Source: Micromonospora orduensis (GTDB lineage Bacteria > Actinomycetota > Actinomycetes > Mycobacteriales > Micromonosporaceae). From it: a DNA stretch of 38,929 nucleotides. Below, piece by piece: positions 1 to 38,929 of this stretch (position 1 is its first letter; every line of letters starts with the position of its first letter). The stretch is taken from the NCBI RefSeq assembly GCF_006228125.1, contig NZ_VDFY01000108.1, positions 1 to 38,929 of the forward strand, written 5' to 3'. The notes under the pieces are model-generated. The model worked only from the letters and a program-made list of their open reading frames with translations, had not been told where the DNA came from and did no database searches. Position numbers and translations under genes: made by a program.

Positions 1-50
1 ACCGTGGGCACCGGCGAGCGGTCCCCCGGCCGCTCGCCGGTGCCCACGGT
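1..50. terminator. Perfect 21-bp hairpin at the window edge
   Basis: Positions 1-21 and 30-50 are perfect reverse complements around an 8-nt loop (tcccccgg). There is no T-tract, as is usual for terminators in high-GC actinomycetes. It most likely ends a gene lying outside the window to the left, since the nearest gene in the window starts at 173. Confidence 0.7.
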
Positions 51-172
51 CACCCCCTCGCCGCTCGCCGGACCGACCTACCCCACGGTGTCCCCGGCGG
101 TACGGTGACGATCAGGCGCGGCCCGTCCCGTGTCGGCGCTGTTCGGGGTAGGCGCGTACCGGAGGGGGTGGC

Positions 173-793
173 GTGGGCGGCGGTGCGGAACTCCGCCCGG
201 TCACCCGGCCCGGTCCGGGGCTGCGGGTCGCCCGGCTCGTCACCGAGCTGACCGCGCCGGCCGTGCTGGTGTCACTGCTGATCTTCACGGTGAGCTGGCA
301 CAGCGCCCGGCGGACCGGCCACGGCCTGGCCTGGGGCCTGCTCGCCACACTCTTCGTCACCGGCATCCCGTTCGCCTACATCGTCGGCGGCGTACGACGC
401 GGCCGGTTTACCGACCACCACCTCGGCCGTCGGGAGCAGCGCAGGATGCCCCTGCTGATCGGCCTCGGTTCGGTGACGGCGGGGCTCGCGCTGCTCACCG
501 TGCTCGACGCTCCGCGTCCGGTGCTGGCGCTCGCGGTCGCCGGACTGATCGGCCTCGTCGTGACCGTCACGGTGAGCCACTGGTGGAAGATGTCGATCCA
601 CTCGGCGGTCGCCGCCGGCACGCTCGTCATCCTGGCGCTGATCTTCGGCGGCGGGCTGCTCTTCGCCGCGCCGCTGCTGGCCGTCGTCGGCTGGTCCCGG
701 GTGCGGCTGCGGGACCACACCGTGCCGCAGGTGCTGGCCGGCGGGACGATCGGCGCGCTGATCGCCGGCGTGGTGTTCGGCCTGCTGCGTTGA
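173..793 (+). CDS. PAP2-like integral membrane protein
   Basis: This 206-aa protein has about six hydrophobic segments (roughly 24-42, 52-74, 92-110, 117-135, 146-170, 186-204). Its C-terminal half resembles the PAP2/phosphatidic-acid phosphatase core. SIHS (141-144) sits where PSGH is expected, and SRVRLRDH (175-182) followed by VLAG matches the last motif, with His182 as the expected catalytic residue. The first motif (K-x6-RP) is not evident and the Asp that normally follows the last His appears replaced by Gln186, so activity on lipid phosphates is uncertain. GTG is the start used. The gene stands alone, convergent with the leftward gene ending at 876. Confidence 0.65.
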   Translation: MGGGAELRPVTRPGPGLRVARLVTELTAPAVLVSLLIFTVSWHSARRTGHGLAWGLLATLFVTGIPFAYIVGGVRRGRFTDHHLGRREQRRMPLLIGLGSVTAGLALLTVLDAPRPVLALAVAGLIGLVVTVTVSHWWKMSIHSAVAAGTLVILALIFGGGLLFAAPLLAVVGWSRVRLRDHTVPQVLAGGTIGALIAGVVFGLLR

Positions 794-875
794 GCGGGCT
801 CGGGCCGCGGCCGGCTCGGACGTCCGAGGCGCGGGCCCGGGCGGGCGGCGAGGCAGCCGTCCGCCCGGGAAGCCC

Positions 876-2099
876 TCAGGCGCCGTCGTCGGCGAGGCGG
901 TGCCGGTTCGCCTCGATCCAGGCGTCCAACGCGGCCGGATCGTCCGGGTCCACCCCGTCGGCCATCAACTGCGCCACCGCCGCCGTGGCCGGGCTGCGCC
1001 GCTCGCCTGTCGAGTAGAGCCGCGCGAACTCCGGCACCATCTCCTCGATCGCCTCGTCGGTACGTGTCGCGGCCGCCTCGGGCAGGCCCCGCTGGCGCGA
1101 CGCGTACCGGGCCCAGGCACGCAGCACCCGGGGCAGCATCGCCGCGTCGTCCATGTCCAGCACCGCGCGGCGGTGCACCCAGTCGAGCAGGAAGAGCCCG
1201 GACACCGCCGGGCTCCACCGCATCGGGTCGGCGTCCGGGAAGCTCGCCGAGTGGTCCAGCAGCAGGCTCAGGCAGAAGTGCAGCGAGGCCAGCTCCGGAC
1301 CGTCGACGGTGTCCAGCCCGAACCGGGCGGCCTCCGGCGCCGCCAGAAACCGCCGCACCAGGTCGGTGCGTTCGGCGGCGGACAGCGGCTCGACCTCGGC
1401 CGGGCCGGTCGGATCGGCGGCGGTGGGCAGCAGCGCCAGCCGAGCGCCGACCAGCGCCCGATCGGTGGCGAGGGAGCCCTCGCCGGGCAGCTCGCTCAGC
1501 TCGTCCGTGACCGCCAGGTGCCGGGCCACCTCGCCGCGTAGGCGGGCCGGATCCTCGGTACGGAACCAGGTCAACTCGTCGTCCGCGCACATCTGCCGGA
1601 CCTGGTCCAGGATCCGCTCCGCCGGCCCGCCGACGAAGATGTCCTTGGTGATCCCGATGTTGTGGTCCACGAGGGCCACCAGCGCGTGCTCGCTGCCACC
1701 GGACGCATCGTCGTAGGCGAAGGTGGCGAGGTAGGAGGTCTGGTCGCCGTACACGTCGCCGTACGCCCAACTGCCGGTCAGGTGCACCCGGCCGAGCTGG
1801 CCCGTCCAGGTCGGCGCCTGGCTGCCCGGGCGCACCCGCTCCGTGCCGTCGGCGGTGGGGACGAGCGCGGCGAAGACCTGCCGGATGGTGGTCGCCGACG
1901 CGACCCGGCGACGGGCGGTGGCGGCGAGGAACCCGGTGACGAACTCCCGTACGGCTGTGTCCCGGTCGGTTTCCGCGATCGCGTAGACGCTGCCCAGCAG
2001 GGCGCTGCCGAGCATCTCGGCGTCGAGCGCGGACTCCAGCTTGGTCACGTCGCGTGCGGCGTGCAGCACCGCGTCGTAGGGGGTCTGAGGCGTGGCCAT
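876..2099 (-). CDS. Conserved-looking hypothetical protein
   Basis: This soluble 407-aa protein has no signal peptide, membrane segment or catalytic motif that I recognise. It is rich in Ala, Asp and Glu, with a Trp/Tyr-rich patch around residues 98-125 and alternating hydrophobic and acidic stretches that suggest a mainly helical C-terminal half. It starts at an ATG 56 bp downstream of the GTPase gene at 2156-3844 on the same strand, so it may be the third gene of that unit. Its function is unknown. The link to the GTPases is only by position. Confidence 0.75.
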   Translation of the reverse strand: MATPQTPYDAVLHAARDVTKLESALDAEMLGSALLGSVYAIAETDRDTAVREFVTGFLAATARRRVASATTIRQVFAALVPTADGTERVRPGSQAPTWTGQLGRVHLTGSWAYGDVYGDQTSYLATFAYDDASGGSEHALVALVDHNIGITKDIFVGGPAERILDQVRQMCADDELTWFRTEDPARLRGEVARHLAVTDELSELPGEGSLATDRALVGARLALLPTAADPTGPAEVEPLSAAERTDLVRRFLAAPEAARFGLDTVDGPELASLHFCLSLLLDHSASFPDADPMRWSPAVSGLFLLDWVHRRAVLDMDDAAMLPRVLRAWARYASRQRGLPEAAATRTDEAIEEMVPEFARLYSTGERRSPATAAVAQLMADGVDPDDPAALDAWIEANRHRLADDGA

Positions 2100-2155
2100 A
2101 CTCCGACCCTACGCCGCTGCGCCGGTACGCAGAGCGGTAGCGAGCCGTGGGTGCG

Positions 2156-3844
2156 TCAGCGGCGGGCGGCGTCGCGCAGCGCGTCCCGTGCCTGCGCGTA
2201 CGAGGCGAGCACGATCCGCACCGGGGCGAGCACGTACTCCTCGCCCACCTCGGCGACCCGCACCGTCAGCCGCTGCCGGGCGCGGGCCCGTGCCCGCTGG
2301 GCGGCCCAGCGCACCACCGGCCGGGTGAGCGCCGCCACCAGCAGCCCGGCCAGCAGGCCGCCGAGCAGCAGCACGGTGGGCAGCGGCACCTCGCCGACCA
2401 TCGGGTTGTCCAGCGCGGGTAGGCCGAGCACCCGCAGCGCGTACCCGAGCACCAGCCAACCCAGGCCGACCACGGCGGCCAGGGTGACCAGCCACTGCAC
2501 GCCGCCGACGATCCGCCACCAGAGCGGTCGATGGTCCAGGCCGAGGTCGGTGCCGGCGATCGCGCGGTCCAACGCGTCCGGCAGGTCGTCGTGGCGGGAC
2601 CGGGCGGCCGAGGTGACCGCTGTGGGCCAGGCGGCGGGCAGGCCGGCGGCGGCCCGATCGGCCACCGCGCGGACCGCCAGGCCCAGCGCGGAACGCTGCG
2701 CGGCCGTCGGATCCGGCACCGAGGTCGCCGCGACCAGGCTCTCCGCCGCCGGGTCGGTGGCCTCGCCGGTCGGGCCCGGCAGGTGCAGCCGGCGCAGCGG
2801 GTCTGGCCGCAGCCGCCGCCAGCCCCGCACCAGCGGCCAGCCGGTGGCCGCGCCGGCCCGATGCCGGTACGCCCGTTCCACCGCCTCGCTCACCGCCGGT
2901 ACGCCGGCCGCGCCGGCCAGTGCCCGGTTCAACCCGGCGACTGTCGCGTCGTCCGGTCCGCCCGCCGGTCGTGCCGAGCCGACCAGCTCGTCCAACCCGG
3001 CGACCACCGAGTCGACGTCGCCGGCGAGCCGACGCAGGGCGGCCTGCCGCTCGGCGACCGTCCGCTCCAGCGCGCTGCGCAGCCCGACCATCCCGGCCGG
3101 GTCGATGGCCGTGGTGGCCAGCAGCGGTACGCCGGTCAGGCCGTCGGAGTCGAGCAGCCGGCGCAGGTCGTCCAGGACCCGGGGCAGCTCGGACGGGGGC
3201 AGCCGGTCGGCCTGGTTGAGCACGACCAGTGTGACGTCGCGGTGCCTGTGGAACTCGCGCAGGTAGCTGTCATGGATGACCCGGTCGGCGTACTTCTGCG
3301 GGTCGACCACCCAGACCACCTGGTCGACCAGGCCGAGCAGCCGGTCCACCTCCAGCCGGTGGGACCGCTGCACCGAGTCGAAGTCGGGCAGGTCGAGCAG
3401 GATCAGCCCGTGCAGGGCGGTCTCGTCGTCCGCGTCGAGCGCGCTCTCCCGTACGAAACGGTGCCGGGGCAGCACGCCGGTCCAGTCGAGCAACCGGTTC
3501 GCGCCCTCCAGCGGCCCCCACACGCACGCGTGGGTGACGCCGGTGGTCGGCCGGCGTACCCCGACCGGCGACAGTTCCAGTTGGGCCAGCGCGTTGAACA
3601 GGCTGGACTTGCCGCTGCCCGTCGCGCCGGCGAGGGCCACCACGGTGTGGTCGCGGGACAGCGCGAGCCGGGTGCCGGCGCGTTCGACAAGGGTGTGCGC
3701 GGGCACCAACTCGGCGTCCGGCAGCAGGCCGTCCACCGCGGTCAGGAACCGGCGTACGGCGTCCAGGCGGGCGATCAGCACGTCGGGGTCGACGCGCTGG
3801 TCACCCCGGAACGCCTCCCGGATCCGGCCGGTGATGTTGCTCAC
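2156..3844 (-). CDS. Membrane-anchored dynamin-like GTPase (DynA/DynB type)
   Basis: The protein is 562 aa. A GTPase domain fills the N-terminal half: P-loop GATGSGKS at 73-80, a switch Thr in RRPTT near 100, DLPD at 151-154 in place of the canonical DxxG, and NQAD at 210-213 as the guanine-specificity motif. Two strong hydrophobic segments lie near 440-465 and 480-502, followed by a basic tail, so it should be anchored in the membrane with the GTPase in the cytoplasm. Adjacent pairs of such GTPases recall Streptomyces DynA/DynB, dynamin-like proteins that stabilise sporulation septa; that role is inferred here. The GTG start overlaps the upstream gene's stop (GTGA), so the two are translationally coupled. 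Confidence 0.8.
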   Translation of the reverse strand: MSNITGRIREAFRGDQRVDPDVLIARLDAVRRFLTAVDGLLPDAELVPAHTLVERAGTRLALSRDHTVVALAGATGSGKSSLFNALAQLELSPVGVRRPTTGVTHACVWGPLEGANRLLDWTGVLPRHRFVRESALDADDETALHGLILLDLPDFDSVQRSHRLEVDRLLGLVDQVVWVVDPQKYADRVIHDSYLREFHRHRDVTLVVLNQADRLPPSELPRVLDDLRRLLDSDGLTGVPLLATTAIDPAGMVGLRSALERTVAERQAALRRLAGDVDSVVAGLDELVGSARPAGGPDDATVAGLNRALAGAAGVPAVSEAVERAYRHRAGAATGWPLVRGWRRLRPDPLRRLHLPGPTGEATDPAAESLVAATSVPDPTAAQRSALGLAVRAVADRAAAGLPAAWPTAVTSAARSRHDDLPDALDRAIAGTDLGLDHRPLWWRIVGGVQWLVTLAAVVGLGWLVLGYALRVLGLPALDNPMVGEVPLPTVLLLGGLLAGLLVAALTRPVVRWAAQRARARARQRLTVRVAEVGEEYVLAPVRIVLASYAQARDALRDAARR

Positions 3845-5658
3845 CGGGGGTCCTCCTCGTCGGCGGCCAGGCCGCTGCGGTGCCGGGCCAGCTCGACCCG
3901 GCCGGCGGCGCGGCGCAACCCGTCGCCGACCTCCGCGTCGGGCCGGGCTTCGGCGGTGCGGCTCAGGAAGCGGTCGGCCTCCGCATCGAGCAGCGTGCGT
4001 ACCCGTCGCAGCAGGTCACCGCGCGCCTTGGCGGCGAGGGTACGCACCGCCTGGTCACCGAAGATCGCCTGGAGTACGGCCTGCGCGGCGACGGTGGTGC
4101 CGGCACCGGTGGCCACCTCCAGCCCGGTCGGGATGAACGCGGTGGACGCGAACACGGCGATCATCACGGCCAGCCCGGTGGCGTTTACCGCGTACGCGGC
4201 CGTGCGGGCCACGAACCGCTTGTCACCGCCCTCGACCCGGACCAGCTCCAGCACGCCTCGCTGCCAGTCGCGGACCATCCGTTCGGCCCGCTCGGGCAGG
4301 TCGCCGCTCGGGTGGGCGAGCGCCGGATCGACCAGACCGGCGCCGGCCGGGTGCGCCTTCCACGACGTGTACGCGGACTCGGCGGCCTCGGAGGCCACCC
4401 CGCGCAGCAGCGTGACCAGCTGCGACTCGATGGCGTTGCGCAGCTCGGCGGAGGGCGCCGGCCGGCCGGTGACGGCGGCCACCACCCGGTCCCGCAGGCG
4501 TCCGATGCGCGCCTCCAGGGTGCGGAACAGCTCCCCGGTGCCGACGAACTCCTGCCAGCGGGCGAGCACCTCACCGCGGAGCAGCCGGCCGTCCTGAAGG
4601 CCCTGCTCGACGGTCCGTTCGGCGCCCCGGTACGCGGCCCGGACCCGCTCGTCCAGCCCGTCGGCGGCGGCGACCTGCTCGTCGGCGGCGTCGGCCAGCT
4701 CCTCGACGGCCGGGTGCAACGCGGCCAGCGCGCCGTCCAGGGTCTGCCGGACGACAGCGGCCCGGGCGTCGGCGTCGGCGGCCAGCCGGGCGAACCAGTC
4801 GGCCAGCGGCGCGGTGACCCCCTCGGGCAGCAGCCCCTGGCCGTCGACCCAGGTCTCGGGCAGTACGAACAGGGGCGCCCGGCCGAGGTCCTGCGCCTCC
4901 AGCATCTCGGCCAGGTGCGCGGCGATCTCGTCGGTGGCCTCGGCGGGGACCCGGTCCAGCACCATGGCGATCACCGCGCCCCGCGCCCGGGCGCTGCGCA
5001 GCAGCTCCCAGGGCACCGCGTCGGCGTACCGGGCGGCGGTGGTGACGAAGAGCCAGAGGTCGGCGGCGGCCAGCAACTGGCTGGCGAGCGCTCGGTTGGC
5101 GTCGACCACCGAGTCGATGTCCGGTGCGTCGAGGAAGGCCAGCCCGGGTGGCAGGGCGGGGGCGGTGACCAGGTGCAGCGCGCGTGGATCTTCGCTCGGC
5201 TCGGTGGTGCGGGTCAGCCCGGGCAGCAGGTCGCCCTGCCGGAACCAGGCCGCGTCGGCGGGGTTGCAGACCAGCACCGGGGATCGGGTGGTGGGCCGGA
5301 GCACACCGGCGGCGCTGACCCGGGCCTTGACCAGGCTGTTGACCAGGGTCGACTTGCCCGCGCCGGTGGAGCCGCCGACCACCACGAGCAGGGGTGCGTC
5401 CAGCCGGGCGAGCCGGGGCAGCAGGTAGTCGTCGAGCTGGTCGGTGAGGGCGGCGGCGGTGTGCCGGGCGGGCCCGGCGGAGGGCAGCGCGAGGGGATAC
5501 CGGGTGGCACCGATCGCGGCCCGGAGGCCCGTCAGCGCGCCGGGGAGGCTGTCGTCCCCGGTGGTGGCGGGCGGCTCCTCCGCGGCGTCCGGCGGGCCGG
5601 TGCGGGCGGCGACGGCGGGCGCGCCGGAACGGGTGGCGGAATCGCCGTGCGTCGTCAC
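3841..5658 (-). CDS. Dynamin-like GTPase, partner of the neighbouring GTPase
   Basis: The protein is 605 aa when started at the GTG at 5658. It has a disordered N-terminus of about 40 residues, P-loop GGSTGAGKS (95-103), RPTT switch (about 121-124) and DAPD (187-190) in place of DxxG. The usual NKxD motif is not kept: LDRV (244-247) stands near its expected place, so nucleotide specificity may differ from the partner. A long helical region precedes two hydrophobic segments near 500-550. The open frame continues upstream across the dnaK promoter and into dnaK, but that extension is antisense and lacks family-like sequence. There is no clear ribosome-binding site before 5658, consistent with a leaderless message. 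Confidence 0.78.
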
Positions 5659-5741
5659 CGCTAAAGCGTGCCCGACCGATGCAAGGGAAGACAACCGGAC
5701 GGTAATAACGGCTGGGTTGCGTCGGGTCGGCTCAAGTCGAC

Positions 5742-5770
5742 TTGACGATTCGCCGGGGCGTGGCACTATT
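5742..5770 (+). promoter_or_regulatory. Predicted dnaK operon promoter
   Basis: A TTGACG -35 box (5742-5747) and an ACTATT -10-like box (5765-5770) are separated by 17 bp, about 110 bp upstream of dnaK. The -35 lies in a perfect 14-bp palindrome, TCAAGTCGACTTGA (5732-5745), whose halves resemble HspR half-sites. The -10 abuts the HAIR operator. The -10 match is modest. Confidence 0.55.
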
Positions 5771-5787
5771 GAGTCAAGTTCACTCAA
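5769..5787. promoter_or_regulatory. HAIR operator (HspR-binding site) upstream of dnaK
   Basis: TTGAGT-N7-ACTCAA matches the core of the actinobacterial HspR-associated inverted repeat (CTTGAGT-N7-ACTCAAG), with both six-base half-sites perfect. It overlaps the -10 region and so should block transcription when HspR is bound. A second inverted repeat, CAAGTT-N5-AACTTG, overlaps it at 5775-5791. HspR is encoded at the end of the same operon, giving an autoregulatory loop. Confidence 0.85.
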
Positions 5788-5878
5788 CTTGTGGTGGGAT
5801 CCGCTGCGGGCGGTCGCCCGCCAGGCAGCGCGGGCGGTGCCCGTCACCTGCACAACCTTACGAAGTGAGGAAGCGAAG

Positions 5879-7750
<1,872 letters not shown>

Positions 7751-7797
7751 CCGTGGGCCTCCGACACGAATCCACGGCGAAGGGATGAGGTAGCCGC

Positions 7798-8556
7798 ATG
7801 ACGCAGAAGCCACGAGCCGCCGACCCGGGCGACACCGGGTCGACGCCGGGTGGCTCCGCGCCCACGGAGCCGGACACCGGTGCCGAGGAGCGGGTCGTCA
7901 TCCGCAACAACCGCAAGATCAGCGACGCGGCGGAGCCGGAGGGCGCGGCCGCCGACGCGGGGAGTGACGATCCCGCCGAGGGCCTGGTCGAGGACGCCGA
8001 GATCGTGGTCGACGAGATCGAGGTCGAGGTCAACTCAACCGACGGTCCGGAGCCGTCCGGCCCGCCGGTGGTGGACGCCCCGGCGAAGCCGGCGGACGGC
8101 GGTGCCCTCGGCACCTCGCTCGGTGCCGAGCTGGAGGCGCTCCGGGCCGAGCTGGACGAGCGGACCCGGGACCTGCAACGGGTGTCGGCGGAGTACGCCA
8201 ACTACCGCAAGCGGGTGGACCGGGACCGCAGCCTGGTGCAGGAGCAGGCGACCGGTTCAGTGCTGGCCGCGCTGCTGCCGATCCTGGACGACCTGGACCG
8301 GGCTCGGGAACACGGCGACCTGGTCGGACCGTTCGGCACGGTGGCGGAACAGCTCACCACCGCGCTGGGCAAGTTCGGTCTGAACGCCTTCGGCGAGCAG
8401 GGCGACCCGTTCGACCCGACCCGGCACGAGGCGGTCGCGCACCAGACCTCGACCGAGGTCAGCGAACCGACCTGCGTGCAGGTCATGCGGCGCGGCTACC
8501 AGCTCGGTGAGCGGCTGCTGCGCCCCGCGCTGGTCGCGGTCGCGGATCCGGAATAG
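7798..8556 (+). CDS. grpE: Nucleotide exchange factor GrpE
   Basis: The 252-aa protein releases ADP from DnaK. Its first 110 or so residues are acidic and low in complexity, longer than in enterobacterial GrpE, as is common in actinomycetes. A coiled-coil stretch (about 115-140) leads to the family's EYANYRKRVDRDR segment, and the C-terminal beta domain has the conserved HEAVAHQ and GYQLGERLLRPA stretches. The ATG at 7798 follows GATGAGG. It lies 47 bp after dnaK in the same operon. Confidence 0.97.
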   Translation: MTQKPRAADPGDTGSTPGGSAPTEPDTGAEERVVIRNNRKISDAAEPEGAAADAGSDDPAEGLVEDAEIVVDEIEVEVNSTDGPEPSGPPVVDAPAKPADGGALGTSLGAELEALRAELDERTRDLQRVSAEYANYRKRVDRDRSLVQEQATGSVLAALLPILDDLDRAREHGDLVGPFGTVAEQLTTALGKFGLNAFGEQGDPFDPTRHEAVAHQTSTEVSEPTCVQVMRRGYQLGERLLRPALVAVADPE

Positions 8557-8565
8557 TGCGAGACG

Positions 8566-8615
8566 GTGACCGGGCCGTCCCGCCCGCCGCGCGGCGGGCG
8601 GGACGGCCGGGTCAC
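8566..8615. terminator. Very strong hairpin between grpE and dnaJ
   Basis: Arms 8566-8590 and 8591-8615 pair over 25 positions with a single mismatch (8572/8609) and essentially no loop. It sits 10 nt after the grpE stop and ends just before the dnaJ ribosome-binding site. It may be a partial terminator or an mRNA-stability element that sets different levels of dnaK/grpE and dnaJ/hspR. Confidence 0.75.
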
Positions 8616-8638
8616 GACTGTTGGAAGGGGGTGGACCG

Positions 8639-9826
8639 GTGAGTTCGAAGGACTGGCTCGAGAAGGACTTCTACGCCGTGCTCGGCGTGGACAAGGCCGC
8701 CTCCGCGGATGACATCAAGAAGGCTTACCGCAAGGTGGCGCGGGAGTCGCACCCGGACCACAACCCGGGCGACGCCAAGGCCGAGGAGCGGTTCAAGGCC
8801 GCGTCCGAGGCGTACAACGTGCTCTCGGACGCCGGCCGCCGCCGGGAGTACGACGAGATGCGTTCGCTGTTCGGGTCAGGCGCGTTCCGGCGCAACGCCC
8901 GGGGCGGCGGCCAGCCGGGCGGTGTGCCGTTCGACGTCTCCGACCTGTTCGGCGGCGGCGCTGCCGGAGGTGGTGACCGTCGCTTCGGCGGTGCCGGCTT
9001 CCAGGACCTGTTCAGCTCGATCTTCTCCGGTGGGCAGGGCGCCGGGCAGGCCGCGCCGCGCGGTCCGGCCCGTGGTCGGGACGTCGAGACCGAGGTGGCG
9101 CTCGACTTCGGCGACGCGGTACGCGGGGTGACCCTGCCCCTGACGTTGCGCGCCCCGGGTGTCTGCGACACCTGCCACGGCAACGGCGCCAAGCCCGGCA
9201 CCCAGCCGCGTACCTGCCCGGTCTGCCACGGTGCCGGGGTCACCACCCGCAACCAGGGGTCGTTCAGCTTCTCCGAGCCGTGCCGCAACTGCCAGGGCGT
9301 CGGCACTGTGGTCGAGGAGAAGTGCCCCGAGTGCCACGGCAGCGGTGGGGTCACCAAGACCCGCACGATGAACGTGCGCTTCCCGGCCGGGGTGGCCGAC
9401 GGCCAACGCATCCGGCTGGCCGGGCGCGGTGAGCCGGGCGAGCGCGGTGGTCCGGCCGGCGACCTGTTCGTGCACGTCAAGGTCCGGCCGGACGAGCTGT
9501 TCGGGCGTACCGGTGACGACCTGACCCTGACCGTGCCGGTGACCTTCGCGGAGGCCGTGCTCGGCACGGACCTGCGGGTGCCCACGCTCGACGGCGCCGT
9601 GACCCTGCGGGTGCCGCCGGGTACGCCGAGCGGCCGGGTGCTGCGGGCGCGGGGCAAGGGTGTGGTGCGCCGCGACGGGGAGGCCGGTGATCTGCTGGTG
9701 ACGTTGGACGTGGTGGTGCCGGCTCGCCTGTCCGACGAGGCGCGTACGGCGTTGGAGGCGTTCGCCGAGCAGAGTCCGCCGGCAGCGCGGGAACATCTCG
9801 ACGCTCGGGTGCGTCGGGTCAGTTAG
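8639..9826 (+). CDS. dnaJ: Hsp40 co-chaperone DnaJ
   Basis: This 395-aa type I DnaJ stimulates DnaK ATPase and delivers substrates. The J domain (about 9-73) holds the HPD tripeptide. A Gly/Phe-rich linker follows, then four zinc-binding repeats, CDTCHGNG, CPVCHGAG, CRNCQGVG and CPECHGSG (about 179-240), and two beta-barrel substrate domains. GTG at 8639 is preferred over the in-frame start at 8621, because GGAAGGGGG (8622-8630) is spaced correctly for 8639 only. It is third in the operon, 30 bp before hspR. The hairpin upstream may lower its expression relative to dnaK. Confidence 0.96.
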   Translation: MSSKDWLEKDFYAVLGVDKAASADDIKKAYRKVARESHPDHNPGDAKAEERFKAASEAYNVLSDAGRRREYDEMRSLFGSGAFRRNARGGGQPGGVPFDVSDLFGGGAAGGGDRRFGGAGFQDLFSSIFSGGQGAGQAAPRGPARGRDVETEVALDFGDAVRGVTLPLTLRAPGVCDTCHGNGAKPGTQPRTCPVCHGAGVTTRNQGSFSFSEPCRNCQGVGTVVEEKCPECHGSGGVTKTRTMNVRFPAGVADGQRIRLAGRGEPGERGGPAGDLFVHVKVRPDELFGRTGDDLTLTVPVTFAEAVLGTDLRVPTLDGAVTLRVPPGTPSGRVLRARGKGVVRRDGEAGDLLVTLDVVVPARLSDEARTALEAFAEQSPPAAREHLDARVRRVS

Positions 9827-9856
9827 TCCGGTGGGATGGACGCGGAGGTGAGCGGC

Positions 9857-10297
9857 ATGTCGGGCGAGTTCCTCGGTTCGGGTGACCCTGCCTACGAGGC
9901 CAAGGTGCTGATGATCTCGGTCGCGGCGCGGATGGCGGGGATGCATCCGCAGACCCTGCGCCAGTACGACCGGCTGGGGCTGGTGCAGCCCGGCCGGGCT
10001 GCCGGTGGCGGGCGTCGGTACAGCGTGCGCGACGTGGTGCTGCTGCGCGAGGTGCAGCGGCTCAGCCAGGACGACGGAATCAACCTCGCCGGCGTCAAGC
10101 GGATCATCGGGCTGGAGCGTCTGCTGGAGCAGGCGCAGCAGCGGGTGGCCCGCCTGGAGGCGGAGCTGGACGCCGCGTACCGCCGGGTGGCCGAGCTGGA
10201 GTCGCTGGCCCGTTTCCCGGGCCGGGATCTGGTGCCCACCAATCGCACGTCCACCGCGCTGGTGGTCTGGCGGCCCCGCCGCACGCCCGACCGCTGA
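9857..10297 (+). CDS. hspR: MerR-family heat-shock repressor HspR
   Basis: The 146-aa protein carries a MerR-type winged helix near the N-terminus (SVAARMAGMHPQTLRQYDRL, then the GGGRRYS wing) and a C-terminal coiled coil (about 85-120). HspR represses the dnaK operon and other chaperone genes by binding HAIR sites with DnaK as co-repressor. HAIR sites are present here upstream of dnaK and clpB. ATG at 9857 is chosen over the one at 9836 because GGAGGTG (9844-9850) is ideally spaced. It is the last gene of the operon and is followed by a terminator hairpin. Confidence 0.93.
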   Translation: MSGEFLGSGDPAYEAKVLMISVAARMAGMHPQTLRQYDRLGLVQPGRAAGGGRRYSVRDVVLLREVQRLSQDDGINLAGVKRIIGLERLLEQAQQRVARLEAELDAAYRRVAELESLARFPGRDLVPTNRTSTALVVWRPRRTPDR

Positions 10298-10316
10298 CCT
10301 GTTTTTCGCTTTCCCT

Positions 10317-10354
10317 GCCCGGCCCGCGCCCCGATTCTCCGGCGCGGGCCGGGC
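10317..10354. terminator. Terminator of the dnaK operon
   Basis: A perfect 14-bp GC-only stem (10317-10330 with 10341-10354) around a 10-nt loop lies 19 nt after the hspR stop. Confidence 0.8.
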
Positions 10355-10375
10355 CGCTTCCATTAACCTGTCGAT

Positions 10376-10405
10376 ACAGGTCCAACCGGCTCAATTCGGA
10401 CCTGT
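10376..10405. promoter_or_regulatory. Inverted repeat upstream of a small gene
   Basis: ACAGGTCC (10376-10383) and GGACCTGT (10398-10405) are perfect reverse complements 14 nt apart, and a smaller repeat CCTGT-cgat-ACAGG (10368-10381) overlaps the left arm. The pair ends about 20 nt before the start at 10426. It could be an operator or an RNA hairpin in the leader. No regulator can be assigned. Confidence 0.4.
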
Positions 10406-10425
10406 CGGCATGGCGAGGGGGAGCA

Positions 10426-10620
10426 GTGGCGGAGCCGGCGAACAAGGTCGCCCAACAGATCGAGGAACGGTTGGAGAACCTGGCCGACACCGTCCGCGAG
10501 AAGTTCGACAAGGTCACCGAGGGAACCTTCCGGGACCGGATCAAAGAGGGGCGGTTCGCGGACCAGACCGACCACGGCGTCGACCAGGCCCGAGCCGAGA
10601 CCGAACGGAAGCAGGACTGA
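10426..10620 (+). CDS. Small highly charged helical protein
   Basis: The 64-aa product has almost one charged residue in two and no Cys or Trp. Its heptad-like spacing (VAQQIEERLENLADTVREKF) predicts an amphipathic helix or coiled coil. The GTG start is preceded by GAGGGGGAG, a strong ribosome-binding site. It has its own upstream inverted repeat and a downstream terminator, so it is probably expressed alone. I do not recognise the family. It might be a stress or protein-interaction peptide, but that is a guess. Confidence 0.7.
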   Translation: MAEPANKVAQQIEERLENLADTVREKFDKVTEGTFRDRIKEGRFADQTDHGVDQARAETERKQD

Positions 10621-10635
10621 CCGGTGACCGACGTG

Positions 10636-10666
10636 CGGGCCGGGACCCACGGGGGGTCCCGGCCCG
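10636..10666. terminator. Terminator after the small charged protein
   Basis: A perfect 13-bp stem (10636-10648 with 10654-10666) with a 5-nt loop starts 16 nt after the stop at 10620. It lies between convergent genes and could serve both. Confidence 0.8.
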
Positions 10667-10730
10667 TTCGCCTTTGGTGCGGCGGGGCTGTCCAACGCCA
10701 CCCCGCGGCCGGCGGCCACCGCGAAGCAGC

Positions 10731-11285
10731 TCAGCCGAGGCGGCGGTTCTCGCGGACCAGGCCGCCCTCGCACCAGTCCCGGTAGACGAACAGGTCTGGG
10801 CGGGCCAGCAGCACACGGCCGTTGTGCGCCCAGATCTTCATCAGCTCGTCGCCCTCTCGCTCGGCCTGCTCCACCAGCTTGCGGAATCGGCGCTTCGGGT
10901 GGGCGCGGAATTTCGTCCGGATGCCGTCGGCCGCGTAGATGTACAGGCAGTGCAGCGCGAAGCGCCGGGCCGGACAGGTCGGGTCCATCGCCAGGTCGAA
11001 GAGCGTCAGCACCAGCCGGTCACCGGAGACCAGGAGGTCCCAGTCCGGCGGCATGGAAGCCAACGGCACCGAATCAGGCTGGTACGCCCAAGCTCGCAAC
11101 TCCGCCGGAGTTGGATCGACGGGGTTGGCGAAGCCGTGGAACGTCGACTCCTGCACGCTCACCGGCCAACCTTCCGCTCTCGCCCGCGCGTGGGCACGTT
11201 CCCACCCGCGAACGCTGGCTGCTGGGGCGAAACGGTAACCCGCCGCCGGGTGCTGCGGTAGTCCCCGTGGGGAGCAATTCAGCAA
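10731..11285 (-). CDS. Hypothetical protein
   Basis: This soluble protein is up to 184 aa. It is rich in aromatic and basic residues in its C-terminal half (around KFRAHPKRRFRKLVEQAEREGDE reduced: a basic helix near residues 128-148, then a WAHNGRVLLARPDLFVYRDW strand-like stretch near 152-171). It has no membrane segment and no motif I can name. The only upstream start in frame is a TTG at 11285 and there is no convincing ribosome-binding site, so the true start may be downstream. It is 19 bp after the stop of the antiporter gene on the same strand and may be co-transcribed with it. Confidence 0.6.
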   Translation of the reverse strand: MLNCSPRGLPQHPAAGYRFAPAASVRGWERAHARARAEGWPVSVQESTFHGFANPVDPTPAELRAWAYQPDSVPLASMPPDWDLLVSGDRLVLTLFDLAMDPTCPARRFALHCLYIYAADGIRTKFRAHPKRRFRKLVEQAEREGDELMKIWAHNGRVLLARPDLFVYRDWCEGGLVRENRRLG

Positions 11286-11304
11286 CCGTTGGCTGGAGCG
11301 GGCG

Positions 11305-12516
11305 TCAGTCGTGGATCGGAACCGGCGCCGAGCGTTGGGCCGCCGCGGCGGCGCGGGTGCGCAGCCACCGTTTGAACCACGGGAAGTCGGGCAGTCGGGC
11401 CAGCATCGGCCCGGTCACCACGGTGATGAGGACGTACGCCGTGGCCAGCGCCGCCAGCCGAGGCTCGACGCTGCCGGCGGCGACCGCGAGCCCGGCGATG
11501 ACGATGGAGAACTCACCACGGGGTACGAGTGCCAGGCCGGCCCGCCATCGACCGGGTTCGGCGATGCCGACCCGTCGCGCCGCCAGGTAACCGGTGAGCG
11601 TCTTCGTCGCCATGGTGACGATGGCCAGGGCGAGCGCCGGCAGCAGCACCGGCGGGATGTCCCGTGGATCGGTGACCAGGCCGAAGAAGACGAAGAACAC
11701 CGCGGCGAACAGGTCCCGCAGGGGGGAGAGCAGTTCGGTCGCGTGGTGCGCCACCGGGCCGGAGAGCGCGATGCCGACCAGGAACGCGCCGACCGCCGCC
11801 GACACCTGGAGCTTCGCCGCGATGCCGGCGATCAGCAGGGTCAGACCGAGTACGCCGAGCAGCAGCGCCTCCGGGTCCTTCGCCGACAGGGCGGACGAGA
11901 TGAGGTGGCCGTACCGGATGGCGACCACCAGCACGATCAGCACCGTGCCCACCGCGACGGTGAGTGCGATGCCGCCGCCGAGCAGGCCGGTCCCGGCCAG
12001 TACCGCGGTGACCAGCGGCAGGTAGAGCGCCATCGCCAGGTCCTCGATCACGAGAACCGAGAGGATGACGGGGGTTTCCCGGTTACCGAGTCGGCCCAGG
12101 TCGGCGAGGACCTTGGCGATCACACCGGAGGAGGAGACCCAGGTGATGCCGCCGAGTACCAGGGCGGCGACCCAGTCCCAGCCGAGCAGCAGGGCGAACC
12201 CCGCGCCCGGTAGCGCGTTGAGGACGCCGTCGATCAGTCCGGCCGGGGCCGCTGACCGGAGGTTGCCGACGAGTTCGTTGGCCGAGTACTCCAGGCCGAG
12301 CATCACCAGCAGCAGGATGACGCCGATCTCGGCGCCGACCGCGAAGAACTCCTCGCTGGCGGCCAGCGGGAGCAGACCACCGTGCCCGAAGGCGAGCCCG
12401 GCCAGCAGGTAGAGGGGGATGGGTGAGAGGCCGACGCGACGGCTGAGCCGACCGAGGACACCGAGCAGGAGGAGCAGCGCGCCGACTTCGACGAGCAGTG
12501 TGGTGGAGTCGTGCAT
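11305..12516 (-). CDS. khtU: CPA2-type cation/proton antiporter (KhtU-like)
   Basis: The 403-aa protein has about twelve hydrophobic segments and no soluble C-terminal domain, as in the Na+/H+ exchanger (CPA2/KefB) family. A repeated GLEYS-like stretch near residue 75, the polar WVSSSGV stretch in a membrane segment near 129 and the LVIEDLAM stretch near 154-161, with its acidic pair, match the ion-binding core. The partner gene upstream encodes a KhtT-like regulator, the arrangement of the Bacillus KhtTU K+/H+ antiporter. The likely role is K+ (or Na+) efflux in exchange for protons. Only 5 nt separate it from the regulator's stop. Confidence 0.85.
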   Translation of the reverse strand: MHDSTTLLVEVGALLLLLGVLGRLSRRVGLSPIPLYLLAGLAFGHGGLLPLAASEEFFAVGAEIGVILLLVMLGLEYSANELVGNLRSAAPAGLIDGVLNALPGAGFALLLGWDWVAALVLGGITWVSSSGVIAKVLADLGRLGNRETPVILSVLVIEDLAMALYLPLVTAVLAGTGLLGGGIALTVAVGTVLIVLVVAIRYGHLISSALSAKDPEALLLGVLGLTLLIAGIAAKLQVSAAVGAFLVGIALSGPVAHHATELLSPLRDLFAAVFFVFFGLVTDPRDIPPVLLPALALAIVTMATKTLTGYLAARRVGIAEPGRWRAGLALVPRGEFSIVIAGLAVAAGSVEPRLAALATAYVLITVVTGPMLARLPDFPWFKRWLRTRAAAAAQRSAPVPIHD

Positions 12517-12521
12517 CCGCC

Positions 12522-13022
12522 TCAGCCGTCCGGGTCACTGTCGGCGAGGATGGCGGACACGCCGTCGAGACCCCTGCGGGTCCCGACAACGACCACCACG
12601 TCGCCGGCCGCGAAGCGGAACGAGGGAAGCGGCGAGACGATGACCTCGCCGTCACGCAGCACCGCCACGATGGAGGCGCTGGTGCGGGTACGCGCCTTGG
12701 TCTCGCCGAGCCTCCGATTGACGTATCGCGACCCGGCCGGGATGGCGATCTGCTCGGTGAGCAGACCGGCGGCCTGCTCGCGGAGCCCGGAGAGCTGGCC
12801 GAGCATCAGCGACGCGCCGAGGATGTCGGCCAGCGCCTCGGCCTCGTCGTCGGTCAGCGGAATGTCCGCCTGGCAGGCGTCGGGATCGTCCGGGTCGTAG
12901 AGGACGAGATCACGGCGGCCATTGCGGTGGGAGACGACGCCCAGGCGGCGTCCGGACTCCGTCACCAGATCGTGGCGTACCCCGATCCCGGGTAAGGCGG
13001 TCTGCTCGACACGTACTCGCAC
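12522..13022 (-). CDS. khtT: KhtT-like RCK_C (TrkA-C) regulatory subunit of the antiporter
   Basis: This soluble 166-aa protein has an N-terminal half typical of KhtT. Its C-terminal RCK_C/TrkA-C domain (about 85-160) ends in the pattern V-x-PLPSFRFAAGDVVVVVGTRRGL. KhtT peripherally gates KhtU, and RCK_C domains of this type bind nucleotides (c-di-AMP in Bacillus KhtT); ligand binding here is inferred. It is the first gene of a two-gene unit with khtU. The start lies about 65 bp from palindromic repeat copy A. The symbol rests on gene order plus domain content. Confidence 0.82.
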   Translation of the reverse strand: MRVRVEQTALPGIGVRHDLVTESGRRLGVVSHRNGRRDLVLYDPDDPDACQADIPLTDDEAEALADILGASLMLGQLSGLREQAAGLLTEQIAIPAGSRYVNRRLGETKARTRTSASIVAVLRDGEVIVSPLPSFRFAAGDVVVVVGTRRGLDGVSAILADSDPDG

Positions 13023-13088
13023 CCACCCAGGCTACCGCTAGGTGAACAGACGGCAGATCTTGGAAGCCGCGCCCCCTGCCCGGCCATT

Positions 13089-13157
13089 ATCAACACGAGA
13101 TCGCCGATATCGCGGTATCCCGGCGGGACACCCCCAGATCAGCGATCTCGTGTCGAT
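13089..13157. repeat. Palindromic repeat element, copy A
   Basis: Perfect arms ACACGAGATCGC (13093-13104) and GCGATCTCGTGT (13142-13153) extend with few mismatches to 13089-13157. The centre contains GCGGGACACCCCCA. Arms and centre match copy B at 13905-13980 closely. It lies 30 nt after the GntR stop and 67 bp before khtT begins, so it could end the GntR transcript. Confidence 0.8.
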
Positions 13158-13186
13158 CTAGAGGGCGCCGCCACGACTCGGGAGGT

Positions 13187-13405
13187 CTACGGCTTCTCCG
13201 CCACGAACACGCCGACGCCTTCCAGCGTCTCGGTCAAGCCGGTCGCCCGGAGGATCATCATGGCCTTGCCGACCACGGTGTCCGACACGCCGTACTCCTT
13301 GCAGAGCTGCGACCGGCTCGGCAGCTTCGTGCCGGGCGGCCACGCGCCTGATTCGATCTTCGTTCGTAGCTCGTCTGCGAGCACCTGGTATTGCTGCTTG
13401 GGCAT
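13187..13405 (-). CDS. Minimal GntR-family transcriptional regulator
   Basis: The 72-aa protein consists of little more than a GntR winged helix-turn-helix: QVLADELRTKIESGAWPPGTKLPSR, then a recognition helix around SDTVVGKAMMILRATGL and a short wing ending at EGVGVFVAEK (the longest run here is split over residues 6-30). No effector-binding domain follows, unlike FadR, HutC or MocR members. ATG 13405 is preferred over GTG 13411 because GGGGAG is spaced properly for it. It is divergent from a small gene across a region with two palindromic operators, so autoregulation and control of the 13650 gene are likely. Confidence 0.85.
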   Translation of the reverse strand: MPKQQYQVLADELRTKIESGAWPPGTKLPSRSQLCKEYGVSDTVVGKAMMILRATGLTETLEGVGVFVAEKP

Positions 13406-13445
13406 ACACACTCCCCGGATGGCACGCCCATTCGATCACGCGACC

Positions 13446-13471
13446 ACCTACAACCTCAAGCAATTGGAGCC
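13446..13471. promoter_or_regulatory. Probable GntR operator 1 (imperfect)
   Basis: ACCTACAA, 10 nt, then TTGgAGcc: the left half is identical to operator 2, while the right half matches at 5 of 8 positions with the same 10-nt spacing. Its centre is 35 bp from that of operator 2, and it is the one nearer to the GntR gene. Confidence 0.6.
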
Positions 13472-13477
13472 CGGTCA

Positions 13478-13507
13478 TTGACCTACAACCGCTACCGATT
13501 GTAGGTT
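13478..13507 (+). promoter_or_regulatory. Predicted promoter containing GntR operator 2
   Basis: A TTGACC -35 box (13478-13483), an 18-bp spacer and a TAGGTT -10 box (13502-13507) face the small genes at 13627 and 13650. A perfect palindrome, ACCTACAA-N10-TTGTAGGT (13481-13506), spans from the -35 to the -10, so a bound repressor would exclude RNA polymerase. Confidence 0.65.
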
Positions 13508-13626
13508 CGGATCGAACGCTTCCGGATGGCACTGGAGCGCTCAGAGGGCCGGGGCGAGCTTCCCCGTGGTTCGTCCCGGCCCTGCTCATTTCCACCGCGC
13601 TGCGCACTGCGAGGAGGACCACGCTC

Positions 13627-13650
13627 ATGTCTGACCTGGTGCGACGCTGA
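13627..13650 (+). CDS. Seven-codon mini-ORF coupled to the next gene
   Basis: ATG at 13627 opens MSDLVRR followed by TGA, and the last base of that stop is the first base of the next gene's ATG (TGATG). It is preceded at good spacing by GAGGAGG (13611-13617), the strongest ribosome-binding site in this region, whereas the 85-aa gene itself lacks one in a suitable place. The mini-ORF therefore probably loads ribosomes that reinitiate on the downstream gene. The peptide may have no function of its own. Confidence 0.5.
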   Translation: MSDLVRR

Positions 13651-13907
13651 TGACCGGGCGGTTCGTCATTCATCTGCCGATCTCGGCGCCCGACCTGGCG
13701 CGCGCCAAGATGTTGGGTCGGACCGCCGGACGGTCGCTGGCCTTCCTCGCCCGGATCGATCTCGGCGGGATCACCGTCTCCACCGAGGACGATCAAGGGG
13801 TCCGGCACTGGGTCTTCTGTGACCGGCGGCTGGACGGTGGTCGTCGTTGCGTGCTCCGCGCCGACCACGAGACGCCCTGCACCGCCCGCCTACCCCGCCG
13901 GGCTTGA
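13650..13907 (+). CDS. Small protein with a C-x9-C-x5-H-x3-C cluster
   Basis: The product is 85 aa. The first 55 residues look like a small alpha/beta fold (an ARAKMLGRTAGRSLAFLARI helix near 17-36, then strands). Cys57, Cys67, His73 and Cys77 form a possible zinc site at the C-terminal end. Translation probably depends on the overlapping mini-ORF (TGATG). It is divergent from the minimal GntR regulator across shared operators. The stop codon is contributed by the outer arm of palindromic repeat copy B. I do not recognise the family; the zinc site is inferred only from residue spacing. Confidence 0.65.
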   Translation: MTGRFVIHLPISAPDLARAKMLGRTAGRSLAFLARIDLGGITVSTEDDQGVRHWVFCDRRLDGGRRCVLRADHETPCTARLPRRA

Positions 13908-13980
13908 TCGACACCAGATCGCCGATGTGGTGGCATCCAGCGAGCGGGACACCCCCACATCGGCGATCTTGAGTCGATCA
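13905..13980. repeat. Palindromic repeat element, copy B
   Basis: The 26-nt arms (13905-13930 and 13955-13980) are reverse complements at 24 of 26 positions, beginning TGATCGAC and ending GTCGATCA, around a 24-nt centre that includes GCGGGACACCCCCA as in copy A. It lies exactly between the convergent 13650 and 13992 genes, so it can act as a two-way terminator. Confidence 0.85.
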
Positions 13981-13991
13981 ACCGGCGATCG

Positions 13992-15128
13992 TCAGCGGAG
14001 GCCGGCGAAGAACCCGCGGATGTCGCCGACCAGCACATCGGTGGCCTGGTGAGCGGCATAGTGGCCGCCGACGTCGCCGCGTCCCTCGACATCCGTCTCG
14101 TACGCCGTCCAGCGGACGATGTTCGCGTGGTCCCGCTCGGCGAAGCGGCGGATCGACTGGAAGTCGCCGGGGAACATGGCCAACGCGGTCGGCGCCGTGG
14201 TCGGCTCGGACAGCTGCTGACCGGCGTGCGCGTCCTCCCAGTAGAACCGGATCGCCGAGGCGGCCGTGCCGGTGAACCAGTAGACCGCCACGTTGGCCAG
14301 GATGAAGTCGGCGTCCAGGCTCTCGTCGAAGAGTTGGGCGTTCCAGGCGAGCAGCCCCACTGGCGAGTCGGCCAGCGCGAACGCCAGGGTCTGCGGCTGC
14401 TGGCTGTGCACCTGATTGAAGGAGAACTTGTTCTCGTAGAACCACTGGAGGTGCCCGAGCGCCGCCTGGTCCGCCTCGGACAGCCCGGCGAACTCGGCCG
14501 GATCGCCGGAGGGGAACGAGAAGAGCTGGGTGACGTGCACGCCGAGGACGTGCTCCGCGTCGATCCGGCCCAGCTCCGGCGCGACCATCGAGCCGGCGTC
14601 GTTGCCGACCGCGCCGTAGCTGTCGTACCCCAGTCGGTTCATCAGCTCGGCCCAGGCGCGGGCCGTGCGGAAGCGGTTCCAGCCGGCGCTGCGGGTGGGG
14701 CCGGAGAACCCGAAGCCGGGCAGCGACGGGATGACCAGGTGGAAGGCAGGCGCCGCCGGGTCGCTCGGCTCGGTGAGCGGGCCGATCACGTCCAGGTATT
14801 CCAGCACCGAGCCCGGCCAGCCGTGGGTGAGCACCAGGGCGGTGGCGTCGGCCCGGGACGACCGGACGTGCAGGAAGTGGATCTGCTCGCCGTCGATCTC
14901 GGTGACGAACTGCGGGTGGGCGTTCAGCCGGGCCTCGACGGCCCGCCAGTCGAACCCGTCCCGCCACCGGTCGGCGAGGGCGAGCACGCGGTCGTTGCGC
15001 ATCCCGTAAGCGTCACCGACCCCCGGCAGGTCGGCGGGCCAGATCGTGCGGTCCAGTCGGGTGACCAGGTCGTCGAGGGCGGTCTGCGGGATCTCGACGC
15101 GGAACGGGCGGATCGCGGGGCCGGTCAT
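13992..15128 (-). CDS. Epoxide hydrolase, alpha/beta-hydrolase fold with EHN domain
   Basis: The protein is 378 aa. An EHN-type N-terminal domain (about 5-110) precedes the catalytic fold. HGWPGS (102-107) forms the oxyanion hole, GNDAGS (175-180) carries the nucleophile Asp177, and GGH near the end supplies His356. Tyr residues in the lid could activate the epoxide. This is the usual layout of soluble epoxide hydrolases that open epoxides by an ester intermediate; the physiological substrate cannot be read from sequence. It is divergent from a TetR gene with operator-like palindromes between them, suggesting induction by a small hydrophobic compound. Confidence 0.9.
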   Translation of the reverse strand: MTGPAIRPFRVEIPQTALDDLVTRLDRTIWPADLPGVGDAYGMRNDRVLALADRWRDGFDWRAVEARLNAHPQFVTEIDGEQIHFLHVRSSRADATALVLTHGWPGSVLEYLDVIGPLTEPSDPAAPAFHLVIPSLPGFGFSGPTRSAGWNRFRTARAWAELMNRLGYDSYGAVGNDAGSMVAPELGRIDAEHVLGVHVTQLFSFPSGDPAEFAGLSEADQAALGHLQWFYENKFSFNQVHSQQPQTLAFALADSPVGLLAWNAQLFDESLDADFILANVAVYWFTGTAASAIRFYWEDAHAGQQLSEPTTAPTALAMFPGDFQSIRRFAERDHANIVRWTAYETDVEGRGDVGGHYAAHQATDVLVGDIRGFFAGLR

Positions 15129-15143
15129 GCGGGGACTCCTTCG

Positions 15144-15161
15144 GAACGGAATGTTTCGTTC
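15144..15161. promoter_or_regulatory. TetR operator-like palindrome 1
   Basis: GAACGgaatgtttCGTTC has 5-bp perfect arms plus partial inner symmetry. It lies 16 bp upstream of the epoxide hydrolase start and shares the GAACG/CGTTC half-sites with palindrome 2. A TAATGT -10-like box on the minus strand (15174-15169) is just beside it. Confidence 0.6.
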
Positions 15162-15181
15162 TGCCAGAACATTAGCAGACC

Positions 15182-15196
15182 GGAACGATCCGTTCC
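15182..15196. promoter_or_regulatory. TetR operator-like palindrome 2
   Basis: GGAACG-ATC-CGTTCC is a perfect palindrome with a 3-nt spacer. It lies just upstream of a TACTGT -10-like box (15202-15207), which is only 6 nt from the TetR ATG, consistent with a leaderless, self-repressed message. Confidence 0.65.
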
Positions 15197-15213
15197 ACTG
15201 CTACTGTGGGGCC

Positions 15214-15858
15214 ATGCCGACGACTTCCGGAAACGCCCTGGCCGGCCGCCGCGCCCAGGCCGCCCGCAACGACGAGGTGATCCTCGAAGCCGCCCGCGCC
15301 GTCTTCCTCGACGACCCGAAGGCGCCGATCGCCGCCGTCGCCGAACGCGCCGGCGTCGGCATCAGCGCGCTCTACCGGCGGTACGCGGGCAAGGAGGACC
15401 TGCTGCGCCAGCTCTGCCACGACGGGCTGCGCCGCTACATCGCCGTGGCCGAGGCGGCGCTCGCCGAGCCGGACGACTGGGCCGCGTTCACCGGATTCCT
15501 CACCCGGATCGTCGACGCCGACGTGCACTCGCTCACCGTCCACCTGGCCGGCACGTTCACCCCGACCGAGGAGATGGGCCGGGATGCGCTGCGCGCCAGC
15601 GAGCTGGCCACCGCGCTCGTCGACCGGGCGCACGCCAGTGGGCGACTGCGCCCCGACGTGGTCGTGCAGGACCTGGGGCTGGTGCTGGAGGCGTGCGCGG
15701 CGGTGCGCGTACCCGATGCGGAGCGGACCCGCCAGCTGCGCCGCCGGCAGCTCGCGGTGCTGCTCGGCGGCCTGTCGACGGCGCCGGACTCCGACCCGCT
15801 GCCCGGCCCGCCCCCGGCGGCCGGCGAGTTCGACTGGCGGTGGCGGCTCCGGGAGTGA
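15214..15858 (+). CDS. TetR-family transcriptional regulator
   Basis: The 214-aa protein has the TetR helix-turn-helix at about 20-70 (ILEAARAVF, then IAAVAERAGVGISALYRRY), followed by KEDLLRQL. The C-terminal helical ligand domain is of the SBD-like type, with a loose Pro-rich tail near 190-205. ATG at 15214 begins a credible TetR N-terminus; the frame extends upstream, but only antisense to the divergent gene. It probably controls the divergent epoxide hydrolase and itself through the GAACG/CGTTC palindromes. It ends 21 bp before the clpB HAIR. Confidence 0.9.
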   Translation: MPTTSGNALAGRRAQAARNDEVILEAARAVFLDDPKAPIAAVAERAGVGISALYRRYAGKEDLLRQLCHDGLRRYIAVAEAALAEPDDWAAFTGFLTRIVDADVHSLTVHLAGTFTPTEEMGRDALRASELATALVDRAHASGRLRPDVVVQDLGLVLEACAAVRVPDAERTRQLRRRQLAVLLGGLSTAPDSDPLPGPPPAAGEFDWRWRLRE

Positions 15859-15878
15859 TGACCGTCACAGCGGTAAGG

Positions 15879-15897
15879 TTGAGTGGAATACGCTCAA
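15879..15897. promoter_or_regulatory. HAIR operator upstream of clpB
   Basis: TTGAGT-N7-GCTCAA has the same 19-bp geometry as the dnaK HAIR with one substitution in the right half (G for A). It lies 48 bp before the clpB ATG and a TACGCT -10-like box (15889-15894) falls inside it. HspR control of clpB is established in streptomycetes and mycobacteria; here it is inferred from the site. Confidence 0.8.
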
Positions 15898-15944
15898 CTC
15901 TGGTTGTGTCCAACCCAGTGGACAACGCCGATCCGGGGGAGCCC

Positions 15945-18536
15945 ATGAACACCGAAAGACTCACCACCAAGAGCCGCGAAACCATCACCGGTGCCGTCGC
16001 GCTGGCCAACCAGCGTGGCCACGCCACCGTGGAGCCCTGGCACCTGCTGCTGTCCCTGCTGGACACCGACGGCTCGACCGCCGCCGGCCTGCTGCGCGCC
16101 GTCGGGGCCGACCCCGCCGAACTGCGCCGGGCTGCCCAGCGGGCGGTCGACGCCCTGCCGGCCGCGCGGGGCTCCAGCATCGCCGAGCCCACGCTGGCCC
16201 GGGAGTTCGTCAACGCCATCGGCGCCGCCGAGCAGATCGCCCGGCCGCTGGGCGACGAGTACACCTCCACCGAACACCTGCTCGCCGGCCTGGCCCGGGT
16301 GGGTGGCGCGGTGTCCGGCGCGCTGAAGACCGCCGGCGCCACCGAGGAGGCCCTTGTCGCCGCCTTCCCGACCGTCCGGGGCGGGGACCGGCGGGTCACC
16401 ACCGCCGACCCGGAGCAGACCTACCAGGCCCTCACCAAGTACGGCGTCGACCTCACCGCCAGCGCCCGCGACGGCAAGATCGACCCGGTGATCGGCCGTG
16501 ATTCGGAGATCCGCCGGGTCATCCAGGTCCTCTCCCGCCGTACCAAGAACAACCCGGTGCTGATCGGCGAGCCCGGCGTCGGAAAGACCGCGATCGTCGA
16601 GGGCCTCGCCCAGCGGATCGTGGCCGGCGACGTCCCCGAGTCGCTGCGCGACAAGAAGCTGGTCTCACTGGACCTCGGCGCGATGGTCGCCGGCGCGCAG
16701 TACCGGGGCCAGTTCGAGGAGCGGCTGAAGTCCGTCCTGGAGGAGATCAAGAACTCCAACGGGCAGGTCATCACGTTCCTCGACGAGCTGCACACGGTCG
16801 TCGGCGCCGGCAAGGGCGAGGGCTCGATGGACGCCGGCAACATGCTCAAGCCGATGCTCGCCCGTGGTGAGCTGCGGATGGTCGGCGCCACCACGCTGGA
16901 CGAGTACCGCGAGCACATCGAGAAGGACCCGGCGCTGGAGCGGCGCTTCCAGCCGGTGCTGGTCGGCGAGCCGACCATCGAGGACACCATCGGCATCCTG
17001 CGCGGGCTCAAGGAGCGCTACGAGGTGCACCACGGCGTACGGATCACCGACGCCGCGCTGGTCGCCGCCGCCGCCCTCTCCGACCGCTACATCACCGACC
17101 GGTTCCTGCCGGACAAGGCGATCGACCTGGTCGACGAGTCCGCGTCCCGGCTGCGGATGGAGATCGACTCCCGCCCGGTCGAGGTCGACGAGATCGAGCG
17201 GGCGGTCCGCCGGCTGGAGATCGAGGAGATGGCGCTGGCCAAGGAGCCGGACGCCGCCTCCGCCGAACGCCTGGAGCGGCTGCGCAAGGAGCTGGCCGAC
17301 AAGCGCGAACAGCTCACCGTGCTCTCCGAGCGCTGGCAGACCGAGAAGAGCCACATCACCAAGCTCTCCACGGCCAAGGAGGAGCTGGAGCGCCTGGGCG
17401 GCGAGGCCGAGCGGGCCGAGCGCGACGGTGAGCTGGAGCGCGCCGCCGAGCTGCGCTACGGCCGCATCCCCGCCCTCAAGGTGGAGCTGACGCAGGCCGC
17501 CGAGGAGCTGGCCCGACTCCAGGCCGACGGCGCGATGCTCAAGGAGGAGGTCGGCGCGGACGACATCGCGGCCGTCGTCGCCTCCTGGACGGGCATCCCG
17601 GCGGGACGGCTGCTGGAGGGCGAGACGGCCAAGCTGCTGCGCATGGAGGAGTCGCTGGCCAGCCGGGTGGTCGGTCAGGCCGAGGCCGTGAGCGCGGTCT
17701 CCGACGCCGTACGCCGGGCGCGGGCGGGTGTCGCCGACCCGGACCGGCCGACGGGCAGCTTCCTCTTCCTCGGCCCGACCGGTGTGGGCAAGACCGAGCT
17801 GGCGAAGGCGCTCGCCGAGTTCCTCTTCGACGACGAGCGGGCCATGGTCCGCATCGACATGAGCGAGTACGGCGAGAAGCACTCCGTCGCCCGCCTGGTC
17901 GGCGCCCCGCCCGGCTACGTCGGCTACGAGGAGGGTGGTCAGCTCACCGAGGCGGTGCGCCGCCGCCCGTACTCGGTGATCCTGCTGGACGAGGTGGAGA
18001 AGGCCCACCCGGATGTGTTCGACGTGCTGCTCCAAGTGCTCGACGACGGTCGGCTCACCGACGGCCAGGGCCGCACCGTGGACTTCCGCAACGCGATCCT
18101 GATCCTCACCTCCAACCTCGGGTCGTCGGTGATCAGCGACCTGACGCTGGCCGAGGAGCAGCGCCGGGAGGGCGTCCTCGCCGTGGTCCGGTCGCACTTC
18201 AAGCCCGAGTTCCTCAACCGGCTGGACGACATCGTGGTCTTCGCCTCGCTGCGGGGGGACGACCTGCGTTCCATCGTCGACATCCAGCTGGACCGGATGC
18301 GCAGGCGTCTGGCGGATCGCCGACTGGCGCTGGACATCACCGAGTCCGCGCGTCAGTGGTTGGCCGAGCACGGCTACGACCCGATCTACGGTGCCCGCCC
18401 GCTGCGTCGCCTGGTCCAGACGGCCATCGGAGACCAGCTGGCCAAGGCCCTGCTGAGCGGGTCGGTCCGCGACGGCGACACGGTGAAGACGGACCTGGAC
18501 CCCGCCACCAACACCCTGACGGTGACCCCGGCCTGA
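15945..18536 (+). CDS. clpB: ClpB disaggregase (Hsp100 AAA+ ATPase)
   Basis: The 863-aa ring ATPase pulls polypeptides out of aggregates together with DnaK. It has a Clp N domain (1-145), a first AAA+ module with GEPGVGKT (208-215), a coiled-coil middle domain (about 405-530) that contacts DnaK, a second AAA+ module with GPTGVGKT (about 609-616) and a C-terminal D2 region containing the YGARPLRR arginine-sensor stretch. ATG at 15945 follows GGGGGAG; an open frame extends far upstream through the TetR gene but is spurious. The HAIR upstream joins clpB to the HspR regulon. Palindromic repeat C follows the stop by 29 nt. Confidence 0.97.
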
Positions 18537-18565
18537 CAGCGCACACACCCGCCGGCCGCGGCGAC

Positions 18566-18619
18566 GATCAAGAGGTTTGCGTCATCGGGACGTCTGCAGA
18601 TGACGCAAACCTCTTGATC
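18566..18619. repeat. Palindromic element, copy C (perfect 21-bp arms)
   Basis: Arms 18566-18586 and 18599-18619 are perfect complements, starting GATCAAGAGG and ending CCTCTTGATC, with a 12-nt loop beginning GGGAC. The arm sequence differs from copies A and B, but size, GATC-type ends, GGGAC centre and position after a gene are alike. It probably terminates clpB. Confidence 0.85.
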
Positions 18620-18660
18620 AACAGGGGTGGGAGGTGGACGATCGGGGAAAGGGTGAGGGC

Positions 18661-19041
18661 ATGTTCGGGATGCGGAAAGCGTGGGAACGGGACCTCGGTG
18701 CGGCCGCCGACCAGTTGGTGTCGGCTGACACGCTCGCCTTCGGTGGTGTCGGCATCGCCAACACGCTGCTGCCGGTCACCGAGGCGTACCACCGGGTCGA
18801 GGCCGCCCTCGCCGACCACCCCGAGGAGGTACGCCGACAACTCGACCGGGTGCTGGCCGACGGCACACCCGCCGGCCGGGCGTACGCGGCCACGCTGCTG
18901 GAACGGCTCGATCCGGCCGCCGCCCGGGCGGCGTGGACGTCGCTGCGGGACGACCCGACCGAGTTCACCACGTTCGTCGGATGCGTGATGGGCCGCGACA
19001 CCCTCGGGAACTACGCCACCCAGCGTCTCGCCGCAGCATGA
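18661..19041 (+). CDS. Hypothetical helical protein
   Basis: The 126-aa protein lacks signal or membrane segments. Its Ala/Leu/Asp/Arg-rich, regularly amphipathic sequence suggests HEAT-like helices (an RAYAATLLERLDPAAARAAW helix pair in the middle). ATG 18661 is preceded by GGGTGAGG; an in-frame GTG at 18634 with GGGAG just before it is an alternative. It directly follows repeat copy C. No family is recognised. Confidence 0.65.
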   Translation: MFGMRKAWERDLGAAADQLVSADTLAFGGVGIANTLLPVTEAYHRVEAALADHPEEVRRQLDRVLADGTPAGRAYAATLLERLDPAAARAAWTSLRDDPTEFTTFVGCVMGRDTLGNYATQRLAAA

Positions 19042-19110
19042 TCCATTCGCCGGTCGGCGCTGTCCGATCGGTTCTGCCGTCGACCGGTGACCCGCCGTAC
19101 GTTGCGAGCC

Positions 19111-19977
19111 ATGAGTCCGCCCGTGACCGCGATCCGCCCGCCCCGGCCCGCCACCGTGACCATCGCCTTCTGGCTGCAACTCACCGTGGTGCTGGTCCTG
19201 CTCGGCCTGGCCGCGCTGGTGGCCGTCGAGGCGGTGCACTTCGACAGCCAGATCGACCGCGCGGTGCGGCTGGTGCCGGACGCCGACCCGGCCGAGGTGG
19301 CCGGGGAACGGCAGGGCAATGTCGCCATGGCGCTGATCTTCGGCGTACCGGCGGTGCTGCTCGCGGTGTGGCTGGCGGTTACCGCCGCCCCGGTTCGACG
19401 AGGCGCCAACGTCGCGCGGATCCTGGTCTTCGTCGCCAGTGGCGCGCAACTGCTTGTCTGTTTCGCGCAGTGCTGCTCCGGCGGGTTCCTCGTGCCCCTG
19501 CTGACCACCGCCGAGATGGAGACGGAGCCGCCGGCGGAGTGGGACGAGGAGTGGGAGAGCTCCACGTTCTTCGACACGCTCTACGCCGGCACCGACCCCT
19601 GGGACGATCTGTTCTTCCCGGCGGCAGGGCTGGGCGTACTCACCGTCCTGACGCTCTCCACGGCCGTGGTGCTGCTGCTGGCGCTGCCGCCCGCGAACCG
19701 CTGGTTCGTGCCGGCGACCGCGCTCGCCGAGGCGCACCCCGCCCCCGTCACCACGGCCTGGGCGGTTCCCGTTCCCAGCTACGGCCCGACCGGCTACGGC
19801 TATCCGGGCGTCCCGCTGATGCCGCCGGGCCCGGGTGTGCCGGGCCTCCTACCGCCGGGCCAGCCGGTCCCGCCCGGCTACCTCATCTGCCCCGACCCGG
19901 CCGCGCACCTGACCCCGGGCACGACGGCCGGACCGCCGGCGGCGGCACCGGACGACGCACCCGACGGCCCCCGCTAG
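19111..19977 (+). CDS. Four-helix membrane protein with Pro/Gly/Tyr-rich tail (paralog 1)
   Basis: The 288-aa protein has membrane segments near 17-42, 72-90, 104-130 and 168-193. Segment 3 carries adjacent cysteines (FAQCCSGG) and segment 4 ends in ALPPANRWF. An acidic loop (ETEPPAEWDEEWESS) lies between segments 3 and 4, and a tail of about 95 residues rich in Pro, Gly and Tyr follows. The ATG sits 7 nt after a TACGTT -10-like box, so the message may be leaderless. Two relatives follow at 20734 and 21576. No known function is assigned. Confidence 0.75.
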   Translation: MSPPVTAIRPPRPATVTIAFWLQLTVVLVLLGLAALVAVEAVHFDSQIDRAVRLVPDADPAEVAGERQGNVAMALIFGVPAVLLAVWLAVTAAPVRRGANVARILVFVASGAQLLVCFAQCCSGGFLVPLLTTAEMETEPPAEWDEEWESSTFFDTLYAGTDPWDDLFFPAAGLGVLTVLTLSTAVVLLLALPPANRWFVPATALAEAHPAPVTTAWAVPVPSYGPTGYGYPGVPLMPPGPGVPGLLPPGQPVPPGYLICPDPAAHLTPGTTAGPPAAAPDDAPDGPR

Positions 19978-20059
19978 CTGAGCTGTCGGCCACAGCACCG
20001 CCCTCGCAGGTGCCGAGGATTGTTACCGTCTGCGCCGACGTACCTGGGGAGGTGGTCGG

Positions 20060-20641
20060 GTGGACGCGCTGGTGACGTCCCTGGTGGCGGGCGGCGTGCT
20101 CGCGACGGTGGTGGCCGTCTTGCGGGCCCGACGGGCGGCGACGGCCCGGCCCGGCGGCCGGCCGGCTGAGGCGCCGACCGGCGGCCCGCACCGTCTGGCC
20201 CTGGGCGACCGCGTGCGGATCCGCCAACGGGAGTACGTCGTCAGCGGCACCATCCGCCTCGTCGAGGGGGACTGGAGCTGGGTGCAGCACCTGCTCGACG
20301 ACGAGTCCGGCGGTCGACGCCGGCTCTCCGTGGAGGATGGCCCCGAGTTGGAGCTGGTGCTCTGGACCGCCGAGCCCGGCGCGACCGTCAGCCCGGGCGC
20401 CCCGACGATCGACCTCGGCGGGCGGCGGTACACCTGGTCCGAGACCGGGCAGGCGCGCTACACCGCCATCGGCGAGACCGAGCTGCCGTCGGCCGGGACG
20501 ATGCGTTACCACGACTACCAGTCGGGCGGTGCCGCGCGGCTCTCCTTCGAGGCGTACGGCGAGGAGGGTTGGCGGGTGGCCAGCGGCGACCTGCTCAACC
20601 CCGCCGACCTGGCGATCCGACCCACCACCGAGGAGCACTGA
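20060..20641 (+). CDS. DUF4178 domain protein with N-terminal membrane anchor
   Basis: The 193-aa protein has one N-terminal hydrophobic segment (about 3-22) followed by a basic stretch and a soluble domain. That domain has the DUF4178 pattern: a first half with the GDRVRIRQREYVVSGTI strand set, WSWVQHLLDD and ELVLWT, and a second half with RYTWSETGQARY and MRYHDYQSG. DUF4178 proteins are often coded near stress or phage-shock-type genes, but the biochemical role is unknown. GTG at 20060 follows GGGGAGG. It lies between paralogs 1 and 2 of the four-helix family. Confidence 0.75.
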   Translation: MDALVTSLVAGGVLATVVAVLRARRAATARPGGRPAEAPTGGPHRLALGDRVRIRQREYVVSGTIRLVEGDWSWVQHLLDDESGGRRRLSVEDGPELELVLWTAEPGATVSPGAPTIDLGGRRYTWSETGQARYTAIGETELPSAGTMRYHDYQSGGAARLSFEAYGEEGWRVASGDLLNPADLAIRPTTEEH

Positions 20642-20733
20642 GCCCGGTCGGGTGGAGACGCGCCGGCCTGCCACGGCATGCCTGAGTGGCCGGTTGTCGA
20701 TACGGTGTGGGCGCGATCTAGGGAAGGAGAATC

Positions 20734-21504
20734 GTGGTCGATACCCAGAGCACGCCGGCCCGTCAGCGGCCATCCATCGTGACGATTTCCAGTTACCTGC
20801 TTTTCCTGTTCCTCGCGTGCCAGGTGATCAGCCTGATCATCACGCTCGCCACCATCGGCAAGACGCGGGACGCGATCCGCGACGCGTACGCGGGCAGTTC
20901 CATCGACAACCCCGATCAGGTGGCGGATGTCTTCTTCGCCATCGGGATCGGCAGCGGCATCCTGCTGCTGCTGCTCGCGATCGTGCTGGGCGTGCTGGCC
21001 CTGTTCAACAACCAGGGCCGCAACGGATCCCGGATCACCACCTGGATCGTCGGCGGCATCATGATCTGCTGCACGGGTGGCGGCCTCATCAGTGGTGCGG
21101 CCGGCAGCTTCACCAGCGGCGGGGACACCGCTGGCGGCCCGAGCGGTGAGGAGGTGCAGCGCCGCATCGAGGAGGCTGTGCCGTCCTGGGTCACCCCGGT
21201 CAGCCTGCTGCTGGGCGTGGTCAGCCTGCTCGCGCTTCTCGCGGCGCTGATCCTGCTGGCGCTGCCGAAGGCCAACGAGTTCTTCCGCAAGCCCGCCGCC
21301 GGCTGGGAGCCGCCGACGCCGGGGGCCGCCTACCCGGGCTACCCGCAGACTCCCGGGCAGTCCGCTCAGCCGGGTTACCCGTCGACCGGCGAGCCGGGCT
21401 ACCCGTCGACGCCGGCGCAGCCGGGCAACCCGCCGTCCAGTGCGGACCGGCCGGACGACACCCCGCCGGCCGACCGACCCGGCACGACCCCGCCGTCGAG
21501 TTGA
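20734..21504 (+). CDS. Four-helix membrane protein with PGYP-repeat tail (paralog 2)
   Basis: The 256-aa protein has membrane segments near 12-38, 63-90, 98-122 and 150-178. Like paralog 1 it has a Cys-Cys pair in segment 3 (MICCTGGG) and LPKANEFF closing segment 4. The 75-residue tail repeats PGYP-type units (YPGYPQTPG, QPGYPST, EPGYPST, QPGNPPS), probably disordered and exposed to the cytoplasm. The GTG is preceded by AAGGAG at ideal spacing. The function is unknown. Confidence 0.75.
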   Translation: MVDTQSTPARQRPSIVTISSYLLFLFLACQVISLIITLATIGKTRDAIRDAYAGSSIDNPDQVADVFFAIGIGSGILLLLLAIVLGVLALFNNQGRNGSRITTWIVGGIMICCTGGGLISGAAGSFTSGGDTAGGPSGEEVQRRIEEAVPSWVTPVSLLLGVVSLLALLAALILLALPKANEFFRKPAAGWEPPTPGAAYPGYPQTPGQSAQPGYPSTGEPGYPSTPAQPGNPPSSADRPDDTPPADRPGTTPPSS

Positions 21505-21529
21505 CGGGTCGATAAGCACGACGCCGACG

Positions 21530-21570
21530 ATCCCTCCGATAGGTTGCAACCCGACGCCTACCGGAGGGAT
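21530..21570. promoter_or_regulatory. Hairpin burying the ribosome-binding site of the 21576 gene
   Basis: Arms 21530-21543 and 21557-21570 pair at 13 of 14 positions with a 13-nt loop. The right arm contains CGGAGGGA, the only plausible ribosome-binding site for the GTG at 21576. It may also end the upstream gene, whose stop lies 26 nt before. Either way, translation of the downstream gene should depend on melting or being freed of this structure. Confidence 0.6.
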
Positions 21571-21575
21571 TCGTC

Positions 21576-22226
21576 GTGTCGTACCCCGAATCGGCACCGG
21601 CCCGCCGGCCCGCCGTGGTCCTGCTGGCCACGGCGGTGCTGTTGGTGATGGCGGTCGCCGCGCTCGCGTACACCTTCGTCGACCTGGCGGTGCTGGGGCG
21701 GACGGTCGACGCGTTCCGCTCGGCCGCCGGGGACACGTCGGCGAGCCCGCAGCAGATCGACGAGGTGACGACGCTGCTGCGGTTGTCCGCGGTGCTGACG
21801 GCGGTGGTGGCGGCGTTCTCCGCGGTCCTGCTCGCCGGCCTGGCGCTCGGGCTGCTGGCCGGTCGGCGCGGCGTCCGGGTGGCCACCTGGGTCGTCTGCG
21901 GGCTCGGCCTGCTGGCCGGCTGTTGCAGCGTGGCGGTGCTCGTCGGTGAACGCGCCGCGCCGCTGCGGCTGGGCGACGGCGAACGGGCCACCGCCGAGCT
22001 GCTGGGCCTGCTCGCTGACGCGTACCCGTCGTGGTGGATTCCCGTCAACGCCGGGCTATCCGTGGGGCAGGGCCTCGGTTACCTTGTGGTAGCTACGTTG
22101 CTGGCACTGCCGGCGGCGAACGCCTGGTTCGGTCGACGCCGCCCGTCGGCGCCGACCGTGCCGTCCGCTCCGCCCGGGTTTCCACCCACCCCGTACCAGC
22201 CGCAGCCCCCGTACCCGCCCAGGTGA
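21576..22226 (+). CDS. Four-helix membrane protein with short Pro-rich tail (paralog 3)
   Basis: The 216-aa protein has membrane segments near 11-33, 62-90, 92-115 and 155-182, with Cys-Cys in segment 3 (LLAGCCSVAV) and ALPAANAWF at the end of segment 4. The tail is about 30 residues, PPGFPPTPY followed by Pro/Tyr/Gln. The same layout in paralogs 1 and 2 argues for local duplication. The GTG start is controlled by the hairpin at 21530-21570. The stop lies 9 nt before the SDR gene. Confidence 0.75.
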   Translation: MSYPESAPARRPAVVLLATAVLLVMAVAALAYTFVDLAVLGRTVDAFRSAAGDTSASPQQIDEVTTLLRLSAVLTAVVAAFSAVLLAGLALGLLAGRRGVRVATWVVCGLGLLAGCCSVAVLVGERAAPLRLGDGERATAELLGLLADAYPSWWIPVNAGLSVGQGLGYLVVATLLALPAANAWFGRRRPSAPTVPSAPPGFPPTPYQPQPPYPPR

Positions 22227-22235
22227 GGACCGCCC

Positions 22236-23045
22236 GTGACGCTCGACCCCGCGACCGCCGAGCGACGGGCCCTGGTCACCGGCGCGACAGCCGGCATCGG
22301 TGCGGCGTTCGCTCGACGGCTCGCCTCCGACGGTTGGCACCTGGTGCTGGTCGCCCGGGACGCGGGCCGGCTGACGGAGCTGGCCGCCGACCTGGGGTCC
22401 CGGCACGGCCGCGAGGTGGAGACGCTGTCGGCGGACCTGTCCACCGACGACGGCTGCGACGCCGTCGAGCAGCGACTGAGCAGCGGTAGCCCGGTGCACC
22501 TGCTGGTCAACAACGCAGGCATCAGCCTCAACAAACCGTTCCTCCGCTCCACCGCGGAGGACGAGGCACGCCTGCTGCGGCTCAACGTGCACGCCGTCAT
22601 GCGACTGACCCTCGCAGCGCTGCGACCGATGACCGAACGGCACGATGGGGCAGTGATAAATGTCTCTTCCGTTGCAGGGTTCGGCGCGGTGATGCCTGGA
22701 TCGACCTACTCGGCCAGCAAGGCGTGGGTGACCAACTTCAGCGAGTCTGTCGGCCAGTCCGCACGTCCGTACGGGGTGCGGGTGATGGCCCTCTGCCCCG
22801 GCTACACCCGCACCGAATTCCATCAGCGGGCTGGCATCAACATGTCGAAGACACCTGAGTGGATGTGGCTGAAAGCCGAGGACGTGGTCGACGAAGCCCT
22901 GCGTGACCTGGGCAAAGGCAAGTTGGTAAGCATCCCGGCGTGGAAGTACAAGGTGGCCGTCGCCGGTCTGCGGCACGCGCCGCGCCGGCTGCTCCAGGTG
23001 GTCGCGCGGGACACCCGCGGCCGGATCGGTCGCGACGAGCGCTGA
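22236..23045 (+). CDS. Short-chain dehydrogenase/reductase (SDR)
   Basis: This 269-aa classical SDR has the cofactor loop TGATAGIG (15-22), ARD at 40-42 (Arg suggests NADP(H)), NNAG (92-95), catalytic Ser near 144, and Tyr158 with Lys162 (YSASK). The family oxidises or reduces alcohols, ketones or lipids; the DltE/YqjQ-like subgroup fits the C-terminal sequence. The substrate is unknown. GTG 22236 follows GTGAGGA and lies 9 nt after paralog 3, so co-transcription is likely. Confidence 0.88.
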   Translation: MTLDPATAERRALVTGATAGIGAAFARRLASDGWHLVLVARDAGRLTELAADLGSRHGREVETLSADLSTDDGCDAVEQRLSSGSPVHLLVNNAGISLNKPFLRSTAEDEARLLRLNVHAVMRLTLAALRPMTERHDGAVINVSSVAGFGAVMPGSTYSASKAWVTNFSESVGQSARPYGVRVMALCPGYTRTEFHQRAGINMSKTPEWMWLKAEDVVDEALRDLGKGKLVSIPAWKYKVAVAGLRHAPRRLLQVVARDTRGRIGRDER

Positions 23046-23213
23046 GCCGCCGCACTCGTTCGATCCTCGGTCGTCGCCGTGACAACGTTGGCGCGCCGCA
23101 ACCGGCCCGGTCGCTCAGCGTAGTCGTACATAGCCAACCATCGGTCCCTCGTCAGCCTGATCGGGGTGGGCCGTCCACACGGCGTCCAGACTTGCGCAGT
23201 AACCTCTATCGCC

Positions 23214-23753
23214 ATGGGGGACCACGACGACCTGCGTAAATTCATTACCGACCTGGCCGTGGTGCACGGACGGGTCGTGCTGTCCTCGGGGCGCGAGGCA
23301 GACTGGTACGTCGATCTGCGACGTGTCACGCTCCATCACCAGGCCGCTCCGTTGGTCGGTCGAGTGTTGCTCGACCTCTGCGCCGACTGGGAGTACGACG
23401 CCGTCGGCGGACTCACCCTGGGCGCGGACCCTGTCGCGCTCTCGATGCTGCATGCCGCCGCTCCGACCGGTCGCGCTCTGGACGCCTTTGTGGTGCGCAA
23501 GGCGGGCAAGGCGCACGGTCTGCAGCGGCGGATCGAGGGACCGGAGGTGGCCGGCCGCCGCGTGTTGGCGGTGGAGGACACGTCCACGACGGGCGGGAGC
23601 GTGTTGACCGCGGTCGAGGCGCTACGTGAGGCCGGAGCGGAAGTCGTGGGCGTGGCGGTTATTGTTGATCGAGGCGCCGGCGACGCGGTGCGAGCCGCCG
23701 GATTGCCGTACCGGGCGGCCTATACGTTGGCTGACCTCGGCCTTGTGGCGTAA
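23214..23753 (+). CDS. pyrE: Orotate phosphoribosyltransferase
   Basis: The 179-aa enzyme joins orotate and PRPP to make OMP in pyrimidine synthesis. The PRPP loop reads VLAVEDTSTTGGS (about 123-135), and a Lys-rich catalytic loop with RKAGKAHGLQRRIEG precedes it (about 98-112). Length and sequence fit the actinobacterial short form. ATG 23214 is 8 nt after a TAACCT -10-like box (23200-23205), suggesting a leaderless message; a GTG at 23166 in frame is less likely. The rest of the pyr genes are not here, as in M. tuberculosis where pyrE also lies apart. Confidence 0.92.
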   Translation: MGDHDDLRKFITDLAVVHGRVVLSSGREADWYVDLRRVTLHHQAAPLVGRVLLDLCADWEYDAVGGLTLGADPVALSMLHAAAPTGRALDAFVVRKAGKAHGLQRRIEGPEVAGRRVLAVEDTSTTGGSVLTAVEALREAGAEVVGVAVIVDRGAGDAVRAAGLPYRAAYTLADLGLVA

Positions 23754-23771
23754 AAATTTGCCGATTCGGAT

Positions 23772-23785
23772 CTGCTGATATGCAG
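23772..23785. promoter_or_regulatory. Possible ArsR operator
   Basis: CTGC-TGATAT-GCAG is a small perfect inverted repeat, framed by GATC on each side, in the 66-bp gap just before the ArsR gene. ArsR/SmtB repressors usually bind such repeats over their own promoter. The match is short, so this is tentative. Confidence 0.4.
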
Positions 23786-23819
23786 GCGGATCGATGCTGC
23801 TGGTGGAAGGATGGAATAC

Positions 23820-24188
23820 GTGGGAACTGCGTTGGCCGAAATGACTATGCCTCAGATCTCGCCGCTTAACGGCGAGCCGATCGAACGTGCCGATGCCGAG
23901 CGTCTCGCGGGGGTCCTCAAGGCCCTTGCCGATCCTGCTCGGCTGCGGCTGCTCAGCCTGATCCAGTCGGCCCCCGAGGGCGAGGCGTGCGTCTGTGACC
24001 TGACCGCACCCCTCGGCCTCTCCCAGCCGACGGTCAGTCACCACCTGCGCATCCTCACCGAGGCTGGCTTGCTGCAGCGGGAGAAGCGCGGTGTCTGGGC
24101 GTACTACAGCCTGGTCCCGAGTGCGATCGCGACGATCGCGGACCTGCTGACCCCGCCGCGCAAGCGGGCCACCAAGAAGGCCCGCTGA
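23820..24188 (+). CDS. ArsR/SmtB-family metalloregulator
   Basis: The protein is 122 aa from GTG 23820. A winged helix (about 25-105) has the ADPARLRLLSLI start, the metal-site stretch EACVCDLTAPLGL in helix 3 (CxC pair as in ArsR and CmtR-like proteins), and recognition helix SQPTVSHHLRIL. The CVC pair could bind a thiophilic metal such as arsenite, Cd or Pb. The ribosome-binding site GGAAGGA (23805-23811) fits GTG 23820 better than the ATG at 23811, which it overlaps. No metal transporter is adjacent, so the targets are elsewhere or the sensor is only self-regulating. Confidence 0.88.
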   Translation: MGTALAEMTMPQISPLNGEPIERADAERLAGVLKALADPARLRLLSLIQSAPEGEACVCDLTAPLGLSQPTVSHHLRILTEAGLLQREKRGVWAYYSLVPSAIATIADLLTPPRKRATKKAR

Positions 24189-24201
24189 CGTAGGCGCTGC
24201 G

Positions 24202-24224
24202 CACCGTCCCACTCCGGGACGGTG
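24202..24224. terminator. Terminator after the ArsR gene
   Basis: CACCGTCCC-actcc-GGGACGGTG is a perfect 9-bp stem with a 5-nt loop, 13 nt after the stop at 24188. Confidence 0.75.
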
Positions 24225-24310
24225 TCCGGTGGCGAGCCAGGGGTGGCGCCACCGGTCGCTGATACCTGCTCGTCCCCGGCCGCACCGCCGGAGGCCGGGT
24301 CCGACATGCC

Positions 24311-24346
24311 GACGGCCGACCCCCGCACCAGGGGGCCGGCCGTCGT
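24311..24346. terminator. Terminator for the dedA gene (convergent)
   Basis: A 15-bp stem (24311-24325 with 24332-24346) has one mismatch (24320/24337) and a 6-nt loop, 12 bp beyond the 3' end of the dedA gene. The 86 bp between the two hairpins hold only further short GC palindromes and no gene. Confidence 0.75.
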
Positions 24347-24358
24347 CGTACCCGGTCC

Positions 24359-25171
24359 TCAGCGGTCCTGGCCGTGCTCCGGCCGCCGCCTGTCGTGCTC
24401 GTTGTCGTGGTCGAACGCCTCGCGGACCGCGTCCACCGCGCCGGCGGCGCTGGCCGCCGCGACCACGGCGACCGCCTCACCGCGCTTACGGGCCCGCCGG
24501 TCACGCAGGAACTCGAAGAAGATCGGCAGCACCGAGATCACGATGATCAGGGCCACCACCGGCAGGATGTAGTGGTCGATCTTGTCGCCGATCGCCTGGT
24601 AGATCCGGTCGGCCAGCAGGTAGCCGATCAGCAGGATGCCGTCCACCCAGAGCACCGCGCCGACGATGTTCCAGATCAGGAACTGCCGGGCCGGCATGCC
24701 CAGCGCACCGGCGACCGGGTTGAGGAAGGTGCGGACGATCGGGATGAAGCGCGCCAGCACCACGGCCTTCGCCGGGCCGAACTTCTGGAAGTAGTACTCG
24801 GCCTTCTCCACGTACTCCTTCTTGAAGAGCCGCGAGTTCGGCCGCTCGAACATCGGCCGCCCGTACCGCGATCCGAGCCAGTGCCCCAGCTGGGCACCGA
24901 CGATCGCGCAGATCGGCCCACCGATCAGCAGGCCGACCAGGGAGAGCCGGGTGCCGTCGCCGAAGATGGCGTCCGCCACCGGCGAGGCCGCCACGCCGGC
25001 GAGGAACAGCAGCGAGTCCCCCGGAAAGAAGAAGCCCACAAGCAGGCCGGTCTCGGCGAAGAGGATCACCCAGACGCCGATCAGCCCGAAGGTCTGCAAC
25101 AGCTCCTTGGGGTCGAGCGGGTTCAGGGCGACGCTCTCCGTGAGAGCGCGGGTCTTCTCAGCTGTGTCCAC
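24359..25171 (-). CDS. DedA-family membrane protein
   Basis: The 270-aa protein has the DedA/SNARE-associated core (PF09335 type): the ETGLLVGFFFPGDSLLFLAG stretch in the first membrane region (about residues 40-59), a GRPMFERPNSRLFKKEY loop, and the FIPIVRTFLNPVAG amphipathic stretch (about 142-155) with its conserved Arg and Pro. It has five to six hydrophobic segments and a charged tail. DedA proteins support membrane homeostasis; several are undecaprenyl-phosphate or phospholipid transporters. GTG 25171 is preferred: a TACCCT -10-like box (25185-25180) lies 8 nt before it, as in leaderless genes. Confidence 0.88.
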   Translation of the reverse strand: MDTAEKTRALTESVALNPLDPKELLQTFGLIGVWVILFAETGLLVGFFFPGDSLLFLAGVAASPVADAIFGDGTRLSLVGLLIGGPICAIVGAQLGHWLGSRYGRPMFERPNSRLFKKEYVEKAEYYFQKFGPAKAVVLARFIPIVRTFLNPVAGALGMPARQFLIWNIVGAVLWVDGILLIGYLLADRIYQAIGDKIDHYILPVVALIIVISVLPIFFEFLRDRRARKRGEAVAVVAAASAAGAVDAVREAFDHDNEHDRRRPEHGQDR

Positions 25172-25250
25172 GGCCACAAAGGGTACCGAAGGCGCAGCCT
25201 CGGGCCGCGCCGGACCGGGCCTTCCCACCCACCCGCGCCGCCACGAACGA

Positions 25251-25287
25251 CGGTGCCCCGCCGACCAGCGTGGTCGGCGGGGCACCG
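25251..25287. terminator. Terminator of the first LPITG surface-protein gene
   Basis: A perfect 17-bp stem (25251-25267 with 25271-25287) with a 3-nt loop lies 16 bp past the stop of the leftward gene at 25303. Confidence 0.8.
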
Positions 25288-25302
25288 GTGGTGCGGGGTG
25301 GA

Positions 25303-26856
25303 TCAGGCGACGAAGCGGGTCCGGCGGCGCTTGGCCACCAGGAAGCCGCCGACGCCCGCGGCGAGCAGCAGAGCGCCGATGCCGGCGATCAGGCCGGTCG
25401 ACTGGCCGGTGATCGGCAGCGCGCCACCGTCACCACCGCCCTGACCGCCGGCGGCGTTCACCAGGATCTTGGCGGTGTCGTTGGCCGGCTTCAGGTCCTC
25501 GTAGAAGCCGCCCTCGCACTCGCACGGCACGTTGACCTTGACCGTGCCGGTGGCGTTGGCGATGACCTTGTCGATCCGGAACGTGAACTCGCCGGTCAGC
25601 TCCTCGCCGGCCGGGGCGAACGGACCCGGGTAGCAGCGGTAGGCGGCGGCACCCGGGGTGCCCGCCTCGTCCCACTCGGCGTCGTTGCCGGTCCGCGGTG
25701 CGCACTCGAACGGCACCTCCACGGCGGTGGTGCCCTTCGGGACCGTCACGTCGACGAAGGTCACGTCGGAGCCACTGCGGAGGTGGTCCAGCGTCGCCGG
25801 GCCGTTGTTACGGAAGCCCAGCGGGACGGTCAGCACGGCGCCCTTCTTGCCGGTGAGCGTGGCGCCGATGGCCTCCAGGTCAGCACCGTTCTTGCCGGTG
25901 ACGTCGACCGTCAGTCCACTGAAGTTGTTGTTGGGGTCGGTGTCGGTCTGCACGGCGCGCCTCTGCTTGGAGGGCACCGCCTCCAGGGACAGCGTCCTCC
26001 CGGTGCCGCGCCGAGCCTTCTCGGCGCCGGCCTCCTCGCGGACGCCGAGAAGGTCCTCGAAATCGGCCGGAGTCATGAACCAGGCGTTGCTGTACTCGCG
26101 CCCCGGCGCGTACGTGTCGGTCGCCAACTCGTAGTTGAGGGCAGCCGTAACGCCCTGGCCAGCTGGGATCTTCTCGTCAAACTCGCAGGCGAGCAGGAAG
26201 TCCTCGACATAGAGGCAGTTGTCGAACCGCTCCTTGGTCCGGATGCCGTAGTCACTGTCGAACATGACCACGACGCCGTCGACCTCGGTCGTGCCGGCGT
26301 TGAGCACCGTCAACGGGGCCTGGAACTTGCCGCCGGGTGCCGCCGTCACCGTGGTGTCCGGCCCGCCTGCGAGGTCCACGCCCTCACCGATCCGGATGCG
26401 GGAGGTGTAGTCCGCGATCTGCTTGTTGGCGGCCTTGATGCTGATCTTCAGCGCACCGGTGTCGCCGTTGGCCGCCTTGTCGGTCGGCGCGATGACAACC
26501 GAGCCCAGGAAGCCGCCGTACAACTCGTCGACGGCGATCGGGAACGACTCACGGCAGAGCAGCACTCCCTCACCATCGGCCGCGCACTCATCGGCGCGCT
26601 CGCCGGCCAGGGCGATCTTGCCAGCCAGGCTGCCGTAGTCGTAGCGGACCGAAACCTCGTTGAGGACGGTGGACTCACTGCTGTAGAGCGACGGCGACCG
26701 AACGACGCCTGGCGAATCCGCGGCGACGGTGACGTCCTCGAAGTACATGTCGAACTCGGCTGCTGGAGCGGCGAGGGCCGGGCTGGCGGAGGCGGCGACG
26801 AACGCGCCTGCTACGCCCAGGCCGGCGAGCCAGCGCCGGGTGGAGTGGGTGAGCAT
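25303..26856 (-). CDS. LPXTG-type cell-wall surface protein (paralog A)
   Basis: The 517-aa protein has a signal peptide at 1-30 (RR, hydrophobic core, ALA-A cleavage) and a large extracellular region that looks beta-rich. Eight cysteines fall in close pairs (C-x10-C near 90-100, C-x9-C in the NCLYVEDFLLACEF stretch, a wider C...C pair, and PCEC). The end is LPITG at 480-484, a hydrophobic segment and KRRRTR, the standard sortase signal. The NxGxxTLD and GEGVDLAGGP stretches recur in its relative at 28653. It faces away from the ECF sigma gene at 27037. The function is unknown; a covalently anchored wall protein is the strong reading. GGAGGAA precedes the ATG. Confidence 0.88.
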   Translation of the reverse strand: MLTHSTRRWLAGLGVAGAFVAASASPALAAPAAEFDMYFEDVTVAADSPGVVRSPSLYSSESTVLNEVSVRYDYGSLAGKIALAGERADECAADGEGVLLCRESFPIAVDELYGGFLGSVVIAPTDKAANGDTGALKISIKAANKQIADYTSRIRIGEGVDLAGGPDTTVTAAPGGKFQAPLTVLNAGTTEVDGVVVMFDSDYGIRTKERFDNCLYVEDFLLACEFDEKIPAGQGVTAALNYELATDTYAPGREYSNAWFMTPADFEDLLGVREEAGAEKARRGTGRTLSLEAVPSKQRRAVQTDTDPNNNFSGLTVDVTGKNGADLEAIGATLTGKKGAVLTVPLGFRNNGPATLDHLRSGSDVTFVDVTVPKGTTAVEVPFECAPRTGNDAEWDEAGTPGAAAYRCYPGPFAPAGEELTGEFTFRIDKVIANATGTVKVNVPCECEGGFYEDLKPANDTAKILVNAAGGQGGGDGGALPITGQSTGLIAGIGALLLAAGVGGFLVAKRRRTRFVA

Positions 26857-27036
26857 GTGGGGATTCCTCCAAGTGGGGGATTCAGGTGCAGCCTGCGGAT
26901 CTTAAGGAATCGCTAAGGTTCAGTGCCGCCCCTGATCACCGCCCGCTCGGCAAGACGAACCGAAAGGTTGATCACGGTCACCGCAACGTTCAGGCCGCCC
27001 GGTTCCGTCATCTGAGGCAGGAGCCCGGGAGGTGCA

Positions 27037-27522
27037 GTGACGTACGAGGAGTTCGCGGACACGCGACTGGCACCGCTGCTGCGGTACGCGGTGATGCTCA
27101 CCGGCGATCCGCATCAGGCGCAGGATCTGGTGCAGGAGACGATGGTCCGGGTCCAGCTGAACTGGCGGCGGGTCGCGCGGGCGGACTCACCCGAGCGGTA
27201 CGTGCGCCGGATGCTCACCAACCAGTACGTCGACTGGAAGCGCGGCTCGTGGATGCGCCGGGTGCTGCTGCGCGGGGAACCCGACGAGTCCGTGCCGGCG
27301 TACGCCGACCACGCCCAGTCGGCCGTGGACCGGGACCAGATCTGGTCCTGGCTGTCCCGGCTGCCGCGCCGCCAACGCGCGACCCTCGTGCTGCGGTACT
27401 ACGAGGACCTGCCCGACGCCGAGATCGCCGAAATCCTCGGCTGTGCCGTCGGGACCGTACGTTCGTCCATCTCCCGGGCCCTGGCCACGCTCCGGGCCGA
27501 GTACGTGGAGGTTCGCTCATGA
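27037..27522 (+). CDS. ECF RNA polymerase sigma factor, SigE-like family
   Basis: The 161-aa protein has sigma region 2 at about 5-70 (LLRYAVMLTGDPHQAQDLVQ, then VQLNWRRV) and region 4 at about 105-155 (LPRRQRATLVLRYYEDLPDA, then TVRSSISRALATLR). There is no extra domain. GTG 27037 follows GGGAGGTG. Its stop overlaps the next ATG (ATGA), so the sigma factor and the LCP protein are coupled. ECF factors normally sit with an anti-sigma partner; here the partner position is taken by the LCP protein. It probably serves envelope genes, plausibly the two flanking LPITG proteins. Confidence 0.92.
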   Translation: MTYEEFADTRLAPLLRYAVMLTGDPHQAQDLVQETMVRVQLNWRRVARADSPERYVRRMLTNQYVDWKRGSWMRRVLLRGEPDESVPAYADHAQSAVDRDQIWSWLSRLPRRQRATLVLRYYEDLPDAEIAEILGCAVGTVRSSISRALATLRAEYVEVRS

Positions 27523-28583
27523 TCGAGGATGACCTGCGTGCCGCCTTCGCTCGGCACGAGCCGCTGACCCCGCCGACCGGTCCACTGCGGGCCGCGATCG
27601 ACCGCCTGGTGGCCCGTCGGCGTCAGCGTCGGCGGCGGTGGCAGACCGGTGGTGCGGCGTTGGCGCTGCTCGGCGTCCTGGGGATCGGGGTGCCCCTGTT
27701 GACTCCGGAGCGCGCCGGGCCGCCGCCGACCGCCGATCTACTCGGCGGGTCCAGCCGGCCAGCGCCGACGGGCGCACTGAACATCCTGCTGCTCGGCCTC
27801 GACGGCGAGGGGCCGGAGGCGTCACGGTCGGACGCGCTGCTGCTGGTGCACATCCCGGCCGACCGCGGTCGCCCGTACCTGGTGTCGTTGCCGCGTGACC
27901 TGGGGGTGCCGATCCCGGGCCACGGGACGGACAAGTTGAACGCCGCGTTTCCGTTCGGTGCCGGGTTCAGCCGGCCGCAGGCTGCTAAGGGTTACGAGCT
28001 GACCCGCCGTACGGTGACAGAGTTGACCGGCGTACGGGTGGACGCCGGAGTGGTGCTGACGTACTCCACCGTACGGACGCTTACCGACACCATGGGTGGA
28101 GTGCCGGTGTGTCTGCCCGAGCAGGTGCGCTCGGTGCACACGAAGCGCGTCTTCCCGAGCGGCTGTCAACGTCTCGGCGGGGCCGCGGCGGTCGACCTGC
28201 TCCGCCAGCGCTACGGTCTGCCGAACGGCGGCCAGGACCGGGACCGGAACGCCCGGCTCTTCGCCGCAGGCCTTCTCCGTCAGGCCGCCGACCAGGGCGT
28301 GCTCACCGATCCGGTACGCCTCGCCAGGCTGCTGGCCGCCGTCGGCCCGGACCTCGTGGTGTCACCCGACCGGGCCGCCGCGCTGGACCTGCTGCGGCTC
28401 GTCCCCGCGCTGCGGTCGGTCGAGCCGGTCGGGCTCGGCCTGCCGGTCGTCGAGTCGGAAGGACCTGCCTGGTACCTGCGCCTCGACCCGCAGCGCGCTC
28501 CCGAGTTCCTGACCGCGCTGCGGGAGGACCGGCTCGACGACTGGACGGCCCGTCACCCGAAGCGGGTGGACGCCGTCCGTTGA
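27519..28583 (+). CDS. LytR-CpsA-Psr (LCP) family membrane protein
   Basis: The 354-aa protein starts with an N-terminal cytoplasmic part of about 40 residues ending in a run of arginines, then one membrane helix (44-62) and an extracytoplasmic LCP domain (about 85-260). LCP enzymes attach glycopolymers from lipid carriers to peptidoglycan. Kept motifs are RSDA (103-106), SLPRD (123-127), a KLNAAFPFG-like stretch, the GGVPV stretch and the LLRQR motif (Arg229). Departures: RSDT is changed to RSDA, and DRDRNARLF replaces the usual R-x-x-RQ pattern. The cytoplasmic stub resembles the N-terminus of proteins paired with SigE-like ECF factors, hinting at a sensor/anti-sigma role. It shares ATGA with the sigma gene. 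Confidence 0.88.
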   Translation: MIEDDLRAAFARHEPLTPPTGPLRAAIDRLVARRRQRRRRWQTGGAALALLGVLGIGVPLLTPERAGPPPTADLLGGSSRPAPTGALNILLLGLDGEGPEASRSDALLLVHIPADRGRPYLVSLPRDLGVPIPGHGTDKLNAAFPFGAGFSRPQAAKGYELTRRTVTELTGVRVDAGVVLTYSTVRTLTDTMGGVPVCLPEQVRSVHTKRVFPSGCQRLGGAAAVDLLRQRYGLPNGGQDRDRNARLFAAGLLRQAADQGVLTDPVRLARLLAAVGPDLVVSPDRAAALDLLRLVPALRSVEPVGLGLPVVESEGPAWYLRLDPQRAPEFLTALREDRLDDWTARHPKRVDAVR

Positions 28584-28652
28584 ACGGGTGCGCGGCACGC
28601 GACGCGCACGCCGGCCGGATCTGGACGGCGGGGCGCCAGTCGGACGGCCGGG

Positions 28653-30206
28653 TCAGGCGACGAAGCGGGTCGTTCGGCGCCGGGCGAGCAGGTAGCCGCC
28701 CGTGCCGACGATGAACAGCAGGCCACCGATGCCGGCGAGCAGGCCGGTCGGGGAGCCGGTGATGGGCAGCGCGCCACCGCCGTCGCCACCGCCGCCACCA
28801 CCGCCCGGTCGTGCGTTGACCACGATCGTGGCCTTGTCGTTGGCCGGTTTGATGTCGTCCTCGAAGCTGCCGCCGCCGGGGCATTCGCACGGCGCGTTGA
28901 CCCGCACCGCGCCCCGGGCGTTGGGGATGACCTTGTCGATGCGTAGCCGGAAGTCCATGGTGTAGCTCCTGCCGGCCACCAGGAGCATCTCCGAGGCGCA
29001 CAGGTACGTGCGGGTGCGCTGCCGCAACTGGCAGCCATTGGGGATTTCGACGGCGGTGGTGCCCGGCGGCAGTTCGACGTCCGTGTGGGTGGCAGCCTCG
29101 TAGTCGGCGTTCACCTTGTCGAGCGTCGCCGGGCCGTTGTTCCGGAAGCCGACGGTCGCCGTGACGACGGCGCCGGCGCTCCCCTTGAGCGCGTCGCCGA
29201 TGGCTGCGAGGTCGGTGCCGTTCGTGCCGGTGACCTTGACGTTCCACCCGGTGTAGTCGTAGCCGGGGCCGACGTCGGTCTGGTCGGCCTGCCGCATCCT
29301 GCTGGGCGCCTCGGCCAGGGTCAGCTTGGGGCCGCTCCCGCGGGTGGCAGCCTGGCCGCCGACGGAGTCCCGCACCCGGGTCAGGTCCTCGAAGTCGGCA
29401 GTCGTCATGAACTGGGCGTAGCCGCCCTGGTTGCTGGGGGCGTACGTGTCTCTGGCCAGCTGGACGTTCAGCGTGGTGGAGAGCCCTTCGCCCACCGGGA
29501 TCTCCTCCTCGAACTGGCAGGAGAGCAGGTGGTCTTCGGAGTAGAGGCAGTTGCTGAACCGGTCCGTGGCCCGGATCGAGTAGCGCAGGTCGAAGACCGC
29601 GACGAAACCCCTTACGGTCGTGTCGCCGACGTTCGCCACGGCCAGCGGCAGCGTGACCTTTGCACCCGGCTCGGCGGAGTGGTCGGTGAACGGACCGCCG
29701 GCCAGGTCGACCCCCTCGCCGATGCGGACCTGCGAGGTGTAGCTGCCCCGCTGCCCGCCGGCCGCCTCGAAGCTGACCGCGATGTCGCCGGAGTCGCCGA
29801 GCTGCGCATCGTCGGTGGCGGCGATGCGCACCCGCTCGGCCACGCCGCGGTAGATCCCGCTGCCGAGAGGCGGCAGCTCGCTGATGTCGACGCCGTAGGG
29901 ATCCTCGCAGACCAGGACGCCCGCCTCCGGTGCTGTGCAGTCCTGACCGTCGGCCGGGGCGACAGTGATCCTGCCGGCCAGGGACCGGTAGTCGTACCGC
30001 AGGGAGACGTCGGTGAGGACCATCGGCCCGTCCGCGAACAGGAACAGCTGGCGGGTGGTTGGCGCCGCGTCGACGGCCAGCGTGGAGTCCTGGAAGTAGG
30101 GCTCGACGGTGGGCGCGGCAGCGGCCACGGCGGGGGTGACGGAGGCGGCGACCAACGCGCCCGCGGCGCCGAGGCCTGCCAGCCAGCGGATGGAGTGCTT
30201 GAGCAT
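28653..30206 (-). CDS. LPXTG-type cell-wall surface protein (paralog B)
   Basis: The 517-aa protein is the same length as the 25303 protein, with LPITG at the same residues 480-484, then a membrane helix and RRRTTR. It has a signal peptide at about 1-28. Shared stretches include SVRYDY versus SLRYDY, IRIGEGVDLAGGP versus VRIGEGVDLAGGP, NCLY-x-ED-x-LL-x-C, GFRNNGPATLD, FRIDKVI versus LRIDKVI and PCEC, showing clear paralogy at moderate identity. The eight-cysteine layout is kept, suggesting conserved disulfides. It converges with the LCP gene, so sigma-LCP is flanked by both paralogs. GGAGGA precedes the ATG. The function is unknown. Confidence 0.88.
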   Translation of the reverse strand: MLKHSIRWLAGLGAAGALVAASVTPAVAAAAPTVEPYFQDSTLAVDAAPTTRQLFLFADGPMVLTDVSLRYDYRSLAGRITVAPADGQDCTAPEAGVLVCEDPYGVDISELPPLGSGIYRGVAERVRIAATDDAQLGDSGDIAVSFEAAGGQRGSYTSQVRIGEGVDLAGGPFTDHSAEPGAKVTLPLAVANVGDTTVRGFVAVFDLRYSIRATDRFSNCLYSEDHLLSCQFEEEIPVGEGLSTTLNVQLARDTYAPSNQGGYAQFMTTADFEDLTRVRDSVGGQAATRGSGPKLTLAEAPSRMRQADQTDVGPGYDYTGWNVKVTGTNGTDLAAIGDALKGSAGAVVTATVGFRNNGPATLDKVNADYEAATHTDVELPPGTTAVEIPNGCQLRQRTRTYLCASEMLLVAGRSYTMDFRLRIDKVIPNARGAVRVNAPCECPGGGSFEDDIKPANDKATIVVNARPGGGGGGGDGGGALPITGSPTGLLAGIGGLLFIVGTGGYLLARRRTTRFVA

Positions 30207-30274
30207 GGGGTCCTCCCGTTGGGATACCGGTGGCGCCCGTCCAACCTAGGGAGACGGCGGCATCCCCGGTGGCC

Positions 30275-30296
30275 TTGACGGATAGATGTCCGTCAA
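30275..30296. promoter_or_regulatory. Perfect palindrome upstream of surface-protein paralog B
   Basis: TTGACGGA-N6-TCCGTCAA is a perfect inverted repeat with a -35-like TTGACG on each strand. It lies 69 bp upstream of the start at 30206, in the gap before the 30351 gene. No such site lies before paralog A, so the two paralogs are probably regulated differently. Confidence 0.5.
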
Positions 30297-30350
30297 AATA
30301 GCTGAACGGCTTACCACCTCTGCCGCAACGGGCAGTCAGCCCCGCGGTGG

Positions 30351-30563
30351 CTAGCGGTAGTCGTCCTCGTCCCCGGTGACCACCCGGGCCTGCTCCATCG
30401 CGTCCCAGTCGTCGACCTCCAGGCCCCGGTGCGGCTCGCCGTCGACGTCGGCGGGGCCGACCACCGTGGCCTGCTCGACGGCGTCGGCCGGCTCCGCCTC
30501 GGGGTCACGCTCGTCCGCGGCGAGGTGGTCGCCGGGGGTGAAGTCCTCGTCGGGCTGACCCAT
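30351..30563 (-). CDS. Small acidic protein with an internal repeat
   Basis: The 70-aa product is strongly acidic (Asp/Glu above one quarter) and probably disordered. DAVEQATVVG (near 29-38) recurs as DAMEQARVVTG (near 54-64), so two similar units may bind the same partner. ATG 30563 follows GGGAGGGA; the open frame extends upstream, but only antisense to the next gene. I do not recognise the family. The tail DEDDYR ends the protein. Confidence 0.7.
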   Translation of the reverse strand: MGQPDEDFTPGDHLAADERDPEAEPADAVEQATVVGPADVDGEPHRGLEVDDWDAMEQARVVTGDEDDYR

Positions 30564-30687
30564 CGTCCCTCCCGGGGGTCTCGGTGCACGGTCCCCACCC
30601 ACCGTACGGGCTGTGCTGGCGGCACGCCCGGAAGCCGAGTCGGCGGAATCACCCCTCGGGGGTGCACGCCGATGCCAGGATGGGGCC

Positions 30688-31071
30688 GTGGGCTTCCTCA
30701 TTCGACTGGCGATCACCGCTGTCGCGTTGTGGATAACCACGCTGATCGTGCCCGGGGTCGACGTGAATGGCCGCTCGGGTGGCAACACCGTCCTCACACT
30801 GATCGTGGTCGCCCTGATCTTCGGCGTGATAAACGCGGTGCTCAAGCCCGTGATCAAGGTCGTCGGCTGCGTGTTCTACCTGCTGACCCTGGGCCTGTTC
30901 GCGCTGGTGGTCAACGCGCTGCTCTTCCTTCTCACCGACCGGATCGCCCGTGGGCTCGACCTGCCGTTCCAGGTGGACGGTTTCTGGCCGGCCTTCTGGG
31001 GAGCGATCGTGATGACAGTGGTCACCTGGCTGATCAGCGTCATCGTGCCGGACAACCTGGACCGCCGGTGA
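30688..31071 (+). CDS. Holin-like four-helix membrane protein (PF04020 type)
   Basis: The 127-aa protein has four hydrophobic segments (about 4-22, 33-52, 59-80, 98-120). The FGVINAVLKPVIKVV stretch after segment 2 is the signature of the phage_holin_4_2/YvlD-like superfamily, which despite its name is common as an ordinary chromosomal membrane protein. The exact role is unknown; envelope stress is often suggested. GTG 30688 is chosen because the upstream frame has no membrane-protein character. It is divergent from the small acidic gene and 135 bp before fbaA. Confidence 0.82.
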   Translation: MGFLIRLAITAVALWITTLIVPGVDVNGRSGGNTVLTLIVVALIFGVINAVLKPVIKVVGCVFYLLTLGLFALVVNALLFLLTDRIARGLDLPFQVDGFWPAFWGAIVMTVVTWLISVIVPDNLDRR

Positions 31072-31206
31072 AGGGCCGTACCCGGGTCGGTTGTTCCGAC
31101 GCACCTCACCTACGGGATACTTCCGGGTGGAGGACAGCGCGGTCCGGCGCACACGTGAACAACAGCGGCCAGCACGGCCGAGAGTGGTAAGTAAGGAGCG
31201 CATCAC

Positions 31207-32232
<1,026 letters not shown>

Positions 32233-32242
32233 CGACGTTCAC

Positions 32243-32276
32243 CGACGGCCGGCTCTTCATCGGGAGCCGGCCGTCG
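32243..32276. terminator. Two-way terminator between fbaA and the LOG gene
   Basis: A perfect 13-bp stem (32243-32255 with 32264-32276) and an 8-nt loop fill the 47-bp gap between the two convergent stop codons. Confidence 0.85.
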
Positions 32277-32279
32277 TCG

Positions 32280-33473
32280 TCAGGTCGTCAGCAGGCGTAC
32301 GGCCTCGCGGACGTCGTCGGTGAGGTGGATCGTCGCCGACAGGTCACCGAACGGCGAGGCCGCCAGCAGCGGGCGCAGCAACGCCTCCACCGGCAGCTCG
32401 GTGGTCCAGTAGTCACGGTCCAGGAAGATGTACGCTCCGCTGGCCCCGTCGGTGCCGTAGTAGGTCTTGGTGGCCGCCTGGAACACCTCCTGCACGGTGC
32501 CCGCCCGTCCCGGGGCGAAGACGATGCCGCCGCGGGCGAGTCGCAGGATGGTGTCCTCGCGGATCGCGTTGGAGAAGTACTTGGCGATCCGACCGGCGAA
32601 CAGGTTCGCCGGCTCGTGCCCGTACAGCCAGGTCGGGATGGCCAGCCCACCGGCGTGCGCCCACCCCGCGTCGGTGCCGCGCTGCCGGGGCACGCCCGCG
32701 TACCGTTGCCGGACCGCCAACGCCGCCGCCGTGTACCGGTGGTGGTCGGTGAAGTCGGGCGCCGCCGCCAGCAGGTCGATAGCCGCCGTCAGCTCCGCCG
32801 CCGACTGGTCCGCCAGGTACGCGCCGAGGTTCGCCGCCTCCATCACGCCGGGTCCGCCGCCGGTCACCACCAGCCGGTCGGCCCGCGCCAGCTCCCAACC
32901 CAGCACGGCCGCCATCCGGTACGCCGCACTGCCGCGCCGCACCGCGTGCCCGCCCATGATGCCCACCACCGACTGCGGCCCGTACGCGGACAGCCACGCC
33001 CGGGTGGCGTCGCCCAGCGCGTTGTCCACGCCGTGATCGTGCAGCCGCTGGCCGAGCGCCTCCTTGACGTCCGGCAGCGCGCCGCCGTGCGCCCGGTAGT
33101 GCTCGTACACCCGGGTGTCGTACATCCCGGTGAACCCGCCCTCGGCGAATCCGGCGGCCAACTCCTCCGGGGTGTAGAGGTGCGTCGGCTGGGTCGGGTA
33201 CGGCAGCCCGGAGAACGGCGGCACCACGTTCGCGCCGCGCCGGACCAGGTCCGCGCCCACGTCCCGGGAGGCGAACCGGCAGCCCACGAAGAGGGTGCCC
33301 GCGACCTCGATGCCGGTCAGGTCGGGCACCGGGTCGAGGTCGAGCCGGAGCCCCTGCACGGTCAGGCCGGTCAGTCGGCCGGTGGCCACCTGCCGATCGA
33401 ACTCGGCGCGGGTCTGGATCTCGTCGGCGTGCAGGTGCGGCTCGATGACGTCCGCGGGAGGTGGGGTCGGCAC
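32280..33473 (-). CDS. LOG-family (lysine decarboxylase-like) protein with N-terminal extension
   Basis: The protein is 397 aa, well above the 180-220 aa of ordinary LOG cytokinin-riboside phosphoribohydrolases. The LOG fold covers about residues 130-390: GGGPGVMEAANLGAY matches the nucleotide-binding loop, and PGRAGTVQEVFQA stands for the family PGGxGTxxE motif with Arg in place of the second Gly. The first 130 residues are an unnamed domain. The long form is seen in actinobacterial proteins of this family. It may cleave a nucleoside 5'-monophosphate to base and ribose phosphate. GTG 33473 is the likely start; upstream frame is antisense-like. Confidence 0.75.
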   Translation of the reverse strand: MPTPPPADVIEPHLHADEIQTRAEFDRQVATGRLTGLTVQGLRLDLDPVPDLTGIEVAGTLFVGCRFASRDVGADLVRRGANVVPPFSGLPYPTQPTHLYTPEELAAGFAEGGFTGMYDTRVYEHYRAHGGALPDVKEALGQRLHDHGVDNALGDATRAWLSAYGPQSVVGIMGGHAVRRGSAAYRMAAVLGWELARADRLVVTGGGPGVMEAANLGAYLADQSAAELTAAIDLLAAAPDFTDHHRYTAAALAVRQRYAGVPRQRGTDAGWAHAGGLAIPTWLYGHEPANLFAGRIAKYFSNAIREDTILRLARGGIVFAPGRAGTVQEVFQAATKTYYGTDGASGAYIFLDRDYWTTELPVEALLRPLLAASPFGDLSATIHLTDDVREAVRLLTT

Positions 33474-33530
33474 CCGGCAATCCTGCCCGCCCGGCGGTAT
33501 CGACCAAACCCGGGGCCGGCGGTGGCACGA

Positions 33531-33564
33531 CAGGAGCCCGGTGGCCGTGGCTGCCGGGCTCCTG
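33531..33564. terminator. Perfect 11-bp hairpin in a divergent gap
   Basis: CAGGAGCCCGG (33531-33541) and CCGGGCTCCTG (33554-33564) are reverse complements with a 12-nt loop. The position is unusual: it is between divergent genes (starts at 33473 and 33722), with no gene end nearby, so it could belong to a leader RNA or a small RNA. Confidence 0.5.
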
Positions 33565-33592
33565 CGTAACCGGGTCCTGGGGAGGCTCCGGA

Positions 33593-33608
33593 CCATTAGT
33601 TGTAATGG
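33593..33608. promoter_or_regulatory. AT-rich palindrome in a divergent gap
   Basis: CCATTA-gttg-TAATGG is a perfect palindrome with a 4-nt centre, the most AT-rich stretch of this 248-bp gap. It could be an operator for either divergent gene. The rest of the gap shows no gene. Confidence 0.4.
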
Positions 33609-33721
33609 AAAACACCTGGCGGCGGCATAGGCCGCAGGCGTGAGCAAACCCTCAGCCGTTCAGCGGAACGCGCCGGCCGACCCGCTCGCGTGTCGCCCTG
33701 TCCAGCGGGTTGAATGGGGCG

Positions 33722-34516
33722 ATGCAGAACCTTTTGCCAGAGCCACCGGCCACCCTCCTGCCCGCGCACGACGAGGCTGACGCCGCCCTGGCCGCCGCCG
33801 AGGAGGCCGGCACGGACGAGGCGTTCGCCGAGGTGGCGGCCCGTTTCCCGACCTACAGCGCGGCGTGGGCCGCGCTCGCGGCCCGGGCGTTCGCGCAGGG
33901 TCAGGTGGTGACGGGGTACGCGTACGCGCGCACCGGCTACCACCGTGGCCTGGACCAGCTGCGCCGCAGCGGCTGGAAGGGCCACGGCCCGGTGCCGTGG
34001 TCGCACGAGCCGAACCGGGGCTTCCTGCGCTGCCTGTACGTGCTCTCCCGGGCCGCTGACGAGATCGGCGAGGCCGACGAGGCGGCCCGCTGCGCCCAGT
34101 TCCTGCGCGACTGCGACCCGTCGGCGGGTCACAGCCCTTCGGCGACCGCGGCGGCGATCTTGAGCCAGGCGTCCCGGGTGGCCGAGGAGAGCCCTCCGTA
34201 CCGGATCGGCTCGCCACTGTCGATGAGCCGCTCGTACGGGGCCAGCAGCACCGCCCGCGTACGGGCCGCGAAGTGCTCCTGGATCGCCGGCAGGTCGATC
34301 TCCTTGCGCGACGGCGGCATCGACACCACGGTCACCGCCTGCCGGACCAGCCGTTGCCGGCCGCTCTGCTCCAGGTGGTCGAGCATCCGGGCGGCGGTCT
34401 CCGCCGAGTCGTTACGTGCCGACATGGTGACCACCAGTTGGTCGGTGGCGTCCATCGAGGCCTGCCAGTTCTGCGCCCGCACGTTGTTGCCGGTGTCCAC
34501 GAAGATCAACTTGTAG
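33722..34516 (+). CDS. DUF3151 protein with read-through C-terminal extension
   Basis: The first 135 or so residues are a clear DUF3151 protein (counterpart of M. tuberculosis Rv0360c): GYAYARTGYHRGLDQLRRSG, then WKGHGPVPWSHEPNRGFLR, and ARCAQFLRDCDP at the usual C-terminus. The family normally stops just after that point (near 34125). Here no stop follows in frame; it runs to 34516, 264 aa, and the extra 130 residues overlap the convergent MinD-like gene by 388 nt and look like antisense sequence. A nearby TGA at 34161 is in another frame. The gene is real; its true 3' end is uncertain. Confidence 0.7.
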   Translation: MQNLLPEPPATLLPAHDEADAALAAAEEAGTDEAFAEVAARFPTYSAAWAALAARAFAQGQVVTGYAYARTGYHRGLDQLRRSGWKGHGPVPWSHEPNRGFLRCLYVLSRAADEIGEADEAARCAQFLRDCDPSAGHSPSATAAAILSQASRVAEESPPYRIGSPLSMSRSYGASSTARVRAAKCSWIAGRSISLRDGGIDTTVTACRTSRCRPLCSRWSSIRAAVSAESLRADMVTTSWSVASIEACQFCARTLLPVSTKINL

Positions 34517-36426
34517 AACCGGCTGACCACCTCGCGGATCTCGGCGAACGCGGCGGCCGTGAGCATCTCGCCGCCGGTGGCCGACTCGTCCGAGGCGAGC
34601 ACGTCGAACATCCCCTCGCCCTGCGAGCGGACGTACTGCGACAGGTCACCGACCCGCCCGTGCGCACCCTGGAACTGCCCGAGGTCACGCAGCATGTCCC
34701 GCACCGTGCGCGAGTGGAAGTCCTGCTGGGCCCGCATCCCCAGGGTGCCCTGCGTCTCGTTGTTGTCCCAGGCCAGCACGTAACCGCCGCGCTTCTGCCC
34801 GAACGTCATGGCGAGCAGCAGGATGGCCACCGTCTTTCCGGCACCGCCCTTCGGGTTGACCACTGTCACCTGCCGCAGACCGCCGAAGTTGCGGCGCACC
34901 ATCTCGATGTCCCGCTTGAGCTCCTGCTCGTGCCGCCCCGGCGAGAGCCGGAGCAGACCCATCTTGTTCACCACCGCGCGTACGCCCATGGTCGCCACCG
35001 GCTCGGGCGGGCGGACCTGCCGGCGCCGGGCGAAGTCCTCGGCGGTCGGCGCGGCGGCGCTCTCCGGTGCCCAGGCGGCGTCCGGGTAGCCGGCGGCCGG
35101 CACCCGGGTCACCCCATCCGACTCCTGGTAGTGCTGCGGCGGCGGTGGCGGAACTCCGGGCGTGCCCTGCTGCCACGGCGGGGGGTACCAGCCCGGCGAC
35201 GGCGGGAACGGCCCCGGCGGCGGGGCCGCCGCACCACCCTGCTGGGGCACGGCCCCACCGTGCGGCTGGTCGCCGAACTGCGACGGGTCCGGTGGCGGCG
35301 GCAGCGGAACCTGACCGGGGATCCCCGGGTTGTACGTCTGACCGGCGTACGTCTGCCCACCGCCGGCCTGCGGAACGGCCGAGTCTCCGGACTGCTGCGG
35401 CGGCACGGTGGGCGGGGCGGGAATCGCTGGCGTCGGGGTGGCCGCCTCGTCGGAGGTGGGCTCGGCCGCATTGGCCGGCCGCTGCGGCGGGTACGCCCAG
35501 GGTGAATCGGCGGTCGGTCGCGCCGTCCCGACAGCGGGCCCGCCCGGCCCGGCACCACCACCCTGCGGCGCCGCCGGTGCGCCGGCCGCCGTCGCCTCAG
35601 CCGCCGCGGACCCGCCGGCCGTCGGTCCGGTCGCCGTCGTGCCGCCTGCGCTGCCTGTCGTCGTGCCGCCTGTCGTCTGACCGGTCGGGCCGGCTGTCGC
35701 GGGGGCAGGCGCGGCCGGGTCGGGGACGTTCGGGCTGTCCGAGCGTGGGCTGTCGCCGGTGCCCGGGCTGTCGGCGGGCGTGGCGGACGCCACCGGGCGG
35801 TCCAGCGAGAACGGCAGGTCCAGGTCGACGCCGCCCGACCCGGCGGGCGGGGTCGCGCCCGTGGCCGCCGTCGGCGTACCCGCGCCGGGGGCGGTGCTCG
35901 GCACCTCCGGGACACCGGCGACGGGGGCTCCGGCGCTGCCCGGCTGGTCCCTGCCCGCTGTCCCGGCCGCGCCCGCCGCCGCGCCGTTCGGCACGTACGG
36001 CGCGTGCGGCACGTTCGACGCGTTCGACGCGTTCGGCGCGTTCGGCGTGGGCGGGTCGGCCGGCGGCGGCCAACTCGGCTGCGCCGGCGCCCAGCCCGAG
36101 GTGGGGCCGTTGGTCCCCCACCCGCCCGGTGCCGGCACCGCACCGGTGAGCGACGGGTAGTCCGACGGCGACGGTGGGGGTAGCGCCGGCGCACCGGGTT
36201 GCCCGGGAACCGGCGGGCGGCCGATCGGCGGTGCCGCCACCGGCGGAGTCACCGGCGACTGCGCGGTCGACGGCGGCGTACCCCGCTGCTCGACGACCGA
36301 CGCCCACGGCGGCACCACGCCAGCCGCGCCCGGGTCTGCTGGATCCGGCGGCCAGAGTGGCTCGATGTCCCGCTCCGGCACCGGCTGCTGGCCGGGCTTC
36401 CGCGCCCGGTCGGCGTTTTCGTCCAT
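34129..36426 (-). CDS. MinD/ParA-like ATPase with long Pro/Ala-rich N-terminus
   Basis: The 765-aa protein has a disordered N-terminal region of about 480 residues rich in Pro, Ala, Gly and Thr. The ATPase domain follows, with the deviant Walker A NPKGGAGKT near residue 522-530, DNNETQGTLG shortly after (where ParA has the Walker A' Asp), and VDTGNN as Walker B. The layout recalls EspI-like and other actinobacterial SRP/MinD-type proteins attached to ESX (type VII) secretion or to polar or division functions. No ESX gene is in the window, so the process cannot be assigned. GGGAGGG precedes the ATG. The protein ends within the convergent DUF3151 open frame. Confidence 0.82.
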   Translation of the reverse strand: MDENADRARKPGQQPVPERDIEPLWPPDPADPGAAGVVPPWASVVEQRGTPPSTAQSPVTPPVAAPPIGRPPVPGQPGAPALPPPSPSDYPSLTGAVPAPGGWGTNGPTSGWAPAQPSWPPPADPPTPNAPNASNASNVPHAPYVPNGAAAGAAGTAGRDQPGSAGAPVAGVPEVPSTAPGAGTPTAATGATPPAGSGGVDLDLPFSLDRPVASATPADSPGTGDSPRSDSPNVPDPAAPAPATAGPTGQTTGGTTTGSAGGTTATGPTAGGSAAAEATAAGAPAAPQGGGAGPGGPAVGTARPTADSPWAYPPQRPANAAEPTSDEAATPTPAIPAPPTVPPQQSGDSAVPQAGGGQTYAGQTYNPGIPGQVPLPPPPDPSQFGDQPHGGAVPQQGGAAAPPPGPFPPSPGWYPPPWQQGTPGVPPPPPQHYQESDGVTRVPAAGYPDAAWAPESAAAPTAEDFARRRQVRPPEPVATMGVRAVVNKMGLLRLSPGRHEQELKRDIEMVRRNFGGLRQVTVVNPKGGAGKTVAILLLAMTFGQKRGGYVLAWDNNETQGTLGMRAQQDFHSRTVRDMLRDLGQFQGAHGRVGDLSQYVRSQGEGMFDVLASDESATGGEMLTAAAFAEIREVVSRFYKLIFVDTGNNVRAQNWQASMDATDQLVVTMSARNDSAETAARMLDHLEQSGRQRLVRQAVTVVSMPPSRKEIDLPAIQEHFAARTRAVLLAPYERLIDSGEPIRYGGLSSATRDAWLKIAAAVAEGL
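36013..36048. repeat. Tandem 9-bp repeat in the MinD-like gene
   Basis: Four tandem copies, GTTCGACGC twice, then GTTCGGCGC and GTTCGGCGT, code (on the minus strand) for the NAPNASN-like repeat in the disordered N-terminus. In-frame 9-bp units would let copy number vary without breaking the protein. Confidence 0.85.
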
Positions 36427-36495
36427 TACGGCCCTCCCCAGTCCTCCTGCGAGGATAGGCGCACCGGCCGACCGGGGCCGGTCGGCGCAGCCGGG

Positions 36496-38926
<2,431 letters not shown>

Positions 38927-38929
38927 CCC

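Follow-up and report, generated by a model that had tools for sequence, protein, structure and literature searches.

A two-gene sigma factor–LCP unit in Micromonospora with a predicted anti-sigma stub and likely independent surface-protein neighbours

Genes and proteins of the locus

The window analysed, a stretch of 38,929 nucleotides from a Micromonospora with a 6.9-Mb genome, contains the gene for an ECF sigma factor coupled to that for an LCP-family protein. An earlier note on this DNA had described the pair as flanked by two LPITG proteins of 517 aa, A and B, and both the coordinates and the profile matches agree with that description. Beyond the two surface genes lie dedA and pyrE on one side and a holin-like gene and fba on the other. 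The features discussed below are as follows.

24359..25285, minus strand: DedA/VTT-family membrane protein of the undecaprenyl-phosphate flippase family (PF09335, 66.9 bits vs a cut-off of 33.9)
25303..26856, minus strand: surface protein A, 517 aa, LPITG anchor (from the ORF list)
26898..26919, minus strand: box 2, conserved ahead of the gene for protein A, CCTTAGCGATTCCTTAAGATCC, an imperfect palindrome overlapping a -10-like TTAAGAT
26958..26974, minus strand: box 1, also conserved ahead of the gene for protein A, TGATCAACCTTTCGGTT
26983..27009, plus strand: predicted ECF promoter of the sigma–LCP operon, GCAACGTTC-N13-CCGTC, 27 nt upstream of the start codon
27037..27522, plus strand: ECF sigma factor of the SigE family, 161 aa, GTG start (TIGR02983 over cut-off)
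27519..28583, plus strand: LCP-family transmembrane protein, 354 aa (PF03816 and TIGR00350 over cut-off)
27519..27641, plus strand: cytoplasmic N-terminal stub of the LCP protein, residues 1–41, the predicted sigma-binding part
28653..30206, minus strand: surface protein B, paralog of A, 517 aa, LPITG anchor (from the ORF list)

The translational coupling claimed for the two central genes is in keeping with the sequence, in which the LCP start codon overlaps the sigma factor stop codon as ATGA. The sigma factor belongs to the SigE family (TIGR02983, 162 bits vs a cut-off of 141.55), has sigma regions 2 and 4 (PF04542 and PF08281 above cut-off) and shows 87–96% identity to 16 aligned orthologs of the genus. 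Membership of the LCP family is equally clear for its partner, with 88.4 bits for PF03816 (cut-off 24.6) and 72.4 for TIGR00350 (cut-off 62.3). Its motifs align with those of Cps2A (2xxp), and the Arg and Asp residues assigned to the active site of this family (D105, R126, D127, R229, R231, R241 and D242) are all present and invariant in 17 orthologs of the genus; in the full set of 37 orthologs D105, D127, R231 and R241 are invariant, with R126 kept in 35, R229 in 34 and D242 in 36. We regard the protein as a predicted wall-polymer ligase. It resembles the glycopolymer transferases Cps2A and TagT in sequence family and active-site motifs, and differs from them in its conserved cytoplasmic stub and in the coupling of its gene to a sigma gene.

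The DedA/VTT gene adjoins the gene for protein A on the same strand, and a gene of the undecaprenyl-phosphate flippase family lies beside the locus in 36 of the 37 genomes of the genus (DedA-type in 29, DUF368-type in 7). It is a neighbour, and we do not claim it as part of the sigma–LCP switch considered below.

Proteins A and B are indeed paralogs of 517 aa each (266 of 530 positions identical, or 50%, with 26 gap positions), and LPITG begins at residue 480 in both. The shared layout of eight cysteines held only in part, as each protein has eight in the same order but at positions that differ by 1 to 7 residues. That the two lengths agree is coincidental and due to indels that balance out: equivalent pairs span 519/522 codons in one relative (G002) and 524/523 in another (G030). 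Reading of both sequences gave an N-terminal hydrophobic segment and a C-terminal LPITG–TM–Arg tail, that is, the motif, hydrophobic segment and basic tail of a sortase anchor, so that both are predicted to be anchored to the wall; TIGR01167 was above cut-off for A (18.7 vs 15.9) and was not listed for B among the NCBIfam profile matches. The AlphaFold2 model of A (pLDDT 81) consists mostly of beta strands, and the best PDB matches in a fold search were Ig-like stalk regions, with low TM-scores (integrins, PrgB).

No sortase is coded among the ORFs of the stretch, as the earlier note had stated; a genome-wide Pfam search found seven in the host, none of them on this contig. The large ORFs read in five relatives resembled Hen1 in every one and Pnkp in three, with confirmation by Pfam in two, and the idea that the variable insert holds a sortase was rejected. 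A search of plasmid DNA returned matches of 47–112 bases only. Proteins with C-terminal sorting signals encoded apart from sortase genes are also found in Actinoplanes missouriensis, where the excerpted text of PMC13251363 reports the sortase substrates CwpA–G and SspA; CwpA–F are described there with disordered regions, and it is by this description that protein A, modelled as beta-sandwich domains, is set apart from them.

Conservation of the pair and of the LCP stub

An ortholog of the LCP gene is present in 20 of the 37 genomes of the genus, and in each the sigma gene lies directly upstream, although G021 has its sigma reading interrupted, in two parts, and G023 has the locus spread over two contigs. 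The same order, with fba nearby, was found at all 20 loci fetched from 11 other genera, which had been selected for the presence of a stub-bearing LCP gene. Since the sigma gene precedes the LCP ortholog at every locus read in 12 genera, the pairing is not random; as judged from gene order, the pair is one unit, old and strictly coupled where read. It is also dispensable: 17 of the 37 genomes lack it, with 10 changes by parsimony, and in two of them (G024 and G029) deletion scars were seen in which the pair is gone and both surrounding surface genes are intact.

Conservation along the 37 LCP sequences is highest in the stub (0.74, vs 0.65 in the catalytic domain), the residues of note there being E3, L6, R7, F10, R12, E14, P18, P22, R24, I27, D28 and R34–38. 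This pattern was reversed in a control of 20 generic LCP sequences (0.46–0.51 vs 0.77), and for most generic LCP paralogs of the genus the match does not begin until around residue 30–50. An Arg cluster before one hydrophobic stretch, together with an AlphaFold2 helix at residues 22–53 of low confidence, indicates a single-pass membrane protein with a cytoplasmic N-terminus; the stub itself was modelled with low confidence (pLDDT 44–55 at residues 1–30). Searches with Pfam and NCBIfam profiles recognised no anti-sigma domain in the protein, CU044_5270 giving a sub-threshold match (19 vs 100 bits). Nevertheless, this topology and a gene coupled to and conserved with a sigma gene are what would be looked for in an anti-sigma factor, and the proposal that the LCP protein occupies the anti-sigma position gained from the age and strictness of the coupling where read and from stub conservation of the kind expected for a functional part. 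The stub is therefore predicted to act as an anti-sigma domain.

The sigma promoter and the surface genes

The sigma gene is preceded by a conserved ECF-type motif, GCAAYGTTY-N13-CCGTC, which is exact at 19 of the 20 sigma genes of the genus and a one-base variant at the 20th. At the loci of other genera it scored at least 12.8 in 15 of 20 (shuffled 99th percentile 6.0), was weak in four (5.2–6.6) and was absent from one (L238). The only exact match in the host genome is the one before the sigma gene. A wide regulon was rejected, as one-mismatch sites other than the promoter itself were equally frequent with and without the pair (93 in 20 genomes and 80 in 17, respectively, 4.7 each in both cases). 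A second LCP gene, between atpD and atpC, bears a similar promoter-like site, recognised by its letters and checked for position in four genomes; it occurs in at least 12 genomes among the matches listed, eight with the pair and four without, and is therefore not specific.

The motif was not found before the surface genes, where the best score was 6.5, for the B copy of the window; this was not repeated in B orthologs, and all other scores were 0.8 or lower. A surface gene is present at the locus in 16 of the 20 genomes with the pair vs 13 of the 17 without (Fisher p = 1), an intact one thus being missing from four that have the pair. By the terms of the earlier note, its proposal of a self-contained module would fail if relatives as a rule carried the surface proteins but not the sigma–LCP pair; this is the situation in 13 of the 29 genomes of the genus that have a surface gene, nearly half but not the rule. 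As far as it includes the surface proteins, the module could not be upheld, as they are kept as often without the pair and their upstream regions lack the sigma promoter.

Box 1 (CCKTTYGG) was found in 17 of 19 scored surface-gene upstream regions in genomes with the pair and in 10 of 15 in genomes without, while 18 of 19 and 9 of 15, respectively, had box 2 or one of its listed variants; both boxes had been picked by eye in the very sequences that were scored. The more frequent retention of box 2 with the pair (p = 0.028, not corrected for kinship) hints at some link.

With no motif, no association in presence, and boxes also in genomes that lack the pair, the surface genes were rejected as targets of the sigma factor. 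The surface proteins are likely independent neighbours of the pair, and adjacency in a conserved locus is no proof of a regulon.

A possible switch and its alternatives

From these comparisons we consider it probable that the sigma factor and the LCP protein form a two-gene unit in which the stub is a predicted anti-sigma domain, with the surface proteins likely outside the control of this sigma factor. On this view the sigma factor would transcribe its own operon and be held at the membrane by the stub, while the ectodomain, which keeps most of the active-site residues of the family, would sense either the ligation of lipid-linked glycopolymer or the glycopolymer itself. Altered occupancy would release the sigma factor, giving more sigma factor and more LCP protein. 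The result would be a homeostat setting the capacity for wall-polymer ligation, adjoining a gene whose family recycles the lipid carrier that this ligation uses. More tentatively, at somewhat less than even confidence, the LCP ligase may be its own anti-sigma factor, reading the status of substrate or ligation outside the cell and holding the sigma factor with its stub, such that freed sigma factor would drive essentially its own operon.

The LCP protein could instead be an output only, made under the sigma factor, with sigma activity set by some other input, such as transcription; the stub would then serve membrane placement or another partner. This has a parallel in Streptomyces coelicolor, where, in the excerpted text of PMC6767563, sigma E is controlled by CseBC, has no anti-sigma factor and transcribes the LCP genes sco3044 and sco5358, and the site before the atpD–LCP–atpC gene would also suit it. 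However, strict pairing, the ATGA overlap and a stub conserved above the enzyme domain argue against it, and the sigE promoter is given in those excerpts as no target of sigma E, whereas the sigma gene here bears its ECF-type motif; we regard this explanation as rather unlikely. Control of the flanking surface proteins by the sigma factor, the reading of the earlier note, could draw on the divergent arrangement of surface and sigma genes that many species show, on surface–sigma adjacency in other genera too and on the retention of box 2, but it is improbable given the lack of a common promoter motif, the equal presence of surface genes in both sets of genomes, the boxes in genomes without the pair and the deletion scars that spare both surface genes. 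Finally, the neighbourhood might mean nothing, the pyrE–fba stretch being a variable spot that collects envelope and other genes. Its contents do come and go among relatives, several of which carry the RNA repair genes Hen1 and Pnkp in it. Such a reading is contradicted for the sigma–LCP pair by its order in 12 genera and is still likely for the surface genes; as an account of the whole locus it is very improbable indeed.

The preferred reading, a sigma factor held by its own LCP ligase, has partial parallels. Like sigma E of S. coelicolor, whose group is given as ECF39 in the excerpts of PMC8999054, the factor is of the SigE family, is linked to cell-wall function and LCP genes, and has a similar -35/-10 style (AAC ... 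CGTC), as far as the excerpted text describes it. It differs in its ECF-type promoter motif and in having an LCP protein as coupled partner, and the identities of the flanking genes show no cse genes adjoining the pair. In Bacillus thuringiensis, the excerpts of PMC2632651 and PMC4147579 place an LCP-family protein, EcfY, within the ECF sigma operon sigW-ecfX-ecfY and propose a negative effect of it on sigW expression; a separate putative anti-sigma factor, EcfX, is described there, whereas the Micromonospora unit lacks a third gene and has the conserved cytoplasmic stub on the LCP protein itself. Literature searches found nothing joining LytR_cpsA_psr with a sigma factor and anti-sigma factor, and nothing related on the SigE family, an LCP-family protein and Micromonospora.

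The switch would address how bacteria match the capacity for attaching wall glycopolymers to supply and damage. If one enzyme does serve also as the membrane regulator of a sigma factor, this question could be put to a direct test using just two genes and a single promoter. The species in which the pair is deleted are natural knock-outs for comparison. The host genome has 49 matches to the SigE family, and in a survey by eye of 30 of these loci, three besides that of the window had a coupled gene with a short stub, an Arg cluster and a TM segment. On the more tentative reading above, the stub would be a small sigma-binding module fronting different ectodomains in these bacteria.

Conservation of the sigma-LCP pair

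The window is one contig within a 6.9-Mb draft genome, and the locus lies between pyrE-dedA on one side and a holin-like gene, fba and a LOG-like gene on the other (all of these names but dedA were assigned by reading the sequences). When the sequence was re-read, the four genes were found at the positions that the earlier note had given:

25303–26856, minus strand, surface gene A (LPITG protein)
27037–27522, plus strand, SigE-family ECF sigma factor gene
27519–28583, plus strand, LCP gene
28653–30206, minus strand, surface gene B (LPITG protein)

Profile searches placed the sigma factor in the SigE family, above the curated cut-off, and identified the downstream product as an LCP protein, above two cut-offs; the stop codon of the former overlaps the start codon of the latter in the sequence ATGA. 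The nearest LCPs are those of Micromonospora sp. MH99 (82%) and M. lupini (81%).

Surface protein A and the LCP protein were used as queries against 60 relatives plus the genome itself, and the locus was fetched from all 36 relatives within the genus (G-numbers denote genomes, L-numbers fetched loci; in G023 the locus is split over two contigs). The LCP matches formed two classes: an ortholog of at least 290 bits was present in 20 of 37 genus genomes, the next match scoring 167 bits, and no match in the 24 genomes outside the family exceeded 136 bits. A family-wide draw gave an ortholog above 430 bits in 38 of 63 genus genomes, counted by hand among the matches listed. The proposed coupling held in the gene-order comparison, as all 20 genus orthologs lie at the same locus, immediately behind the sigma gene. 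Nineteen of them aligned over the stub, the predicted cytoplasmic N-terminus of the LCP protein (residues 1–41); a contig end truncates that of G023, whose N-terminus is on the other contig. The sigma gene of G021 falls into two overlapping pieces that differ in frame (L047 7327–7802), reflecting either a sequencing error or early decay.

In a family-wide sample of 250 genomes, 187 of them from other genera, LCPs aligned from residue 1–3 onward were found in at least 45 of these 187. Twenty such loci from 11 genera, selected for a stub-bearing LCP and thus a test of pairing, not of frequency, all had a sigma ortholog (66–84% identical) directly upstream of the LCP gene and fba within the fetched stretch. 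Because other genera have the same order beside fba, the pair was taken as ancestral. One other genus has an extra LCP gene just upstream of sigma, giving the order LCP-sigma-LCP (L235 5604–6530, L238 9227–9997); the sigma promoter motif is missing in L238.

The LCP stub and the predicted sigma promoter

The active-site motifs of the LCP protein align with those of Cps2A; D105, D127, R231 and R241 are invariant in 37 orthologs, and R126 and R229 are kept in 35 and 34, respectively. Conservation, calculated as the mean majority share among these 37 orthologs from 12 genera, was highest in cytoplasmic residues 1–24 (0.74), followed by the Arg cluster (0.68), catalytic domain (0.65), TM segment (0.55), C-terminus (0.48) and linker (0.32). 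In a control using 20 matches of a generic LCP from the same bacteria the pattern was reversed, with 0.46–0.51 before the TM segment and 0.77 in the domain. AlphaFold2 predicted, with low confidence, helices at residues 2–12 and 22–53. When 30 SigE-family loci of the same genome were fetched (of 49 matches), three besides the window (L117, L122 and L123) had a coupled gene that, judged by eye, encodes a short stub, an Arg cluster and a TM segment followed by a different ectodomain.

The motif GCAAYGTTY-N13-CCGTC occurs upstream of all 20 genus sigma genes, 25–30 nt before the start (with GCAG in one). An exact-match search allowing 13–15 spacer bases in 61 genomes returned 31 matches, of which 19 belong to the sigma promoters and one is a relic in G024; the window's genome had a single occurrence. 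Using a weight matrix built from the genus sigma promoters, the motif was found at the same place in 15 of the 20 other-genus sigma upstreams (score at least 12.8), weakly in 4 and not in 1.

The pairing, the overlap, the conserved stub and the ECF-type promoter are consistent with a sigma factor that regulates its own expression and is retained by a partner in the membrane, here the LCP protein; binding between the two proteins, autoregulation and sensing are predictions from these sequence features. No description of this pair was found among the matches listed in searches of open-licence PMC papers, and a term search of a review of non-canonical ECF factors returned no mention of LytR or LCP (PMC8999054). 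According to excerpts of the respective papers, Streptomyces coelicolor sigma E transcribes LCP genes, is without an anti-sigma factor and is controlled by CseBC (PMC6767563); Bacillus thuringiensis EcfY is an LCP encoded in a sigW operon, for which a negative role is proposed (PMC2632651, PMC4147579); and Actinoplanes missouriensis has 11 SigE-family factors with no adjoining cse cluster (PMC13251363).

In all four loci read (L145 4341–5537, G000:C260; likewise L146, L147 and L148) the ATP synthase operon contains a second LCP gene, located between atpD and atpC. This gene has a GCAACCTTT-N13-CCGTC site about 27–31 nt before its start, and sites of this type recur, among the matches listed, both in genomes that have the sigma-LCP pair and in genomes that lack it.

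The surface genes and the pair

As earlier described, A and B are both 517 aa long; LPITG begins at residue 480 in each, and their eight cysteines follow one order. They are 50% identical. Their equal length is due to chance, because the same pair measures 519/522 and 524/523 codons in two other species. Structure prediction modelled A as beta-sandwich domains resembling Ig-type stalks. Two more distant paralogs, 35% and 30% identical, are encoded elsewhere in the genome; the second of these lacks an LPITG end. The anchoring enzyme probably lies elsewhere: the genome has seven sortases, all on other contigs, one of which likely anchors A and B.

The view that the pair and both surface proteins form a self-contained module was not borne out. 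A full-length surface gene was present at the locus in 16/20 genomes with the pair (the exceptions being G020, G021, G032 and G011, which has only a C-terminal remnant) and in 13/17 without it (absent in G001, G007, G018 and G036), so that the two were unassociated (Fisher p = 1, 37 genus genomes). The window's layout, with the pair between two intact surface genes, recurs in G002 and G030; G034 is similar but has a truncated A. Surface genes were found in 5 of the 20 other-genus loci, two of the five being broken into pieces. One locus of another genus contains three tandem surface-gene copies or pieces (L243 4959–8645).

The same matrix was applied to 39 upstreams of surface genes (34 of genes at the locus, five of paralogs elsewhere; the truncated G034 A and the G013 gene, whose match was split, were left unscored). 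The best score was 6.5, for the window's B, and is not shared by B orthologs; all others were 0.8 or below. Among 1000 shuffled surface-gene upstreams the 99th percentile was 6.0 and the highest score 20.3. The surface genes have boxes of their own, CCKTTYGG about 110 nt upstream (17/19 with the pair, 10/15 without) and, at about 50 nt, TTAAGMTCC or one of its variants (18/19 and 9/15), which were picked by eye from the same sequences, so that the counts are descriptive and not a test. Retention without the pair was lower for the second box (p = 0.028; p = 0.20 for the first, both uncorrected for kinship), and this is the sole hint of a link between pair and surface genes.

Fitch parsimony on a tree built from five linked housekeeping proteins counted 10 changes of state for the pair and eight for the surface gene. 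The five outgroup loci, all without a surface gene, were chosen for having the pair, and the root state was ambiguous for both characters; the change count alone therefore gives no direction. The direction, loss of the pair, is given by deletion scars. In G024 two open surface genes are adjacent; the sigma promoter and its leader survive between them, and the end of surface gene B is reached within some 20 bases. At the same spot in G029 the promoter (its −35 one base short), leader, start codon and first sigma codons remain. Only part of the promoter motif is present in G006 and G025, and tblastn (E up to 0.001) detected no other sigma or LCP traces in loci without the pair. The scars leave the surface genes in place. 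Neither presence nor promoter motif nor loss ties A and B to the sigma factor. The remnant in G011, confined to the anchor region and located behind the LCP gene (L042 9268–9381), is a surface gene decaying while sigma-LCP stays.

Flippase-type neighbours and inserts

One of two gene types lies beyond the surface and sigma genes in the direction of pyrE:

24359–25285 of the window, DedA-type gene
L059 11370–12392, DUF368-type gene (PF04018, undecaprenyl phosphate translocase-like)

The DedA type occurs in 29/37 genus genomes (six of these genes being only 42–47% identical to that of the window) and the DUF368 type instead in 7/37 (G001, G003, G005, G007, G025, G031 and G036, all without sigma-LCP); G023 was unreadable. 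No genome of the 37 had both in the stretch; apparently, members of two unrelated families have been exchanged at this site. All readable genomes with the pair have the DedA type (19/19), and genomes without the pair have 10 DedA and seven DUF368 genes (Fisher p = 0.002, a value with few events behind it, as the neighbour type changed only twice on the tree). LCP enzymes release the undecaprenyl-phosphate carrier, so the neighbourhood is coherent, which is no evidence of regulation. Undecaprenyl-phosphate flippases are reported among both families in excerpts of PMC12893004 and PMC10127716, the latter describing three DedA subfamilies and asking whether all DedA proteins have flippase activity.

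In several relatives, inserts of the RNA-repair genes Hen1 and Pnkp separate the flippase-type gene from the surface or sigma gene:

L045 2473–6452, Hen1 and Pnkp, Pfam confirmed
L059 7334–11360, Hen1 and Pnkp, Pfam confirmed
L060, Hen1 and Pnkp
L042 and L043, Hen1 alone
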